NCBI RefSeq assembly: GCF_014695915.1
Contig: NZ_JACJPF010000084.1
Location: 1 to 64,000 of the forward strand
DNA from: Trichocoleus sp. FACHB-40
Lineage (GTDB): Bacteria > Cyanobacteriota > Cyanobacteriia > Cyanobacteriales > FACHB-T130
DNA: 64,000 nt
Reading direction: 5' to 3'
Both the position numbers and the translations under genes were made by a program. Positions 1-64,000 of this stretch are shown piece by piece (positions within the stretch are counted from its first letter, which is position 1; each line of letters starts with the position of its first letter). The notes under the pieces were generated by a model, which saw only the letters and a list, made by a program, of their open reading frames with translations, made no database searches and had not been told where the DNA came from.

Positions 1-20
1 TCCTTTTGTTCAGGGGTCAT
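1..20 (-). CDS. Partial CDS, first codons only
   Basis: On the minus strand a start codon at 18-20 is preceded at about 8 bases by a strong ribosome binding site (AGGAGG). The frame (M-T-P-E-Q-K) stays open to the window edge. Only six codons are visible, so no function can be given. It lies just downstream of the glmS-like fragment on the same strand. Confidence 0.45.
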
Positions 21-63
21 AGCCGCTCCTCCTACGAATGCAGTTCACACTTCTGTTGACGCT

Positions 64-402
64 CTACCTATTATCCTCTCTTGATAGTAGTTTTACAAAA
101 CCGGGATGCTCCCGTGGTGCATCTCGAAATTTCGCAGCATCATGTACTATAGTGGGAACTTTTGCCACTTGTTCAAACAAATATTTACCTACTAAGCTGG
201 CATACAAACTACTACCACAAGCAATAATTTGAATTTGGTTTATATCAAGGTAAAAATTAGAGGAAAACCCTAAATTTATGATGTGTTCACCTAATGCTGG
301 TATTGACTGATTAGTAAAAGCATCTAAGCAAGCTTGCACCACGGCTGACTGCTCGTGGATTTCCTTAAGTGTGTAATGTTCAATTTTATTTTCTTTCATC
401 AA
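64..402 (-). pseudogene. glmS-like fragment (start of a SIS domain)
   Basis: The 112-residue frame matches the linker and first strand-helix units of the SIS (sugar isomerase) domain of glutamine-fructose-6-phosphate aminotransferase. It has LKEIHEQ, then the loop IIACGSSLYASLVGKYL and a FRDAP segment where GlmS usually has FRYAP. The N-terminal glutaminase domain (about 240 residues) and nearly all of both SIS domains are missing, and similarity stops after FRDAP. It is therefore read as a decayed copy. It cannot catalyse glucosamine-6-phosphate synthesis. A short expressed SIS peptide is possible but unlikely. Confidence 0.6.
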
Positions 403-512
403 TATCTCCGTTAAATTAATTTCAACTACTCTTAAAGCCGAAAAACATAATTATCATCTTTTGTCAATTGTCCGTTGAGGTTAAAAGTTGAGTATAAATT
501 ATTGTTGTTAGG

Positions 513-550
513 TTGAAAAGTTAGAACCTGACAAGGTTTTAACTTTTCAA
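513..550. repeat. Imperfect hairpin upstream of dxr
   Basis: An 11-base perfect inverted repeat (TTGAAAAGTTA at 513-523 and its complement at 540-550) encloses a second pair AACC/GGTT, giving an almost complete 38-base palindrome about 80 bases before dxr. It could be a leader hairpin or a dispersed repeat. No T-run follows, so it is not called a terminator. Confidence 0.5.
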
Positions 551-631
551 TCCGGCAACGTTTTAATGACCAACGACTAAGACAGCCCAAACAATCGTAT
601 AGTGTAAAGTACAGCGAATTATTAAATAAAT

Positions 632-1825
632 ATGAAAGCGATCGCTCTCCTTGGCTCTACCGGATCAATTGGAACTCAGACGCTAGATATCGTGGCTCAG
701 TACCCTGACCAGTTTCGGATTGTAGGGTTAGCAGCTGGACGCAACGTAGAAATGCTTGCTGCACAAATACGACAGTTTCGCCCAAGCATAGCAGCCATCT
801 GCGAAGAAGAGAAATTGTCAGAATTGAAAGAGGCGATAAAAGACCTCGACCCCCAACCCGTCCTACTTGCGGGCCAAGCCGGGGTGATTGAAGTTGCCCG
901 TTACAGCGATGCCCAAATCGTAGTCACTGGTATTGTCGGCTGTGCAGGTCTATTGCCAACCATCGCCGCAATTGAAGCTGGAAAAGACATTGCTCTGGCG
1001 AATAAAGAAACTCTAATTGCTGGGGGGCCAGTTGTGCTGCCTTTGGTGGAGAAATATGGCGTTAAGTTGCTGCCAGCTGACTCAGAACATTCTGCCATCT
1101 TTCAGTGCCTTCAAGGGGTAAAGATGGGCGGCTTGCGGCGAATTTTGCTCACGGCTTCAGGAGGTGCTTTCCGCGATTTGCCTGTAGAAAAATTAGCAAC
1201 AGTTAAAGTTGCAGATGCTCTGAAGCATCCTAATTGGTCAATGGGTAAAAAAATTACTATAGACTCCGCCACGTTGATGAATAAAGGGCTGGAAGTAATT
1301 GAGGCTCATTTCCTATTTGGCATGGATTACGACCATATCGATATTGTCATCCATCCCCAAAGTATTATTCACTCATTAATTGAGTTGCAAGATACTTCAG
1401 TTTTAGCTCAGTTGGGTTGGCCTGATATGCGGTTGCCGCTGCTTTATGCGTTGTCATGGCCGGAACGAATTCATACAGATTGGCAACAGTTAGATTTAGT
1501 AAAAGCTGGAAATTTAACCTTCAAAGAACCAGATCATCAAAAGTATCCCTGTATGCAACTTGCCTATACAGCGGGAAGAGCTGGTGGTTCAATGCCTGCT
1601 GTTTTGAATGCGGCAAATGAACAGGCGGTGGCGCTATTTTTGGAAGAAAAAATTGAATTTTTGGATATTCCACGTTGTATTGAATATGTATGCGATCGCC
1701 ATCAATCCGACAATCGATCCAATCCTTCTCTTGATGACATTGTAGCAGCCGACGAATGGGCAAGGCAGGAAGTTTTAGCGGCCAGAGATAAGATTGGACG
1801 CGATCGCCTTCTCTTCCTTAGCTAA
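632..1825 (+). CDS. dxr: 1-deoxy-D-xylulose 5-phosphate reductoisomerase
   Basis: Dxr (IspC) converts 1-deoxy-D-xylulose 5-phosphate to 2-C-methyl-D-erythritol 4-phosphate with NADPH. This is the second step of the plastid-type MEP isoprenoid pathway that feeds carotenoids, phytol and quinones. The 397-residue protein has the N-terminal dinucleotide-binding loop GSTGSIG (residues 8-14), the ANKE segment, the metal/substrate motif SEHSAIFQ and the flexible-loop region [21 protein letters not shown]. Length is normal for the family. The ATG at 632 lacks a clear Shine-Dalgarno sequence but starts the protein at the expected distance from the GSTGSIG loop. It appears to be transcribed alone. Confidence 0.97.
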
Positions 1826-1901
1826 GATAAATTCATCATTGATATAGCCAAAACTACAGCGATCGCTAGAATAAATAGACTATAGCTGTGGACGCGATCG
1901 C

Positions 1902-2876
1902 ATGGACAACAATCAACCCGATGAATACGATAGTCCTTGGAAAGAAGTTATCGAAACCTATTTTCAAGACTTCATGGCATTCTTTTTTCCACAAGCTCAT
2001 GCTGAAATTAACTGGTCGAGAAATTATGAATCTCTTGACAACGAACTACAGCAAATTGTGCGGGATGCTGAGATTGGGATGCGGCGAGTCGATAAACTGA
2101 TAAAAGTATGGCTGCAAAACGGCGAGGAAGCTTGGGTATTAGTTCATATCGAAGTCCAAAGCAAATCTCAGTCAAGTTTTGCCAAGCGTATGTACACCTA
2201 CAACTACCGCATTTTTGACAGGTATGAGAGACAAGTAGCAAGTCTCGCAGTATTGGCAGATGACGAACAGAATTGGCGGCCCAATAGTTATAGTTACACC
2301 ATCTTTGGTTGTCGAGCAAGTTTAGAGTTTCCGATAGTGAAACTCTTAGATTATGACGCACGGTGGAGCGAACTAGAGCAGAGTAGCAACCCATTTTCTG
2401 TAGTAGTCATGGCGCATTTGAAAGCGAAAGCAACGCGCCGCGATAAATTTAGTCGGTTACAGTGGAAATTGAGGCTGGTCAGAGGGTTGTATAAACGCGG
2501 CTATGAACGCCAAGATATACTAGAGTTATTTCGCTTCATTGACTGGGTAATGCAATTACCAGAGGACTTAGAGGATAGGTTTGACGAAGAAATAAGCCGT
2601 TATCAGGAGGAGCAGCAAATGCCATATATTACCAGTATTGAGCGGAGAGCAATGGCAAGGGGGGAACTACAAGGGCGACTGGAAACTGCTCGAGAGGCTG
2701 TTATCGAAGTTTTAGAAACTCGTTTTAAAGTGGTTCCTCAATCTATGGTTGAGGTGATTAATGAGCTTAATGATTTGTCTGTGCTGAAGAGTCTGCTTCG
2801 GCAAGGGATAACTATTGCTTCTCTGACAGAATTTCAGGAATTTATCAAAAGTTTATCAAATGAGCGATCCGATTAA
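1902..2876 (+). CDS. Rpn/YhgA-type PD-(D/E)xK nuclease (putative transposase family)
   Basis: A 324-residue protein of the recombination-promoting-nuclease (Rpn)/YhgA-like family that is highly expanded in cyanobacteria. Nuclease-core residues fit D64 (RRVDKL) and E84-x-Q86 (HIEVQSK). The C-terminal part after residue 235 is a helical tail rich in charged residues (RGELQGRLETAREAVIEVLETRF). Family members are DNA endonucleases linked to recombination or genome defence; the role of this copy is not known. The start codon lies directly after a HIP1 site. Its last ~86 codons are repeated twice downstream. Confidence 0.8.
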   Translation: MDNNQPDEYDSPWKEVIETYFQDFMAFFFPQAHAEINWSRNYESLDNELQQIVRDAEIGMRRVDKLIKVWLQNGEEAWVLVHIEVQSKSQSSFAKRMYTYNYRIFDRYERQVASLAVLADDEQNWRPNSYSYTIFGCRASLEFPIVKLLDYDARWSELEQSSNPFSVVVMAHLKAKATRRDKFSRLQWKLRLVRGLYKRGYERQDILELFRFIDWVMQLPEDLEDRFDEEISRYQEEQQMPYITSIERRAMARGELQGRLETAREAVIEVLETRFKVVPQSMVEVINELNDLSVLKSLLRQGITIASLTEFQEFIKSLSNERSD

Positions 2877-2935
2877 TAGAAGAATTTGAAGATAATCTTG
2901 ACGGAGAAATAAAAGGTTATCAGGAGGAGCAGCAA

Positions 2936-3194
2936 ATGCCATATATTACCAGTATTGAGCGGAGAGCAATGGCAAGGGGGGGAACTACAAGGGCGATTGG
3001 AAACTGCGCGAGAGTTTATTATAGAACTTTTGGAGACTCGTTTTGAAGTGGTTCCTCAATCTATCGTAGAGGTGATTAATGAGATTGATGATTTGTCACT
3101 GATCAAGAGTCTCCTCCGGCAAGCTGCAACTATTGCTTCTCTGTCAGAATTTCAGGAATTTATCAAAAGTTTATCAAATGAGCGATCCGATTAA
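2936..3194 (+). pseudogene. Second copy of the Rpn-nuclease 3' end, frameshifted
   Basis: A near copy of the last ~86 codons of the nuclease gene at 1902-2876. It begins at the same MPYITSIERRAMARG segment, but the G-run after GCAA has 7 Gs, against 6 in the other two copies. This shifts the frame, and the rest (GELQGRLETAREF...) is read in another frame from about 2955. The stop context GAGCGATCCGATTAATAG is the same as in the first copy. It is a non-functional duplicate unless the tail is expressed from an internal start. Confidence 0.75.
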
Positions 3195-3253
3195 TAGAAG
3201 AATTTGAAGATAATCTTGACGGAGAAATAAAAGGTTATCCGGAGGAGCAGCAA

Positions 3254-3514
3254 ATGCCATATATTACCAGTATTGAGCGGAGAGCAATGGCAAGGGGGGA
3301 ACTACAAGGGCGATTGGAAAGTGCGCGAGAGAATGTTATCGAAGTTTTAAAAACTCGTTTTGAAGTGGTTCCTCAATCTATGGTTGAGGTGATTAATGAG
3401 CTTAATGATTTGTCTGTGTTAAAGACGCTCCATAGACAAGCCATAACTATTGCGTCGCTGTCAGATTTTCAGGGATTTATTAGTAGTATTAGGTCTGAAC
3501 CTGAACAATCATAA
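3254..3514 (+). pseudogene. Third copy of the Rpn-nuclease 3' end
   Basis: An 86-residue frame starting MPYITSIERR, intact in its first part, with the same charged helical tail as the C-terminus of the nuclease at 1902-2876 and a diverged end (DFQGFISSIRSEPEQS). AGGAGGAG... precedes ATG at about 10 bases because the internal codons of the parent happen to form a ribosome binding site, so it may be translated. It contains no nuclease core. Confidence 0.6.
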
Positions 3515-3755
3515 CTTCACGCTTTAAGTTGTTAGATAGCGATTTACTAAGAGCAATAAGCAAGAGAGATTTCTAAAAAAAAATATAGAGTGCCACGCTT
3601 CAAGAGCAGCCGTAATGCGATCGCATTCATCATCAACAGGCAATATAGGAAGTTTTGGCATGAAGTAAAGTTATTAGAAAAGGTAAAACCTGCGGAAAAA
3701 TTACCTAACATCTTGTATATATAAGTTGATACTTTTATTTCTGTCAGCAAAAATT

Positions 3756-4457
3756 ATGAATCACATTCATAGAGCGATCGCTATCTTGGGAATCATTACT
3801 TCCATCGGTGGACTGTCTCCTTCGGTCTATGCTCAACCACCGCAAACGCTCACGCAAGAAAGAAGCGCTGAGGACTTCAACAAAGAAGGATTAGAAAAGT
3901 ACCACAACGGAGACTACCAGGGAGCAATACAAGATTACGATCGGGCAATTCGTCTCGATCCCAACTTTGCGGGAGCTTATGTAAATCGAGGCAATGCTCG
4001 CGATGACATGGGAGATATACAAGGAGCGATCGCAGATTATAACCAAGCGATTCGTGTCAATCCCAAGGATGATACAGCCTACTACAACCGAGGAATCTCT
4101 CGCATCAGAGCGAGAAACTATCAAGAAGCGATCACAGACTTCGACCAAGCAATTCGTCTTAATCCTGAGTTTGCCGAGGCTTATGGCAACCGGGGAAATA
4201 TTCGCGCCGCCCTTGGAGATAAACAGGGAGCGATCGCTGATTATAACCAGGTACTACAAATTAATCCCAATGATGCCCTAGCATACTATAACCGGGCGAC
4301 TGCCAAAGCTCAATTAGGAAACCCACAGGACGTGATCGCAGATTTTCAGAAAGCCGCCGACCTCGGCAAACAACAAGATAATCAAAGGTTATATCAAGAT
4401 GCACTCGATAAAATTAAAGATTTGCAACAATCAGTAGCCGAACGCCAAACAGTTTGA
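3756..4457 (+). CDS. Exported TPR-repeat protein
   Basis: A 233-residue protein with an N-terminal signal peptide (hydrophobic residues about 6-22, probable cleavage after SVYA near residue 27) followed by five tetratricopeptide repeats with the usual pattern GDYQGAIQDYDRAIRLDP. TPR arrays bind partner proteins, here in the periplasm or cell envelope. No catalytic domain is present. The ATG at 3756 is preferred over the upstream alternative start at 3726 because it places the signal peptide at the N-terminus. Several repeat helices are encoded across HIP1 octamers (GAIADYN), which is usual in this genome. Confidence 0.85.
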   Translation: MNHIHRAIAILGIITSIGGLSPSVYAQPPQTLTQERSAEDFNKEGLEKYHNGDYQGAIQDYDRAIRLDPNFAGAYVNRGNARDDMGDIQGAIADYNQAIRVNPKDDTAYYNRGISRIRARNYQEAITDFDQAIRLNPEFAEAYGNRGNIRAALGDKQGAIADYNQVLQINPNDALAYYNRATAKAQLGNPQDVIADFQKAADLGKQQDNQRLYQDALDKIKDLQQSVAERQTV

Positions 4458-4520
4458 TCTCGATTTGGTGCGATCTTCTCCAAAAATTTTCTCTTCAGCA
4501 ATAAATACTTTTGATTCGCT

Positions 4521-4739
4521 ATGCCAGTAGACTTAATCATTTTCATCGCCGCAATTATAGTTTCCTGGCTAATCTTCACCCTACTGGTTAAAGTTGTGAA
4601 GGCAAGTATTAGCACTGCCATTCTTGTTGCGGCAATTGTTCTTATTTTGCAACTATTCTTTGGCATTGGCCCTCAAGACCTTTGGCAACAAGTGACCCAA
4701 CTTCCTCAAACTCTTTGGCAGTTAGTTACAGGCAAGTAA
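4521..4739 (+). CDS. Small membrane protein, conserved-type, unknown function
   Basis: A 72-residue protein with two hydrophobic segments (about residues 4-26 and 31-48) and an amphipathic, tryptophan- and glutamine-containing tail (DLWQQVTQLPQTLWQLV). No known domain is recognised. It is followed by an inverted repeat that could terminate transcription. Composition and start context look like a true gene. Confidence 0.65.
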   Translation: MPVDLIIFIAAIIVSWLIFTLLVKVVKASISTAILVAAIVLILQLFFGIGPQDLWQQVTQLPQTLWQLVTGK

Positions 4740-4740
4740 T

Positions 4741-4764
4741 AATAGCTAATTGGAATTAGCTATT
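4741..4764. terminator. Inverted repeat between convergent genes
   Basis: AATAGCTAATT and its complement are separated by GG. They lie between the stop codons of the small membrane protein (plus strand) and the MinD-like ATPase (minus strand), where a bidirectional terminator would be expected. No long T-run is present. Confidence 0.45.
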
Positions 4765-4769
4765 AGCCA

Positions 4770-5531
4770 TCAAGCGATAATCATTTTGGCAACATTTTCC
4801 ATCACCTTGCTTAACGGATGATCTGGAAAACGCAAGCAGAACAAATCGCTACTTGCCATTTGGATCATCTCTTCCGAAAGCGGCAAAATACCTGCTACCG
4901 GTGCGTTATATGTCTTCTCGACTTGTTGCTTCAAAGCATCAAAATCCAAAATAGGTAGGGCCTTATTCACCATAAGCAACATCTTAGGAACCTGCAACTT
5001 TCGCGCAACTTCCACTGTCACGGCAGTACCCTGAAAATCTTGGCGATCTGGACGCAAAATCAAAACCAAAATATCAGAGATAGTGATAGAAAGCAGAGTT
5101 TCTTCATTAAGCCCTGGATGGGTATCAATGAATAAGTAGTCTAAATCTAGAGCGTCGATTACTTCTTGAAACCCATCATTTAGCAGACCAAAATCGAATC
5201 CCTCGCGCAGCACTCTGGTAATATCTCCAGCTTTAATGCTGGAAGGAATCAGGTAAATGCTGCTGTTTTTATTACCCGTTTTTTTCAAAACCGAGGTGAC
5301 ATCATAAGCAGCTTCTTCAATTAAACAGCGCCCCCACAAATAGTCATTGAGAGAGTGTTTTATCTTATCCTCATCGAAACCGAAAAGCACATGAATTCCG
5401 GGGGATTGGATATCCGTATCAACAATGCCAACGCGATGCCCAAAGCGAGCAACTATCGCAGCCAGGTTAGCAGTCGAGTTCGATTTTCCGGTGCCACCCC
5501 GAAATGAGTGGATGGACACGATTTTTGACAT
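4770..5531 (-). CDS. MinD/ParA-type ATPase
   Basis: A 253-residue P-loop ATPase of the MinD/ParA superfamily. It has a deviant Walker A region FRGGTGKSNST (residues 10-20), a switch I DTDIQSPG and a switch II DTHPG. The signature lysine of classical MinD/ParA (KGGxGK) is arginine here (R11), a variation that changes the residue used for trans-interaction in the dimer. Family members form ATP-dependent dimers and position proteins, plasmids or complexes. The C-terminus (ENVAKMIIA) is short, without a clear MinD membrane helix. It is the last gene of a minus-strand cluster with a winged-helix protein and a CHASE2 protein. GAGGT precedes the start. Confidence 0.85.
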   Translation of the reverse strand: MSKIVSIHSFRGGTGKSNSTANLAAIVARFGHRVGIVDTDIQSPGIHVLFGFDEDKIKHSLNDYLWGRCLIEEAAYDVTSVLKKTGNKNSSIYLIPSSIKAGDITRVLREGFDFGLLNDGFQEVIDALDLDYLFIDTHPGLNEETLLSITISDILVLILRPDRQDFQGTAVTVEVARKLQVPKMLLMVNKALPILDFDALKQQVEKTYNAPVAGILPLSEEMIQMASSDLFCLRFPDHPLSKVMENVAKMIIA

Positions 5532-5558
5532 GATTTACCTCAATTAACTCATAACTCA

Positions 5559-5582
5559 AGACGCGATTTATCATCGCGTCTC
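5559..5582. repeat. AGACGCGAT hairpin repeat
   Basis: AGACGCGAT and ATCGCGTCT form a short hairpin in the spacer between the winged-helix and MinD-like genes. The same arms recur at 49503-49522, so this is a dispersed intergenic repeat. Confidence 0.6.
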
Positions 5583-5599
5583 TACAAACTCCTAAATCA

Positions 5600-5929
5600 T
5601 CACTCTTCCCCTGGTGCCTTCTCTTCTAAACTTTGCCAGATATCTGTAGACAACTTGCTACGCCGTTTAGAGGCAAGGCGAGGTCGGTAGAAGCGATCGC
5701 TTCCCTGTTCCACTTCTTGCACAAATCCTTGTGCTATCAGGGTGTCTAGCTGTGTGCGGGCAATATCTTCACCCGCGCCAGTATGAGCCACCACTTCCGC
5801 TAAGGATACGCTTTTGTGACGCATGATCCAATTGACGAGTTTCTGCTCTTGGTCGGGTAAACTCATCACATCGACCATACTCAGACCAATATCTGTCTCT
5901 TGTTCCCCAGATGTCGTTTCCTTAGTCAT
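5600..5929 (-). CDS. Winged-helix-like small protein
   Basis: A 109-residue protein whose central part (LVNWIMRHKSVSLAEVVAHTGAGEDIARTQLDTLIAQGFV then a basic beta-wing stretch) has the length and spacing of a MarR/Rrf2-like winged-helix domain. DNA binding or a protein-interaction use of that fold are both possible. AGGAGG lies 6 bases before ATG. It sits between the CHASE2 gene and the MinD-like gene on the same strand with short spacers, so the three are probably one operon. Confidence 0.7.
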   Translation of the reverse strand: MTKETTSGEQETDIGLSMVDVMSLPDQEQKLVNWIMRHKSVSLAEVVAHTGAGEDIARTQLDTLIAQGFVQEVEQGSDRFYRPRLASKRRSKLSTDIWQSLEEKAPGEE

Positions 5930-5987
5930 AGTGTTCCTCCCTTGACTTTAAGCCAATTGATGTTGAAAGCGATCGCTCCTATCCCCA

Positions 5988-8306
5988 TCACTTAGATTCA
6001 TCCTCTGTCTTCTGTCGCTTGTTCGCCCTTTGCTGCAACTGCTGGAAATAGTCTTCTTCAGATGAGTTAACTTCTTGGCTTACCTGTGAATCCTCTTCGA
6101 CCTCAGCTACGCCTTCAGTTTGTCCGTTAGCGTCCAAATTCTTCAGTCGCACTCGTTGCTGCAACTGCTGGAAGTAGTCTTCTTCAGCGGTTTGGGCGTC
6201 TTGGCTTACCTGTGAATCCTCTTCGATCTCAGTTACGCCTTCAGTTTGTGCGTTAGCGTCCAAATTCTTCAGTTGCACTCGTTGCTGCAACTGCTGGAAG
6301 TAGTCTTCTTCAGGGGTTTGGGCGTCTTGGCTTATCTGTGTATCTTCTTCGATCTCGGTTGCCGCTTCACGTCCGTCTGCATCCCCATTTTTCAGATTCG
6401 CCTTTTGCTGCAACTGCTCAAAGTAGTCAATTTCTTCAGTTATTACAGGTACAGAGGCGGAAACTGCGGCTTCTGATATCTGTGTATTTGATTCAATTTC
6501 GACATCGCTGCGCCGATTTTTCCGATTTTTCGCCTTTTGCTGCAACTGCTGCAAGTAGTCGTCGGTTTCTTCAGTTATTACAGGTACAGAGGCGGAAACT
6601 GTCACTTCTGATGTCTGTGTATTTGATTCAATTTCGACATCCCTGTGCCGATTTTCCGCCTTTTGCTGCAACTGCTGCAAGTAGTCGTTGGTTTCATCAA
6701 TTATTACAACTTGGGGTGAAACTGTCGCTTCTGATGAGTGTGGATTTGATTCAATCTCGACATCGCTGTGCCGAGGACGCAAATTTTTTCCCTGTTGCTG
6801 CAACTGCTGCAAGTAGCCGTCGTTTTTTTCAGTTGTTTCAATGGCTTGGGATGCAGGCGTAGCTTTTGCCTTAGATGAGGTACCGCCTCGACTTCTGAGA
6901 TTTTTTCCCTTTTGCTGCAACTCCTGAAAATAGTCAGTTTCTGTAATTTCAGCTACCTGGCGCTCTTTCTTTTCTTCATCAATCTCAATATCGATTTTCA
7001 AGAAACCCTTGACACTTTTATAGATTGCCTTGGCGTAGCCTCTTTCTACGATCAAAACACCGCCAGCTGTCGCCACCAGTGCCAATGCTGGCGGTATTAG
7101 CGGTATCCACCCAGCTTGGAGAAATAAAACGTAGCAAGTTCCATACAAAACGACTATTGCTACGCCTCCAGCAATACCAAGCAGCCAAGGACGGCGAATG
7201 CGCCATGCTAGAATCCCTCCCGCCAGCGACCAACCCCAAATCCAGAAAAGTTCGCCCCACTCATTCCAGTACCAAAATAGGGGTCGTTTATCCAGCACTG
7301 CGCTGAGGATTTGACTGACAACTTGAGCGTGAATGGTCACTCCGGGCATTTTCTGGGTGCCTTCCTGACTAGCACTGTAAGGCGTGTTAAAGTCGTCATT
7401 TACGCTGGTTGCTGTGTAGCCAACCAGCACAACTTTATCTTTTACTAAAGCCGGATCGACTTTACCCTTGAGTACATCTGTGAGCGTTACTTTGTTGGCT
7501 GGCTCATTTGCAGAGCGATAATTAATTAGCATCTGCAAACCCTCCATATCGGCGTTCCGATATCCGCCAGCATTTTTGTCGGGGCTTTTGAATACGGTTG
7601 AGGCGATTTTCAGGTTTCCATCGGGTGTAGGTTCCGCTTCAATTCCCTCAGCTTGCAGGTAAATTAGTGCTAGGGACATATCCAAAGATGTCAGTTGCTC
7701 TTCGGGATCGCTGCATAGGTGGGCATTCTCTAGGGGAACTTTCGGGGCTGGGGGACTTGCAACTAAGAGACTGCGGCGCACCCATCCATCAGGCTCTTTG
7801 ACGAAATCAGCAAATCCAACTTGCTCTGGTGGGATGCTTGGTGGCGGCGGAAATCCTGCTTGTTTACCGTCACTCAGTTGGCAGATAGTTATAATGCGAT
7901 CGCTTCCCTTCAACACCTTCAATAAGTCTGCATTTCCCTCTTTGACGGGAACATCCCGAATAATATCTATACCGATGGCTCGCGGTTCATACTCGTCTAG
8001 TTTCTGCAAAACTCTAGCAATTGTCTCATCAGACAAAGGCCATCCCTTCTCCGCTTGGATGTCTCCCTCGGTGATTTCCACCAGCAACACGCGCTTATCT
8101 GGCCCTTCATCAGGACGCAGACGAATTAGCTGATCAAAAGCACCAAGCTCCTGTCCCTGGAGCATTCCCAGCGCTCTTGCTCCTACTACCAAGCCTGTAA
8201 TTACAATGCTGGTGAGAACTACCTGTCCGCCAAAGTTTAATGCTGTTGTGCCGACGTTGGTGTTTGATAACAGGGAGCGAATTTTTGAGTTGAGCCGAGA
8301 AATCAT
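5988..8306 (-). CDS. CHASE2-domain membrane protein with eight DYFQQLQQ tail repeats
   Basis: A 772-residue protein. Residues about 27-47 are a membrane anchor, about 55-330 an extracytoplasmic CHASE2 sensor (LLVEITEGDIQ, WPLSDETIARVL, AIGIDI, YRSANEP, VVLVGYTATSVNDDF), and about 352-420 three membrane segments. CHASE2 proteins normally carry a cyclase, kinase or phosphodiesterase after these helices. Here the cytoplasmic part (residues ~456-770) has no enzyme domain. It holds eight copies of a D-Y-(F/L)-x-Q-L-Q-Q module separated by acidic linkers. The repeats look like short linear docking motifs. The adjacent winged-helix and MinD-like genes are the natural candidate partners, by inference from the operon. 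Confidence 0.88.
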   Translation of the reverse strand: MISRLNSKIRSLLSNTNVGTTALNFGGQVVLTSIVITGLVVGARALGMLQGQELGAFDQLIRLRPDEGPDKRVLLVEITEGDIQAEKGWPLSDETIARVLQKLDEYEPRAIGIDIIRDVPVKEGNADLLKVLKGSDRIITICQLSDGKQAGFPPPPSIPPEQVGFADFVKEPDGWVRRSLLVASPPAPKVPLENAHLCSDPEEQLTSLDMSLALIYLQAEGIEAEPTPDGNLKIASTVFKSPDKNAGGYRNADMEGLQMLINYRSANEPANKVTLTDVLKGKVDPALVKDKVVLVGYTATSVNDDFNTPYSASQEGTQKMPGVTIHAQVVSQILSAVLDKRPLFWYWNEWGELFWIWGWSLAGGILAWRIRRPWLLGIAGGVAIVVLYGTCYVLFLQAGWIPLIPPALALVATAGGVLIVERGYAKAIYKSVKGFLKIDIEIDEEKKERQVAEITETDYFQELQQKGKNLRSRGGTSSKAKATPASQAIETTEKNDGYLQQLQQQGKNLRPRHSDVEIESNPHSSEATVSPQVVIIDETNDYLQQLQQKAENRHRDVEIESNTQTSEVTVSASVPVITEETDDYLQQLQQKAKNRKNRRSDVEIESNTQISEAAVSASVPVITEEIDYFEQLQQKANLKNGDADGREAATEIEEDTQISQDAQTPEEDYFQQLQQRVQLKNLDANAQTEGVTEIEEDSQVSQDAQTAEEDYFQQLQQRVRLKNLDANGQTEGVAEVEEDSQVSQEVNSSEEDYFQQLQQRANKRQKTEDESK

Positions 8307-8814
8307 ATAATTGCCACCTCCTCTCTAGGGGCTAGAGTGTCAATTGTCGCTCAATCTGTCGCCTTTACAGCTAAACTCAAAATTAAGATTTTTTCTGTCC
8401 CAATGTATTTGGCAAAGCTGATTGATGAGCTTCTGCGTCGCTCTTAAATTTTATTTCTCCAACCTTACAAAACTTAATGAAGTTTTGGACAAATAAATGG
8501 ATAAGTCAATTAAATTTTCAATGAAGCAGAAGAAAAAAGGCTGACATGAGAGATAATTTATAGCAGTTATAGCATTGAAATATTCCCAATAGGCTAAAAG
8601 TAAAAAAATCAACTTAAAAACCAGACAAGAGCGATCGCATCTTTAAATTTTCTATCTTATTTCCCAGGAAAGTAGAGAAACATTGTTGAAGATAAAAGAG
8701 TCTCTGTTTACAAATTACAATGTCCTGGTTAAGCTTGTCGCTACAGACTGCAAAGCGTATGCTTTGAAGAGGTGCTGCTTGCTGGGTTAAAGTGCTACAA
8801 CTTGAAAAAAATAT
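8307..8814. other. Divergent intergenic region
   Basis: About 500 AT-rich bases between the divergent CHASE2 and DUF928 genes. It should hold both promoters. No RNA gene, repeat array or convincing small ORF was seen. Confidence 0.5.
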
Positions 8815-9612
8815 ATGTTGAACAAGTCTTCTGTACATTTCACGACACTTTCCTTAGCCTTGTCTGTGGGACTAACGCTGTACGCCAGCATTCCAGCCAC
8901 AGCAGAATCGCCACAAACACCGATACGGCAAACAACCCCCAACCGTGTGCGCTCAGGTCGCCTGAGATTTAGATTGCCAAAAGTCGGCGCACCCCGTACT
9001 AGAGAACCGGGAGCATCCCGTGGTAGCTCAAACTGTAGCAATCAAGGAAAGTCTGTAATGGCATTATTGCCAGATACTAATGTGGGATTGACTGTAGCAG
9101 AGCGTCCGACCTTATTTGTTGCTATTCCTTCTAGTAGCGCCGAACAAGCCGAGTTTACGCTGCATGACGAGGAAAAGCAGCAGGAGGCACTATACAAAAC
9201 AAAAATTCCCATTCCTAGCACTGCTGGTATTGTTAGCATCAGCCTTCCCTCAGACGCTGATTCTCCACAGCTGGAAGTTGGTAAAAAATATCGTTGGTCG
9301 TTTTCAGTTATTTGTGACGCTGAGGATAGGGCAGCAGATATTTTTGTAGAAGGGTGGGTGCAACGAATGGAACCAAGTGCCACCTTAGTTAAGGATTTAG
9401 AGAAAGCAACAGAACGCGATCGCCCAGTTTTGTACGCTGAGGCTGGACTTTGGCTCGACACAATCGCATCTCTAGCTAATTTACGTAACGCTTCTCCTAA
9501 CGATTCCAGCTTAGTAACAGATTGGGAAGACTTATTAAAAGCCGTTAATCTTGGCACAGTTGCCAAGGAACCTTTAATTAAGTTAGAAACCAGCACAAGT
9601 TCCACGCCCTAG
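8815..9612 (+). CDS. DUF928 family exported protein
   Basis: A 265-residue protein with a signal peptide (residues 1-30, cleavage near ATA-ES) and the features of cyanobacterial DUF928: a GASRG motif followed by Cys (GASRGSSNCSNQG), LLPDTNVGLTVAERPTLFVAIP, and a conserved tail with WLDTIASLANLR and DWEDLLKAV. Its function is unknown. In cyanobacteria DUF928 genes are often near CHASE2 or CHAT/TPR genes, and here the neighbour is a CHASE2 gene in divergent orientation. The start is ATG (8815). Confidence 0.85.
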   Translation: MLNKSSVHFTTLSLALSVGLTLYASIPATAESPQTPIRQTTPNRVRSGRLRFRLPKVGAPRTREPGASRGSSNCSNQGKSVMALLPDTNVGLTVAERPTLFVAIPSSSAEQAEFTLHDEEKQQEALYKTKIPIPSTAGIVSISLPSDADSPQLEVGKKYRWSFSVICDAEDRAADIFVEGWVQRMEPSATLVKDLEKATERDRPVLYAEAGLWLDTIASLANLRNASPNDSSLVTDWEDLLKAVNLGTVAKEPLIKLETSTSSTP

Positions 9613-9633
9613 TCATTGAAACGTTGTCAATTT

Positions 9634-9664
9634 TGTAGGGGCATGGCAATCAAAAAGCCCCTAC
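9634..9664. repeat. GTAGGGGC hairpin repeat
   Basis: TGTAGGGGC and GCCCCTACA flank about 14 bases directly after the DUF928 stop codon. A similar GTAGGGGC hairpin occurs at 54958-54982. It is likely a dispersed cyanobacterial intergenic repeat that may also act as a terminator. Confidence 0.55.
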
Positions 9665-9738
9665 AGCAAACCAAAATCAACGTTACAGAATTTTCTTTTA
9701 ATAAATCAAACCACCCTGCTAGAGAGCAAGCCAACGGG

Positions 9739-9780
9739 GAAGTTAAAGCCCCAAACGATGGTGGGGTGGGCTTCTTTTAT
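9739..9780 (+). terminator. Probable terminator between DUF928 and CIS left arm
   Basis: GAAG...GCCCCA and TGGGG...GGGCTTC pair around a short loop and are followed by TTTT on the plus strand. It lies between convergent transcription units: DUF928 from the left and the CIS left arm from the right. Confidence 0.55.
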
Positions 9781-9802
9781 TTTGGGCTTACCGGACATGA
9801 CA

Positions 9803-9985
9803 TCATTCCTGATGCTGAATCTTACTAATTTCCGTCACCCAACTCCGGCGGTCATTATGTTCCAAGTTGAGGATGTCTTCTAAAGACCAGTGGAAGTGAA
9901 AAGCAATTAAGGCTACCTCCTCGCGCAGCGCATCAGAGGGGTAGCCTAAGATTCCCCCGCTAGAGAAAGCTCCACCTGAAATTGA
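9803..9985 (-). CDS. DUF6760 small CIS protein in a frame without a usable start codon
   Basis: The open frame begins after a TAG at 9986-9988 and ends with TGA at 9803-9805. It encodes the hallmark DUF6760 sequence: GGILGYPSD, then EEVALIAFHFHW, then ILNLEH, then a W-V-T-E-I end. DUF6760 proteins of about 50-60 residues are regular members of CIS loci. Between the upstream stop and the conserved GILGYPSD core there is no ATG, GTG or TTG; only ATT (9980-9982) and ATC (9950-9952) occur. The frame is exactly -1 relative to the preceding gene (stop 9946), and the two overlap at a run of five Gs (9954-9958). A -1 ribosomal frameshift would give a fusion of the upstream Zn-ribbon protein to DUF6760. 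Initiation at ATT is the alternative. The family call is firm; the mode of expression is inference. Confidence 0.8.
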   Translation of the reverse strand, partial: SISGGAFSSGGILGYPSDALREEVALIAFHFHWSLEDILNLEHNDRRSWVTEISKIQHQE

Positions 9986-10326
9986 CTATTGCACGTAGGA
10001 CACTGAACCGGAATGTAAACATCACCTTGTTGGTTGATGCGATTGTAAAACTCCCGCAGGTACGCCAAATCAAGAGAAAAAAGATTCTCCAACAATTCAG
10101 GAGTTACCTTTGATAGTTCGCCTAAACGAGTAATAGTTCGCGAGAGCATCACCAAAACTGCATAAGCGGGATTATCCTGCACCCCCCGGTCTTTTTGGAC
10201 AAACATTTCATCTTTTGCAGTTGCTAGACGCATCACGCCTTGGCGATGAACGCCCCCGCTTGCATCCACCAATCCTCTAGGAAGGATAAATTCAAATTCA
10301 GTATAGAGTATGCGATCGCTGTCCAT
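9946..10326 (-). CDS. T4-baseplate/tail-assembly-type small protein with Zn ribbon (CIS)
   Basis: A 126-residue protein paralogous to the next gene upstream (10336-10695). Both have TEFEF-LP-G, then DG--HR-GVMRL, then R-L-(E)-VTPE. This pattern is typical of the small T4-type baseplate or phage tail assembly proteins found in CIS loci. This copy has a C-terminal extension with CPTC (residues ~113-116) that could form half of a zinc site. It probably helps baseplate or hub assembly. Its last codons overlap DUF6760 in the -1 frame at G GGG GAA, a possible slippery site. Confidence 0.75.
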   Translation of the reverse strand: MDSDRILYTEFEFILPRGLVDASGGVHRQGVMRLATAKDEMFVQKDRGVQDNPAYAVLVMLSRTITRLGELSKVTPELLENLFSLDLAYLREFYNRINQQGDVYIPVQCPTCNSQFQVELSLAGES

Positions 10327-10335
10327 CTCGTCGGG

Positions 10336-10695
10336 TTACTCAAAATCAGGAGTCAGTGCAGGATTCGGTAACGGGTTTGTCACCACTTTCGACTCAGCAT
10401 TTTCCTGCTCTAGTTCATTAATCTGACGATAAAACTTCTGGAGATAATTCAAATCACAAGCGAAAAAACCTTCAACAACTGAAGGCGTAACCTCCTCTAA
10501 GGCTCCCAATCGAACGATCACGCGAGCCAAAATAATTACTGTAGCGTAAGCAGGATTTGATTTAACGCGAGGGTCGCGCAAGGGGACAATTTCATCCATT
10601 GCTCTCGACAAACGCATTACACCTTTGCGGTGAATGTTGCCATCGCTATCGAGATACCCCTTTGGTAAAGTAAATTCAAACTCAGTTTGAATCAT
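10336..10695 (-). CDS. T4-baseplate/tail-assembly-type small protein (CIS)
   Basis: A 119-residue protein with TEFEFTLPKGYLDSDGNIHRKG, MRLSRAMDEI and R-LGALEEVTP, matching the T4 baseplate-protein-like family of CIS loci. It lacks the CPxC extension of its downstream paralogue. Its ATG overlaps the end of the tube-like gene by 14 bases, so translation is probably coupled. The next gene starts 9 bases after its stop. The exact assembly role is unknown. Confidence 0.75.
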   Translation of the reverse strand: MIQTEFEFTLPKGYLDSDGNIHRKGVMRLSRAMDEIVPLRDPRVKSNPAYATVIILARVIVRLGALEEVTPSVVEGFFACDLNYLQKFYRQINELEQENAESKVVTNPLPNPALTPDFE

Positions 10696-11188
10696 TCGTT
10701 ACTACATTAATCCGTTTTAACTCTTCAACAGTCACTTCTATCTCTTCAATCTCCATATCGCCCCCAACAGCATTAACATCTGCAATTTTATAGCTAGTAG
10801 GCCATGCTCGTTTAAACTCAAATCTAAACTGCTCTTGGGCTGCCTGATTATAGATTACTAAAGATCCATCGCGCTGTTGTTTACCCCAATTTCCATCCTG
10901 CACAGCCTGAATCCAGTTCCACAACGTCATCGAACAAGTCAGACCCCGGCGCAAGGTAATATTGCTGTAACTAACATTACCAGGAATTTTTGTCCGGACA
11001 ACTCGACCCTGAGATTCTCCATCTTTGCCCCACTTCTGAGGTGTCACCTCGGAGATTTCTATCACCTGTTGCGTAGACTTAAAGCCGCTACAATCCATAA
11101 AGTAGCCGTCTATCGCATCATTGCTTCCATCGAGTTTCAGTTCCAGGTAAAATCGGCAAGTTGTGAGAATTTCAGGAAAGTCTGTCAC
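10682..11188 (-). CDS. gp19-like tail tube family protein (CIS)
   Basis: A 168-residue member of the phage T4 gp19-like tube family (PF06841 type). It has FYLELKLDG, then DCSGFKSTQQVIE, then the signature NITLRRGLT---TLWNWI, and an EEIEVTVEEL end. In CIS loci such proteins form the inner tube or the ring joining tube to baseplate. It is the third tube-fold gene in the left arm and is most like the right-arm paralogue at 23746, which suggests these two are specialised tube-initiator or adaptor rings (inference). Confidence 0.85.
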   Translation of the reverse strand: MTDFPEILTTCRFYLELKLDGSNDAIDGYFMDCSGFKSTQQVIEISEVTPQKWGKDGESQGRVVRTKIPGNVSYSNITLRRGLTCSMTLWNWIQAVQDGNWGKQQRDGSLVIYNQAAQEQFRFEFKRAWPTSYKIADVNAVGGDMEIEEIEVTVEELKRINVVTNDSN

Positions 11189-11303
11189 AGTTGATACCGC
11201 CTTACAACCAATTCACTTTCTATTATATAAATCACTGACTGGTGAAATGGAGCGCGATCGCATCTCACCTCACCAGAGCAGTTTTGCATTGAGTATATTC
11301 CTT

Positions 11304-11804
11304 CTACGCCGATACAGTAAACTTCATCCGCTCGTAGTTAAGCTTAAGCGTCCAAGTTTCCAGTTCGCTACTCCCTGCGTCCCGCTTAGGAACATCAAAA
11401 CTATTGGGAAGCACCCCTACAAAACTGTACGTTAACCCCACCTTCCCCTCTGAACCTGAGTAATAGACATTAATTGTCATTTCTTTCCGTAAAGTTCGCG
11501 CTTTTGCAGCTTCCCCAAGGTTAGCTTTCGAGGCGCAATCCTTGTACCACTCCCACAGCTTATCGTCATTTCCTCCCTGATGCGCCCCTGGCACCAAAAC
11601 AAGCGTTATCTCGCCATACTTTGGTTGACTCGGAACACTGAGAACCAGCGATTTTCCCTTTGGGCCAGAACCGATGGCATTATCAGCACCCTTTGGGGAC
11701 ATATCTACTGATATCCCACTTACTTCTTTGATAATGATGTCTTTGATATCACCAATTGCTACATCGTAGTTATCACTAGATAGTAACTCAACGGCATCAG
11801 CCAT
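11304..11804 (-). CDS. CIS inner tube protein
   Basis: A 166-residue tube-fold protein beginning MADAVELLSSDNYDVAIG and ending with LETWTLKLNYERMKF. It has the SVPSQPKYGEITLVL strand pair typical of Hcp/gp19-like tubes. The ATG at 11804 is chosen rather than the one at 11822 because GGAAGG lies 6 bases before it. It follows the other tube gene with about a 100-base gap. Confidence 0.8.
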   Translation of the reverse strand: MADAVELLSSDNYDVAIGDIKDIIIKEVSGISVDMSPKGADNAIGSGPKGKSLVLSVPSQPKYGEITLVLVPGAHQGGNDDKLWEWYKDCASKANLGEAAKARTLRKEMTINVYYSGSEGKVGLTYSFVGVLPNSFDVPKRDAGSSELETWTLKLNYERMKFTVSA

Positions 11805-11908
11805 AAATAACCTTCCAATCAATTACAAAGTACAAAGAAATGATTGCGATCGCTTCTTAAAGCGAACAAAATTAAGAGTATTGTCTCAAACACCTAGACT
11901 TAGATAGA

Positions 11909-12379
11909 TCAAGCTGGATCGAATTGGTCAACCTGTAGCGTAAAGGTTTCTTCAAGCAACCCGCCGTCTGCACTGAGTTTCCCGATTTGATATTTACAAA
12001 TCCAAACTCCGCTCATCTTCCACGAATCTACCATTTCTCCGGCTGAGTTATAGGATTTAATTACGCCTTCTGCCATCCTGGCACTCGTAGGAAAGCCGCC
12101 ACCATCCTCTGCTTTTGGCATACACTGTAACAGCCACTTTCGCATCAGCGAGCTAGTGCTTTTTGCATCTCCACTAGCTAGGGTTACTAAAGTGATTTGA
12201 ACCGCTGCTTCCCTTTTCTTAGTAAGAGTCTGTCGTACAGATCCCTTGGCACCAGACATTATGGCATCACCATGTTGAACGTCAGTCTTATAAGCTGGCA
12301 GGTCAACACTTTTAAACTGTAGGCCGTCACCTACTCCCTTGATTTCTAATTCAAAATTCTCAACTGTAATAATAGCCAT
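11909..12379 (-). CDS. CIS inner tube protein
   Basis: A 156-residue tube-fold protein (start MAIITVENFELEIKGVGDG; end LEETFTLQVDQFDPA). Strands KREAAVQITLVTLASGD and WKMSGVWICKYQIGKLSADGG fit the Hcp/gp19 beta-barrel. The ATG at 12379 has AGGAGG 8 bases upstream; the ATG at 12409 does not. It is directly downstream of the sheath gene with a strong hairpin between, as expected for a major structural subunit. Confidence 0.82.
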   Translation of the reverse strand: MAIITVENFELEIKGVGDGLQFKSVDLPAYKTDVQHGDAIMSGAKGSVRQTLTKKREAAVQITLVTLASGDAKSTSSLMRKWLLQCMPKAEDGGGFPTSARMAEGVIKSYNSAGEMVDSWKMSGVWICKYQIGKLSADGGLLEETFTLQVDQFDPA

Positions 12380-12414
12380 TGTGCAAGACCTCCTTACAAA
12401 TTTTTTCAATATTT

Positions 12415-12450
12415 AGTTTAGATATCAGCCCTAGCGCTGATATCTAAACT
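12415..12450 (-). promoter_or_regulatory. Perfect 15-bp hairpin between sheath and tube genes
   Basis: AGTTTAGATATCAGC (12415-12429) pairs with GCTGATATCTAAACT (12436-12450) around a 6-base loop. It lies between the sheath stop and the tube ribosome binding site. No T-run follows in the direction of transcription, so mRNA stabilisation or processing that sets sheath:tube ratios is more likely than full termination. Confidence 0.7.
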
Positions 12451-12462
12451 AACGACTCTAAC

Positions 12463-14181
12463 CTACTGGTTAGGAGACCACTGACTGATGCGGAAGATCA
12501 CAAATTCCGCTGGTCGGACTGGACAGACACCAATTTCGACATACAGACGACCCAGCATTATTGTCTCGTGGGTGTTGATACTGGCATCGCACTTGACATA
12601 GAAAGATTCACCAGGCGAACCACCGAACAACGCCCCTGCACGCCACAGCCGTTCCAGGAAATTGCTAACTGTCCGGGTAACTCGCGCCCACAAATCTTGA
12701 TCGTTAGGCTCGAAAACAACCCACTGGGTACCGATTTCAATCGAGCGCTCGATGTAGCTAATCAGACGGCGGACGCTGATATAGCGCCACTGCACATTAG
12801 CGGGTTCTACCAGAGTGCGTGCGCCCCAAACTTGGAAACCTCGGTTGTAGTTGGCGAAGTTGCGGATACAGTTGATCCCCACAGGGTTCAACAGTTCCTG
12901 TTCGCGGAAGTTAGTTTCGTAGGCTAAACCCAGGACACCGCGAGGAACTTCGTTGGCGGGTGCTTTGAAAACGCCACGAGTCTCATCGGTGCGGCACCAA
13001 ATCCCCATCATGTGACCGCAGGGGGGAACCAAAATCGGTCGTCCGGCATTGCGTGGGTTCGCCACTTTAATCCAGGGATAGTACAACGCGCCGAACATAG
13101 AACGACGATTAAAGTTATTTAACCACTGAGCTACGTGCTGAGGCTTTTGTTGCTCAGGGGGTACAGGCTCGCCGCCTCCCTTGCAAGGTGGCGGGTCGAG
13201 AACTACCATGCGGTAGTTGGGGCTGGGTGCGTTGTTTTCGCACATACTAACCATCATTTCCATGATGCCGTGAACCTGATCCAAATCCAGCAGACCGCGT
13301 TGGTACGCCAGCATTAAATCTGGACAAGCAATCATGGAAACTTCGTCAATTTCAAAAATCCCTTGTACACCCGTGCGGTCATCACGCGCCCCATTCACAT
13401 CCCGTGGAAACCGCTCGCGGCTAGAAATGACGGGTGGAGGGCTGACTTCATAGGTGCCGTTGACAGGCCGCCGAGACAGGGGTTGTCCGCTGGTGGACAT
13501 ATCGGTTACGGACAAAAATTGAGATGCCTGCTGGTCGCCGATACCTTCATTGATTGCAGTGACGACATAGGTACCGACTTGCGCCTCGACATCCGGGTTC
13601 ATTGTCAGGTGGGTATACTCTTCGAGTTTCTCGCCACCGCGACTAATAATGACTTTAAAATATTCCCCCGTGTTGAGTGGGGGTTCTGCCTCTGGGTCTT
13701 CAGGGGCTTTCGGTTCATCGGGGAGGATGGAAACATTGACTCGTCCACCGGATAAGGCAAGAGCTGAGCTGTCATCCTCTTCGCCTTCGGATGGCTTAAT
13801 AGCAAACATCAAAGAGGGACGATTTCCAGAGGTTCTAAGCTTGGTGGCTGTTTCCTCCGGTGCGGGTGGTTCTGAACCGGGGAGTTTGGTACCAATGCTA
13901 GTCACCCAACAGCGTCCACCCCCGTTCATAAACCAGCCATTGACGGCAAAGGGGAGGTAGGCGTTGAAATCTGTGTAACCATCGGAGCCTTGTTTGCCAA
14001 AATACTCTAGGAATTGGCTCCAATTGGTGATCATCATGGGTTTGAACAGTTCGGCATCACCGCGTACATCCTCGGTAAAGCCAACAAACCCAGCAACACT
14101 CATGCTTACGCCTTCAATCGGGCGACTACCACGGTCTACTTCTTCGACGTAGACACCAGGAGCAAAATAATCCATCGGCAT
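12463..14181 (-). CDS. CIS contractile sheath protein
   Basis: A 572-residue tail sheath protein. The N-terminus (DYFAPGVYVEEVDRGSRPIEGVSMSVAGFVG) and C-terminus (RPAEFVIFRISQW) are the diagnostic ends of phage-tail-like sheaths. The C-terminal segment RRLISYIERSIEIGTQWVVFEPND is also characteristic. Sheath subunits polymerise around the tube and contract to drive it into a target or membrane. The central domain (about residues 100-270) is the variable protruding part. ATG 14181 has AGGAAG 8 bases upstream. It is the second gene of the leftward arm. Confidence 0.96.
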   Translation of the reverse strand: MPMDYFAPGVYVEEVDRGSRPIEGVSMSVAGFVGFTEDVRGDAELFKPMMITNWSQFLEYFGKQGSDGYTDFNAYLPFAVNGWFMNGGGRCWVTSIGTKLPGSEPPAPEETATKLRTSGNRPSLMFAIKPSEGEEDDSSALALSGGRVNVSILPDEPKAPEDPEAEPPLNTGEYFKVIISRGGEKLEEYTHLTMNPDVEAQVGTYVVTAINEGIGDQQASQFLSVTDMSTSGQPLSRRPVNGTYEVSPPPVISSRERFPRDVNGARDDRTGVQGIFEIDEVSMIACPDLMLAYQRGLLDLDQVHGIMEMMVSMCENNAPSPNYRMVVLDPPPCKGGGEPVPPEQQKPQHVAQWLNNFNRRSMFGALYYPWIKVANPRNAGRPILVPPCGHMMGIWCRTDETRGVFKAPANEVPRGVLGLAYETNFREQELLNPVGINCIRNFANYNRGFQVWGARTLVEPANVQWRYISVRRLISYIERSIEIGTQWVVFEPNDQDLWARVTRTVSNFLERLWRAGALFGGSPGESFYVKCDASINTHETIMLGRLYVEIGVCPVRPAEFVIFRISQWSPNQ

Positions 14182-14226
14182 GGCGTAGTCTTCCTTTTTT
14201 GGGTGGTGGATAATGGGCGCGAGGAG

Positions 14227-14784
14227 TTATGAGTTATGAGTTTTGAATTCAAAACTCATAATTTTTTCTCGCTTCTTTACTACTTCTTTAGGTGTGTTCG
14301 GCCCTTGTAAGGTGAAGGGAACCGTCACTGTCACATATAAGGCTGGACGTAATGGAACACCCAGCGCACTCCATAAAGCTGCTGCTTCAATAAAGCCAAT
14401 GGCAGAAACGATCATTGACAAGTTGCCATGACCGCGTAGTGCTGGAACCAGCAACTCTTCTGCTATCGGGCGATGAGGCAATAGCATTGTTAATGCTTCT
14501 GAGAGTAGACGTTGTTCTCCCAAGGCGGTACAGTCCCAGGCACTCACCAGGAACGAGATATCAAACCATAAGGGGGAACGCTTAAGAGCGCCTGTATGCG
14601 TTGTTTCCGGGTTAAGCCTGCGGCCTACCTGACCGTTTTCCCCGATGTTGTAGCAGTACAGGTTCAGCGCTGGCCTTATATCCTGCCGCATACCAGGGTG
14701 GTTGAAATCTATTTGCTCTGTATTGAGCAGAGAAGTCCCGCCAGCCAGGATTTCTGCCAAAGTCTGGGCAGTAGCAGGGATCAT
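14227..14784 (-). CDS. DUF4255 (Pvc16-type) CIS cap protein
   Basis: A 185-residue DUF4255 protein with RPALNLYCYNIGENGQVGRR, then LWFDISFLVSAWD, LGEQRLLSEAL and the end strand PALYVTVTVPF. In PVC and antifeeding prophage, the homologue caps the tube-sheath end. It starts the leftward arm. A second, larger DUF4255 gene is at 17054, so the locus has two potential caps. The stop codon is about 45 bases before the sheath start. Confidence 0.88.
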   Translation of the reverse strand: MIPATAQTLAEILAGGTSLLNTEQIDFNHPGMRQDIRPALNLYCYNIGENGQVGRRLNPETTHTGALKRSPLWFDISFLVSAWDCTALGEQRLLSEALTMLLPHRPIAEELLVPALRGHGNLSMIVSAIGFIEAAALWSALGVPLRPALYVTVTVPFTLQGPNTPKEVVKKREKIMSFEFKTHNS

Positions 14785-15029
14785 AAGACTAGATAGATGC
14801 TTAGGCTGTATAGGTCTAGATTAGGTAGACACCTCTAGAGTGTTTATTAGACTTTGGTCGAAACTTTAAAAATTGTGTGTAAATAGGCGTATTTACGGAA
14901 CTCTGGGACTAAGCTATATGGGTCATTTACTTCTCAGGGATGATGACAAGTTCCGCAGGCTGAATGCCCTATTAGGTGCTGCACCCTATTCCACACTGCT
15001 GATTTATCGTGTACATCGGGGAGTTACAG
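14785..15029. promoter_or_regulatory. Divergent promoter region of the CIS locus
   Basis: About 245 bases separate the leftward CIS arm from the histidine-kinase gene and must carry both promoters. No reliable -10/-35 pair or operator was identified by eye. An open frame at 14873-15121 overlaps the kinase start and has no recognisable protein features. Confidence 0.5.
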
Positions 15030-16175
15030 ATGAAGGTTGGTATACAAAAGTTGGTTCGCGAGGTACGTCCACCTACCTCCACAATCGGTTCACTGGGTAC
15101 ACCGTCGTCTGCCGATGTTAGAAGTATTTGCAAGCTGCATATTGAACAGTTAGCGGTGCAAGTGCCGATTGTGGCAGCTTGGATTGTCTACGAGGATTCC
15201 GATACGGGGATGCGCCAATTTGTTGCTCATTATACACAGGAGCAGGGTAGTATTTACGCAGGCTTTCCCCATCCGCTTTCTGTGGTGTGGTGGGAAGATT
15301 GGTTGCCAGATGCGATCGCGCGTGTATTTACCCCGCGTCGGGATACGGTACCATGTCCCTACAATGCTTATGTTTGCGCTCTTAGTCAGCATAGCTCTAG
15401 ACCTGAGTATTTAATGCTATGGAGCGAATATTCTCTATCTGTTCATCAGCAGGAGTGTATAGAGCAACAAGCTCAACTACTTAGTCACTACTTGACTATG
15501 TTTCGAGAGTGTTCTCGTCAAAAAGCTGAGATTCAGTTACTTGAGCAAGTGTTACGCCGTGCAGAACATCAACTGCGAAATCCTTTAGCACTGATTAGTC
15601 TTTATTCGGAAAATTTATGCCGGGGGTTGCAATCTGGAGGCTTGCAAGAACAGGCTACGATTATTCGGGAAACTGTGGATGATTTGAGTGCTAATTTAAC
15701 AGATTTGGTTTACTGTGGACAGCAGGCAAAATTGCGCGTAGCGCCTTATGACCTGCGGGAAATTTTATCTGACAGCATTCAGGGTTTGCGACCGTGGTTA
15801 GAGGAAAAACAAGTAGATATCTGCTATCCGGATAAACCTGTGATTGTGGCGGTGGATCGGTGGCAGATGAAGCAGGTTTTTGACAACTTGTTAAGTAATG
15901 CAATTCATTTTAGTCCGGAAGGAGGGGTAGTTACTTGCAACTGGCAAGTTTTTGCAATGGAAGTGATAGTTGAAGTTAGCGATCGCGGGAGCGGACTTTC
16001 CCAAGAAGACCTGAAACAAGTATTCACACCGTTCTACTCTAAGCGTCCGGGTGGTACGGGTTTGGGGCTAGCGATCGCTAAAAAAATCATCCTCGACCAT
16101 AAAGGGAGCATTTGGGTAGAAAATCTCTCAGTCGGCGGCGCACAATTTTCGTTTATTTTACCTCGAAATAATTAA
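15030..16175 (+). CDS. Sensor histidine kinase in CIS locus
   Basis: A 381-residue soluble histidine kinase. An N-terminal region of about 170 residues without membrane helices may be a GAF-like sensor. It is followed by a HisKA helix pair with the phospho-accepting His in AEHQLRNPLALI and an HATPase domain (N-box DNLLSNAIHFSP, G1 DRGSGL, G2 GGTGLGLAIAKK). ATG 15030 is chosen over GTG 15009 because GGGGAG lies 7-8 bases before it. It is followed by a NarL-type response regulator, which should be its partner. The pair is placed between the two CIS arms, suggesting control of CIS expression (inference). Confidence 0.9.
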   Translation: MKVGIQKLVREVRPPTSTIGSLGTPSSADVRSICKLHIEQLAVQVPIVAAWIVYEDSDTGMRQFVAHYTQEQGSIYAGFPHPLSVVWWEDWLPDAIARVFTPRRDTVPCPYNAYVCALSQHSSRPEYLMLWSEYSLSVHQQECIEQQAQLLSHYLTMFRECSRQKAEIQLLEQVLRRAEHQLRNPLALISLYSENLCRGLQSGGLQEQATIIRETVDDLSANLTDLVYCGQQAKLRVAPYDLREILSDSIQGLRPWLEEKQVDICYPDKPVIVAVDRWQMKQVFDNLLSNAIHFSPEGGVVTCNWQVFAMEVIVEVSDRGSGLSQEDLKQVFTPFYSKRPGGTGLGLAIAKKIILDHKGSIWVENLSVGGAQFSFILPRNN

Positions 16176-16266
16176 AAACAAATTTTGTCAGTTCTTTGTT
16201 GCCCGTAAAGGGTTGAAAGTTGGATTAAAAAGTTCCAACTCTTATCTTATCGATAACTAATGAGCC

Positions 16267-16941
16267 ATGAATAACCAGCCAATTTCTATTTTGTTAGTGG
16301 ATGATGAACCACGCTTTCGTCAAGGGTTAAGAACTTTACTAGGATTCTTAGGTACTAACGACTCTTTAAAATTCGATGTTGTTGGCGAAGCTGCTAGTGT
16401 AGAGCAAGCATTAAAATTAACTGTAGAACAAAAACCAGCGATGATTTTGCTGGATATGGAATTGCCACCAGGAGATGGAATTACTGCCTTGCTGAGTCTC
16501 AGAGAAATGTCCTATAAAGGGAAAGTGCTGGTTCTCTCAGGACATCGGGAAGACGAATGGGTATTTCGAGCAATGCAAGCAGGTGCTTGCGGCTATGTGT
16601 TTAAAGATCGCGTAGCTACCCAACTGTGTGAAGCAATTACCACAGTAATGAAAGAAGAAGTGTATTTATCGCCAGAAGTTGCAACCTGCTTTTTCCGTTT
16701 GTTTAACTTTTATGCAGGGCGATCGTTGAGCGCAGGTAAAGCTATCCACCTAACTGAACGAGAGCAAGAAGTTTTACACTGGTTAGTTGAAGGATATTCA
16801 AATGAAGAAATTGCCCGACATCTTTACATCACAGTTGCTACAGTCAAAGCTCACCTGACAGCTATATTTGAAAAATTAAGTGTCACGAGTCGCACACAAG
16901 CAATTGTGAAAGCCTTAAAACTTGGATTAGTTAGTGCTTAA
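16267..16941 (+). CDS. NarL/LuxR-type response regulator in CIS locus
   Basis: A 224-residue response regulator. The receiver domain has acidic pair DDE (residues 11-13), phospho-acceptor Asp in MILLDMELPPGDG, switch Ser in VLSGH and Lys in FKDR. The C-terminal GerE/LuxR helix-turn-helix is LTEREQEVLHWLVEGYSNEEIARHL with recognition helix VATVKAHLTAIFEKL. It is a DNA-binding transcription factor activated by phosphorylation, presumably by the kinase about 90 bases upstream. The CIS arm promoters are its most likely targets by position. Confidence 0.93.
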   Translation: MNNQPISILLVDDEPRFRQGLRTLLGFLGTNDSLKFDVVGEAASVEQALKLTVEQKPAMILLDMELPPGDGITALLSLREMSYKGKVLVLSGHREDEWVFRAMQAGACGYVFKDRVATQLCEAITTVMKEEVYLSPEVATCFFRLFNFYAGRSLSAGKAIHLTEREQEVLHWLVEGYSNEEIARHLYITVATVKAHLTAIFEKLSVTSRTQAIVKALKLGLVSA

Positions 16942-17053
16942 GGCAAGAGATTAACCATCCGTTTAGAAACTAAAATCTTAGTCTTGGCTGAACTTTGAAA
17001 AAAATAAACCAAGCTATCCTAAAAGCTTACCGCTGACTGCTAAAAGCTATTTT

Positions 17054-18391
17054 ATGAGCAATTACTTAGCGATCGCTACTGTCACCGCTGCCTTGCAAAG
17101 AACTTTGCAGGCTGTAGTACAAGTAGACGTAGATGGCGCAAGAGTGACAATGGTACGACCTAGTAACTTGGGGAGTGGCACGCCAGAAACGGGAGTGAAT
17201 CTGTATCTTTATCAAGTGACGCTTAATTCCGTGTGGCGGAACAACGCTGATGTGCGGAATCGCAACCGTAAAGGAGAAATGGCAAAGCGATCGCACAATG
17301 CCTTAGATTTGCATTACATGATCAGTTTCTATGGCAATGAAGTTGAGTTAGAACCGCAACGACTTTTAGGCAGCGTAGTCCGTACCCTCAAGGATCAATC
17401 GACTTTGACACAGGAGATGATTTGGGACACAATCGCCGATTCTAACTTTACCTACTTGGCTGACTCTAACCTCTCTGAACAGGTAGAAGAAATTGACTTT
17501 GTGCCGATGGATCTATCTTTAGAAGATTTATCCAAAGTTTGGTCGGTATTCTTTCAAACTCCCTACACCTTGTCAGTCGCCTATCGCGCTACTGTAGTGA
17601 TAATCGAAGGGGAAGAGTCAGCCCAAAAAGCGCTACCAGTACGCGACTACAACTTTAGCGGTGTGATGCCGTTCCCAAATCAGCCAGTGATAGATCGGGT
17701 TGTGTCCCAAGCTGGAAGGTTTCAGCCGATCTCGGCAGACAGCACATTGGTGATTTGGGGTAAGCATTTGAAGAGTAGTATTACTCAAGTGCGCTTGGGT
17801 GAGGTGGAGGTGACACCCTCAGAGGTTCAGGATAACCAGATTGTCTTGTCCCTCTCCTCGTTCCCTGCTTCTTCCCTACAGGCAGGTGTACAAAGTTTGC
17901 AGGTGATTCACCGTATCTCAACCGGGACAGAAGCAGTATCGATGGGAGTTGAGTCAGCAGCAACTTCTAGAGGCAACTCGACACCAACATTAAGCTTACA
18001 GCGAAGTCTCCAACGCGGTGTGGAGTCAAATGTTGCACCTTTTGTGCTGCGTCCAACCGTAAAAGAGGTTAGCGTCTCAAATATACAAGAAAGTAGAGAT
18101 GAGTTGCACTCAGCTGATGTGATAGTGCAAGTCAATGTCACCATTGGCAACAAGCAGCGGGTGGTTATGGCACTCAATGAACGGTCAATTAATCCTGTGG
18201 CTTATCTTTTCGATGCCTTGCCACGTCGAAATGATACTAACCTGGTGACTGTTCCGGTGCGAGATGTGAAGCCTGGGGAGTATCTGGTGCGTTTGCACGT
18301 AGATGGGGCAGAAAGTCTGCTGAGTGTAGATATGGACAAGGACAGCCCAACATTTCAGCAGTATATTAGTCCGAAGGTAATAATTTCATGA
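17054..18391 (+). CDS. DUF4255 (Pvc16-type) CIS cap protein with long C-terminal extension
   Basis: A 445-residue protein. Residues 1-190 are a DUF4255 domain (VNLYLYQVTLNSVWRNND-like segment, HNALDLHYMISFYG, EPQRLLGSVVRTL, PYTLSVAYRATVVII). The C-terminal half has Ig-like or IPT/TIG-like strands (STLVIWGKHLKSSITQVRLG; VQSLQVIHRI). In CIS, Pvc16-type proteins terminate the tail end distal to the baseplate. The extension suggests extra surface contacts. It overlaps the AAA+ ATPase start by 4 bases (ATGA), so the two are translationally coupled. Confidence 0.88.
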   Translation: MSNYLAIATVTAALQRTLQAVVQVDVDGARVTMVRPSNLGSGTPETGVNLYLYQVTLNSVWRNNADVRNRNRKGEMAKRSHNALDLHYMISFYGNEVELEPQRLLGSVVRTLKDQSTLTQEMIWDTIADSNFTYLADSNLSEQVEEIDFVPMDLSLEDLSKVWSVFFQTPYTLSVAYRATVVIIEGEESAQKALPVRDYNFSGVMPFPNQPVIDRVVSQAGRFQPISADSTLVIWGKHLKSSITQVRLGEVEVTPSEVQDNQIVLSLSSFPASSLQAGVQSLQVIHRISTGTEAVSMGVESAATSRGNSTPTLSLQRSLQRGVESNVAPFVLRPTVKEVSVSNIQESRDELHSADVIVQVNVTIGNKQRVVMALNERSINPVAYLFDALPRRNDTNLVTVPVRDVKPGEYLVRLHVDGAESLLSVDMDKDSPTFQQYISPKVIIS

Positions 18392-20373
18392 ATGTCACGG
18401 CTACTAGCAACTTGCAGCAAGCTAACCAGCACTACTTGATGGCAGCACTGGCTCCGGTGCGTCAAGCGTTACAACGTCAAGCGCGGCTGGCGCAAGGGAA
18501 GCCGGATAAGGAACAGGATGAAGAATATTTTTCGCCTGGAAATGGGCTTTCGCCTCATGGAGCATTGGAGAAGCTTTGCACAACTTTTGGGCTGTCGAAT
18601 TTTGAGCGGGATGTGCTGCTGTTGTGCGTTGGGATGGAACTTGATGCTAGTTGGGCTAGCTTGTGCGCGATCGCTCAAGGTGTCCAAGAGCGGGTGTATC
18701 CTACTTTTAGTTTGGCTCTGACAATTTTACCAAACCCGGAATGGAGTGCTTTAACGCCTAACGCTCCTTTACGTCGGTGGCGACTGATTGACGTTGGATC
18801 GGGGAATGCACTCACCACTGCACCCCTGCGAATTGACGAGCAGATACTGCACTATATCGCTGGCGTACAGCATCTAGATGAGCGACTGATGGGTATTGTG
18901 GAGCCTGTCGCCGCTGTTAATATTTTAGTGCCGTCGCACCATCAACTAGCTCAAAGGCTGGCTCAGACGTGGGTTGAGGCATCACAGGAAGCGGTTTTAC
19001 CGATTATCTGTTTGTGTGGAGATGACGTTGCCAGTATGCAAGCGATCGCTTTGAAAGCCTGCGAACTTTTAGAAATGAATCTGAACGCCATCTTTGCCAG
19101 CACTGTTCCCACTGGCATCAACGAACTTAATAACCTAATGCGACTGTGGGAACGGGAAGCTGTTTTGAGTAATAGTGTGCTGTTACTGGAATGGGACGAC
19201 ACCGATGCAGGGGAGGGACTGCGAGAAAACGCGATCGCAACTATGGTAGAGCGCATCCGTTCTCCATTGGTAATTATCAGTCGCGATCGCCGCAAACAAC
19301 GCCAGCGTCCCCTAATCGCCATTGAAGTTCCCAAAGCAAGCCCCAGCGAACAGCGGGCAATTTGGCAAACTGCCTTGGGCGATGCAGCCATTAGCTTAAA
19401 CGGACACGTCGAAACCTTAGTTTCCCATTTCACCCTCAGCGCCACTACAATTTACGCTGCTTGTGCAGAAGCAAAAGGAAAGCTTGCAACTCAGGCAGAA
19501 GCAGAAGATTCCCCAATCCACAATCAATTATGGGATACCTGCCGCATTCAAGCGCGATCGCGTCTCAATGACCTGGCTCAACCGATTATCCCAGGAGCCA
19601 GTTGGGATGAGCTGGTATTGCCAGAGACACAACGCCAAGTTCTGCGCGATATTGCCGCCCACGTCCGCCAACGCGCCAGGGTTTACGAAAGTTGGGGATT
19701 TGCCGGGAAAGGCGGACGCGGCTTAGGCATCAGCGCTTTATTTGCTGGTGCTAGCGGTACAGGTAAAACAATGGCAGCAGAGGTAATAGCTGGAGAATTG
19801 CGGCTAGACCTTTACCGTATTGACTTGAGTTCCGTCATCAGCAAATACATCGGCGAGACAGAGAAGAACTTGCGGCGCGTATTTGACGCTGCTGAAGCTG
19901 GTGGGGCAATTCTGCTATTCGATGAAGCTGATGCTTTATTCGGCAAGCGTTCTGAGGTGAAAGACAGCCACGACCGTCATGCCAATATTGAAGTTAGCTA
20001 CCTGTTACAGCGCATGGAATCATACCGAGGTTTGGCAATTCTCACCACCAATCTGAAAGGTTCGCTGGATCAAGCTTTTCTGCGCCGGATTCGTTTTATC
20101 GTCCAATTTTCCTTCCCTGATGCTAATCAGAGAGCGGAAATATGGCAACGCATCTTTCCCAACAAGACACCAACGCAGGGGCTAGAGGCACGTAAGTTGG
20201 CACAGTTAAATGTCGCTGGCGGGAACATCCGCAATATTGCTTTGAATGCAGCTTTTATCGCAGCTGATGCCGGGGAGCCTGTGGGTATGAAACACGTTTT
20301 GCAAGCTGCCAAGAGCGAATATGTGAAGCTAGAAAGACCTCTGACGGATACGGAAGTGAAAGGCTGGGTGTGA
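18388..20373 (+). CDS. AAA+ ATPase of CIS locus (Pvc15-type)
   Basis: A 661-residue protein. The N-terminal ~420 residues are a variable regulatory domain (GLSNFERDVLLLCVGME, a segment often seen in Pvc15-type ATPases) with a degenerate first ATPase region. The C-terminal AAA+ module has Walker A GASGTGKT (residues ~453-460), Walker B LLFDEADALFGKRSE and a second-region-of-homology segment TTNLKGSLDQAFLRRIRF. CIS ATPases are needed for assembly and loading rather than for recycling sheath as in T6SS. It follows the DUF4255 gene with an ATGA overlap. Confidence 0.93.
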   Translation: MNVTATSNLQQANQHYLMAALAPVRQALQRQARLAQGKPDKEQDEEYFSPGNGLSPHGALEKLCTTFGLSNFERDVLLLCVGMELDASWASLCAIAQGVQERVYPTFSLALTILPNPEWSALTPNAPLRRWRLIDVGSGNALTTAPLRIDEQILHYIAGVQHLDERLMGIVEPVAAVNILVPSHHQLAQRLAQTWVEASQEAVLPIICLCGDDVASMQAIALKACELLEMNLNAIFASTVPTGINELNNLMRLWEREAVLSNSVLLLEWDDTDAGEGLRENAIATMVERIRSPLVIISRDRRKQRQRPLIAIEVPKASPSEQRAIWQTALGDAAISLNGHVETLVSHFTLSATTIYAACAEAKGKLATQAEAEDSPIHNQLWDTCRIQARSRLNDLAQPIIPGASWDELVLPETQRQVLRDIAAHVRQRARVYESWGFAGKGGRGLGISALFAGASGTGKTMAAEVIAGELRLDLYRIDLSSVISKYIGETEKNLRRVFDAAEAGGAILLFDEADALFGKRSEVKDSHDRHANIEVSYLLQRMESYRGLAILTTNLKGSLDQAFLRRIRFIVQFSFPDANQRAEIWQRIFPNKTPTQGLEARKLAQLNVAGGNIRNIALNAAFIAADAGEPVGMKHVLQAAKSEYVKLERPLTDTEVKGWV

Positions 20374-20657
20374 GGAGAGGATGCGATCGCATACTTCTTA
20401 AAGATGACAGATATTTCAAATTTCATCTTTTAGAAAGATGTAGAACGTTAAATTTTATTAGGGTGTTTACTACTACCTCAAAACAATATGTAACACTAGA
20501 AAAATTATTGATCTCGCTAAATATGAGAGATTCAGCTAAAAACCCCATATTCCTTCTTTAAAGGCATAAGCTAGTGAAAGAAAGAAGCGATCGCTTAAAT
20601 AAAAATATAATCTTTAAAGAAAGCGATCGCTAATAACTGTATACGTCCTTTGAAAAT
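20374..20657. other. Intergenic region with paired HIP1 sites
   Basis: Between the AAA+ ATPase and the convergent Nif11 gene. Two AAAGAAGCGATCGC-like blocks lie about 40 bases apart near 20580-20632, separated by AT-rich sequence. Nothing else is seen. Confidence 0.5.
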
Positions 20658-20867
20658 TTATAAACCAGGAATTTCTGATAATTCACCCTCCAATTCTTCT
20701 ACAACAAAGCCAGTAACCGCATTCCATTCTTCCACGGTGAAGCTATAGCCAGATTCTTCAGCCATCTTGACAAATGCTTCCAAATTAGGTGCAGAGTTAA
20801 GCTTCTCCTTTAAAGCCGGGTCAGCTTGAACAGCTTTGAAAAGTTTTGTAACTTCTTCTTTTGCCAT
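20658..20867 (-). CDS. Nif11-type leader-like peptide
   Basis: A 69-residue protein matching the Nif11/NHLP leader domain: a short helix (EEVTKLFKAVQADPALKEKL), an acidic NLEAFVKMAEESGYSFTVEEW segment and an ELEGELSEIPG end. In RiPP systems this leader is cut after a Gly-Gly-like site and followed by a core peptide. Here the protein ends at PGL, where the cleavage site would be, so no core is encoded. It is opposite in strand to the CIS genes around it. No RiPP-modifying enzyme is nearby. Confidence 0.8.
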   Translation of the reverse strand: MAKEEVTKLFKAVQADPALKEKLNSAPNLEAFVKMAEESGYSFTVEEWNAVTGFVVEELEGELSEIPGL

Positions 20868-21081
20868 AAATCCATATTTCCATCGCGCTAAATCAATGTT
20901 ACTTTAACAAATTGGGGAGATATTTTGAGCAACAGCTTCGGCAAAATCGGAGATTCACAGGCGGGACTCCTGTTCTGGGGATTAGAGAGGAGAAAAACTA
21001 TTACTAATAACAAATTTAAAATCCTTTCACCCAAAATTTAAAATCCCATAGTCCACCTATTTATTATTCGGAGAGTTTTCG

Positions 21082-23439
21082 GTGGCGCTGACAAACATTC
21101 CCAAAATCTTACTAAGAGAGTATCTGAGCAGAAATGCACCTCCAATCAGGCTTACCCAATACAATTGGTTAAGCCGATACCAATGGCTGGCACCAATAGT
21201 TGATGAAATCAAAACCGAACTAGATCCGCCAACCCCAGAAGAACAAACCGCCCTTGTTGACGCACCGCCGCAATTTACAGCGCAAGTCCACTCATTTGAA
21301 TCCCACTACTCAACTGAATCTCACTACAGATACTATCGTTGCAAGTATAGCGATCCCTTAGCCTGTAACTTGCCTCAACAGACCCTCCAGCAAGAGCCAA
21401 CAGCTAAGTATTGTTTAGAGTGCGGTTTTCCAGCTACCTTACCGGAAAAAAGTGAAATTCGGGGACGGCGCGGCAAATATCGAGTAGATACTTTAGTCGG
21501 AAAGCGCGGTATGGGTCGTCTGTACCAGGGAACCCAACTTTCCGATCAGCAGCCCATTGTCATTAAAGAATACCTGCTCCCTAACCGTTCCTTCAACCAG
21601 GAAGAAACTCGCCAGCGCAAGCAAACCTTTGAGCTAGTAGCAGGTTTGAGTCTAGCAGATGGAAGAGTTCAGGATTTGCGCCTGCGTCAGCCTTGGGATG
21701 CCATTGCTGACGGACTTGAGGAACGCTGCTACCTCATTACCAACGGCAATTTAGATACATACCCAACCCTCAGCGCTTACCTCGCCGCCAGTGGTGCGAT
21801 GACCAGTTGGCAAGTGCGCCTAGTTCTCAACCAAGTGTTGCAAACCCTGGAATCTCTCCACGGTCAAAAGTTCAGCCTGCCTTCTGGCCAAGTCCAGCAG
21901 GGAATGGCTCATGGCAATATCAGCCTTGATAGTTTGCTATACGTAGCAGACAAAGAGAAATTTTTTATACATCTATGCGATTTGGCTCTCTGGGAACGCT
22001 TGTTTGACCCGCCAAACACCGAAATCATCATTCCCACGCCTGCCCAAGATTTAGTAGCATTGGGATATGTAGGGTTTTACCTCTTGGTAGGGCGATCGCT
22101 TGACCCTTCCCATCAGCTTATTGACCCCAGAGATGAGCGACAATGGCCTCCCGTAGAGCCTCACCTGAAGAAGTTTATCCTTCGTCTTATCGGGCTAGAT
22201 GTGAGTTTTGAAAGTGCCGAAGAAGCGCGACTCGCTCTATTGAAATTGCCCCCAGATCAACATATTGATATTTTAGTTGTAGAAACAGCCTCGCCAGAAG
22301 ACGACCATACCAAGTTACGTCGCCCTCCCTACTGGCTGTTTGGTATCCTAGGATTGAGTTTATTAGGAATACTGGTTTGGGCGCTAATCCCCAAATCCCA
22401 AGCGGGGAATCTTGCCGATAACGACTTTCTAACTTGCTGCATCAAGGACATCTCTGCTATTCCTGGGGGGAAATTTAATTACACAGCGGAAGAAGCGGGA
22501 ACCTGGAGCTATATACTGCGACACGCAAACATAATATCCCAGGATAAAAATTTAGAAGAAAAGCTCCTAGAACGTCAGCCAAAATTACAGCTAAATTATC
22601 AACCAGAGCCTTCAGGAGAAGCAGCAATAGCACAAGTAATGTCCGGAAAAGCAAACTTTGCCATCTCCGGTCTGGTTAATGAATTGGCACCAGAGCTGAA
22701 ATCGAAAGAAGTTGCCTATGATGGTTTGGTAGTGTTTGTTGCCTTCAGCTATGCCAAAAGGGATAAGAGCCTTCCCCAGGCTTTAAAGGGGCAGATTACT
22801 TTTGAGCAATTGCGTAAACTCTACACAGGCGAAATTACAAACTGGAAACAGCTAGGCGGCCCCGATATACCAGTAAAACTTTATATTCCCAAAGAAACTG
22901 AGGCAGTACGAATCTTTGAGCAAAGAGTCCTCAAAAATGACCAAGAAATTGCTTTATTTAGAAAATTAATTCAAAAAGGCGAGCAGCCACCACCTTTGTT
23001 TAAAGATCCGTACACGCAAGAAATTAAACAGATGTCCACTTTTGAGACTCTGCGACAGGTGATTCGAGATTTCGAGGATGATGAAGTTGGGGGAATTGCT
23101 TTTGGTACGCTCAGCAAAGTTTTCGGCCAATGTTCAGCTTATCCTCTGGCTTTAATAGATGGAGATAAGACGGCTGTACAGGCTTTAATTCAAGACAACG
23201 GTAATCCCGTAAATCCCACAACAGACTTGTGCGATGATAAAGGAAGTTATCGCCCTAACGTCGAAGTTTTCAGAAATAGAAGCTATCCCTTGGGATATCC
23301 CATTGCTGTAGTTTATTCTGGAGATAACAGTCGTCCCCCGGTCGGTCAAAAGTTTGCTGAGCTATTGAGAACCCGCGAAGCACAACGTCTGCTGAGTAAA
23401 GCAGGGCTGGTGCCTTTGCAACCGCTACCACCAAACTAA
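21082..23439 (+). CDS. Zn-finger / pseudokinase / membrane / PstS-like binding fusion
   Basis: A 785-residue protein. Four Cys (residues 87, 95, 111, 114; YRCKY...C...YCLEC) form a probable zinc ribbon. Residues ~130-385 resemble a Ser/Thr kinase fold, but the catalytic HRD loop reads HGN (HGNISLDSLLY) and the DFG reads DLA, so it is likely a pseudokinase. One membrane helix (~415-437) follows. Residues ~460-780 resemble a periplasmic phosphate-binding (PstS-like) domain (FEQLRKLYTGEITNWKQLGG). The start is GTG with GGAG upstream. It is probably a membrane sensor whose binding domain is in the periplasm or lumen. It is located in the CIS right arm; coupling to CIS firing is inference. Confidence 0.85.
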   Translation: MALTNIPKILLREYLSRNAPPIRLTQYNWLSRYQWLAPIVDEIKTELDPPTPEEQTALVDAPPQFTAQVHSFESHYSTESHYRYYRCKYSDPLACNLPQQTLQQEPTAKYCLECGFPATLPEKSEIRGRRGKYRVDTLVGKRGMGRLYQGTQLSDQQPIVIKEYLLPNRSFNQEETRQRKQTFELVAGLSLADGRVQDLRLRQPWDAIADGLEERCYLITNGNLDTYPTLSAYLAASGAMTSWQVRLVLNQVLQTLESLHGQKFSLPSGQVQQGMAHGNISLDSLLYVADKEKFFIHLCDLALWERLFDPPNTEIIIPTPAQDLVALGYVGFYLLVGRSLDPSHQLIDPRDERQWPPVEPHLKKFILRLIGLDVSFESAEEARLALLKLPPDQHIDILVVETASPEDDHTKLRRPPYWLFGILGLSLLGILVWALIPKSQAGNLADNDFLTCCIKDISAIPGGKFNYTAEEAGTWSYILRHANIISQDKNLEEKLLERQPKLQLNYQPEPSGEAAIAQVMSGKANFAISGLVNELAPELKSKEVAYDGLVVFVAFSYAKRDKSLPQALKGQITFEQLRKLYTGEITNWKQLGGPDIPVKLYIPKETEAVRIFEQRVLKNDQEIALFRKLIQKGEQPPPLFKDPYTQEIKQMSTFETLRQVIRDFEDDEVGGIAFGTLSKVFGQCSAYPLALIDGDKTAVQALIQDNGNPVNPTTDLCDDKGSYRPNVEVFRNRSYPLGYPIAVVYSGDNSRPPVGQKFAELLRTREAQRLLSKAGLVPLQPLPPN

Positions 23440-23536
23440 AAATTAAAAATTCTTAATTTAGCTCAAATTCGACTTTCCGCTACTGATCGGCACTAAGGTA
23501 GAGGCATAAAATAGCAGTAAGGTCTGGGTTTTGGTT

Positions 23537-23731
23537 ATGGTAAATTATCGTTCTCCAGAGGCGCAGAAGGATGCTGTAGCTAATCAGAGCATACAACACT
23601 CCCGAAGTGCGCTTTCAAAGACAGCAGCTAAAGTTCTGCAAGATCCTCTACTGCTGCGACAGCTTAGCGACCAAGTATACAAACTGATGATTGAAGATTT
23701 GCGCCGTCAACGAGAACGCAGTAGAAACTAA
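23537..23731 (+). CDS. Small CIS-locus protein, unknown function
   Basis: A 64-residue, highly charged helical protein (LSKTAAKVLQDPLLLRQLSDQVYKLMIEDLRRQRERSRN) with no membrane segment. ATG 23537 is preferred over the TTG at 23531. It is 14 bases before the tube-like gene at 23746 and so part of the same operon. The pattern resembles small helical adaptors, but no family is recognised with certainty. Confidence 0.6.
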   Translation: MVNYRSPEAQKDAVANQSIQHSRSALSKTAAKVLQDPLLLRQLSDQVYKLMIEDLRRQRERSRN

Positions 23732-23745
23732 GGAGGATAATTTTG

Positions 23746-24336
23746 ATGGCACTTCCATTGCCACAATCACAGCCATCTGTGTCAAATCAGAATAACGGAC
23801 AGAATAAAAATGGCACAAGCACTCGCGAACTGAACTACGTTACAGCAAATCGCTTTTATGTAGAAATTCAGAGTAACATTACTGCGTGTTTCACAGAGTG
23901 CCAAGGCTTGGGTGTCACTATAAAAGCTCAAAAACGCTTAGAAGGTGGTGTCAACGACCAACAGAGAATTATTCTGGGTCAGGCAGAATTTTCTGATGTG
24001 ACGCTCAAACGTGGCATCACCAATGATTTAACCTTCTGGAATTGGATTAGTAAAATATTGAGCGATGTTGGACGCAATAAAGGTAATAATTTGCCGAAAA
24101 AAGAACGCCGCAACGTCAATATTCTAGTTTTTAACCAGGCAGGAGAAACGATGCAGTGTTGGACGCTAATCGGTGCCGTTCCGGTTTCTTGGAAAGCACC
24201 AGCATTAAACGCCGATTCTGGCACAGTGGCTATTGAAGAGTTGACTCTAGCATACGAAAGTTTGCAAGTTGATAACTCCCGTGCTGGCGGCTCCTCGATT
24301 TCTGGCGGACGCGATAAATTGGGATACTTCGCCTAG
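23746..24336 (+). CDS. gp19-like tail tube family protein (CIS)
   Basis: A 196-residue member of the gp19-like tube family. A Gln/Asn-rich N-terminal stretch of about 30 residues precedes the fold. The core shows FYVEIQSNITACFTECQGLG, DVTLKRGITNDLTFWNWI, NVNILVFNQAGETM and a VAIEELTLAYE end. The NxTLKRG motif is shared with the tube-like protein at 10682. ATG 23746 has AGGAGG about 9 bases upstream. It is followed directly by the 1392-residue repeat protein. It likely forms an adaptor or tube-initiator ring. Confidence 0.82.
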   Translation: MALPLPQSQPSVSNQNNGQNKNGTSTRELNYVTANRFYVEIQSNITACFTECQGLGVTIKAQKRLEGGVNDQQRIILGQAEFSDVTLKRGITNDLTFWNWISKILSDVGRNKGNNLPKKERRNVNILVFNQAGETMQCWTLIGAVPVSWKAPALNADSGTVAIEELTLAYESLQVDNSRAGGSSISGGRDKLGYFA

Positions 24337-24352
24337 TAATTAGCACAAATAT

Positions 24353-27300
24353 ATGGCGGAAATTCAAGACACCCACCCCCATAACAATCTTCCCAATGGA
24401 GAAACAACATCCCAGGAACCCCTTGGTTTCAAAAATCCCTTGCTTCCAGCTAATCCATTAGGACAAAATTTCATTAGCCGGAAATTTCTCTATCCGCTGG
24501 GAGCAAGGGCAATTACAGCATTTGATCCTTCGGTATTTTTTTCCCGCGAAATGCCGGATGAAGTGCCGCCGGACAATCCATTCGACAATTCACCCTTTTT
24601 CGCCGAATCCCAAGCCTCACAGTTGAGTAAATCGGTTGCAGCCTCTGATGGCATTACGTCAGCAGCAGCACCACCAGTCGTCGCGCAGCTAAAAGAATCC
24701 ACGCTAATACAACCTCGATTGGAAACCGAAAAACCAGCTTCGAGGGCAGAAGTAATTAAGCCTGTAACTACACCGCAAGTAACTTATAAGATTAATCAAG
24801 GTAAGGAAGACAATTCCGCCCTTTTGTCTTCTACTACCCCGCTTTCGGAAACGCCGCCAGCTACGATTACCGAAATAACTCAAATACAACCACGATTAGA
24901 AAGTAGAATATCAACTGACAGCCCTGAAGTAAGTCAGTCAATAACTGCACCACAATTAGCTTCTATAGCTGAAGAGAAACAAGAATTAGATCCAGCGATA
25001 GTGCCGCAAATTACGACTACCGAAGCAACTCAAATACAACCGCGATTAGAAAGTAAAATATCAACTGACAACTCTGAAGTAAGTCAGTCAATAACTGCAC
25101 CACAATTAGCTTCTATAGTTGAAGAGAAACAAGAATTAGATCCAGCGATAGTGCCGCAAATTACGACTACCGAAGCAACTCAAATACAACCGCGATTAGA
25201 AAGTAAAATACCAAATACAACCGGAGCAATTGAGTCGGGGATTACACGACAAGAAACCTTAGCGACACCAAAAGCAGCAGAAGAAATTACAGATTCTCAG
25301 TCAGAATTTGCAGCTTTAGCTTCTGCCCCGAAGTCAGAGGAAACACCACAAGTTACCGCTACACACGTAGCTCAAATACAACCGCGATTAGAAAGTAAAA
25401 TATCAACTCAGAACCCTGAAGTAATTCAGTCAATCACTGCACCACAAGTAAATTCTGCAATAACTCAAGAGAAAGAAGCATTCGCACCAGCCATAAGTCC
25501 GGAAGTTACGCTTACAGATGCAACAATTGTACAAGCGTTTAAAGAAAGTAAAACAGAACCTGACAACCCTGAAGCAATTGAGACAGGGACTGCACTACAA
25601 GTAATAGAAAAAACAACTCAAGAGGAAGAAAAGTTCGCAACTCTACCTTCTTCTACCACGCTTTCAAAAACGCCGCAAGTTACGATTACAGACTTAACTC
25701 AAATACAACCGCGATTAGAAAAACAAACACAATTTATTAAAATTAAAACGGAAGGACTTGAGTCATTAACAGTAACTTCTCCACAAGTAGCTGAGGAAGT
25801 AACTCAAGAAAGAGTAAAATTCGCACCAAGGATAACGCCGGAAGATACAATTACAGCCGCAAGGCAAATACAACCGCGATTAGAAAGTCAAATATCAACT
25901 GACAACACAGAAAAAATTGAGTCAGTAGCTGCACCACAAGTAGCTGATGAAGTAACTCAAGAGAAGGAAGATTTCGCACCAGCGATAACGCCGCAAGTTA
26001 CGATTACAGACGCAACCCAAGTACAAACGTTTAAAGAAACAGAAAGACCAACTATAAAAACTGAAGGAATTGAGTCAGTAGCTGCACCACAAGTAGCTGG
26101 TGAAGTAACTCAAGAGAAGGAAGATTTCGCACCACGGATAACGCCACAAGTTACGATTACAGACGCAACCCAAGTACAAACGTTTAAAGAAACAGAAAGA
26201 CCAACTATAAAAACTGAAGGAATTGAGTCAGTAGCTGCACCACAAGTAGCTGGTGAAGTAACTCAAGAGAAGGAAGATTTCGCACCACGGATAACGCCAC
26301 AAGTTACGTCCGCAGACGCAATAGAACGTCCAATATCGGCTGAGAATACAGAAGAAATTGAGTCAGGAACAGTAACTTCACCACAAGTAGATGAGGAAGT
26401 AACTCAAGAGAAAGAAGAATTTGCACCAGCAACAACGCCGGAAGTTACGATTACAAACGCAACGGTACAACCGAGATTAGAAAGTAAAATATCAGTTGAG
26501 AATACAGAAGGAATTGAGTCAGGAACTGCACCACAGGTAAATTATCTAACAACTCAACAGAAGGAAGATTTCGCACCAGCAACAACGCCGGAAATTACGA
26601 TTGCAGACGCAACGGTACAACCGCGATTAGAAAGTAAAAGATTAGTTGAGAATACAGAAGAAATTGAGTCAATAGCTGCACCAGAAGTAGCTGATGAAGT
26701 AACTCAGCAAAAAGTAGAATTTGCACCAGCAACAACGCCGGAAGTTACGATTACAGACGCAGCTCAAGTACAAGCGTTTAAAGAAACACCAACTACAAAA
26801 ACTGGAGTAATTGAGTCAGAAATTGCCCTTCAAGTAGCTTCGGAAGCAACTCAAGAGAAAGAAGCATTCGCCCCCGTAACAACGCCGGAAGTTACGATTG
26901 GAGACACAACGGTACAACCACGATTAGAAAGTAAAATACTAACTACAAAAACTGAAGGAATTGGGCCGGGAACTTCACCACAAGTAGTTTCTAAAGTAAA
27001 TGAGGCTCAGTCAGAATTTGGAGCTTTAGCTTCTGTCACAATGTCAGAGGAAACGCCGCAAGTTACGACAACAAAGTCAATTCAAGTACAAGCGCAATTA
27101 GAAACTCAAACACCAGCTACAACCGAAGGAATTGAGCAGAAAACTACACCAGACGCAGCACCCTTACCACCACAGCCAGCCGTAGAACAAATGATTGAGG
27201 TAGCAGTGTTACCAAACGTTAGGGAACCGATACCGTTTTCTGTAAGCCGGAAGGTAGAGTCACTAGAAATGCCCGTGATCGCTTCTGAAAAAACGCTTAC

Positions 27301-28531
27301 CCAATCAGACATCACAGCCCCTTCTCTGGCATCTTCCGTCACGACACCAGAGGTTCCGCTTGTACAACTTCTATCGGAACAGGAACCCTGGAAGGCAACA
27401 GAAGAAGCGGTTCCAGAAATTAATGCACCTTCTTCTATTTCACCGATATCGACTCAACTGCATGAATATTTGGATCTTCGGGTAGAGGAAGCGATCGCTC
27501 CCATATCCTCTGACACTTCTAACAAACAGGTGTCAAAAATTACAACGAATACAGAAATGGGCGTTGTACAACCTCTGTTAGATAACCAGTTATCTGCACA
27601 ATCCCAGGTGCCGACAGCTAGGGAAGATTTGGCTGACAAGGTGGAAGAAGCTGCACCCATATCTTCTGCCACCGATAACAAACAAGTGTCAGAAAGTACG
27701 CCCAATACACAAGCCAATATTATCCAACCTTTAGGGGAAACAGAGCCTCGCCAGCAGATTGAGGAAATCCCTCAATTGCCTACAGTTTTGACAAATCTAT
27801 CCATCCTCAGCCCATTAACTCAATCCAATTTGCTCGTTTCCAAATTTCCAGAACAGACAACTCTTAACGTTGAAGAATCCTTGCTCTCGCCTTCAAAGTT
27901 ACCTAGCCGTATCCAGAAAATGCCAGAGGAAGGGGATAAGGGACAAGAATTTGGGGACTCGGAAGTAAAGCCGACAATTCAAAGAAGCCTTTCTCCCTCC
28001 TTAGAAGAAGAAAAATTGCGATCGCAACAGGCGGGAGATTTACCAGAATCCAACCAATCCTCAATCCCCTTAGCAAAAGATTCTGCGATCGCTAAAACTA
28101 TGCCAACATCATGGTCTAGCATCGCCGACTTAATAGGCGAGACTACACCAGACTCAGGCAACTCAATGATTGTACAACCCCTCTTAGAGGAGAGGGGTTG
28201 GCAAGAGCCGATTATTTCCTCGTCAGATTCCAGAAACTCGTACTCAACAGCTGATTCCCCACATACCGATAGGACGAACGGTGTTATCCAAGCATATTCC
28301 AATACCTCCGGGCGCACATCAGCATCCGGGATGGAAGCTCTTAGACAGTTGATGGAATCATCTGGTGGTAGCAAAGTAGAGGCGCATCAGTCAGACGAAG
28401 ATTTCTCAGAAGACGAAGGAGTTGATAACCTGGAGATTTTGGCCCGTGAAATTTACAGTTTTATAAAGCAACGGTTGGAGATAGAACGAGAGCGTAGAGG
28501 TAACAACTACTCCGGTCGCCTGCCTTGGTAA
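24353..28531 (+). CDS. Very long repeat-rich CIS-locus protein
   Basis: A 1392-residue protein of low complexity, rich in T, E, P, Q, V, A and S and almost without Cys or Trp. The first ~85 residues (GQNFISRKFLYPLGARAITAFDP) are non-repetitive. Residues ~115-930 are tandem units of about 50 residues built on AT-IQPRLESKISTENTE--ESGTAPQVADEVTQEKE-FAP. The last ~45 residues form a charged helix ending IKQRLEIERERRG then SGRLPW, a C-terminal segment that recurs in CIS proteins encoded next to the hub. The body is predicted to be extended or disordered. The C-terminal helix is probably the part that binds the CIS. Tether, tape-measure-like or surface-coat roles are all open. Confidence 0.8.
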   Translation: MAEIQDTHPHNNLPNGETTSQEPLGFKNPLLPANPLGQNFISRKFLYPLGARAITAFDPSVFFSREMPDEVPPDNPFDNSPFFAESQASQLSKSVAASDGITSAAAPPVVAQLKESTLIQPRLETEKPASRAEVIKPVTTPQVTYKINQGKEDNSALLSSTTPLSETPPATITEITQIQPRLESRISTDSPEVSQSITAPQLASIAEEKQELDPAIVPQITTTEATQIQPRLESKISTDNSEVSQSITAPQLASIVEEKQELDPAIVPQITTTEATQIQPRLESKIPNTTGAIESGITRQETLATPKAAEEITDSQSEFAALASAPKSEETPQVTATHVAQIQPRLESKISTQNPEVIQSITAPQVNSAITQEKEAFAPAISPEVTLTDATIVQAFKESKTEPDNPEAIETGTALQVIEKTTQEEEKFATLPSSTTLSKTPQVTITDLTQIQPRLEKQTQFIKIKTEGLESLTVTSPQVAEEVTQERVKFAPRITPEDTITAARQIQPRLESQISTDNTEKIESVAAPQVADEVTQEKEDFAPAITPQVTITDATQVQTFKETERPTIKTEGIESVAAPQVAGEVTQEKEDFAPRITPQVTITDATQVQTFKETERPTIKTEGIESVAAPQVAGEVTQEKEDFAPRITPQVTSADAIERPISAENTEEIESGTVTSPQVDEEVTQEKEEFAPATTPEVTITNATVQPRLESKISVENTEGIESGTAPQVNYLTTQQKEDFAPATTPEITIADATVQPRLESKRLVENTEEIESIAAPEVADEVTQQKVEFAPATTPEVTITDAAQVQAFKETPTTKTGVIESEIALQVASEATQEKEAFAPVTTPEVTIGDTTVQPRLESKILTTKTEGIGPGTSPQVVSKVNEAQSEFGALASVTMSEETPQVTTTKSIQVQAQLETQTPATTEGIEQKTTPDAAPLPPQPAVEQMIEVAVLPNVREPIPFSVSRKVESLEMPVIASEKTLTQSDITAPSLASSVTTPEVPLVQLLSEQEPWKATEEAVPEINAPSSISPISTQLHEYLDLRVEEAIAPISSDTSNKQVSKITTNTEMGVVQPLLDNQLSAQSQVPTAREDLADKVEEAAPISSATDNKQVSESTPNTQANIIQPLGETEPRQQIEEIPQLPTVLTNLSILSPLTQSNLLVSKFPEQTTLNVEESLLSPSKLPSRIQKMPEEGDKGQEFGDSEVKPTIQRSLSPSLEEEKLRSQQAGDLPESNQSSIPLAKDSAIAKTMPTSWSSIADLIGETTPDSGNSMIVQPLLEERGWQEPIISSSDSRNSYSTADSPHTDRTNGVIQAYSNTSGRTSASGMEALRQLMESSGGSKVEAHQSDEDFSEDEGVDNLEILAREIYSFIKQRLEIERERRGNNYSGRLPW
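24871..25320 (+). repeat. 150-bp tandem repeats in the repeat-rich CIS gene
   Basis: The block CGAA--ACTCAAATACAACC recurs at 24871, 25021 and 25171, a spacing of exactly 150 bases (50 codons), with nearly identical sequence between the first three copies. Confidence 0.85.
25985..26330 (+). repeat. 153-bp near-identical tandem repeats in the repeat-rich CIS gene
   Basis: ATAACGCC(G/A)CAAGTTACG recurs at 25985, 26138 and 26291, exactly 153 bases (51 codons) apart. The first two units are nearly identical, which indicates recent expansion. Confidence 0.88.
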
Positions 28532-28672
28532 AGTTATACCATTTTGGATATTGCAAAAATCGGATTAACTTTGCCTTTAATAATAATTGAATTAGGAAAG
28601 CCATAGGCAGTTTCAAAAATTTGAATGTCGCACCGCTAAAAAAATGCCAGTAGCATTACTTAGGAGAATATT

Positions 28673-29197
28673 ATGTCCACTACTCGCCTAGTCAAAGCCA
28701 AACTTATTCCCAAGATTCCAGCGCAGGGTGTGGATACCATCGAATTTATGTTCAATCCCACCAAACTATCCTTCAATCGAAGCGTTCAAATTAATGCCTC
28801 TCAAGGAGCGCGGACTGGGAAGGGACTACCCAAAGTCAGCTTTCAAAGTATTGATCCTTACAAGCTCACCATCTCAGATATCCTGTTTGATACCTACGAA
28901 GAAGGCACAAGCGTTCTCTGGTACATCAACAAATTGAAAAAAGCTGTTGAGTTTCCCGATGGTCAAGAGGTTCCACCAGTCTATCTGTTTACTTGGGGCG
29001 CTCAGGAATACTTGCGTTGCTTTGTGCAACAACTGTCCTACGAACTGACCATGTTTCTGCCTGATGGTACGCCTGTGCGTGCTTCGGCTAACTTGACACT
29101 CCACGAGGTTGATACACTTATACCCCCAGGAAATCCGGAGGCTTCTTCTAGTGTGAACCGCACCGGGGATACTCGGGAAAACCGCAGCAATAATTAG
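28673..29197 (+). CDS. CIS hub protein (Pvc7/Cis7-type N-terminal domain)
   Basis: A 174-residue protein with the conserved CIS tube/hub N-terminal fold: IEFMFNPTKLSFNRSVQINAS, LPKVSFQSIDPYKLTISDILFDTYE, PVYLFTWG and QLSYELTMFLPDGTPVRASANLTL. In PVC/Afp, this domain sits at the tube base and is usually followed by a C-terminal LysM. Here the protein ends shortly after the domain with a Ser/Asn/Arg-rich tail, so a LysM is not visible. It is the last CIS gene in the right arm. The next genes are unrelated. Confidence 0.88.
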   Translation: MSTTRLVKAKLIPKIPAQGVDTIEFMFNPTKLSFNRSVQINASQGARTGKGLPKVSFQSIDPYKLTISDILFDTYEEGTSVLWYINKLKKAVEFPDGQEVPPVYLFTWGAQEYLRCFVQQLSYELTMFLPDGTPVRASANLTLHEVDTLIPPGNPEASSSVNRTGDTRENRSNN

Positions 29198-29337
29198 TAG
29201 TCTTTAAGGTGAAAACTCTAGCTATTCTTTAGATGGCGGCCCGATTTAAGTAGATAGTGAATTCGTTGAATTTTAGCCCTTGATGCCGACACTAAGCACG
29301 CTGCGGCTAAAGTCTTTGCTTCCCCATTGGGATAGAT

Positions 29338-29357
29338 TATGAGGCGGTCGCCTCATA
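29338..29357. terminator. Hairpin at the end of the CIS right arm
   Basis: TATGAGGC-GGTC-GCCTCATA is a perfect palindrome between the hub gene and the convergent HAD gene. No T-run follows, so termination is only suggested. Confidence 0.45.
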
Positions 29358-29378
29358 GTAGGCAAGGTGGGGAGGAGG

Positions 29379-30032
29379 TCAAGAGGGAGAAACCAGCCAC
29401 GTCCACAACTGGGAAGATGTGAAATCAGCAACAGTGAATAATGCCCCAGATGCGTCGAGAATCTTGGGGTCGTGGGTGGAGGCAATACCAATTGTAGTAA
29501 TTCCTGCACCTACAGATGAACGAATGCCAGAGGGAGAGTCTTCAAATGCGATCGCTTGTTCGGCACTCATGCCAAAATGATTCAGAGCTAGTTGATAAGG
29601 AGCAGGGTCAGGCTTGCCTGCTGTTGCTTCTTCAGCTAAAACAACTTTAGCGAAAACATCTGTCAAGCCCAAAACTTTGAGCATGAATTCGGCATTCTTA
29701 CGCGGAGCATTTGTAACAATAGCTCGTTGCAACTTCAATTCCTCCGTCCATACCAGCATATCCAAAAGTCCATCCAGCGGCTTTAGTTCTGGTGCCAATT
29801 CCCGGAAATAAGCTTCTTTATCTTCAGCTAGTTGTTCGCCTTCTGCTATCGACAGCTGCGGCAAGATATCTTGAATAATAACTGGGTTAAGTCGTCCGCT
29901 AATTCGGGTTTTGTAGAAAGTTTCGTCAATTTCTAAACCGTAATTTCTCAATATTTCCTGCCAAGCCTTGTAATGGATTGGGTCAGTGTTTACGAGAGTC
30001 CCGTCCAAGTCAAATAAAATCGCTTCAAGCAT
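29379..30032 (-). CDS. HAD-superfamily phosphatase / beta-phosphoglucomutase-like
   Basis: A 217-residue HAD hydrolase with motif I DLDGTLVNTDP, motif II (I)VTNAPR, and motif III/IV GKPDPAPYQLALNHFGMS...AIAFEDSPSGI. The cap-domain layout and GxVNTDP/EDSPSGI signature fit the beta-phosphoglucomutase/sugar-phosphate phosphatase group. The exact substrate is not clear. The start at 30032 (MLEAILFDLDGT) is chosen because it puts motif I at residue ~8, as is usual, with GGGAAAA upstream; the frame itself is open further. Confidence 0.85.
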   Translation of the reverse strand: MLEAILFDLDGTLVNTDPIHYKAWQEILRNYGLEIDETFYKTRISGRLNPVIIQDILPQLSIAEGEQLAEDKEAYFRELAPELKPLDGLLDMLVWTEELKLQRAIVTNAPRKNAEFMLKVLGLTDVFAKVVLAEEATAGKPDPAPYQLALNHFGMSAEQAIAFEDSPSGIRSSVGAGITTIGIASTHDPKILDASGALFTVADFTSSQLWTWLVSPS

Positions 30033-30146
30033 AGTTTTCCCAGCAAGACGGCACAATAGAAGAATATCCCGATTTAAGAAGCAGCACAAATACAGCGATC
30101 GCAAAGCGGGATGTGTTGTGTCTGGCGTGTATCTACACCTTTACCA

Positions 30147-31196
30147 ATGTCATCAAACTTTTTGTTATACGGTGCTAACGGCTATACCGGAACCCTCATC
30201 GCCAAATTAGCGGTGCAGCGAGGGTTACGCCCTATCCTGGCTGGACGCAATGTGGATAAATTGGAGCCGCTAGCGACATCCCTTGGTTTAGAACACCGCG
30301 CCTTTAGTTTAGACAATTCGGTTGCCGTGGATGCGGCTTTAGGGGATGTAGCAGCCGTACTGCACTGTGCTGGCCCCTTCTCCAAAACCTCACAGCCAAT
30401 GGTTGAAGGGTGCTTGCGGACGAAAACTCACTACTTGGATATTACCGGGGAAGTCGCAGTTTTTGAGGCAGCCGCTGCCAAAGATGCTGAAGCCAAGGCC
30501 GCAGGAGTGATGCTGCTTCCTGGCGTAGGCTTTGATGTCGTCCCCTCTGATTGTCTAGCATCTTACCTCAAAGCACAGATGCCCTCAGCAACACATCTCG
30601 CCCTTGGTTTCACGGCAGGTAATATGTCGCGAGGAACTGCAACGACGATGGTGGAGGCACAGGATAAAGGCGGTTTGGTGCGGCGTGGTGGGGTTCTTAC
30701 TCCGGTTCCTGCTGCCTGGAAAACTCGGATGATTGATTTTGGACAAGGCGCAGTTTTAACCACGACAATTCCTTGGGGAGACGTATCGACAGCCTTTTAC
30801 AGCACAGGGATTCCCAACATTGAGGTTTATACGGCTGTCTCAGAATCCGCTTATCGGGCTATGGTGGCAAGTCGATATCTGGGCTGGTTGCTGGGGTTGC
30901 CTATAGTACAGAATTTACAGAAACGTCTAATTCAATCTCAAGCGCCAGGGCCAACAGATGCACAGAGAAAGGAAGGTGTAACTACGCTGTGGGGAGAGGT
31001 GTCAGATTCTGGCTCGAGCAAGCGATCGCGGCTACAATGCCCGGAAGGTTATACTCTCACTTCAATGACGGCTTTGGCAATTGTAACCAAGGTGCTTGCC
31101 GGACAGGTGAGTGTCGGTTTTCAAACACCCTCCAAAGTTTATGGTGCCGATTTGATTCTAGAAATTGAGGGAGTGGTGAGAGAAGATATCAACTAG
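30147..31196 (+). CDS. Saccharopine-dehydrogenase-family NAD(P)-binding protein
   Basis: A 349-residue protein with N-terminal Rossmann loop YGANGYTGTLIAKLAVQRG (residues ~8-26) and ILAGRN, followed by a domain with VLHCAGPFSKTSQPMVEGCL and HYLDITGEV. These are typical of the saccharopine dehydrogenase-like/trans-acting enoyl reductase group in cyanobacteria. It is probably an oxidoreductase. The substrate is not known. ATG 30147 is chosen so the Rossmann loop lies near the start. It is divergent from the HAD gene. Confidence 0.85.
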   Translation: MSSNFLLYGANGYTGTLIAKLAVQRGLRPILAGRNVDKLEPLATSLGLEHRAFSLDNSVAVDAALGDVAAVLHCAGPFSKTSQPMVEGCLRTKTHYLDITGEVAVFEAAAAKDAEAKAAGVMLLPGVGFDVVPSDCLASYLKAQMPSATHLALGFTAGNMSRGTATTMVEAQDKGGLVRRGGVLTPVPAAWKTRMIDFGQGAVLTTTIPWGDVSTAFYSTGIPNIEVYTAVSESAYRAMVASRYLGWLLGLPIVQNLQKRLIQSQAPGPTDAQRKEGVTTLWGEVSDSGSSKRSRLQCPEGYTLTSMTALAIVTKVLAGQVSVGFQTPSKVYGADLILEIEGVVREDIN

Positions 31197-31307
31197 GCTA
31201 ATGGCTAATTTTCCATTCCTCTCTAGACCTCTTATACTTCTCTCTGACGAGGGCTGCCAATTTTATGCACTGAATCCCCTCTGTTTGTTGCTGCTATTTA
31301 ACCTTTT

Positions 31308-32099
31308 ATGTTTTTATTTCTCTCGAAACTGCTACCGCTATTTTTCTACCCTTTGGGGTTTGCCTGCGTGCTGATGGTTGTGGCACTTGTATTGTGGTGG
31401 AAGCGATCGCGCTGGACTCCTATACCGATTTCTTTGGCTCTGATTGCTCTACTGGTAGGGAGTAATGGCTGGGTGAGTAACGCTTTGATGCGAAGCCTGG
31501 AATGGCAAAATCTCCCAGCCGCAGAACTCCCATCGGCAGAAGCCATCGTCATCTTGGGAGGCGCTACTAAGCCAGCTTCGCCACCCCGTTCCGGTGTCGA
31601 TTTGAGCGAAGAAGGCGATCGCGTCCTTTATGGTGCCGAGTTATATCGCAAAGGCAAAGCGCCTCTGGTAATTGCCAGTGGCGGACGTATTGACTGGCGA
31701 CGATCTGGAGCGTCGGAGTCAGGGGATATGGCGGTAATATTGGAAACATTGGGTGTCCCAAAAGATGCTATTCTCCAAGACCCCACTTCGCTCAACACCT
31801 ACGAAAATGCAGTGAATGTGCGGCAAATCCTGCGATCACGAGGGATTGGCCGGGTATTATTAGTTACTTCCGCATTTCATATGCCGCGATCGCTGCTGAT
31901 TTTCAAACGTCAGGGCATAGAAGCGATCGCTGCACCTACTGACTTTTTGGTAACACAAGCCCAATTACGCGAACCCAACAGCAGCATCCAATCCACGGTG
32001 CTGAATGTTCTACCAGACGCAGAAAGGTTACAACGGTCAACTAGAGCTTTAAAAGAATACATTGGAATAGTAATCTATCGCCTGAGAGGCTGGCTTTAA
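31308..32099 (+). CDS. YdcF/ElyC-family membrane protein
   Basis: A 263-residue protein with two N-terminal membrane helices (residues ~5-28 and ~37-55) and a DUF218 domain: EAIVILGGATK, AELYRKGKAPLVIASGGR, ESGDMAVILETLGVP, NTYENAVNV and LLVTSAFHMPRS. ElyC/SanA/YdcF proteins act at the envelope in peptidoglycan or undecaprenyl-phosphate related roles. The full domain is present. The substrate is unknown. Confidence 0.85.
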   Translation: MFLFLSKLLPLFFYPLGFACVLMVVALVLWWKRSRWTPIPISLALIALLVGSNGWVSNALMRSLEWQNLPAAELPSAEAIVILGGATKPASPPRSGVDLSEEGDRVLYGAELYRKGKAPLVIASGGRIDWRRSGASESGDMAVILETLGVPKDAILQDPTSLNTYENAVNVRQILRSRGIGRVLLVTSAFHMPRSLLIFKRQGIEAIAAPTDFLVTQAQLREPNSSIQSTVLNVLPDAERLQRSTRALKEYIGIVIYRLRGWL

Positions 32100-32100
32100 T

Positions 32101-32144
32101 AAATTTTGGATTTTAGATTTTAGATTGAATTCAAAATCCAAAAT
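32101..32144. repeat. ATTTTGGATTTT inverted repeat
   Basis: TTTTGGATTTT and AAAATCCAAAA flank AT-rich sequence directly after the YdcF-family stop codon. It is a common type of intergenic palindrome and a possible terminator. Confidence 0.5.
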
Positions 32145-32162
32145 AAATAGCCCCTAATCATC

Positions 32163-32387
32163 ATGTCACAAAAGATACTACGAATTATCATTGGGACTCA
32201 ACCAGCTGCTGAAGTCTTTGCCACATACCGGGCGACTCACGATTTTTACCGAGAAGTGCAATACCGGGAAGAGTTAAAATCTTACTCCGAATGGTATTAC
32301 ATGACGGCAGAAAGCAACCGCAAAGAGTTGCAGAAAATGCGGGGTGACATCAACATATTCGGCTGGTTTAATCGCCGTAAGAGGTAA
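32163..32387 (+). CDS. Small conserved-type hypothetical protein
   Basis: A 74-residue soluble basic protein (ATYRATHDFYREVQYREELKSYSEWYYMTAESNRKELQKMR) with aromatic-rich helices. No family is recognised with confidence. The ATG start and codon use look genuine, and no signal or membrane segment is seen. Confidence 0.6.
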   Translation: MSQKILRIIIGTQPAAEVFATYRATHDFYREVQYREELKSYSEWYYMTAESNRKELQKMRGDINIFGWFNRRKR

Positions 32388-32435
32388 ATGGCTAATGGCT
32401 AATAGCACTCAACAATTAGCCATTAGCCATTAGCC
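32387..32435. repeat. GGCTAAT-type palindrome
   Basis: AATGGCTAATGGCTAATAG and CAATTAGCCATTAGCCATTAG face each other between the small hypothetical gene and ftrV. Related sequences are found near 4741, 31198 and 36745, indicating a dispersed intergenic repeat. Confidence 0.6.
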
Positions 32436-32659
32436 TACTCGATGATTTCTATTTCATCTTCGCGGAAATGACCTCTAAATTTTTTCTCAAACTGGATTAC
32501 AACGGGAAGGTTAGCGCTTATGGGTTTGCCGTGTAATTCATTTGCAAACCCGATAACTTCACCTTCCCGATCCTTGACATCAAAAGGTTTACCCCTGTTT
32601 TCAGGATGGTGATAAACAATTACAGATTTGATGACGCGAACGCGATCGCCAACTTTCAT
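32435..32659 (-). CDS. ftrV: Ferredoxin-thioredoxin reductase variable chain
   Basis: A 74-residue protein with the FtrV SH3-like fold pattern MKVGDRVRVIKSVIVYHHPE, PFDVKDREGEV, GKPISANLPVVIQF and FRGHFREDE. FtrV is the structural small subunit that pairs with the FtrC [4Fe-4S] subunit to pass electrons from ferredoxin to thioredoxin. ATG 32659 has GGAG about 8 bases upstream and is at the conserved N-terminus, so the longer open frame (to 32803) is not used. ftrC is not in the window. Confidence 0.9.
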   Translation of the reverse strand: MKVGDRVRVIKSVIVYHHPENRGKPFDVKDREGEVIGFANELHGKPISANLPVVIQFEKKFRGHFREDEIEIIE

Positions 32660-32826
32660 TCTTACAATCTCCGGCTGGGTATCTGAGCCAAACTGGTGCA
32701 GTCTGTAAGCGGGGATTCCCGCTTCCACAACATTGAACTGGGAGCATTGCCTATCCAGCGGCTTCTCTCTACCCAGCGTCCAGCAAAGTGCTATTTTGAA
32801 CAATTTTATATTTTTGCACAGGAAGG

Positions 32827-32935
32827 TACTTAGGGGATTAGGGATTGGGGATTAGGGATTGGGGATTGGGGATTGGGGATTGGGAACCCTGGAAGATTCT
32901 TCAGCCAGTACCCAGTACCCAGCCCCCAGCCCCCA
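32827..32935. repeat. GGGGATT tandem repeat and facing CCCAGTA/CCCAGCC run
   Basis: GGGGATT and GGGATTA units are repeated about seven times from 32833 to 32884, followed by repeats of CCCAGTA and CCCAGCC at about 32905-32940. The G-rich and C-rich strands are oppositely biased and could pair, forming a large imperfect hairpin downstream of the PP2C stop. Confidence 0.75.
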
Positions 32936-32939
32936 GTCC

Positions 32940-35009
32940 CTAGCTACCTGGTGGTGGCGGAACTGACGGGATTGGGGAGGGAGCATCCTGTGGTGATGGT
33001 GGTGGTAGCGGTGATGGGGAGGCAGCATCTGGCGAGGGTAGAGGCTGGGCTGAGGGTGGAAAAATGCGATCGCGCATCTGATTGAACCCCCGTTCATCAT
33101 ATTTCCGCCAAGCGTACAACCCAGCAATACTGCCTCCAATCAACAGCAGCAATAACCCCAACCATAAAGCTAAAGTTTTATGGCGGCGCTGTCGTGGCTT
33201 TGCCGGAACCGGAACTTCTTGAGAAGGCACAGCCTCAGCGTAAACTGCTCCTTCGACAATCTCAGGTTGCAGGTTGACTGTTGGCATTAGAGCTTTACTG
33301 CCTATCTCCCCAAGGTTGAGTAACACCGGATACTCTGGCGAAACGCGGCAGTAAGTAATTACCACAGACGTATTATCGTGACCATTCTTTTGATTAGCCA
33401 ACTCAATCCATGACTGAACCGCCGCCTCTAGGGGAATCTTGCTTTGCATAATAGGCTCCACAAAATCCGCCCAAGATTGCTCAACCCAGTTGTTATCGCT
33501 TAGGCCATCAGAACACAGCAGCAGCAAGCCGTCTTCTTCCACAATGAACCGTTGCACGTTGGGACGCAAAAACTCAGCATCCCGCGTACCCAACGCCTGT
33601 GTAAGTGCGCCAGAATCGGGGCGCTCCAATGCCTCGCGGTAGAAACTGCGCCCCAAACGCACCTCCCTGGAAGCAACATCATCGTCTACAGTCAGCTGCT
33701 GACAGGAATGGGGAGTAATCCAGTAGGCGCGGCTATCCCCAACATTGGCGATGTAGAGTTCGTGGGCATTGTCTAATAGGGTTTGCGGGTTGGGACTAAC
33801 CTTTTGTGGCAACTGAAGCGCCATAACTAGCGTCGTTCCCATGCGCCGCCGGGACTCTCGCCCTTGTTCGTCATTTCGCGAGGAAATCAGGTTATTCACC
33901 ACTCTGATACTTGCTGCCAGCTGCTCCTTCAGGAGTTCAGGCTGCACGATTTCCGTCTGTTCTGCCACCTCCGCCAGAAGCGCCCGCACTTGCAACTTCA
34001 GGGATTGTACTGCTAGAAGGCTGGCAACTTCTCCCCCTTCGTGACCGCCAATTCCATCGCAAACGATGCTCAAGTGGGGAAGCAGTGGGTCATTCAGAGA
34101 AGTGTAGTCTGCTTTTGAATCCTGTACTGTGGGATAGCAAGTATCTTCGTTGTGGTCGCGCTGAGGGCCAGTATCTGTTGCTCCAGCAACCCGCAAGCGC
34201 AAGGGCAAAAGGGCGGCTTGTTCCAGTAATAGCTGATTCAGCTTTTGGGCGATCGCCTTCTCGGAAGTATTCCCGGCTTGCATCTGTTCGCATATCTCTA
34301 AAACCTGCGTCGCCACCGATACGTGTATCAATCTACACCATTTAGCCCATAACGAACCCAGGTGATAGAGACTTGGAACAAAAGTTGCGCTTTCTTCCAG
34401 TGGCAGTTCCACAAACGCTTGGGTAACAACATCGGACTTGTCTGATGCACCATTACCGTTATGTGTTGGGGAAAATCCTATACTCGTGTCTTCGACTGGA
34501 TCGGCGTAAAGTTCCAATAGGCGCACCCGCCACCCGTCTACCCGGAGATTGTCTTCCACTAAAAGGCTATAAAGTACACCATTATCTGCTAAAGGTTTCC
34601 AAAGTTCCAACATTTGCCAAAGCCAATAAATCTGACGCACTGCTGGTGCTTGTGGCAAAGCTTCCACCAAAGAAGGGACAAGCTGGCCAGTCGCATCTAT
34701 TGGCGCATCCAGTAAGAGAATTTCGACTGCTGCTGTCGAAGTTTCTAGCACAGCGTATCCATAAGCCTCCGGAACGTGGAGGCGCTGGGGATACAAACGC
34801 AGGTAAGGGTAAACGCTGTTTGGCAGATGTTCGGCGTGAGGCGGCTGTTCGGGAAGGGTATCCCGCCAAATTTGAGGTGCAACAACCTGATATCTGCCTT
34901 GTACTAACTCGCCAGCTGGGATCGTTGCTGCGGCTGGGTTAGCTGCCCAAAGATAGCGATGTCCTGAGAGAATGTCCTTCGGTTCGCGTTGAAACTGGGA
35001 ACTGTTCAT
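32940..35009 (-). CDS. PP2C-type protein phosphatase, membrane-anchored
   Basis: A 689-residue protein. Residues ~1-265 have no clear catalytic motif. Residues ~270-555 are a PP2C phosphatase domain (GATDTGPQRDHNEDTCY; CDGIGGHEGGEVAS; RMGTTLVMAL; NVGDSRAYWI; LLCSDGLSDN; GHDNTSVVI), with the Asp and Gly residues for two metals present. A single membrane helix at ~618-640 and a Pro/Ser-rich C-terminus follow. It likely removes phosphates from Ser/Thr proteins near the membrane. Confidence 0.92.
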   Translation of the reverse strand: MNSSQFQREPKDILSGHRYLWAANPAAATIPAGELVQGRYQVVAPQIWRDTLPEQPPHAEHLPNSVYPYLRLYPQRLHVPEAYGYAVLETSTAAVEILLLDAPIDATGQLVPSLVEALPQAPAVRQIYWLWQMLELWKPLADNGVLYSLLVEDNLRVDGWRVRLLELYADPVEDTSIGFSPTHNGNGASDKSDVVTQAFVELPLEESATFVPSLYHLGSLWAKWCRLIHVSVATQVLEICEQMQAGNTSEKAIAQKLNQLLLEQAALLPLRLRVAGATDTGPQRDHNEDTCYPTVQDSKADYTSLNDPLLPHLSIVCDGIGGHEGGEVASLLAVQSLKLQVRALLAEVAEQTEIVQPELLKEQLAASIRVVNNLISSRNDEQGRESRRRMGTTLVMALQLPQKVSPNPQTLLDNAHELYIANVGDSRAYWITPHSCQQLTVDDDVASREVRLGRSFYREALERPDSGALTQALGTRDAEFLRPNVQRFIVEEDGLLLLCSDGLSDNNWVEQSWADFVEPIMQSKIPLEAAVQSWIELANQKNGHDNTSVVITYCRVSPEYPVLLNLGEIGSKALMPTVNLQPEIVEGAVYAEAVPSQEVPVPAKPRQRRHKTLALWLGLLLLLIGGSIAGLYAWRKYDERGFNQMRDRIFPPSAQPLPSPDAASPSPLPPPSPQDAPSPIPSVPPPPGS

Positions 35010-35291
35010 AAATTAAAGTTTTTATACAAAAATCTTAAATCATACTGTCAATAAGAAAAATTGAGTTTTTTCCTCGGAAACATAGATGAAGTGTTGTAGT
35101 AAATAATAAAGTCACGATGTCTTCCAATCCTAACTGGCTAGAGTGGAATAGTGGATTGTACCTCAATAACTACACTCACGCCTGCTATCAAGAAGGGATT
35201 GAGTTTTATGACGATCTGGTTACTGGTAAGGCAAATAAATACCTCTCCACTTATGGGGTTGCTGGGAAGCTTCTTTGGATTGAACCTGACT

Positions 35292-35708
35292 ATGTTTTGG
35301 TTAATAGTAGGGGCAATGCTTTGCTTGGTAGAACTGTTTGTACCAACGGCTTTTACCGCCTTTATGATGGGCATGAGTGCTTTTGTGGTGGCGCTGGTTA
35401 CTATGGTGCTACCACTGAAGGGGGCTTTCCAGGTGGCGCTTTGGCTGGTGCTTTCCACTGCTTTCGTCTACCTCAGCCATCGTTTGATGCCGAAGCGTCG
35501 GGTATCGTCTATTGAAAATGCGACCGAAGCTCAAACCGTTTCAGAGATTTTGCCAGGAGAGACGGGTAGGGTTCTATACGAAGGTAGTTCTTGGCGAGCA
35601 AGGTGTGGGGATGAGAAACTAGCGATCGCTCCCAATCAAAAAGTTTACATTGTGGGACGCGAAGGCACAACTCTGATTGTGCTGCCAGCAAATCTGTTGA
35701 AGTCATAG
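35292..35708 (+). CDS. NfeD-family membrane protein
   Basis: About 138 residues from ATG 35292: two or three membrane helices (FWLIVGAMLCLVELFVPTAF and further) and a C-terminal OB-like NfeD domain (GETGRVLYEGSSWRARCGDEKLAIAPNQKVYIVGREGTTLIVLP). NfeD proteins work with stomatin/SPFH proteins, and an SPFH gene starts about 50 bases downstream. The start is uncertain: the open frame extends to 35151 (GTG), and ATG 35253 is also possible. Confidence 0.82.
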   Translation: MFWLIVGAMLCLVELFVPTAFTAFMMGMSAFVVALVTMVLPLKGAFQVALWLVLSTAFVYLSHRLMPKRRVSSIENATEAQTVSEILPGETGRVLYEGSSWRARCGDEKLAIAPNQKVYIVGREGTTLIVLPANLLKS

Positions 35709-35755
35709 TCCTAATATTCTAATCGCTTGACGAGTTACAGCGAACGAGGTTTAAA

Positions 35756-36739
35756 ATGGAATCATTTTTTAGTTTATTGATAGCTTTAGTCCTGGGTGGT
35801 TCTGCCCTCTCTGGTGTCAAAATTGTGACCCAAGGAAACGAAGCTTTAGTGGAAACTTTGGGTAAATATAACGGCAAGAAACTCAAGCCCGGCCTAAATT
35901 TCGTTATTCCAGTTTATGAAAGGGTAGCTTATCAAGCAACCATTCGGGAAAGAGTTTTAGACATTCCTCCCCAGCAATGTATTACCCGCGACAACGTTTC
36001 TATCACTGCTGATGCTGTAGTTTACTGGCGAATTTTGGATTTAGAGAAAGCTTACTATAAAGTGGAAAATCTCCAGTCAGCAATGGTGAATTTAGTATTA
36101 ACTCAAATTCGCTCAGAAATGGGTAAATTAGAACTAGATGAAACCTTTACAGCCCGTACTCAAATTAATGAAATTTTGCTAAAAGAATTGGACGAATCTA
36201 CCGATCCTTGGGGAGTCAAAGTCACGCGGGTAGAACTGCGAGATATTGTTCCTTCTAAGGCGGTACAGGAATCGATGGAATTACAAATGTCGGCAGAACG
36301 TCGCAAACGGGCGGCAATTTTGACATCTGAAGGCGAACGAGAATCAGCAGTTAACTCTGCTAGAGGTAGGGCTGAGGCACAAGTTTTAGATGCCGAAGCT
36401 CGTCAAAAATCTGCCATTCTGGAGGCGGAGGGTCAACAAAAAACAATCATTCTCAAAGCTCAAGCCGAACGCCAACAGCAAGTTCTTAAAGCTCAGGCTA
36501 CAGCTGAGGCGATGCAAGTGATTTCAAAAATCCTCAAAACTGATGCCAATGCCCAAGAAGCTCTGCAATTCTTAGTAGCCCAAAATTATATCGAAATGGG
36601 GGTGACGATTGGCAAGAGTGACAGCAGCAAGGTTATGTTTATGGATCCCCGCAGCATTCCTGGTACTTTGGAGGGACTTCGCTCGATTGTAGGAGAATCT
36701 AATCAGCCGCAATTTTTAGATTTAGACGAAGACGCTTAA
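35756..36739 (+). CDS. SPFH/stomatin (band 7) family protein
   Basis: A 327-residue protein with an N-terminal membrane anchor (residues ~5-22), an SPFH domain ([68 protein letters not shown]) and a coiled-coil of Ala/Glu/Gln-rich repeats ([22 protein letters not shown]). SPFH proteins form membrane microdomain scaffolds. It follows the NfeD gene in an operon-like arrangement. It closely resembles the QmcA/YbbK type. Confidence 0.93.
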
Positions 36740-36789
36740 TTAGTTAATGGCTAATGGCGATGAACAATTAGCCATTAGCTATTCTTCAG

Positions 36790-37194
36790 TTAGCTGTTTT
36801 CACTAGCAACAGGAGCGATAGAGCAGCGATCGCATAGTCCAAAAAACTCCAGCGTGTGGTAAAAAATCTTAAAGGAGTGCGACTGTTGCAACTGCGTCTC
36901 CAGATTATGAACTGGGCATTCGTTGATGGGAATTGAGTCTCCACACTGCAAACAAGTCAGGTGATGCTTGTCTTGCTGGACACTGCTGTAGAGCGATTCG
37001 CCACTAGCCAACGTCCGCACCTGCACTACGCCTTCTAGTTTCAAAGCTTCCAAAGAGCGATAAACTGTTGCTAAACCCATACTCTGATCGCGATTGCGAA
37101 GTTCTACATAGATATCCTGAGCTGAGACAGCTCGGTTCATTGTCTTGAGCAGGTTCAGAATCCGATCCTGACTGCGGGTGCGTTGGGCTTTCAT
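36790..37194 (-). CDS. zur: Fur-family regulator, probably Zur
   Basis: A 134-residue Fur-family repressor. The winged helix includes MGLATVYRSLEALKLEG. The zinc-binding part has HHLTCLQCG and a second CDRC pair. The form is closest to the cyanobacterial FurB/Zur group, which controls zinc uptake, but the sensor-site residues could also fit PerR. It lies upstream of and divergent from purS. The assignment among Fur paralogues is by family similarity. Confidence 0.75.
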   Translation of the reverse strand: MKAQRTRSQDRILNLLKTMNRAVSAQDIYVELRNRDQSMGLATVYRSLEALKLEGVVQVRTLASGESLYSSVQQDKHHLTCLQCGDSIPINECPVHNLETQLQQSHSFKIFYHTLEFFGLCDRCSIAPVASENS

Positions 37195-37351
37195 GGTCTC
37201 ATCTGGTTTAGATATTCTTAATCTTTTCAGGTTTTAACGGATAACAGTCTCTATTTCCACGTTAGATCATCGAAGATCACCCATCTTGCACCCGTCCAGC
37301 TTTAAAATAGTACATCTGTGACATTGGAAGTGAAAAATTGGGGAATCGTCT

Positions 37352-37630
37352 GTGAATCTGAAATATCAGGCTAAAATTTACGTGACGCTCCGACCTTCAG
37401 TTCTCGATCCAGCTGGCACGGCGGTACAGTCGAGTTTGCAGCATTTGGGATATGAAAATGTCGAGCAGGTGCGAATCGGGAAGTACATTGAGCTGATGGT
37501 AACGGCATCTGAGGAGGATGAGGCGCGTCAGCAATTGGATCGGATGTGCGATCAGTTGTTGGCGAATCCGGTAATTGAAAATTATCGGTTTGAATTAATT
37601 GAGGTGGAAGCGCAGACAGGCGTGATTTAG
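37352..37630 (+). CDS. purS: Phosphoribosylformylglycinamidine synthase, PurS subunit
   Basis: A 92-residue PurS with TLRPSVLDPAGTAVQSSLQHLGY and VEQVRIGKYIEL. PurS links PurQ and PurL in the FGAM synthetase complex of purine synthesis. The start is GTG. It is 80 bases upstream of purQ, so an operon is likely. purL is not here. Confidence 0.93.
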   Translation: MNLKYQAKIYVTLRPSVLDPAGTAVQSSLQHLGYENVEQVRIGKYIELMVTASEEDEARQQLDRMCDQLLANPVIENYRFELIEVEAQTGVI

Positions 37631-37710
37631 GTTTTTCACCCCACCCCAACCCCTCCCCGTCAACGGGGAGGGGTTAAGAGGAAGGAGGGTTTTTGGGAGA
37701 AGGAAAAAAA

Positions 37711-38385
37711 ATGAAATTTGGGGTTGTGGTTTTTCCGGGTTCAAATTGCGATCGCGATGTCGCCTATGTGACTCGTGATTTGCTTTCTCAGCCGACGCGA
37801 ATGGTTTGGCATGAAGAAACTGATATTTCCGATTTAGATGTGGTGGTGATTCCGGGTGGTTTCAGCTACGGGGATTATCTGCGTTGCGGCGCGATCGCTC
37901 GTTTCTCCCCAGTAATGAAAGCAACAATCGAACACGCCTCACAGGGTAAGTTTGTTTTGGGTATTTGCAACGGTTTTCAGGTGCTAACTGAGGCGGGATT
38001 GTTACCTGGGGCTTTGGTACGAAATCGGGATTTGCATTTTATTTGCGATCGCTCTCCTGTCAAAGTCGAGCGCACTAATCTCTCTTGGACGCAAGAATAC
38101 AAATCTGGGCAAGTTATCACATTACCAATTGCCCACGGCGAAGGTCAATATTACGCCGATGCCGATACTCTGGCAAAGTTGGAAGATAACAATCAAGTCG
38201 TCTTCCGCTATGAAGGAGACAATCCCAACGGTTCTGTAAATAATATTGCAGGGATTTGCAATATTAAGGGAAATGTACTGGGAATGATGCCGCACCCAGA
38301 ACGCGCCTCAGACGCTATGCTGGGCGGCACTGATGGCATAAAACTGTTTCAAGGATTGTTAGCAGCAGTTGGTGCAGTGGCGTAG
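37711..38385 (+). CDS. purQ: Phosphoribosylformylglycinamidine synthase, PurQ (glutaminase) subunit
   Basis: A 224-residue class-I glutamine amidotransferase subunit. [14 protein letters not shown] is at the start, nucleophile Cys in GICNGFQVL, and the His/Glu pair in MMPHPERA near the C-terminus. It supplies ammonia to PurL. ATG 37711 has GGAGAAGGA upstream; the open frame to 37693 is not used. It overlaps the convergent membrane protein gene at its 3' end by 37 bases. Confidence 0.95.
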
Positions 38386-38705
38386 TTGCGGCTTGAGCGA
38401 GTGGTGTGGTGATTGTAGGCGATCGCTGCTAGGCTGGCGACAAGACAAGTGCTTCCCAGCCACAGCAGGATGTAGGTAGGAGCCATCACCACGCCTATCT
38501 GGAACCAAGTCCAGACGTGGAACACCATCACTAAAGCAAAGAAAATTGCCGCGATCGCACTCCGCCATACTTGAACTTGCGGACGACGGCGTGCAGCGGC
38601 AACCACTGTCAGCGTGGTAGCAACCAAGTTGGCTGGAACCAGAAACGCACAAATGGCGATACAGTGGGTGCGCGAGAATTCGGATAAGGTATTTAAGTCG
38701 AGCAT
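38349..38705 (-). CDS. Small membrane protein, unknown function
   Basis: A 118-residue protein with three or four hydrophobic segments ([63 protein letters not shown]). No family is recognised. It overlaps the 3' end of purQ by 37 bases in a convergent arrangement, which is unusual but occurs with small genes. Composition favours a real membrane protein. Confidence 0.6.
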
Positions 38706-38842
38706 TAGTTCATTGTATCGAATTGCAAAATTTTACAAGACTTTTCTTTTTAGAGAATCACACTCTCTGCTGTTGATAACATTTATTCACATAGACAGGT
38801 GATCGCTTTCTTAAAAAAGAGTATTAGCACGTCTAAATAAAA

Positions 38843-39430
38843 CTACATAATTTGTTTTAAATCTAATACAAACCCAGGTAAAACATCTTCCCCTGATAAA
38901 GTTGCCGGATTTTCTAGAATTTCCACATCCTGACCTTGACGATAGATTTCCACTCGCTGGTTTTTTCGGTCTATCAACCAACCCAATCTAGCGCCATTTT
39001 CCATGTATTCTTGCATTTTCTCTTGCAATTCTTTTAGAGAATCACTCTTCGATCGCAACTCAATCACAAAATCGGGACAGATGGGAGCAAATCCCTGTTG
39101 TTCTTCGGCGGTTAAAGCGTCCCAGCGATCGCGACGAATCCAAGACGCATCGGGGGAACGATTTGCGCCATTAGGTAGTTTGAAGCCACTTGAAGAGTCA
39201 AAGCCTTTGCCTAGATTAGTCCGTTTGTTCCAGATTCCTAACTCTACGGCAATATCAAAGTTATGGTTGCCAGTTTCGCTACCTGTAGGTGGCATAATAA
39301 TTAATTCTCCCGCGGCTGTGCGCTCAAATCTATAATCGCGGTTGTTCTGACACAGCTTCCAAAACTGCTCATCAGTCAAATCGATTTTTAATTCGAGAGT
39401 TGAAGGCAATGCGATCGCAGCCGTTTGCAT
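38843..39430 (-). CDS. Uma2-family endonuclease
   Basis: A 195-residue protein of the Uma2 (DUF820) PD-(D/E)xK family, greatly expanded in cyanobacteria. It has YRFERTAAGELIIMPPTG, PDASWIRRDRW, CPDFVIELRSKSDSL and GWLIDRKNQRVEIYR. The Asp-Glu catalytic set D-A-S-W and D-F-V-I-E-L-R is present. The function of individual members is unknown. ATG 39430 (MQTAAIALP) is preferred over 39463. Confidence 0.9.
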   Translation of the reverse strand: MQTAAIALPSTLELKIDLTDEQFWKLCQNNRDYRFERTAAGELIIMPPTGSETGNHNFDIAVELGIWNKRTNLGKGFDSSSGFKLPNGANRSPDASWIRRDRWDALTAEEQQGFAPICPDFVIELRSKSDSLKELQEKMQEYMENGARLGWLIDRKNQRVEIYRQGQDVEILENPATLSGEDVLPGFVLDLKQIM

Positions 39431-39680
39431 AAACTTATCCGAACATCTTCCTCTGGTATACACTTTCTAGTCTAGTTGTGAGCTATAACCTGACGCATCA
39501 TCTGGTTTTGATAGCACTTAATAGTTTTCTTTATTTCCATCTACAGACTGACAAAAAGGTTCCATCTTTAGGAAGGTAGGAATAAAATTTATAAATTCTA
39601 TTATTAATAAATGTAAATATCAGAACCAAATAAACGTTATCTGCGGATTGTAAGAGTAACAAAGGAATAGACCCATTATT

Positions 39681-40763
39681 ATGAATTCGCTTACTAACTC
39701 TGAGGCGAAAATTACGCCAACAGCTCAATTAAAATCCACAAATTACGATCGAGCCGAGCAGCAATTTATAAATCTGCTCGAAATGGAAGATTTAGACAAG
39801 AAAATACAAGCACAACCAGCGATCTCTACTGAATTTGAAACGGCAATGGCAGCGGCGCTGAAAAGTGCATACGAAGACGCACTGGGAGATGATGCCGCAC
39901 ACCGCTTTTTACAGCGTATACTTTATCGCATTAATCGCCTCAAACTGTTTTGGTACGACGATCTGCGACACTACACTAATGAGCGGTCTATCTACTTGCA
40001 ATTAGTGCGCGACCAAATTGAGGAAGCTTGGCAAAACTGGGAAATAGCCCAAATTGACGTAGCTGCACTGCAAAAACTTGATCCCAAGCAAGCGCTAATT
40101 GATCGTGTAGCTGCCGATCTCGATCCATCTTTGTCAGATGATAGTCGCTATCTGCGGGAACAGATGAGTGAGGCAGGTTATCGTCACCTGCTGGCAATTG
40201 GTTCCTTTGATGGCTTAGTTGAAGGCAGCCGTTTGTCTCGTATCCTGGGTGGTGCGGCAAATGAGGTGCAGTGTACGCTCACCAAAGTGCTGCTAGAAGA
40301 GTACGGTAACGGTCGTTATACTCGCAAGCATTCTACATTTTTTGCCCAGATGCTTAACGAGTTTGGGATGAACACCGAGCCAGAGGCATACTTTGATTTA
40401 GTACCTTGGGAAGTGCTGGCTTGCGATAATCATAACTTCCTCGTGACGGAGCGCAAAATCTACTTCTTGCGCTACTGCGGTGGACTGACCTATTTTGAAG
40501 TGGCTGGCCCTTCATGGTACAGAAACTATTTAGCCGCAGCGCAACGGTTGCAACTATCAGCCGCGGCGATGGGTTATTGGGAACTGCACATTAAGGAAGA
40601 CGAACGCCACGGACAGTGGATGTTAGATGATGTAGCGTTGCCTCTAGCGGAGCAATACCCAGGTGAAGCGTGGCAGCTGGTGCTAGGGTATGACCAAGAA
40701 AAGCTGATGGGCGATCGCGCAGGTTCCGCCGTCGTGCGATCTGTCCGCGAAGCCGAAAGGTAA
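39681..40763 (+). CDS. Haem-oxygenase-like diiron protein (iron-containing redox enzyme family)
   Basis: A 360-residue protein of the HDO-type helical bundle. Probable metal ligands are in LLEEYGNGRYTRKHSTFF (Glu and His) and YWELHIKEDERHGQWMLDD (Glu, Asp/His). Family members include oxidative decarboxylases and N-oxygenases such as UndA and BesC, but the substrate here is unknown. No membrane segment is present. The ATG start and the family length agree. Confidence 0.82.
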   Translation: MNSLTNSEAKITPTAQLKSTNYDRAEQQFINLLEMEDLDKKIQAQPAISTEFETAMAAALKSAYEDALGDDAAHRFLQRILYRINRLKLFWYDDLRHYTNERSIYLQLVRDQIEEAWQNWEIAQIDVAALQKLDPKQALIDRVAADLDPSLSDDSRYLREQMSEAGYRHLLAIGSFDGLVEGSRLSRILGGAANEVQCTLTKVLLEEYGNGRYTRKHSTFFAQMLNEFGMNTEPEAYFDLVPWEVLACDNHNFLVTERKIYFLRYCGGLTYFEVAGPSWYRNYLAAAQRLQLSAAAMGYWELHIKEDERHGQWMLDDVALPLAEQYPGEAWQLVLGYDQEKLMGDRAGSAVVRSVREAER

Positions 40764-40792
40764 TTGGATTTCTAATTTTCTCTCCTTGTGTA

Positions 40793-40815
40793 GGGGGTAC
40801 TTTCAAAGTATCCCC
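40793..40815 (+). terminator. Hairpin after the diiron-protein gene
   Basis: GGGGGTACTTT and AAAGTATCCCC pair with one G-T wobble, about 30 bases after the stop codon. No strong T-run follows. Confidence 0.4.
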
Positions 40816-41218
40816 AATGAAATAACCCCAGCAAATTAAGCTTGCCGCGCTACTACGATTTTTCAAGGGTTTTAGGAGTTTTGTCAGTCAATCAGGCTGC
40901 CTACAGTAATTACTGTATTCAAAAGCACAGCTTAGCTTAATATTAGGTCAATTCTTTAAGTAGAACTATGTCTATCTTCCGGTAGGAGTTGTAGCAAAAA
41001 ATAGCAGTTAATCTGCTTTACATACGATAAGTTTTGAGAAAAATAGCAAATACCTCTGGCAATTCCAACCCTAACCAAAACAAGAATTTTCCTGAATCGG
41101 TGCTGCGCGATCGCAAAACCTATGACTGTTTTCAATTCAACCGCCAATTAAGTTGCCGAGACCTTGTTGGCAACATCCAAAACCACAGCTGTCTAGAAAA
41201 TTAAGAGAAAACATTACT
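40816..41218. other. Gene-free region
   Basis: About 400 AT-rich bases without a convincing gene between the diiron-protein terminator and the WGxxGxxG-tailed protein. It contains one HIP1 site. Promoter elements were not identifiable. Confidence 0.4.
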
Positions 41219-42040
41219 ATGAAGCCTTCTCATTTGTCCAGAATCTTGTTTGCTGGTACTTTTGCCCTCACTGTAGCCACTTTACCCTTAGCTTTGCCTA
41301 CTTCTGCCCAGACTGGCGGTGGTGCGGGTGGTTCGGGTTCCGGGACTGGTGGTGCAAGTAGCACTACTGGAACTACTGGAACAACAGGGACTGGTGGTGC
41401 AAGTAGCACTACTGGAACTACTGGAACAACAGGGACTGGTGGTGCAGGTAGCACTACTGGAACAACAGGGACTACTGGAACAACAGGGACTGGTGGTGCA
41501 GGTAGCACTACTGGAATAACAGGTGCAGATAGCACGACTGGAACGACAGGGACAACTGGGACTGGTGGTGCAGGTAGCACTACTGGAACTACTGGAACAA
41601 CAGGAACGACAGGAACGACTGGTGCAGGTAGCACTACAGGAACAACAGGTGCAGATAGCACTACTGGAACAACAGGAACGACAGGAACAACAGGTGCAGA
41701 TAGCACTACTGGAACAACAGGAACGACAGGAACAACAGGAACGACAGGAACGACAGGTGCAGGTGGTTCAACTTCTGGGACAACCACGGCTCCTTACGGT
41801 GCTACGACAACTCCTGGTGGTACGACTGGGACAACCACGGCTCCTGATGCCACGACTGGGACAACCACGACTCCTGATGCCACGACGACAACTCCCAGTG
41901 ATACGACTGGGACAACCCCTTACTCTGGAGTTCGTTCTGAAACACGCGATAGCAATTCCTGGGGCTGGCTAGGTTTGCTCGGTTTAATCGGTTTAGCCAA
42001 CTTGTTCCGCAAGTCCCCAGAACCTGTGCGTCAACGCTAA
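41219..42040 (+). CDS. Secreted repeat protein with WGxxGxxG C-terminal sorting motif
   Basis: A 273-residue protein. It has a signal peptide ([25 protein letters not shown]), a long low-complexity middle of (T-T-G)n, [11 protein letters not shown] and TTTAPGTT-like repeats, and a C-terminal [12 protein letters not shown] segment followed by [11 protein letters not shown]. That end fits the WGxxGxxG-CTERM type (Trp-Gly motif, hydrophobic helix, basic tail) used for envelope sorting. ATG 41219 is chosen because it opens on the signal peptide; the frame is open to 41153. Function is unknown. Confidence 0.85.
41355..41770 (+). repeat. ACTACTGGAACAACAGG tandem repeats
   Basis: Units built on ACTGGAACTACTGGAACAAC, each encoding TTG or STTG segments, recur irregularly about 15-20 times. 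Interspersed GGTGGTGCAGGTAGCACTAC units (GGAGST) recur at 45 to 63-base distances. The array is expected to vary in length. Confidence 0.8.
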
Positions 42041-42150
42041 TCCAAACTGCTGCGAGTGCGGATGGCAGTAAAGTTATGGTGGCGAATTCTGGCTGTTGAT
42101 ATTAAAACGCTTAAGTTCAACAGCCTTGACAACGTCTAAGATAGACAATT

Positions 42151-42183
42151 CCCAGAACACACCTCTTAAAAGTGTGTTCTGGG
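42151..42183 (+). terminator. Strong hairpin downstream of the WGxxGxxG-tailed gene
   Basis: CCCAGAACACAC pairs with GTGTGTTCTGGG around a 9-base loop, and the flanks AATT extend the pairing on both sides. It starts about 110 bases after the stop codon. Confidence 0.55.
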
Positions 42184-42277
42184 GAATTGCTGTGATCGCA
42201 AGTTTGTTTTAGTATTCAAAGCAATAAAGCTTATTTTTCAGTAAAATATCTTAAATTTAAGAGTAATGAATATATAT

Positions 42278-42314
42278 CGAGATCCCCGACTTCTTTGAGA
42301 AGTCGGGGATCTCG
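42278..42314. repeat. Perfect 17-bp hairpin repeat (GATCCCCGACTTCT type)
   Basis: CGAGATCCCCGACTTCT and its exact complement are separated by three bases (TTG). A widespread cyanobacterial interspersed palindrome of this kind is known, so it is probably a mobile palindromic element remnant. Confidence 0.75.
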
Positions 42315-43003
42315 CATTCACGAATCGTTTAGGGCTGCTATAGCCTAATATTTTTTAGATGGGTGTAAGAAAAAAACCTGGGAGTTTCTGGGTGGAAGCC
42401 AAAGGCAGTGTTAAGGATTTTTAGAATAGCGAGAAGCTGCGTAATCGTGACATACGCGATCGCGTAAACCTCTACTACAACCCGGAACGCTTCCCACACT
42501 AGGAGCGAGCCTAGCAAAGTGTATTTGCGCCATTTTGCGTAAGCTCTCTTCCCAGTTGTTACTGAAGGAGCTTCTATGCTGTAGACTTTACGCTTACCGC
42601 ATAGCCGACCTTATCGCATTAGTTTGTACCTTATGGCTCATGAGTCTAGCGGAGACTTAGGAGTTAATGCCTTATTTTCCAAACCCTTGTAGAAGCTCCC
42701 AGGAGCGTTAACCACAGGTTCTGATCTGTTGTCCTTAATAAAAAAGATAACTGCTATTGTTTTCACCACCGTCTACCTGAAGAATTGCTTCAACGTTAAG
42801 AGTGCGTGTAATCATTTATACACAAAAGCCTCTAACTGAAATCCAGCCACAAGTTAAAACTGCGCTACAAAATATTGGGTTTATGAAGTTTCATTTCAAC
42901 GCCAAACCTAGTGGCTTGAAGGGGTAGAAGTATTTATTAATGGTTGTTACAACTGGAGTCTAGACAAATACCAAGCCGCTATATGAATGTTTAAAATCAA
43001 AAT

Positions 43004-43807
43004 ATGATGACAAAGCGTTATAACAACCAACAAATCCAATCGTTCGCCCAATCAGTTCTGAACGATGGCTATTGCGTGTTGCCCAATTACTTCTCTCCAG
43101 CAACACTCAATTCCTGGCGTGAGGCTTTCGCGCCAATGCTCTCGGATCACATCGCCCGCGAAGGTAAGCTGCGTAATCGCGGCACATCCCGCTACTATGT
43201 CACCCTTCCCTTCACAGCTCCCTTTGCTGACCCCAGTATCTACGAAGATGACGATATTTTGGCAATTGTTGAGCTATTGGTAGGCAAAGATGCAGTCATG
43301 TGTCAGCTGGCGACGGACACGCCCTTACTGGGATCTGAATATCAAGATGTGCATAGAGATGCGCCGCCACTTTTCCCGGAAACTGGTGAAGAAACACCAC
43401 CTTTCCAGCTTGCAGTCAACTTTCCACTCGTAGATATAACCCTGGAAAACGGCCCAATGGAGATTGTGCGCGGTACGCACATGATCTCAAAGGAGGAAGG
43501 ACTGCGCCGCATAGAGTCGGGTGAAATAAAGTTGGAACCCATCACGATGCGGCTGGGTGATGTGATGATCCGCGATGTGCGGGGTCTACACCGGGGTACT
43601 CCTAACTATACGGAAACACCACGCCCGATGGTGGTAATTGGCTATAGTCGTCGCTGGCTATATCGTCCGGAGGTGTGTATTCATGTCCCGCGTGCTACTT
43701 ACGATACCCTCTCGGAACGCGCCCGCCATTTGTTACGTTTTAATCCGATTGTCGAATCCGTCGATGAAAAACCTAAAACTGAGGTTTATCAGTCTTACGC
43801 TTACTAA
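43004..43807 (+). CDS. Phytanoyl-CoA dioxygenase (PhyH) family protein
   Basis: A 267-residue Fe(II)/2-oxoglutarate dioxygenase. The metal facial triad fits H-x-D in DVHRDAPP and the later His in VRGLHRGTPN, with an Arg (PRPMVVIGYSRR) for 2-oxoglutarate. Additional segments LAVNFPLVDITLENGPMEIVRGTH match PhyH family members. The substrate is unknown. The start ATGATG allows two adjacent starts. It is flanked by long non-coding regions and so seems to be a single-gene unit. Confidence 0.9.
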   Translation: MMTKRYNNQQIQSFAQSVLNDGYCVLPNYFSPATLNSWREAFAPMLSDHIAREGKLRNRGTSRYYVTLPFTAPFADPSIYEDDDILAIVELLVGKDAVMCQLATDTPLLGSEYQDVHRDAPPLFPETGEETPPFQLAVNFPLVDITLENGPMEIVRGTHMISKEEGLRRIESGEIKLEPITMRLGDVMIRDVRGLHRGTPNYTETPRPMVVIGYSRRWLYRPEVCIHVPRATYDTLSERARHLLRFNPIVESVDEKPKTEVYQSYAY

Positions 43808-43837
43808 AAATATCTAATTGGATTAAAACCGACACCT

Positions 43838-43897
43838 AAATTACCCTGTTTGCCCAGCTGCATTTTGTTGAATATTTGCAGATGAGACAGGGTAATT
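43838..43897 (+). terminator. Inverted repeat after PhyH gene
   Basis: AAATTACCCTGT and ACAGGGTAATT flank about 37 bases, starting ~30 bases after the PhyH stop codon. The inner part also has GCTGC/GCAG pairing. A TTTT follows shortly after, which fits a terminator. Confidence 0.5.
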
Positions 43898-44485
43898 GGT
43901 TTTAGGAGAATTTTTCTGATGTTTGGGATGGCGATCGCATTCCATCCCAAAGTTTCTTTTTTAGCCTTAGCGGGACTTAAACAATTTCTAAGCGGCTAAG
44001 GGGGAGCAAGCCTTATCCCAGCAGTATTGCCTCCAAGCCCCTAAAGCGCTTCACCAAAGGCTTTTGTATAGATATTTACAGATAAAATTAAATCTGGATC
44101 GTGCCTTTAGGCGGACGAATAGATAAAACAACAGCGCTAATCTGTAGTAAATTGCTTTCAGATAATGCTTGAGCAGCGCTAAGAGGGCATTAAGAATACT
44201 TAATAGATATAGAACTAAAAACTAGGCAAATTGTTTTACAAAAGCTTTGTAGCCGCAACTGTAGTGCTATGGTGAATTGTTTAGCGTAGATACAAAAAGC
44301 CGATGATCCTATCTACAGAGGTTGGTTCTGGCTCGTCCACCTAATCTTTAAATCTACGGTTTTCTGTCACCATTACTGAAGAAAAGAGCGGAGGGATAGC
44401 AACCAGTGCTTATATGTTTGTTATAAAAATCCGCACCTAGACCTAGATAAACATATTGATAAACAAAGATGGAGCCAGAAATGAT
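43898..44485. other. Gene-free region upstream of PAS protein
   Basis: About 590 bases with no convincing gene. It has one HIP1 site and AT-rich stretches. It should contain the promoter of the PAS-domain gene, but no motif was identified. Confidence 0.4.
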
Positions 44486-45481
44486 ATGAATTTCGATGAA
44501 TTTTTTCAGGAGATAAAGGTTGCACACTGGCGCGCAGCTACTTTGAACGAGTACGCTCGTAAATCGATTTTACAGCAACAAGACCTAGTATTAGAATCTT
44601 TCGAGGAGCTGTATGCTGCTTTGGAAAAACTTCAAGTAGCTCAGGAGCAGTTAAGTTTATTAAATCAGAAGCTTGCTGCGGCTCACCAGGTAGCCCAAGC
44701 GGAACGCCAGCGCTACCAAGACTTATTGGAATTTATCCCAGATCCCTGCCTGGTGACTGATATGGCAGGTGTCATTCAGGAGGCAAACGGCGCTGCGGCG
44801 ACGATGCTCAACGTCCCGCAGCGGTTCTTGGTGGGTAAGCCGCTGGTTCTGTTTGTAGTTGAACAAGAGCGTCGAGCGTTTCGTTGGGAACTAAATCGGC
44901 TCTCCCAAGTGGATCGGCTTGAGGAGTGGAAAGTGCATTTGCGATCGCGCGATAGGGAGCAGTCTATGGATGTATCCCTGACGGTAGCTACTATCCGCAA
45001 CTGGGGAGGCAAAGCGATCGCTCTACGCTGGCTTCTGCGGGACATCACTCTCGTTGAGGAAGAAGGAGACGAACTGCGGTTACTCAAAGAAGCTGTGCAA
45101 CAGATCGAAGAGTGCATCGTTATCACATCAGCCGAACTTGATGAACCGGGCCCAAGAATTCTCTTTGTTAACCCAACTTTTACTAAAATGACGGGCTATA
45201 CTGCCGAAGAGATTATTGGCAAAACACCACGTATCCTGCAAGGCTCTAAAACAGATCGCTCAGTCTTAGAGAAATTGCGTCGGAACTTGTCGCAGGGACA
45301 ACCATTTCAGGGTGAGACAATAAACTACAGCAAGGATGGTAAGGAATATAAGGTGCAGTTGAATTGCGCCCCGATCCACAACGAACGAGGAGAAATTAAG
45401 CATTTTCTCTCCCGCCAACGCTACATTCCTCTAGAGCATTCCAATGATGCAAATTGTTTGGAAACCCCACCCTCACCGTAA
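44486..45481 (+). CDS. PAS-domain protein without output domain
   Basis: A 331-residue protein. A coiled-coil (residues ~20-75; LVLESFEELYAALEKLQVAQEQL) is followed by two PAS domains. The first is at LEFIPDPCLVTDMAGVIQEANGAAA. The second is at EECIVITSAELDEPGPRILFVNPTFTKMTGYTAEEIIGKTPRILQG. The second resembles LOV domains in outline, but the cysteine-bearing NCRFLQ is replaced by TPRILQ, so it is not photoactive by the LOV mechanism. No kinase or cyclase follows, so it may be a regulator subunit. ATG 44486 has GGAG upstream and is chosen over TTG 44456. Its end and stop codon lie in a perfect hairpin. Confidence 0.82.
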   Translation: MNFDEFFQEIKVAHWRAATLNEYARKSILQQQDLVLESFEELYAALEKLQVAQEQLSLLNQKLAAAHQVAQAERQRYQDLLEFIPDPCLVTDMAGVIQEANGAAATMLNVPQRFLVGKPLVLFVVEQERRAFRWELNRLSQVDRLEEWKVHLRSRDREQSMDVSLTVATIRNWGGKAIALRWLLRDITLVEEEGDELRLLKEAVQQIEECIVITSAELDEPGPRILFVNPTFTKMTGYTAEEIIGKTPRILQGSKTDRSVLEKLRRNLSQGQPFQGETINYSKDGKEYKVQLNCAPIHNERGEIKHFLSRQRYIPLEHSNDANCLETPPSP

Positions 45482-45507
45482 ACGGTGAGGGTGGGGTTTC
45501 CAAACAA
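45454..45507. repeat. Perfect 25-bp hairpin containing the stop codon of the PAS gene
   Basis: The arm at 45454-45478 is the exact reverse complement of the arm at 45483-45507, leaving a 4-base loop TAAA. The TAA stop codon (45479-45481) lies in the loop. The coding end (NCLETPPSP) is derived from the arm. It may be a mobile palindromic element inserted at the end of the gene, and would also work as a terminator. Confidence 0.85.
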
Positions 45508-45886
45508 AAGTGATTTTTTTTCAAGTATGCCGATAACGCGATCGCGCTCGAAATTGCTTTGCGAACATTCACTTGTGGATAAATGGTAATTGCTGACATA
45601 CTCCTGCACTGATTGCAAGCAATGTAGAAGCTGGGTTGAGTAGAGGAACCTCACCCAAGACGCATAAGTTTTTGTTGGGTTTCTCAAACCACATAAAACT
45701 TTTCTATAATTAGACTATTAAATTGTTAATTATCATGTCTTTATTAATTAAAATTGCGAAAACAAAAATGAATTTTGATTTTATTCATTTCAACATTTTT
45801 TGCTGTTGCACATATGAAAGTTTATAAAGACAGCCAATCTTTTACACACGAAGAAGTTAAAAAAATAAACTTAAAACTATTTTTAA
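45508..45886. other. AT-rich region
   Basis: About 380 bases downstream of the PAS hairpin, very AT-rich, with no convincing gene on either strand. Small frames on the minus strand here are shadows of repeat-like sequence. Confidence 0.4.
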
Positions 45887-46090
45887 GTAAACTCTATTAG
45901 TTACAGAGGAGCGGATTTTAAAGGTGCATCTCTCATCACTGATAATCCGCACTATCGATTCTTCGGTCTTTGGGATGAGTACAACTTCGTTACCAATGGG
46001 TTACGCTGTCTCATTGCTGGGCATACTTTTGTGACTGCTGAGGATGTAGTAAGCCTACCTAGACCCCAGATTTTGTCGATATTAGCCTGA
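45887..46090 (+). pseudogene. Possible gene fragment with pentapeptide-like segment
   Basis: An open frame of about 67 codons with no ATG, GTG or TTG near its start reads SYRGADFKGASLITDNPHYR and continues with FFGLWDEYNFVTNGLRCLIAG to a stop. The YRGADFKGASL part resembles pentapeptide repeats. It looks like the remnant of a protein gene 5'-truncated by the AT-rich region, but may be chance. Confidence 0.3.
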
Positions 46091-46112
46091 ATTTGTTAAT
46101 TGACTAATAAAT

Positions 46113-46607
46113 ATGGAAACTAAACAAAACCAACACAGACTACTAATTATTGCTGGTATTCTTCTTGGCATGGGCTTCGCAGGATTTTTTGATGGCATTA
46201 TGCTGCATCAAATCCTTCAATGGCACCATATGCTGACAAGCATTCAGCCTACTACGAACATCGGCAATTTTGAAGTAAATACCTTCTGGGATGGTCTTTT
46301 CAATGCCAGCACATACGCCATGACTATAGCTGGACTTTTGTTGCTGTGGCGTGCGGGTTTACGTGGCGATTTTGTGGGGAAATCAAAGACTTTTGGGGGA
46401 GCTTTGCTTGTTGGTGCAGGTGCTTTCAACGTAATTGAAGGGATAATTGACCACCACATTCTCCGCATTCATCATGTAAAATCTGGGCCTAATGAACTTG
46501 CCTGGGATATCGGATTTCTCATCCTAGGTGCGCTTCTTGTTGTAGTCGGCGGGATTCTATGGCGAGATGGAGGACGGGAAATCGCACCTACTGAAATCAA
46601 AAGCTAA
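46113..46607 (+). CDS. DUF2243 membrane protein
   Basis: A 164-residue membrane protein with four hydrophobic segments and the DUF2243 pattern GFFDGIMLHQILQWHHML and GAFNVIEGIIDHHILRIHHV. The His-rich loops near the membrane suggest metal or haem binding. The function of the family is unknown. ATG 46113 starts the protein at the expected place. Confidence 0.88.
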   Translation: METKQNQHRLLIIAGILLGMGFAGFFDGIMLHQILQWHHMLTSIQPTTNIGNFEVNTFWDGLFNASTYAMTIAGLLLLWRAGLRGDFVGKSKTFGGALLVGAGAFNVIEGIIDHHILRIHHVKSGPNELAWDIGFLILGALLVVVGGILWRDGGREIAPTEIKS

Positions 46608-47146
46608 AATTGTAGATTTTGTGTTTTGAATTTTGTATTCAAATGGTATTGAATTTAGGCAACAATTGGAGCCAATTTACAACTTTAAAAAAATAACCAT
46701 AGGCTCTCAAATTAAAATTTAAAGACAGCGAACAAATAAAAGGTAATATAACGTGTCTTAAGATAGATATTATAGATAAGTGGTAGTGCTGGATATATTG
46801 GCTCTCATGCTTTCCTAGCAATACAATAAGCAGGGTAGGAAGGGATCGCACCCACTTGTCGGATGTATCCTAATGCTGGCAAATATATCCCTACCCTAGT
46901 GAGGTACATTGCTTGTGGTTTCCCATCTTCCTTGCGGAAGAGCAACTATTGCTACTTCAGAAATGTTTTTGTATTGTATTTAACAGACTAAATTAACAGT
47001 AAGCTGTATCTCCGGTGGGAAGATAGAACAACCCCGGTAAAGGTAAGTTTAAGGTACGGCTGTGGAGTCAACGTTTCTGTGGAAAAAAGCGTGACTAGAA
47101 CCACAAAAATATCAAAGTAATTCTGCATTTATAGGTGGAGGAAGAT
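46608..47146. other. Gene-free region
   Basis: About 540 bases without a convincing gene. It should contain the promoter for the stress protein at 47147. No motifs were identified. Confidence 0.4.
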
Positions 47147-47701
47147 ATGGAAGTAAGCGATCGCATACATGGTATTGGAGTATTTTCTAACCGTGAAGAA
47201 GCCCAACAGGGAATTAATGAATTAAAAGCTTCAGACTTCCCAATGGACAAAGTTTCTGTCATTGCTAGAGATGCAGACCACAACGATCAGCTTAGCGGTG
47301 CCGAGATGAGCGATCGCGTTGGTAGTCAAGACGTAGGATCTGCAACAGGAGTAGTGGCTGATGCTGTCACAGGCGCTACTTGGGGTACTGTATTAATTGG
47401 GTTGACAAGTCTAGCAATTCCCGGTGTAGGCCCAGTCTTAGCAGCCGGTTCCCTTGGCGTGGCGCTACTTACTGGCGTGGCGGGGACTGGATTGGGAGCA
47501 TTAGCTAGTAATAATTTGGTTAAGGCGATGACCGATTTAGGCATTCCCGAAGAACAAGCTAGAGGTTATAGCGATCGCCTCCATCTAGGCAAGTATTTGC
47601 TTATAGTAGATGGCTCAGATGAGGAGATTCATCGCGCTGAAGCAATCTTAAGCAATAAGGGTATTAAAGATTGGGGCATTTTTAATCCCGCACACGTTTA
47701 A
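47147..47701 (+). CDS. General-stress-protein (YflT/GSP17M)-like protein with glycine-zipper-like segment
   Basis: A 184-residue protein. The N-terminal ~45 residues (IHGIGVFSNREEAQQGINELKASDFPMDKVSVIARD) match the heat-induced/general stress domain. The middle has an Ala/Gly-rich hydrophobic stretch (residues ~70-125; AIPGVGPVLAAGSLGVALLTGVAGTGLGA) that may span or associate with the membrane. The C-terminal part (PEEQARGYSDRLHLGKYLLIVDG) resembles a second copy of the N-terminal fold. ATG 47147 has GGAGGAAG upstream. Confidence 0.85.
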   Translation: MEVSDRIHGIGVFSNREEAQQGINELKASDFPMDKVSVIARDADHNDQLSGAEMSDRVGSQDVGSATGVVADAVTGATWGTVLIGLTSLAIPGVGPVLAAGSLGVALLTGVAGTGLGALASNNLVKAMTDLGIPEEQARGYSDRLHLGKYLLIVDGSDEEIHRAEAILSNKGIKDWGIFNPAHV

Positions 47702-47736
47702 TACTCAGGACAGCACAAACAAAGGATGATTTTTGT

Positions 47737-47766
47737 AGGGCGGGCCGGAAGGTTCGCCCTCTTTAT
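47737..47766 (+). terminator. Probable terminator of the stress-protein gene
   Basis: AGGGCG and CGCCCT flank a short loop and are followed by CTTTATT, about 35 bases after the stop codon. Confidence 0.5.
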
Positions 47767-48271
47767 TACGGGAAGCTGGGATTTTCCTCTTCACCAATCC
47801 CCAATTCCTGACCGATACAAGTGATATTTAAACCCTACTTTCTCTATCTTAATACATATTGACTTTATCCCGCTTCATTATTTTGGTATAAAGTCAGCCT
47901 TAACCTGGGATAGAGGGTGTTAAAAAATATTACGTGTTACTTTATATGTAGGCACAAATATGCTCTCAGAAGGAATACCTTTCTGAAATATCTGCGATAA
48001 AACAGCAACTGCTCTTATCTAGATGTTTTATCAGGGTTTAAATTTCACCATTAAATATCCAAAGCGAGCCTACTAATACCAATTGGCTAGATTTGCGCTA
48101 CACTTGCGCTTCTTTGAAGTCTCCTTTTTTAAGGAGAGTAGGGAAAATATGGTGTATAGCATCACAAAGAAAAATTGGTAAAAGTCAAGTAACGCTTACG
48201 CATCTATCCGGTCTACCCTTTCGGGGATGGTTTGTGCTGAGAAGCTTTAAAAATAATTCTTTTGAATTGCT
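47767..48271. other. Gene-free region
   Basis: About 500 bases with no convincing gene. The ORF at 48093-48275 on the plus strand has no recognisable protein pattern and is not supported. Confidence 0.4.
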
Positions 48272-49240
48272 ATGACTAGCGGTATTTTGCCCACTAAAGG
48301 TTCTGAAACCATACAGAACATTCAATCTTTAGAACTTTCTCTTTTGATGACTAAGCTCAAAAATAATATTTGGGCGTTTGGGATTCCATCTTGGCTATTT
48401 GGAATCACCGATAGAAGCTTTGCTTCATTGGCTGATGGATATATCTCTCCTATAGAAATTTTCCAATTATTGACCGCCTTTTTCTTCTTTGGAAGTTGGC
48501 TATGTTTGAAACCAGAGCAAACATTTAATAGCGGTGGTGTTAGCACGGTCGAAAGATACCGGAAAGATTCAAATCCTTATCTGGATGAAGTATATATATC
48601 TACAGTTCAATCCAGAATGGTTGAATTGCAAGATCAACATATGATCAGCCAGGAATATATTTTACCTGTTCCCTATCTCTGTCAAATCTATCATTTGTTG
48701 AACCTAAAACATCTGGAGACGATTCACAATTTCAGCCTGAATAACTTAAAAGTCATTAATGTTAGCCAGACTCAGCCAACAGAACTGGGTGGAATGGTTA
48801 AGTTTCAAACAATTTTAGATTCTCCAGCCAATGCTCTGAGGATTTGGAGGCAGCCGATAGTTGAAGCGGGATTAATATTGCATACTCCCTATACTGTAGA
48901 GCTGATAATTCCGGTCTACAACAACAAACATATAACTGTAATGTTTAGTGCTATTCCTCTGAATGAGAACGAGCATAAGTTGTTTATAGACATCTACAGT
49001 AATCTGGAATGGCCCAAACCGTTGTTGCAAATCATCTTGCATTTTGCCGCTTGTTTGACGCTATTTGAAGATTTACCCTACTTGCGTAAACTAGCAGAAA
49101 GAAATATATACCGTTTAGTTAACTTAAGTCGGCTTTCAGATCGAGAAACAATGTGGCTTATGAGAAGATTCGTTGAGCTATATGGTGCGAGGAACGTAGA
49201 ACCTCAACCACTTAGAGCAATTGAAGCAATGGAGGAGTAG
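48272..49240 (+). CDS. Hypothetical protein
   Basis: A 322-residue protein with one possible hydrophobic segment (IFQLLTAFFFFGSWLC, about residues 63-78) and an otherwise soluble, Leu/Tyr/Asn-rich sequence. No known domain is recognised. The codon pattern and ATG start (48272) support a real gene. It is flanked by long non-coding regions. Confidence 0.55.
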   Translation: MTSGILPTKGSETIQNIQSLELSLLMTKLKNNIWAFGIPSWLFGITDRSFASLADGYISPIEIFQLLTAFFFFGSWLCLKPEQTFNSGGVSTVERYRKDSNPYLDEVYISTVQSRMVELQDQHMISQEYILPVPYLCQIYHLLNLKHLETIHNFSLNNLKVINVSQTQPTELGGMVKFQTILDSPANALRIWRQPIVEAGLILHTPYTVELIIPVYNNKHITVMFSAIPLNENEHKLFIDIYSNLEWPKPLLQIILHFAACLTLFEDLPYLRKLAERNIYRLVNLSRLSDRETMWLMRRFVELYGARNVEPQPLRAIEAMEE

Positions 49241-49637
49241 GGGATTGGAAGGGAGATTTCTCAATTTCCAATCTAAAATCATCCAAAATCGAGATACCTT
49301 TAGCAAGAACAAGTGGAAGCGATCGCGCAAAAATTTCATTCAACACTACAACCAGATTGTCCAGTTGTGTTGCAACCATTGTTAACACTCAGCCCAAAAC
49401 AAGGGATGAAGATGTTGGTGACTCAGGGGTAAGCGATCGCCTATTTCGATTTCAAAACCTCACCTAAGAGCAAACTTCCTTTGCAGGGAAGATAAACGTT
49501 CCAGACGCGATATATCGCGTCTCTACAGGGGAGGGGTTAAACCGTAGTGCATTTAAACGACAATTGCAATAAATCAGCGCTAAACGCTGACACTGCCTTA
49601 AAAAAATGCCAGCGTTTAGAACTTCTATTGAGTAGAA
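49241..49637. other. Region with HIP1, AGACGCGAT hairpin and possible short fragment
   Basis: A 39-codon frame from GTG (near 49313) to TAA reads VEAIAQKFHSTLQP... and may be a gene remnant; it has no recognised domain. AGACGCGAT-ATATCGCGTCT at 49503-49522 is a copy of the hairpin found at 5559. A minor GAGGGGT stretch follows. Confidence 0.35.
49503..49522. repeat. AGACGCGATATATCGCGTCT palindrome
   Basis: A perfect 20-base palindrome with the same arms as the element at 5559-5582. Confidence 0.6.
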
Positions 49638-49808
49638 CTAGAGACCAGCAACTCCGCGATAAGCACTTATAACCACAGTGAGAATGGTGATCAGTCCTAT
49701 TGAAGTGCTGAGGATAAATAGAACAGAGGGTTTCTTAGGAAGAGGTGTTTCGCTGTCGTGCTGCACAGCGTCAGTTTGGTTGGTATTTTTTGGTTCTTCA
49801 GTTGTCAT
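49638..49808 (-). CDS. Small single-pass membrane protein
   Basis: A 56-residue protein. A polar N-terminus (TTEEPKNTNQTDAVQHDSE) is followed by PKKPSVLFILSTSIGLIT and a hydrophobic C-terminal helix. The frame is complete, with GGAG before the ATG. A similar plan (polar N-half, single helix near the end) is seen in the small protein at 58907-59116. Confidence 0.55.
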   Translation of the reverse strand: MTTEEPKNTNQTDAVQHDSETPLPKKPSVLFILSTSIGLITILTVVISAYRGVAGL

Positions 49809-50579
49809 AATGCTCCGAATTTAGATTCCAATGATTTTGATTGATTAGAACAATTACCAAAGATTGCTGATGAGATCGCCCCAAAGATGAACGATGCCTT
49901 GTCCACTTAATGCCTCTATAATGAAATCTGCATAAGCTCGTTCCCAACAATTGTCTTTTAACTAGACTATTAGAAATAAATCTTATGATCTTCTTTCTAA
50001 GGCGGTACAAATTATCCTATTTCACTAATTTGTTCGTAATAAATAATCCCCCCTAACTCCCGACTCCTTTGTCTACCGCGCATCATCCTGTGAAGAGTAA
50101 AAGGGGGTGGGGGGATAACGTATTGAGCCTTAAAATGGTGAATTAGTATTGATTAAATATCTGAAGCATTTTTTCACTAAGTGTCCGCCAAAAAACCAAT
50201 CCCCCCGAATTTTAATTTTTAAGACTACAGCACATCATATTGTTAAAGACAGGAGGGGGTAGGGGGGATAAACTATTTAGCCTTAAAATAGTGAATGAAT
50301 ATTGTCTAAACATCTGAGAAATTTTTTGGTATCAATTTCTCTGTATAAAGAATGATGTATTTTGGGAAACCCTTGGTAAGGGTTCAGTAGACAGGTAATA
50401 GCGAGAGGGATGAGGAAATTTAGAGTGATCGCTTCCACCACCGAAGCTGAAATTGAGAAAAGGGCGTAAGCGTTGCGAAAGCTCTTCCCTCGACTTGAAC
50501 TGGAATAGACCCAGACGCGATCGCACTGATGAATTACTACGGTGCGTTAGCAAAGCATGCCGTCAGGCTTATTGCATTT
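49809..50579. other. Gene-free region
   Basis: About 770 bases holding the direct repeat at 50044-50340, HIP1 sites and a GTTAGCAAAGCATGCCGT-type repeat near 50537. No gene was recognised on either strand. Confidence 0.4.
50044..50340. repeat. Imperfect direct repeat of about 153-163 bp
   Basis: Blocks containing AATCCCCCC, then GGGGGGATAA, then AGCCTTAAAAT-GTGAAT and AAATATCTGA-G-ATTTTTT recur twice, with the GGATAA part near 50115 and 50268. It is an intergenic duplication of unknown meaning. Confidence 0.7.
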
Positions 50580-51290
50580 CTACAGAGTATCGGGGTCAAC
50601 TCCCACCTGCCGCAGTCGCTCTGCCAAACGCTCTGCCCGTTGACGCTCTTGCTGTGCTATTTGACGCTCCTGCCTAATTATTTCCTCTGGTGGAATAAGT
50701 CGATTGCCATTCTGGTCATACCAATAGAGCCATTCCCTCATGTATCCTTCATGAGTACCAACCTCGCAGCCAATCCCTAGCTCGATTTCGGGCATCCACA
50801 CAGGGTTTCCCATCTGGCGCACGTAGACACCATTCTCTAGACGATACACTTCAAACGAGTCGTGCTGGTCGCGCCTGTAATAGTCGGGGTTGTAGATGAC
50901 ATAGTACAGCACACCGAGTTGAGCATACTTGGTCATCTTTTCGTCGTACTCGCCGCCTGGAGTTTTAGAGACAACTTCTAATACCCACTGCGGGACAATA
51001 TTGTTTTCTTGCCAAAGTACGTAGCTTAGTCGGAGTTTACCACTCGGCTTAAATCGCTCTACTCCTAAACTCAGAAAGCTATCCGGTACAATTGCCGCTA
51101 ATTGGGGTTGATAGTAAACTCCCATGTTGACCCCGAAAAACCAGTCCCTGCGGTCTGCCCACAGCAGAGCTAAGATTGCTCGTAGCAGGGTGGGGATGAG
51201 AATTTGCAGTTCGTTATCTACAGGGGTATCGTCAGAGTCTGGTAGTTCTTCAGCACTGGCAAGATACTGCAACGGGTTGTACTGTACCAT
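50580..51290 (-). CDS. Uma2-family endonuclease
   Basis: A 236-residue Uma2 (DUF820) protein. The nuclease core has VPQWVLEVVSKTPGGEYDEKMTKYAQLGVLYYVIYNPD (the E-V-V-S/K part is the catalytic strand) and PDSFLSLGVE, with a C-terminal coiled-coil (RQERQIAQQERQRAERLAERL). It is the second Uma2 gene in the window. Confidence 0.88.
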   Translation of the reverse strand: MVQYNPLQYLASAEELPDSDDTPVDNELQILIPTLLRAILALLWADRRDWFFGVNMGVYYQPQLAAIVPDSFLSLGVERFKPSGKLRLSYVLWQENNIVPQWVLEVVSKTPGGEYDEKMTKYAQLGVLYYVIYNPDYYRRDQHDSFEVYRLENGVYVRQMGNPVWMPEIELGIGCEVGTHEGYMREWLYWYDQNGNRLIPPEEIIRQERQIAQQERQRAERLAERLRQVGVDPDTL

Positions 51291-51666
51291 AACAAGTCCC
51301 TCTAGTAACTTACTGCTTGTATCTTAACTAAGCGAGGTAGTGGAATTATTCTAATTAGCAGCGATCGCGCACTACATCTTAAAGCTTTGGCGAACAAGTT
51401 TGGTAGGAGATCGCCCCTCTTCATCTCAAACTTCTCAGTAATCGTAATGGGCGAGCGCTTCTCAAATCTCCAAAGCAGAAAATCACTGCTTTGATTTTAG
51501 GGTGATTGAGGGCGATTACTTCTCTATTGAATCACTACGATGCAGCCGCCTCTATTTCGACTGAAACAAAGCAAACATCATTATTGTTGAAAGTAAAGCA
51601 GTATAAGAGGTAAAAGGTAAAAGGAGCTATACTAGCCTAAGTTCCTTCGCAACCAAGCATGAAACG
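51291..51666. other. Gene-free region
   Basis: About 375 bases between the divergent Uma2 and DUF4238 genes. It has two HIP1-like sites and a short AGGTAAAAGG direct repeat near 51608-51622. No gene was found. Confidence 0.4.
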
Positions 51667-52614
51667 ATGTCCAAGGTAACGAACCAGCATTATGTTCCTC
51701 AGTGTTATTTAAAAAATTTTACTACTCGCAGCAAAATTTTTGTATTTGATAAAATTTTAAAAAAATCTTTGTCATTTGAAGGAACAAATGTGAAAAATGT
51801 TGCCAGTGCAAGGTATTTTAACGATTTCCCTGAAGAGATGCTTCCCGCAGAGATTAGAGGCAAGGGAGAATCACAGTTAATTGAAAATCATTTCTCAGCT
51901 ATTGAAGTTGATCTTTGCAAAACATTAGGGAAGATTATAACTGGATACAATAATCAAAACCCAGAAAATATTAACCCCACATTTTTTTTGAATAAAGAAA
52001 CTAAGGAAAAGCTTTCCTATTTTTTGATGCTCCAAATTATAAGAACAAGAAATTTCAGAAATATTCTGAAAAGAATGTTTGAAGATGTAGACACCCTGCT
52101 GAATAAGCTTCAAAAAGTTCGCCCTGATTACAAGCCCCTGGCAGATGAGTATGTTGAACCTCTTCCAGGTGAGCCTGACAATTCTATAGGTATTGAAGAA
52201 TTTCTTGCAAATGAGCCACCAACACATTCACAAAAGCAACATCTAATTTATATGTTTAACAAACTTAATGGAGGTAATAACGAAGAGATTACTAAAGCTT
52301 TGGCAGATCATATATGGATAATTGGTGTTAATACTACTGCTATTCCTCTATGTACATCTGATAATCCAGTTGTTATAAATGAACATCAAAACTTCGGTAG
52401 CGGTCTGACATCTATTGGTGTTCAAATTACTTACCCAATTAGTCCCCAGCTCATACTGATTTTATTTGAATCAAGTTTTTGGAAAGAATTGAAAAGCCAT
52501 GATAAAAAATGTTTAAAACTGTCAGAAAAATCAGTAAGAACTTACAACAAACTACAGCTAACTCAATGTACCAGGCAAGTCTACTCATCCACTAATGACT
52601 TTAGCTGGTGCTGA
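51667..52614 (+). CDS. DUF4238 protein
   Basis: A 315-residue protein of the DUF4238 family: the opening VTNQHYVPQCYLKNFT is diagnostic, and the later CTSDNPVVINE and TYPISPQLILILFES segments match. The family occurs in defence-related and mobile contexts, and its biochemical activity is unknown. The gene is AT-rich relative to its neighbours and lacks HIP1 sites, suggesting horizontal acquisition. Confidence 0.9.
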   Translation: MSKVTNQHYVPQCYLKNFTTRSKIFVFDKILKKSLSFEGTNVKNVASARYFNDFPEEMLPAEIRGKGESQLIENHFSAIEVDLCKTLGKIITGYNNQNPENINPTFFLNKETKEKLSYFLMLQIIRTRNFRNILKRMFEDVDTLLNKLQKVRPDYKPLADEYVEPLPGEPDNSIGIEEFLANEPPTHSQKQHLIYMFNKLNGGNNEEITKALADHIWIIGVNTTAIPLCTSDNPVVINEHQNFGSGLTSIGVQITYPISPQLILILFESSFWKELKSHDKKCLKLSEKSVRTYNKLQLTQCTRQVYSSTNDFSWC

Positions 52615-52833
52615 AGGTTAGTGAGAAAAAGGGGTATATAGATGTTAGTTTAAAATCTCAAAAATAGAGTTAACTAAATCCGTTGTTGTCACCACTTATT
52701 CGATAGCACTTTAGCAGTAGTTGTTGGTAATGACCACTCTAAAACTGTTAATTAGTTAGTTCTAGTAGTGCGATCGCGCTCATAAATTGCTGCTGCGCGA
52801 TCGCTCTCAATTCTCGAATTCGCAGACACGCTC
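52615..52833. other. Gene-free region
   Basis: Intergenic sequence between DUF4238 and the archease fragment, with two HIP1 sites and no visible gene. Confidence 0.35.
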
Positions 52834-52945
52834 TAAATATCAAGAATCACCATTGCCGTCCAGCCGTCATCTGTTTTTCCAGTTAAAACTGGTGTAAAGT
52901 AACCGCTTTGACATCTACTGGCTGTTGATGGCGATCGCGATCGCC
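52834..52945 (-). pseudogene. Archease 3'-end fragment
   Basis: The minus strand reads HQQPVDVKAVTLHQF, then a stop, then LEK, followed by a frame-changed tail. This is a decayed copy of the last ~35 codons of the intact archease gene at 55086-55532. It has an in-frame TAA in place of a Gln codon and a one-base loss in an A-run. The copy extends from a HIP1 palindrome at 52923-52952 to just after the shared stop TAG. Confidence 0.85.
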
Positions 52946-52952
52946 ATCAACA
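52923..52952. repeat. 30-bp palindrome centred on overlapping HIP1 sites
   Basis: TGTTGATGGCGATCG and its complement meet without a spacer to form a perfect 30-base palindrome containing GCGATCGCGATCGC. It is located exactly at the upstream edge of the archease fragment. Confidence 0.85.
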
Positions 52953-52970
52953 ACAATCGCGCGTTTCTCA

Positions 52971-54689
52971 CTACGAGGTGACGTAGCTAGAGCCTTTAAT
53001 TTGCTTGCCTGCTTGTCGCAACTGGCGTGTCAGTTGCAGGTTCAGTAATACCAGTATTAGTCCCAGACACGTAATTAGCAGAAAAGCGTTCTCCTGGTTT
53101 AGTAAGAAAGCGAAGGGAAAGACAATAGACAGCGACAGCATCGCCAATGGAGCGAAATTGCCAATTCCCAGTAATACAAAAATAGTTGGGGGCAATAAAA
53201 TTGTTGCCCCCAACGTACCTGCTGCCCAGAACGCCCGTTGCTGAGTTCGCATGAATAACAGCAGTTGGGCTAGGCTTGCGTAAATTACCATTAAGCCAGC
53301 CTCCAGAGTAAGACCGAACAACGCCCCAGTTCTGCTCTCATTTACTTTCATAGCAGCACCTATACCAGTAGCTGATTGTGCAGGGGACAGTAAAATAAAC
53401 AAAGCCAAGGGGATGATCACAATCACTACATTCACAGCGATCGCTACTACTGCCGGACTTTTTTCACCCCAAATTAAATCCTTTACCAACGAGCTATCAG
53501 CGAATCTCTTGCTATTAGAACCCCTCTTGGGTTGAGCGCGTAGCCAATCCTGTAGAGTTTGGCGATGAGGCGTCACAGCAGCAATTAAACAGAGGTATAG
53601 CAACAGATTCAACAAGGATAGCGACAAGAGGTTTTCTGACAGCGGCGTAGCGTAAACGCTACGATTTTCTATGGAGTTGTAATTGGCACATCCTAGAGTC
53701 AAAACTGTAAAGCAAGCAGTTAACAAATAACTTTGCTGCTTGCTTAACATAGTGGCATTGGGTTCACGAAAGCAACGCTGCCAAGCCTGCCAAATAAACC
53801 AAGTCAAAATGCTGTAATTCAACAGCACAAAACCGACGGCAGTTAAAACACTGTCGCCCAATGGTAAGCTAAACCACTTAAACCCTTCTAACCCTGTGGC
53901 AAACGATTCATTAAAAGAACTGGCAGACAAATGTGGGATTAGACAAAAAGGGTTAAGCAGCTTCAGCCAAGTCGTTGAATTATAGTAACTGGTCGTACTT
54001 ATTCCCTTAGTTAGCATTAGTAAAGCCAGAACCGTACCACTGCCTAACCAACCTTGAAAACCGCCTAGCCAAGAACTGACAATGCCATATAGCAACGCAG
54101 CACTGTAAAAGAAAATACAGCTACCAACGAGAACCCCATAGAAACTCAAAATTTGTCCCAAAGCAATTTTGGCGGCAAGTCCAGCCCACAAATGGAAAGG
54201 AACTGCAACGACGGCTACCAGATAAATCAAAATTGGAACCCCCAGCAGTTTTCCCGTCAAAATACCCGCAGTAGAGTGAGGGCTGAGGCGAGTAAAATTC
54301 AGGGTGCCGCGACGTTGTTCAGTAGCCAAATCACTAATTAGCAAATAGGTTCCTGCTAGTAACAGGATTAAGATGCCAATAATGCTCAGGGATATAAATC
54401 GGTCTAGTGACCATAATTGCGAGTTGATAATCAAATTGCCCAATCCATCCGGCAGACATAGCGGTTCCTTACTATTAGGGAGGGGCTTGCCCGTGCAATA
54501 TTTATTGTAGATATCCGCAATTCGGTTAACAGAATTCGGCAGCTGGGTTTGAAAATACATGAATATTCCAATTTGACCCAGCACAGAGATAACACTTGCC
54601 AACAGAATGTTGCGAGGTTTAAGACGCCCTTTGAGTTCCCGCAACAGTTGGGGATTCCAGTTACCCAGCGGTTCTATCAAATTGTGCAT
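52971..54689 (-). CDS. ABC-2-type transporter permease
   Basis: A 572-residue protein with about 12 hydrophobic helices. The motif AGTYLLISDLATEQRRGTLNFTRLSP is characteristic of cyanobacterial ABC-2 permeases. No ATP-binding gene is in the window, so the partner is elsewhere. The substrate is unknown. The gene has no close neighbours on its strand. A decayed archease copy lies just after its stop codon. Confidence 0.85.
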   Translation of the reverse strand: MHNLIEPLGNWNPQLLRELKGRLKPRNILLASVISVLGQIGIFMYFQTQLPNSVNRIADIYNKYCTGKPLPNSKEPLCLPDGLGNLIINSQLWSLDRFISLSIIGILILLLAGTYLLISDLATEQRRGTLNFTRLSPHSTAGILTGKLLGVPILIYLVAVVAVPFHLWAGLAAKIALGQILSFYGVLVGSCIFFYSAALLYGIVSSWLGGFQGWLGSGTVLALLMLTKGISTTSYYNSTTWLKLLNPFCLIPHLSASSFNESFATGLEGFKWFSLPLGDSVLTAVGFVLLNYSILTWFIWQAWQRCFREPNATMLSKQQSYLLTACFTVLTLGCANYNSIENRSVYATPLSENLLSLSLLNLLLYLCLIAAVTPHRQTLQDWLRAQPKRGSNSKRFADSSLVKDLIWGEKSPAVVAIAVNVVIVIIPLALFILLSPAQSATGIGAAMKVNESRTGALFGLTLEAGLMVIYASLAQLLLFMRTQQRAFWAAGTLGATILLPPTIFVLLGIGNFAPLAMLSLSIVFPFAFLLNQENAFLLITCLGLILVLLNLQLTRQLRQAGKQIKGSSYVTS

Positions 54690-54834
54690 TATGGGAAAAA
54701 TCTCCTCTTGAAAGGATGTTTATAAATACCCACTGCGATTGGAAGGATAAAGGTATCCTGTAAGTTATGGATATACAGACGAAAGACGAAATCTGCCTTC
54801 GCAGGTTTCCAAACTTGGGTTTTTGGTGAGTCGG

Positions 54835-54860
54835 CGTTAGCGTAGCGTGCCGTAGGCTAG
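54835..54860. repeat. GTTAGCGTAGCGTGCCGTAG dispersed repeat
   Basis: A sequence of a known cyanobacterial intergenic repeat class; similar copies are at about 50537 and 53645. Confidence 0.5.
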
Positions 54861-54957
54861 AGAGACTTAACTTGTGTAATATTTTTCCCTGTCAGAGTAT
54901 TTAAATCGAATGTCACTGACTTAAAGGATAATTAGTCATTCTTTGAAAAACTACAGA

Positions 54958-54982
54958 GTAGGGGCAATTCATGCGCCCCTAC
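54958..54982. repeat. GTAGGGGC hairpin repeat
   Basis: GTAGGGGC and GCCCCTAC around a short loop; related to the element at 9634. Confidence 0.6.
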
Positions 54983-55085
54983 AAACAACCTATGTTCCAC
55001 TCGATAGAGAACTGCTATCTTCGCTGCAATCTTAAAATATCCGCATCGGCATTTACAATTTGCAAAGCCTTTTTGCAGACACGCG

Positions 55086-55532
55086 CTAAATATCAAGGAT
55101 TACCATTGCTGTCCAACCGTCATCGGTTTTTTCTAATTGGAACTGGTGTAAAGTAACCGCCTTGACATCTACTCGCTGCTGATGGCGATCGCTATCTAGC
55201 TTTTCTCCCTTCGTAATCGCACTTAGCTGATGCACTCTATCTTTCTCGGATATCTCAACCTGTTGCGCTCTCAGCAGTAGCAACTCGCTGTCTTTGTAGT
55301 AGATGAATTCTTGCAGGAAATTAAACAGCAACATATCCAATTCATCGTTTTCTAAGCTGAAGGTGCGCGTCTCGGTTAGCGCGATCGCATCCAGATTATC
55401 AATCATCACGTTCATGGTTGCATCACCCGCCGCGATGAAAAGCTCCTCTAAATCCTTTCCCCAGGCGTGAAAAGCAATATCAGCAGTGGCAACATCTTCA
55501 AGAAACTCGTAAGGCATAGGACTATTGCTCAC
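55086..55532 (-). CDS. Archease
   Basis: A 148-residue archease (MPYEFLEDVATADIAFHAWGKDLEELF at the start; WTAMVILDI at the end). Archease activates RtcB by promoting GTP-dependent guanylation in many organisms. It lies next to cobW-like and rtcB genes on the same strand, so the RNA-ligase link is supported by context. The start may be at 55517 (MPYEFL), just past the CobW-like stop; the longer form overlaps it by 11 bases. Confidence 0.9.
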   Translation of the reverse strand: MSNSPMPYEFLEDVATADIAFHAWGKDLEELFIAAGDATMNVMIDNLDAIALTETRTFSLENDELDMLLFNFLQEFIYYKDSELLLLRAQQVEISEKDRVHQLSAITKGEKLDSDRHQQRVDVKAVTLHQFQLEKTDDGWTAMVILDI

Positions 55533-56406
55533 ACGACTTTAACTGACTAATAATTTCTTCCTTGCGATCGCTTACCTGTTTGCCGATAAAAACTAGCTCC
55601 GTTCCCTCTTGTTCAAATGGCTCCAGATCCCAACGTCCAGCCACGAAATTAAATAGATAGTTTCCTTCAGGAAATCGTACAAAACCTTTCGCCCGGTAAA
55701 CATCTGTCCCAAGTGAGTCGGCAAATTCTCCAAAACATTGCCGATCGAAAGTGGCAGGACTTGTCGTGCTAAATGATTCAAATTCAAGTTGGTGAACGTG
55801 ATGAGGTTGCGGTTGAACTCGCTCTCGACCAATCCCAAATAGCAAATCTGGGTCTACTTGGCATCGCTTAGTATGCAAAATTGAGGCGACTTCGTTGAAG
55901 GAGCGCAATTTATCTTCTATCGCCTTTAACTCGCTTTCAGAAACCAAATCAACTTTGTTCAGAAGGAGGGTGTCTGCTGCTTCAATTTGTATCCTACTGG
56001 TATGTCCTACCGACGGATATTTCACCATTGCATCTGCATCGATAACCGTGACAACCCCATCCAGTCGCACCTTGGTTAAGCTTTCTTGAATATCGAAAAC
56101 CAGCGCATCTGGTTCTGCAACTCCAGTTGTCTCCACCACAATATTATCGGGGTCAACGCTATCAATGATTTCATTAACAGCAGCTTCAAACTCTCCTAGC
56201 AGCGAACAGCAGACGCAACCACCACCCAGATCCGCCATTTGGACATTTTTGCCTTGAATGATTTTAGTATCGATACCAATTTCGCCAAATTCATTCATCA
56301 AAATGGCAATCTTTTTAGGAAAGGAGTCGAGAATGTGACGAAGCAGAGTTGTTTTTCCGCTTCCGAGTGGCCCCGTAATGACTGTAAGTGGCGTGCGTAC
56401 CTGCAT
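55522..56406 (-). CDS. CobW/COG0523 GTPase (metal chaperone type)
   Basis: A 294-residue protein of the P47K/CobW family. GTP-binding motif GPLGSGKT (residues 12-19), GGGCVCCSLLGEF (Cys-x-Cys-Cys metal motif), ETTGVAEPD and NKVDLV are all present. COG0523 proteins deliver Zn, Co or other metals to client enzymes. Here the position between rtcB and archease suggests supply of metal to RtcB (Mn/Zn), by inference. It overlaps the archease start. Confidence 0.92.
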   Translation of the reverse strand: MQVRTPLTVITGPLGSGKTTLLRHILDSFPKKIAILMNEFGEIGIDTKIIQGKNVQMADLGGGCVCCSLLGEFEAAVNEIIDSVDPDNIVVETTGVAEPDALVFDIQESLTKVRLDGVVTVIDADAMVKYPSVGHTSRIQIEAADTLLLNKVDLVSESELKAIEDKLRSFNEVASILHTKRCQVDPDLLFGIGRERVQPQPHHVHQLEFESFSTTSPATFDRQCFGEFADSLGTDVYRAKGFVRFPEGNYLFNFVAGRWDLEPFEQEGTELVFIGKQVSDRKEEIISQLKSCEQ

Positions 56407-56569
56407 AAACTATCCCTTTGATGGAACTGCACTGCGATGATTGAAGAAATTCCAGCGAGAATACATTTACTTCCGGCTAAAGGCTCCCCCTACGTCGCAG
56501 ACTAGCCGGAATACAAGAGTGCTGTTGTGTCTCTGTGCATCAGGCGATCGCGCAAATGTTAAATTTACT

Positions 56570-58030
56570 TCATCCTTTGATATTTCCAATCGGTGTCAAC
56601 CGCACCACCTTTTTACTAATCCCCGCTAACTCCGCCGCTTCAATCACATCATCAATGTCTTTGTAAGCCGCACCCGCTTCTTCTGCTAGTCCAGACATTG
56701 AGGTACTGCGGACATAAATACCCTTCTTCTGCATATCTTTCAAGAGTGTTTCTCCCTTCCAAGCTTTTCGCGCCTTGGTACGACTCATTGTGCGTCCGCT
56801 TCCGTGTGCAGTGCTGAAGAAAGTTTGGTCGCCAGTGGGTACGCCGACTAATAAATAAGATCCGGTTTCCATACTGCCGCCAATAATAACTGGCTGACCA
56901 ATGTTCTTGTAGCGTTCCGGAATATCTGCCATTCCCGGTGCGAAAGCGCGAGTTGCACCTTTACGATGGACGAGGAGCGATCGCTTTTTCCCATCCACAA
57001 CATGACTCTCTAGCTTGGCGGTATTATGGGCGACATCATAAACCATGTGCATCCCCAAGTCTTCCGCCGAACGTTCAAAGATTTCCGAAAATACTTCGCG
57101 AATGCGATGCAGAATCACCTGACGATTGGCATAAGACATATTGATGCCACATTTCATCGCAGCGAAATAGGCTTGTCCTTCCGGAGAATCAAAGGGCGCA
57201 CAAGCTAATTCTCGATCAAGTATTTTAATTCCATACTTGCTATCCATTACCTTTAAAAATCTTTGCAGATAGTCAGTTGCCACCTGATGACCAAACCCAC
57301 GACTACCACAGTGGAACATCACCACCACCTGATCCGGCATGGTAATTCCCATCGTCTTGGCTAACTCTGGATCGAAAATATCTTGCTTTCGAGCAACTTG
57401 AATTTCTAAATAATGATTGCCAGATCCTAGAGTTCCAATTTGATTGAAACCCCGGTCAATTGCCTTATCACTAATCTTTGCAGAATCAGCACCTTTAATG
57501 CAGCCGTTTTCTTCAATGAGTTCTAAATCTTCTTCCCAACCATAGCCATTATTAACGCACCACTGAGCGCCTTGTTCGACCACTTTGCGAAAGTCATTCC
57601 GCGATAATTTTACAAAGCCACTGCTTCCCACTCCAGCCGGAACCCTTTCGTAGAGCTTATCTACCAGCTTCTTGATATAAGGTTTGACTTCATGGTAGGT
57701 CAGGTTTGTAACCATCAAGCGCATTCCACAATTGATATCAAAACCGATACCGCCAGGGGAAATCACGCCCCCCTTTTCCACATCCATCGCCGCCACGCCA
57801 CCAATGGGAAAACCATAGCCAAAGTGTCCGTCGGGCATACACAAAGCATATTTTGTTATCCCTGGCAGCGTCGCGACATTCGTAACTTGGTCGTAAACCG
57901 CTTCATCTAATTCGGAAATTATCTTCTCTGTCCCATAAATCCGGGCGGGAACGCGCATCCCATCCTTGTAGGAAACCGGAATTTCCCATACTGTGTCAGA
58001 AATTTGTTCTAAAAATTCCTTAATAGGCAT
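56570..58030 (-). CDS. rtcB: RNA-splicing ligase RtcB
   Basis: A 486-residue RtcB. Catalytic signatures include CMPDGHFGYGFPIGG, GGIGFDINCGMRL, HCGSRGFGHQ and the GMADIPE and HGSGRTMSRTKA segments. It joins 2',3'-cyclic phosphate and 5'-OH ends of RNA using GTP and Mn. ATG 58030 (MPIKEFLEQ) has AGGAGT about 10 bases upstream; the open frame up to 58081 is not used. It overlaps the open frame of the lycopene cyclase only in that unused part. Archease and a metal-GTPase follow downstream. Confidence 0.95.
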   Translation of the reverse strand: MPIKEFLEQISDTVWEIPVSYKDGMRVPARIYGTEKIISELDEAVYDQVTNVATLPGITKYALCMPDGHFGYGFPIGGVAAMDVEKGGVISPGGIGFDINCGMRLMVTNLTYHEVKPYIKKLVDKLYERVPAGVGSSGFVKLSRNDFRKVVEQGAQWCVNNGYGWEEDLELIEENGCIKGADSAKISDKAIDRGFNQIGTLGSGNHYLEIQVARKQDIFDPELAKTMGITMPDQVVVMFHCGSRGFGHQVATDYLQRFLKVMDSKYGIKILDRELACAPFDSPEGQAYFAAMKCGINMSYANRQVILHRIREVFSEIFERSAEDLGMHMVYDVAHNTAKLESHVVDGKKRSLLVHRKGATRAFAPGMADIPERYKNIGQPVIIGGSMETGSYLLVGVPTGDQTFFSTAHGSGRTMSRTKARKAWKGETLLKDMQKKGIYVRSTSMSGLAEEAGAAYKDIDDVIEAAELAGISKKVVRLTPIGNIKG

Positions 58031-58077
58031 CTCGGTTTTACTCCTAAAAGGTGATGTGAAAAATAGAAGCGACCGTC

Positions 58078-58890
58078 TCAAACCGTATCGTTTCCAGGCT
58101 CTACCTGAGCAAGAGCTTTTGGAAGTTCTGGCTGCCCATTATTTAGAGCGGGGAAAGAGATGAGTGGTAGGAGCGATCGCATATTCCCCACCAATAGAAA
58201 CAGTAAAAGTCCTTGCACCACTAGCAGGTTAGTGACTAAAAAGAACGTCGCTTCCTCAATCGGCAACCCAAACGGCTTAAATCCAGTGCTATAAATCTCC
58301 GAAATGCTCCAAATGCCCTGTCCGATGGCAATGCGGTCGGCTATCCACAGGTAAACTGTCGGGATCAAAGTGCCAATCAACCAAGCGTCTTTTCTCGCCC
58401 AGAGTTGCTTTGCTCCAACTGCCCACTGTAGCGCCAGTATGGGGCCTGCCCAAGCTAAAATTAGCCCCATGTACACAGTCTTATCCGACTGCAACATGAA
58501 AGCTCCCGCAATGCTGAGAACTATCCAAAAAACAAAGCCAGATGCTCGCAGCCAAGGAGAAACCTCCTGCTGTGCTGGCTCAGTTGTGAGAGGAAACACC
58601 CAATAGAACCAAAGACCCGTCAGGAGTGGCTGAAGTATGAAGAACAAATATTCTTCAACAGGTACGTAGCCAATCGTACCCATTACGCGACCCGCGCCGT
58701 AGTTCCACACATCGCGCCAAACCAGGTAGTTGTCCCACGGGGTGGTGTAGATTGTTGCAACCAGTGCAATTAGCGGTAGCCCCAACCAAGCCCTAACTCC
58801 TCCCATACCAGCTAGTGGCTGCCGTTGAAGCCATGCCAGTAGGAGGATCGGTGGCAGGATAAAGACAAGGTGAAACGCCAAATAGGTCAT
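58078..58890 (-). CDS. Lycopene cyclase, CarR/CrtYcd-type fused domains
   Basis: A 270-residue membrane protein with about 7 helices and the repeated motif of the heterodimeric-type lycopene cyclases: GYVPVEEYLFFILQPLLTG and FGLPIEEATFFLVTN. The PxEE motifs appear once in each half, so both subunit-like halves are fused. It would convert lycopene to a cyclic carotene. The usual cyanobacterial cyclases are CrtL or CruA/CruP, so this type is uncommon. No other crt gene is adjacent. Confidence 0.88.
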   Translation of the reverse strand: MTYLAFHLVFILPPILLLAWLQRQPLAGMGGVRAWLGLPLIALVATIYTTPWDNYLVWRDVWNYGAGRVMGTIGYVPVEEYLFFILQPLLTGLWFYWVFPLTTEPAQQEVSPWLRASGFVFWIVLSIAGAFMLQSDKTVYMGLILAWAGPILALQWAVGAKQLWARKDAWLIGTLIPTVYLWIADRIAIGQGIWSISEIYSTGFKPFGLPIEEATFFLVTNLLVVQGLLLFLLVGNMRSLLPLISFPALNNGQPELPKALAQVEPGNDTV

Positions 58891-58906
58891 TGTTGCTGGT
58901 TATGTT

Positions 58907-59116
58907 CTAGACGTTAATGATGCCGAAGTAAAAGCCAGCAAAAAGCAAAAGAAGCAGCAGCGTAATTAGGGTAATGCTGATACGAAATGGCTTTGGGGGC
59001 AAGTCTTCAGAGGTGATTACACTATCCCGTTGTACCTGAGTAATTGGATCAGAGTTCTTGTTTTCCGGTTTTACCAGATCCCGTGCTGTATTTGTATTGC
59101 CGTGTGTCGGTTCCAT
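58907..59116 (-). CDS. Small single-pass membrane protein
   Basis: A 69-residue protein with a polar N-terminus and a single C-terminal helix (ISITLITLLLLLLFAGFYF). It is just upstream of the lycopene cyclase on the same strand (about 17 bases apart), so the two may be co-transcribed. Function is unknown. Confidence 0.6.
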   Translation of the reverse strand: MEPTHGNTNTARDLVKPENKNSDPITQVQRDSVITSEDLPPKPFRISITLITLLLLLLFAGFYFGIINV

Positions 59117-59383
59117 TGGCGGTTCTATTTGCGTCCTACATAACTCTTCTGCTATCTATCTTCGAGAAACTGCTCTTGGGCTACCTCGTTCTTAAGAACT
59201 ACCTTAGCGTGGAGGGTATTTATGCCAGAGGAGTTAGCCTTGCGTGAAGTTAAGTTGTTATTATAAATACAGAAATTTTCAGGCAAGAGATTTAAAAGCA
59301 TTTTTATATGGAAGAGTTAGGAGTTGTTACAGAGGCAATTTATCGTATTTGATGCTTTTGGTAATTGGGTTTCGGTACTTAAC

Positions 59384-60991
59384 CTACGCTAATTTTCCGT
59401 AGTCTAGTTTTATCGTTTTATCTGCTAGATGAAAATAGCGATCGTCGTGGCTAATTACCAGTATACTTTTACCTTTATTTTTAAGTTCTGGTAAAAGTTG
59501 TTTGTAGAAGATTTCCCTAAAGAAAGGGTCTTGATCTGATGCCCATTCATCGAATAGGTAAATCGGACGGTCTTCCAAGTAAGCGGTGAGGAGAGCAAGA
59601 CGCTTACGCTGTCCTTGGGAAAGGTCTGTGGTGGAAAGTACGCCATTTTTTATCTGGACTTTATGCTCTAACTGAAGTTGTCTTAAATACTCTTGGGCTT
59701 GGCTATCGAGGTTATTAATATTAATCCCTAAAATGCGCTCAAATAAATAAAAATCTGAAAAGACTGTGGCGAATAGCTGACGATAAGATTCTCTATTATT
59801 ATCAGTAATTTGTTCTCCATTCAGATGAATTTCCCCGGATTCGGGAATGTATAAACCAGCAATAATTTTAGCAAGGGTGGACTTACCACTACCATTACCG
59901 CCAACAATAAAAACCAGTTCGCCTGGATGAAAAGTTAGGCTAATTGGGCCAAGGGTAAAATTACTTTCTTCCTGTTCTCTACGATAAGTATGACTGATTT
60001 GGATGAGTTCTACACTTTTGAAAAATGGCTGTGGGTCAGGTTGAAATTTGGGGATATTTTCGGAACGGCTGGCTAAAGATAAGCCTAAAGTATCAATTTT
60101 TTGTAAAGCAACACTGGCTTGGCTGAGTCCGGGCAGTATTTGTAAGATGCTCTGAATCGGCCGCATTATAAAGGTAAGGGTGAGGACATATCCGGATAGA
60201 ACGGATGTGTTGATTGTTGTAAGTTGGGGAAGACCAAATACTAATAAGCCAAGAAGGATGAAAAAGAGAAGGTCGCCAAAACTAGAAGCGATCGCTAAAA
60301 TCCTTAAACTGGTGACTCTGTAATCTCGTGACAATGCAGCAGTGACTTGGAGTTCTTCGGTGAGGAAGGCTTCGCGGCGACGAACGTTTAGTTTGAGTTC
60401 TTTAATTCCATCTGTGATGGCGCGAAAGTGCTTGAATAGCCGATCCTGTTCGTCACGAGCAAGTTTTAGAAGACGATCGGCTTTAGATAATAGAAATTGA
60501 ACGCTACCAATGGCGACAACTAAAAATACTACCGTTATTAGCAATACTACCCAGGAAAGCGAGCCTAAATAAACTAAACAACCGAAAATTATGGCAATGT
60601 CAATGCAAAGGAAAGGAATGTTGAACACTGCAATAGAGATTGCTTGTATATCTTCTGTTAATGTTGCTAAAATCCGGTTCGCTCCTAGTTCTTCTAGGTG
60701 ACGCAAGGGGCATGATAAAATTAAACCGCTCAAGTGCAGCCGTAGTTTATAAACCGCTTCTTGCGATAAACTGACCAGCAAAAATCCGGAGATTAAGCTA
60801 GTTACAAGGGTGACGATTGCTAATCCCACAAAACCCCAGAGTAGTTGATTTGTGGATGTGTTGTTGCTGCTGAGGGCGTTGTTGATCGAGGCGATGAGGA
60901 AAGCACTACAAGCTCCACTGATGGAACCTGTAAAGGCTGCGATCGCTACTGTAACCCAAGACGCACGCAGAAGAAACCCGATTAGATTCAT
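59384..60991 (-). CDS. Cyclic-peptide-type ABC exporter (SyrD/PvdE-like)
   Basis: A 535-residue half-transporter: six membrane helices (residues ~10-290) then an ATP-binding domain with Walker A GGNGSGKST, Q-loop region YRQLFATVFSDFYLFER, signature LSQGQRKRLALL and Walker B IYLFDEWASDQDP. The order and the Y-R-Q-L-F-(A/S)-x-V-F-S-D motif fit the SyrD/YojI/PvdE cyclic-peptide exporter family. ATG 60991 (MNLIGFLLRAS) is chosen because the longer frame to 61228 runs through a hairpin and a small-RNA-like terminator. No peptide synthetase is nearby. Confidence 0.9.
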   Translation of the reverse strand: MNLIGFLLRASWVTVAIAAFTGSISGACSAFLIASINNALSSNNTSTNQLLWGFVGLAIVTLVTSLISGFLLVSLSQEAVYKLRLHLSGLILSCPLRHLEELGANRILATLTEDIQAISIAVFNIPFLCIDIAIIFGCLVYLGSLSWVVLLITVVFLVVAIGSVQFLLSKADRLLKLARDEQDRLFKHFRAITDGIKELKLNVRRREAFLTEELQVTAALSRDYRVTSLRILAIASSFGDLLFFILLGLLVFGLPQLTTINTSVLSGYVLTLTFIMRPIQSILQILPGLSQASVALQKIDTLGLSLASRSENIPKFQPDPQPFFKSVELIQISHTYRREQEESNFTLGPISLTFHPGELVFIVGGNGSGKSTLAKIIAGLYIPESGEIHLNGEQITDNNRESYRQLFATVFSDFYLFERILGININNLDSQAQEYLRQLQLEHKVQIKNGVLSTTDLSQGQRKRLALLTAYLEDRPIYLFDEWASDQDPFFREIFYKQLLPELKNKGKSILVISHDDRYFHLADKTIKLDYGKLA

Positions 60992-61023
60992 TTTTGTCTG
61001 ACTTGTTGGGTGCGATACATCTC

Positions 61024-61050
61024 TAGGGACATGGCAATGCCATGTCCCTA
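61024..61050. repeat. TAGGGACATGGCA hairpin repeat in exporter leader
   Basis: A 13-bp perfect inverted repeat with a one-base centre, between the exporter start codon and the terminator at 61107. It resembles dispersed cyanobacterial palindromes. Confidence 0.6.
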
Positions 61051-61106
61051 CGTGACTAAAATTTTGGATTCCATCCTCATACACAGCATACACACAACCA
61101 ATCTGC

Positions 61107-61140
61107 AAAAAAAAACCAGCCACTCGCGTGGGCTGGTCAA
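61107..61140 (-). terminator. Rho-independent terminator
   Basis: ACCAGC(C)CAC stem with GTGGCTGGT and a T9 tract on the minus strand (A-run 61107-61115 on the plus strand). It is likely the 3' end of the small RNA above, or an attenuator for the exporter. Confidence 0.8.
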
Positions 61141-61225
61141 GCTTGCTGTGTTGGGAGGAGGAAAACCTGATGCCAAGACGGAAAAGCGGCCCTTGCGATC
61201 GTTCCAAAAGCGAAGCTGCGTCTAG
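61107..61225 (-). ncRNA. Probable small RNA, Yfr2 (Cyano-1)-like
   Basis: The minus strand contains the pyrimidine-rich stretch TTTTCCTCCTCCCAACACAG, a short CTTG/CAAG stem around it, and then a compact hairpin ACCAGCC-CACGCGAGTG-GCTGGT followed by nine Ts, a clear factor-independent terminator. The order CU-rich loop then terminator hairpin is like the Yfr2 family of cyanobacterial small RNAs. The exact family is not proven. It explains the non-protein-like N-terminal part of the exporter's longer frame. Confidence 0.5.
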
Positions 61226-61417
61226 CATAATGACTTTCCTATGTAAATAAATGTAACATACTTACTAGGAAAATCGCAATTTTTCGTTACAAATTAGTAC
61301 CAATTAATTGTTTTTTGTCAATCGTTGTCGTCTGTTTTACTTGATCGCAGACAACCGACGACTCTCCCCAAGTGTAGATTTATAGAAATTTAGATGCACA
61401 AAAACCTGAGATATTTA

Positions 61418-64000
61418 CTAGCCGCGCCAAATAATGTAAATTCCCCAAGCCGCAGATGCACAAGCCAAAATCGTTGACCAGATAGGATGGTAGGAGCGAG
61501 TGGTTATACCGCTTTGCGATCGCAGAGTTTCCAAATCGATCCAGGGAGTCGCCCCCCGACGAAACCAGCCGATGGCAGTGACAGGAAGGTTTACCAGGTC
61601 GCCGGGACGAGATGAGGGTAAAAGATTGCCAATTGGGCCTAGCTGGGAGCAATGGTGTAATTTGATTAAACCCGTGTCGGTTTGCAAGATTAAATCCTGT
61701 CCCAGCCAATTGCTCATACCTCGCCGCCCTAAGAGTTTTCCTTGCATACGTACTGGGTTACTATCCACAGGGAGAGTGGCGGTACTGGCGTAGAGTTTTG
61801 GCAGGTTGGGATCTTGCAAGTTGCCTGGTTTGATATCCGGGAAAAAGGCATTAATCCGCAAAATGGTGCCAAGGCCAAAACCTATCGGTAAGCAACCAAT
61901 AAGAATAGTCCAGTAATCGTCCAGCATCCAGACGAGTTGTCGGATTCCGAAGAAACTACCAATCCAACCCAGCAGCCAAAATAAACATCCCAAGGCTAAA
62001 CCGAACAAGATGCCAAAAAAGGGCGCACCTTGTAAGAGGAGTTTGGAGTTTGGAGTTCTTAGCTTCGTTTTTGGAGTTTTGAGTGAGGGTATTTGAGTGA
62101 AGTTTAGTTCTGTTTCTAGCTTCCAGTGACGGGCGTAGAGGGATATTAAGTACAAGCGATCGCCTATTAAAGGATGAGAATTATTAATCGTCATCCACTG
62201 ACGAGACGGGTTGAGACAATCCCATTGCAGAACTGATTCAAAGCTAGTAAGAGGCGTGACACTACCTAAAGCGATCGCCTGTCGGTGTCCCACTGGCATC
62301 AGTAAGTCGAAGCTTTCTAAAAGCCAGCTAGTTGATTGATTTTGTTGGACATCAGCGGCAATGCCAATGGCAATTTTAAGTAAAGCACGGGTAAGTCCAT
62401 TGGGGTTGCCAGTGATATCTGTCGCTACGCGATCGCTATAATTAAATCGCGATCGGGACAACCACAAAGCTAAAGCGCGAGTTAGCCAAAATAAGCCGTA
62501 ACTCAAAGCCGAAATAACCGCCGCAGGTATTTTTAGTACAAGGCTTTGAGTTCTGTCCCCCCAACGCGCTACTTGCCAATAAACTATGTAAGCAAGTTGT
62601 GCGACTAAGACGACGAGGGAAATTACTCCCAAATTCGCTCCCAACGGCAAACACGCTAAGGCAATCCACCAACAATTAAACGCCCAATCGGGGTTTCCTA
62701 ACAAGTAGAAAAAGCCGCCGATTAGAAACATCCCAAATGCGATCGCAATTCCTACCAACCTATTTTGGACAATATGCCCCAATTCGCCTGCATAAATGGC
62801 GGCAATTTCCTCCTCTGCCAGTTGATCTAATAACCCTTGACTAACTACGATGCGGGCAGTTTGGGGTAAATTTCCATAAGTCAGTGCAACTGGAGCGCTA
62901 CTAGGTAATATCTTTAAAGTTGGCAACTTTAAGCGCTTTTGTCCGCAATAGCGCGGTAGCATTTTAGCTGCCTCTGGGCTGAATTTAGACAGCGTAGAAA
63001 GAGACAGGGGTTGGATGCCATAAAAGTTCTTGAGTATAAGATCCAGTATCCAAGGCGACAGACACCCAAGCACCAGTAAAACTATTACTACAACCCCGGT
63101 TGGTTGTTCGTAAAAAGCTTGGATAGGTTGCAAAAAGGGAATATTGAGCAAGAAGTTGTTCGTCGCCGTCATCACGAACTGAAGTAAAAGCGAAATCGCC
63201 CAAAATAAAGCGATCGCAGCTCCAGCCTGAAGCAACCACAAACGCTCTTGTTGTACTGCTTTCATAGCCTTCCATCCTTGGGCGCGTCCAGCTTGCTTCC
63301 ATTGTAAAGACGCAGGCGATCGCGTCTGTTCAACAGGCAATTCATCCGCATCTTTACTGGTGTTATCAGTTAAAGGTGTCTCAGAAATTGCCGCCGCTAA
63401 GAGTGGTTTATTCTCGTTCCCATCTGGCCGGGAAGGAGATCGGGGAGACTCTGCTTGTGTATTCCTCTTTACTGCCTTTTGTACAGGCGCACTTACGTCT
63501 TTTTTATCAGGTTGGGATGTGTCCGTTGGTGTCGCTGTTGCAGTTGTTTGTAAAGGGACATCAGCAATATTAGAACCCCTCCCCGTGCGGGTTTGTGGGG
63601 ATGGGGTTTCGTTGAGAGGGACAAACCCCGTGACATCGGACACTGGTGGTGGTTCTAGCGCTGGCGTTGTTTCGTTGAGAGGGGCAAAGCCAGTGACATC
63701 TGCCGTTTCCGGTGAAGGTTCAGACGCTGATGGTGGTTCTAGCGCTGGCGTTATTTCGTTGAGAGGGGCAAACCCAGTCACATCTACCGTTTCCGGTGAA
63801 GGTTCAGATTTTGGGGGCGGTTCAGGATAACGTTGATCCAACTTAGCTTTGATAGGCTCCGCCCAGCTTTTAACTTTGGGATATTTGCTTTGACTGAGGG
63901 TGACACAAAGCGATCGCGCTTTCTCAATTTTGCCAGTGCGTTCGTAAGCAACCACCAGCCCCATCTGAGCGCGGACGACTGACTTTGAACTGAGATCAAC
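61418..64000 (-). CDS. M48-peptidase-like membrane protein lacking metal ligands, N-terminally truncated by window
   Basis: The frame is open beyond position 64000, so the N-terminus is not seen. The visible part begins with a TPR-like segment (MGLVVAYERTGKIEKARSLC), then three DVTGFAPLNE-type repeats in a Pro/Glu-rich linker, two membrane helices, an M48-like domain, and further helices. The M48 zinc site reads AGELGHI in place of the usual AHELGHI, so the first zinc-binding His is Gly. The downstream Glu ligand region (usually EADR) reads YSDR. It is probably catalytically inactive. Membrane topology is like HtpX-related cyanobacterial proteins. Confidence 0.85.
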   Translation of the reverse strand, partial: VDLSSKSVVRAQMGLVVAYERTGKIEKARSLCVTLSQSKYPKVKSWAEPIKAKLDQRYPEPPPKSEPSPETVDVTGFAPLNEITPALEPPSASEPSPETADVTGFAPLNETTPALEPPPVSDVTGFVPLNETPSPQTRTGRGSNIADVPLQTTATATPTDTSQPDKKDVSAPVQKAVKRNTQAESPRSPSRPDGNENKPLLAAAISETPLTDNTSKDADELPVEQTRSPASLQWKQAGRAQGWKAMKAVQQERLWLLQAGAAIALFWAISLLLQFVMTATNNFLLNIPFLQPIQAFYEQPTGVVVIVLLVLGCLSPWILDLILKNFYGIQPLSLSTLSKFSPEAAKMLPRYCGQKRLKLPTLKILPSSAPVALTYGNLPQTARIVVSQGLLDQLAEEEIAAIYAGELGHIVQNRLVGIAIAFGMFLIGGFFYLLGNPDWAFNCWWIALACLPLGANLGVISLVVLVAQLAYIVYWQVARWGDRTQSLVLKIPAAVISALSYGLFWLTRALALWLSRSRFNYSDRVATDITGNPNGLTRALLKIAIGIAADVQQNQSTSWLLESFDLLMPVGHRQAIALGSVTPLTSFESVLQWDCLNPSRQWMTINNSHPLIGDRLYLISLYARHWKLETELNFTQIPSLKTPKTKLRTPNSKLLLQGAPFFGILFGLALGCLFWLLGWIGSFFGIRQLVWMLDDYWTILIGCLPIGFGLGTILRINAFFPDIKPGNLQDPNLPKLYASTATLPVDSNPVRMQGKLLGRRGMSNWLGQDLILQTDTGLIKLHHCSQLGPIGNLLPSSRPGDLVNLPVTAIGWFRRGATPWIDLETLRSQSGITTRSYHPIWSTILACASAAWGIYIIWRG

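Follow-up and report, generated by a model that had tools for sequence, protein, structure and literature searches.

A repeated tail module in a cyanobacterial CHASE2 receptor and its probable effector, a MinD-like ATPase whose signature lysine is replaced by arginine

Introduction

Short peptides of MinE, ParB and FlhF bind MinD, ParA and FlhG and alter the cycle of these ATPases. A ParA-type ATPase also goes together with sensory proteins in the PpfA-TlpT and ParC-ParP systems, by which chemoreceptors are positioned, and positioning systems commonly have disordered handles. In FleN-FleQ a MinD-like ATPase controls a regulator. As for the signature lysine of such ATPases, beta-McdA of type 1 is without it and its partner McdB has a glutamine-rich region, according to a review (PMC8262871).

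The locus that we compare with these systems lies in a stretch of 64,000 nucleotides of Trichocoleus sp. FACHB-40 (positions 1 to 64,000 of contig NZ_JACJPF010000084.1), which is called the window below. The assembly holding it (GCF_014695915.1) has 6.38 Mb in 126 contigs, and the window itself also carries contractile injection sheath/tube-type genes. A CHASE2 receptor gene is followed on the same strand by a winged-helix ORF and then by an ATPase gene (Table 1). This is the operon that an earlier note, made from the letters alone, had described, and its reading of the ATPase as MinD-like with R for the signature lysine is also borne out.

Table 1. Features of the receptor locus, in positions of the window
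Feature	Position	Strand	Remarks
CHASE2 receptor gene, eight-motif cytoplasmic tail	5988..8306	(-)	772 aa ORF; motifs start at aa 458, 497, 541, 583, 627, 668, 710, 752
CHASE2 domain, aa 37-365	7212..8198	(-)	PF05226, 241.4 bits vs gathering score 26.3
Three predicted membrane helices after CHASE2, aa 349-421	7044..7262	(-)	AlphaFold2
Module 1, full length, aa 434-473, right after last membrane helix	6888..7007	(-)	module profile E 1.1e-21
Motif copy 2, GYLQQLQQ, aa 497-504	6795..6818	(-)	
Motif copy 3, DYLQQLQQ, aa 541-548	6663..6686	(-)	
Motif copy 4, DYLQQLQQ, aa 583-590	6537..6560	(-)	
Motif copy 5, DYFEQLQQ, aa 627-634	6405..6428	(-)	
Motif copy 6, DYFQQLQQ, aa 668-675	6282..6305	(-)	
Motif copy 7, DYFQQLQQ, aa 710-717	6156..6179	(-)	
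Motif copy 8, DYFQQLQQ, aa 752-759	6030..6053	(-)	
Winged-helix protein, 109 aa	5600..5929	(-)	only sub-cut-off Pfam matches to winged-helix families
MinD-fold ATPase, Walker A SIHSFRGGTGKS, R11 for signature lysine, proposed effector	4770..5531	(-)	
Divergent DUF928 gene	8815..9612	(+)	near 21/23 module-type CHASE2 loci

Results

The receptor belongs among the CHASE2 receptors, as its Pfam CHASE2 domain scores above the gathering score. After this domain the AlphaFold2 model has helices at aa 349-369, 373-397 and 404-421, which from the known CHASE2 architecture would lie in the membrane, and the tail that follows them has 336 residues (14% Q, 14% E, net charge -35). No catalytic output domain was found in the receptor, there being no second Pfam match at E 0.1 and no NCBIfam match. 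In the model the residues 476-772 are without a confident globular domain; seven of the eight motifs each lie in a helix of their own (motif copy 2 has none), and the linkers between the tail helices have pLDDT below 50 over long stretches. The blank Pfam and NCBIfam results for the tail, and a model that gives lone helices in low-pLDDT linkers, speak against a concealed enzyme. The earlier note had called this a CHASE2 receptor without an enzyme domain and had named a cyclase or kinase fold, to be looked for by structure prediction, as what would speak against it; PF05226 is the only domain match and the predicted structure agrees with that description.

Along the tail the octapeptide D/G-Y-F/L-x-x-L-Q-Q occurs eight times. 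On shuffling the 336 residues 20,000 times we obtained a mean of 0.0001 copies and a maximum of 1, and as the shuffled tails never had more than one copy the eight motifs are not due to chance. The pairwise identity of the octapeptides is 84% as against 18-19% in the flanks (18 residues before and 12 after), and the ratio of nonsynonymous to synonymous codon differences is 36:18 within the motif and 410:28 and 274:19 outside it. Both contrasts mark the motif itself as the conserved part. The DNA of the tail is duplicated with a period of about 126 nt, with a 47-nt repeat family in 8 copies and a 126-nt family in three copies (90% and 64% to the reference). Using a loose pattern for the motif in 31 CHASE2-type proteins, we counted eight in the window receptor and 0-3 in the 30 relatives; therefore, the eightfold repeat is a local amplification. 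The partly duplicated DNA and the eight D-Y-(F/L)-x-Q-L-Q-Q motifs of the earlier note are thus found again, except that one copy starts with G and that the motif is only part of a longer unit (see below), and its proposed search for such tails in other CHASE2 proteins gives the motif but not the eightfold repeat.

The octapeptide is the C-terminal half of a module of about 38 residues, with the approximate consensus L-x-I-E-I-D-E-x-K-K-x-R-Q-V-A-E-I-T-E-S-D-Y-F-Q-x-L-Q-Q-K-A-K-x-L-R. Copy 1 of the window receptor is the whole module, and copies 2-8 have mostly its second half. The module positions I9, D10, V18, I21, F27 and L30 are conserved to 91-99%. Of the 80 distinct copies that have a residue at position 38, 98% show R or K. 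Judged by its sequence the module forms a separate family. We found it in 79 ORFs, of which 76 proteins were retained after leaving out a fragment (L044), a cut-off ORF (L081) and a duplicate (L115, of L032). The domains in these 76 proteins, which overlap, are CHASE2 (34), HAMP (33), Tll0287-like (17), dCache_1 (15), Nif11 (5), PAS (3), protein kinase (2) and cNMP-binding (2), and receiver and HisKA proteins are also among the carriers. The module is therefore spread across many sensor types, mostly with a single copy per protein. It may be noted that for some carriers the Pfam matches are confined to HisKA/REC or cNMP-binding domains, with no sensor on the extracytoplasmic side.

The genome of the window has a second module receptor, of the Cache type and with two copies, and directly after it a second ATPase which is 72% identical to that of the window. 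Both of the full-module receptors found in this genome thus precede an ATPase of the R-for-lysine type. Two contigs overlap by 113 bases at the Cache-receptor locus. CHASE2 occurs at 10 or more places in this genome. On removing the window receptor, the Cache receptor and one weak match from eleven matches, eight other CHASE2 paralogues remained, and these were checked for their output: two have a kinase, three CHAT, one a cyclase, one GGDEF, and in one none was detected.

The window ATPase matches the Pfam families AAA_31, ParA and CbiA, all above cut-off. It lies below cut-off for the MinD models TIGR01968 (46.2 of 212.9 bits) and TIGR01969 (84.3 of 201.75 bits) and also for the KGGVGR-motif variant AAA ATPase NF047398 (79.1 bits, cut-off 90). 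Named genomes were scanned with the two ATPases of this genome and the best 80 of the 287 relatives were taken; all 80 have HS[FY]RGGTGKS, with arginine at the signature-lysine position. Similarly, none of the 57 aligned ATPases departs from R11, K16, D38, D40 or D136, so that a deviant Walker A with the signature lysine is absent from both the aligned set and the best 80 of 287. As the Walker residues and the three aspartates are invariant, the ATPase looks catalytically intact. For the fold we used a model of the L109 homologue, an artificial construct of module and ATPase with the stop read through. Its fold is of the MinD type (Foldseek 2.9e-16; VIA-align 1hyq, Z 28.0, rmsd 2.0, 231 residues), MinD being the closest among matches that include FleN (7ejw, Z 24.4), McdA (Z 23.4 and 23.3), Soj/ParA and FlhG; a fifth or more of the rows in this comparison span only the model residues 77-337, with the module fold barely covered. 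By its Pfam matches and the P-loop fold of the homologue model the window ATPase is a member of the MinD/ParA superfamily.

We then searched 244 genomes of the phylum for the two, with E limits of 1e-3 for the module and 1e-35 for the ATPase. The two sets of positive genomes are identical, with 34 members each. One of the 53 module rows was dropped in the pairing, being the second copy within one ORF of G167. All 34 belong to the class of the window, and since by kinship labels only about 109-117 of the 244 genomes do so, many of those with neither are distant. CHASE2 as a control is present in 216 of the 244, which means that CHASE2 by itself does not track the ATPase. Within the class, 152 of 388 genomes had both, 5 the module only, 10 the ATPase only and 221 neither (phi 0.92, Fisher p 6e-88, kinship ignored), with up to six ATPase candidates scored per genome and with arginine read from the 57 aligned and the best 80 of 287 rather than from each distant ATPase of this set. 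The two samples overlap, as 31 of the 34 positives are also in the larger one. The 5 module-only genomes are drafts of 120-720 contigs, and on recheck they gave no close ATPase, the one match (in G435) being 27% identical at 5.9e-11. For the 10 ATPase-only genomes, of which four are single-contig assemblies, no module was seen at E 1e-3: one had a marginal match (E 0.007) and nine were blank below E 0.1. In each of three genera (g5, g10 and g16), species with module and ATPase stand beside species that lack both. Also, in 12 of the 34 positive genomes there is no pair within 12 kb, the nearest pair being more than 400 kb apart on one contig in 7 and on different contigs in 5. Therefore, the matching profiles are not just a result of operon inheritance.

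At the loci themselves, a module gene lies within 4.5 kb of the ATPase in 44 of the 80 cases (best 80 of 287), which is a lower bound because several contigs end at the locus; the other 36 have no module gene nearby, the contig ending there in some. Among the ATPase matches listed, all three above 700 aa are fusions, from three genomes, in which HisKA, receiver, module, linker and ATPase form one chain of 731-872 aa. An unfused homologue of 410 aa is 40-41% identical to two of the three up to and through the module; it is flanked by a hybrid histidine kinase on one side and by a module protein with a cNMP-binding domain on the other, and in its genome the ATPase is encoded separately, at a distance of 1.2 Mb. 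Operon, phyletic profile and gene fusion, taken together, support the ATPase as the likely partner of the module.

The winged-helix gene has a narrower distribution. It is near 16 of 23 loci of the CHASE2 type, 2 of the 21 module loci of other types and 5 of 36 module-less loci, and so belongs mainly to the CHASE2 branch; the last two counts led us to reject it as a universal partner. Accordingly, the co-occurrence with a winged-helix/MinD-like pair that the earlier note had put forward holds for the ATPase (34 of 34, and 152 genomes with both, in the two samples) but for the winged-helix protein mainly at CHASE2 loci. Its profile has weak matches to winged-helix structures (best eS25 at 2.9e-5, then HlyU, DDRGK1 and BlaI-type repressors) and one at E 0.009 to AspA, part of an archaeal ParA partition system. 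Near some ATPases (L044, L051 and L053) its chain also includes a second MinD-like domain, and at another locus the same winged-helix type is the N-terminus of a 952-aa protein. Three other candidate links were rejected. DUF928 is not specific to the module, as it is also beside 3 of the 8 CHASE2 paralogues (flanks of about 1.5 kb), all of them CHAT-CHASE2. Contractile injection sheath/tube genes were within 11 kb in only 3 of the 80 ATPase loci, where the flanks were often shorter. For anti-phage defence, PADLOC gave only partial P-loop and winged-helix matches for the five proteins submitted, none of full length.

Discussion

Our conclusion from the comparative sequence evidence is that the module serves sensory output and would work through the R-for-lysine ATPase; the window receptor has it in eight copies. 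The tail probably hands signals to the MinD-like ATPase, and it is likely that it does so by docking, as a repeated output module, onto the ATPase of the same operon. The CHASE2 domain, or elsewhere a Cache, heme-Cache, REC or cNMP domain, would sense a cue, and the change would be passed to the short helix-turn-helix module, which follows on a HAMP or another input domain or on the last membrane helix. The module would then bind the ATPase and alter its nucleotide cycle. With eight docking sites a receptor could bind with higher avidity or assemble several ATPase dimers, and in the CHASE2 branch the downstream effect may perhaps run via the winged-helix protein. Of this scheme, we infer the direct binding, the control of hydrolysis, the multivalency and the downstream effect. 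A weak hint of docking comes from the models: in the module-ATPase model pLDDT is 91-96 at residues 21-50 (about module positions 9-38) and 80 at residues 11-20, whereas the corresponding part of the model of the receptor alone has 68-84, the alignments and constructs being different between the two. The earlier note had seen the tail as a scaffold for multivalent recruitment, possibly of the ATPase. The lack of an enzyme and the partnership indicated by operon, profile and fusion agree with this, but the motif is not specific to CHASE2 proteins and its eightfold number is local.

The ATPase may instead be a positioner of the ParA/MinD type, the module being a cargo handle by which the sensors are clustered or placed, with no signal going through the ATPase. 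Its fold, closest to MinD with Soj/ParA and McdA lower in the list of matches, would suit such a role, and so would the disordered tail, of a kind usual for handles in these systems. However, the module is also on HisKA/REC or cNMP proteins for which Pfam shows no extracytoplasmic sensor, and a separate cargo makes less sense where the module is fused to the ATPase, as in three genomes. These two observations favour a relay, and we regard positioning as unlikely, though worth keeping in mind.

A switch like FleN-FleQ, in which the receptor sequesters or releases the ATPase and the latter acts on a DNA-bound winged-helix protein, is likewise unlikely in our estimate. In its favour, the operon here has the winged-helix gene in the middle, this gene is near most of the CHASE2-type loci, there are the fusions of winged-helix and second MinD-like domain, and FleN is among the structural matches of the ATPase model. 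Yet the scarcity of the winged-helix gene at non-CHASE2 module loci (2 of 21) and at module-less loci (5 of 36) means that it is not the general output, and the same winged-helix type also heads the 952-aa protein of another locus. More improbable still is that the Q-rich tail is a self-associating or condensate scaffold which makes no contact with the ATPase, their genes merely sharing a pathway: the Q and E content, the charge of -35 and the long stretches of pLDDT below 50 would be in keeping with it, but the module is conserved, short, usually in one copy, found on proteins of unrelated input and fused to the ATPase. A degenerate cyclase or kinase in the tail, which might be expected as 7 of the 8 CHASE2 paralogues of the genome carry an effector domain, is hardly credible given the blank Pfam and NCBIfam searches, the lone helices and a module that forms its own family.

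Returning to the signal-output module, a wider proposal can be made, tentatively and at slightly less than even chances. Here one family of R-for-lysine MinD-like ATPases would be the shared effector of many sensors, of CHASE2, Cache, heme-Cache, REC, cNMP, PAS and kinase type, that have the same docking module of about 38 residues, the copy number (up to eight in the window receptor) setting the gain, as a cyanobacterial signal class that has not been described. We found no paper on the pairing of module and ATPase in the open PMC library, to which the search was confined (subscription journals lie outside it). If the module does act through the ATPase, many cyanobacterial sensors that now seem orphaned for want of an enzyme would have a predicted output, and an ATPase of the MinD type, a kind that mostly serves in positioning, would turn out to be an effector of sensors. 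Together with relatives that have at most 3 copies, the eightfold tail would make a natural series for multivalency.

Among the known systems, MinD-MinE, ParA-ParB and FlhG-FlhF have the same composition, that is, a MinD-fold Walker A ATPase with a short, predicted helical element that has a conserved basic residue; the parallel in sequence to the MinE/ParB/FlhF-type peptides would be the R/K at module position 38 (98%). They differ in that the element is here on dozens of sensors (76 proteins) and that the ATPase has R for the signature lysine and scores far below the MinD cut-offs. PpfA-TlpT and ParC-ParP also pair a ParA-type ATPase with sensory proteins, whereas here the module is part of the sensors themselves, and REC and cNMP proteins have it too; no chemotaxis domain was found in the module proteins among 25 of the 30 Pfam families listed. 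With McdA-McdB the locus shares the missing signature lysine and a Q-rich partner, but the fold match is weaker (Z 23.4 and 23.3 against 28.0 for MinD) and the partners are sensors. FleN-FleQ is similar by the structural match (7ejw, Z 24.4) and differs in that the winged-helix partner here is small and mainly restricted to the CHASE2 branch. As for the sensors, the Tll0287-like (sCache_heme) domain is in 17 of the 76 module proteins, and in the matched passages of a recent preprint on this domain (PMC12889525) there is no mention of MinD, an operon or an output domain. The CHASE2 receptor enzymes share the sensor domain and have a kinase, cyclase or GGDEF domain where the window receptor has the repeated module, or else a CHAT domain at the opposite side.

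Genomic context of the module and the ATPase

Gene order at one fetched locus (L145) suggests that a phosphorelay feeds into the module, the element of about 38 residues found on many sensors, because two module proteins, one of HisKA-REC and one of cNMP-binding type, are encoded there in one operon-like run with a hybrid kinase. The long CHASE2 tails next to the arginine-type ATPase at three other loci possibly represent, in their repeats, diverged arrays of putative docking sites. The second MinD-like protein found at four loci is more divergent, and in 3 of the 4 it is fused to a winged helix. It may be noted that a phage-tail-like protein seems, by eye, to be encoded upstream of the 952-aa winged-helix protein.

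Features at the fetched loci and in the window
Feature	Position	Strand	Remarks
952-aa protein, own genome (contig C92)	L031:1899-4757	-	N-terminus of the winged-helix type of the window's protein
Second MinD-like protein	L044:8147-9289, L051:8787-9848, L053:7328-8584, L048:8771-9562		Just upstream of the arginine-type ATPase
Operon-like run	L145:7646-12534	-	Cache-HAMP hybrid histidine kinase, HisKA-REC-module protein, cNMP-binding module protein
Long CHASE2 tails adjoining the ATPase	L090:7526-9946, L094:3107-5551, L104:7205-9832		Repeats degenerate or of other kind
Contractile-injection-system-like genes	window 9946-14784	-	Tail sheath, gp19-like tube, Pvc16-type protein, small proteins

A cyanobacterial-type module receptor and ATPase are present in a metagenome bin labelled Acetothermia (L084), probably through mis-binning. 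Sheath or tube genes lie within 11 kb of the ATPase at L039, L043 and L055; in the window, the contractile-injection-system-like genes lie just past the DUF928 gene. Elsewhere in the window, the ORF at 3254-3514 repeats the C-terminal part of the ORF at 1902-2876 (shared MPYITSIERRAMARGELQGRLE...) and is apparently a truncated tandem copy of it.

The second receptor-ATPase pair of the own genome (L029 and L030, contigs C37/C38) is surrounded by what appear, by eye, to be NHLP/Nif11-type leader-peptide and HlyD-like export genes. By the same inspection, the N-terminus of this second receptor looks similar to Nif11, and among the 76 Pfam-scanned module proteins a Nif11 domain is present in 5.
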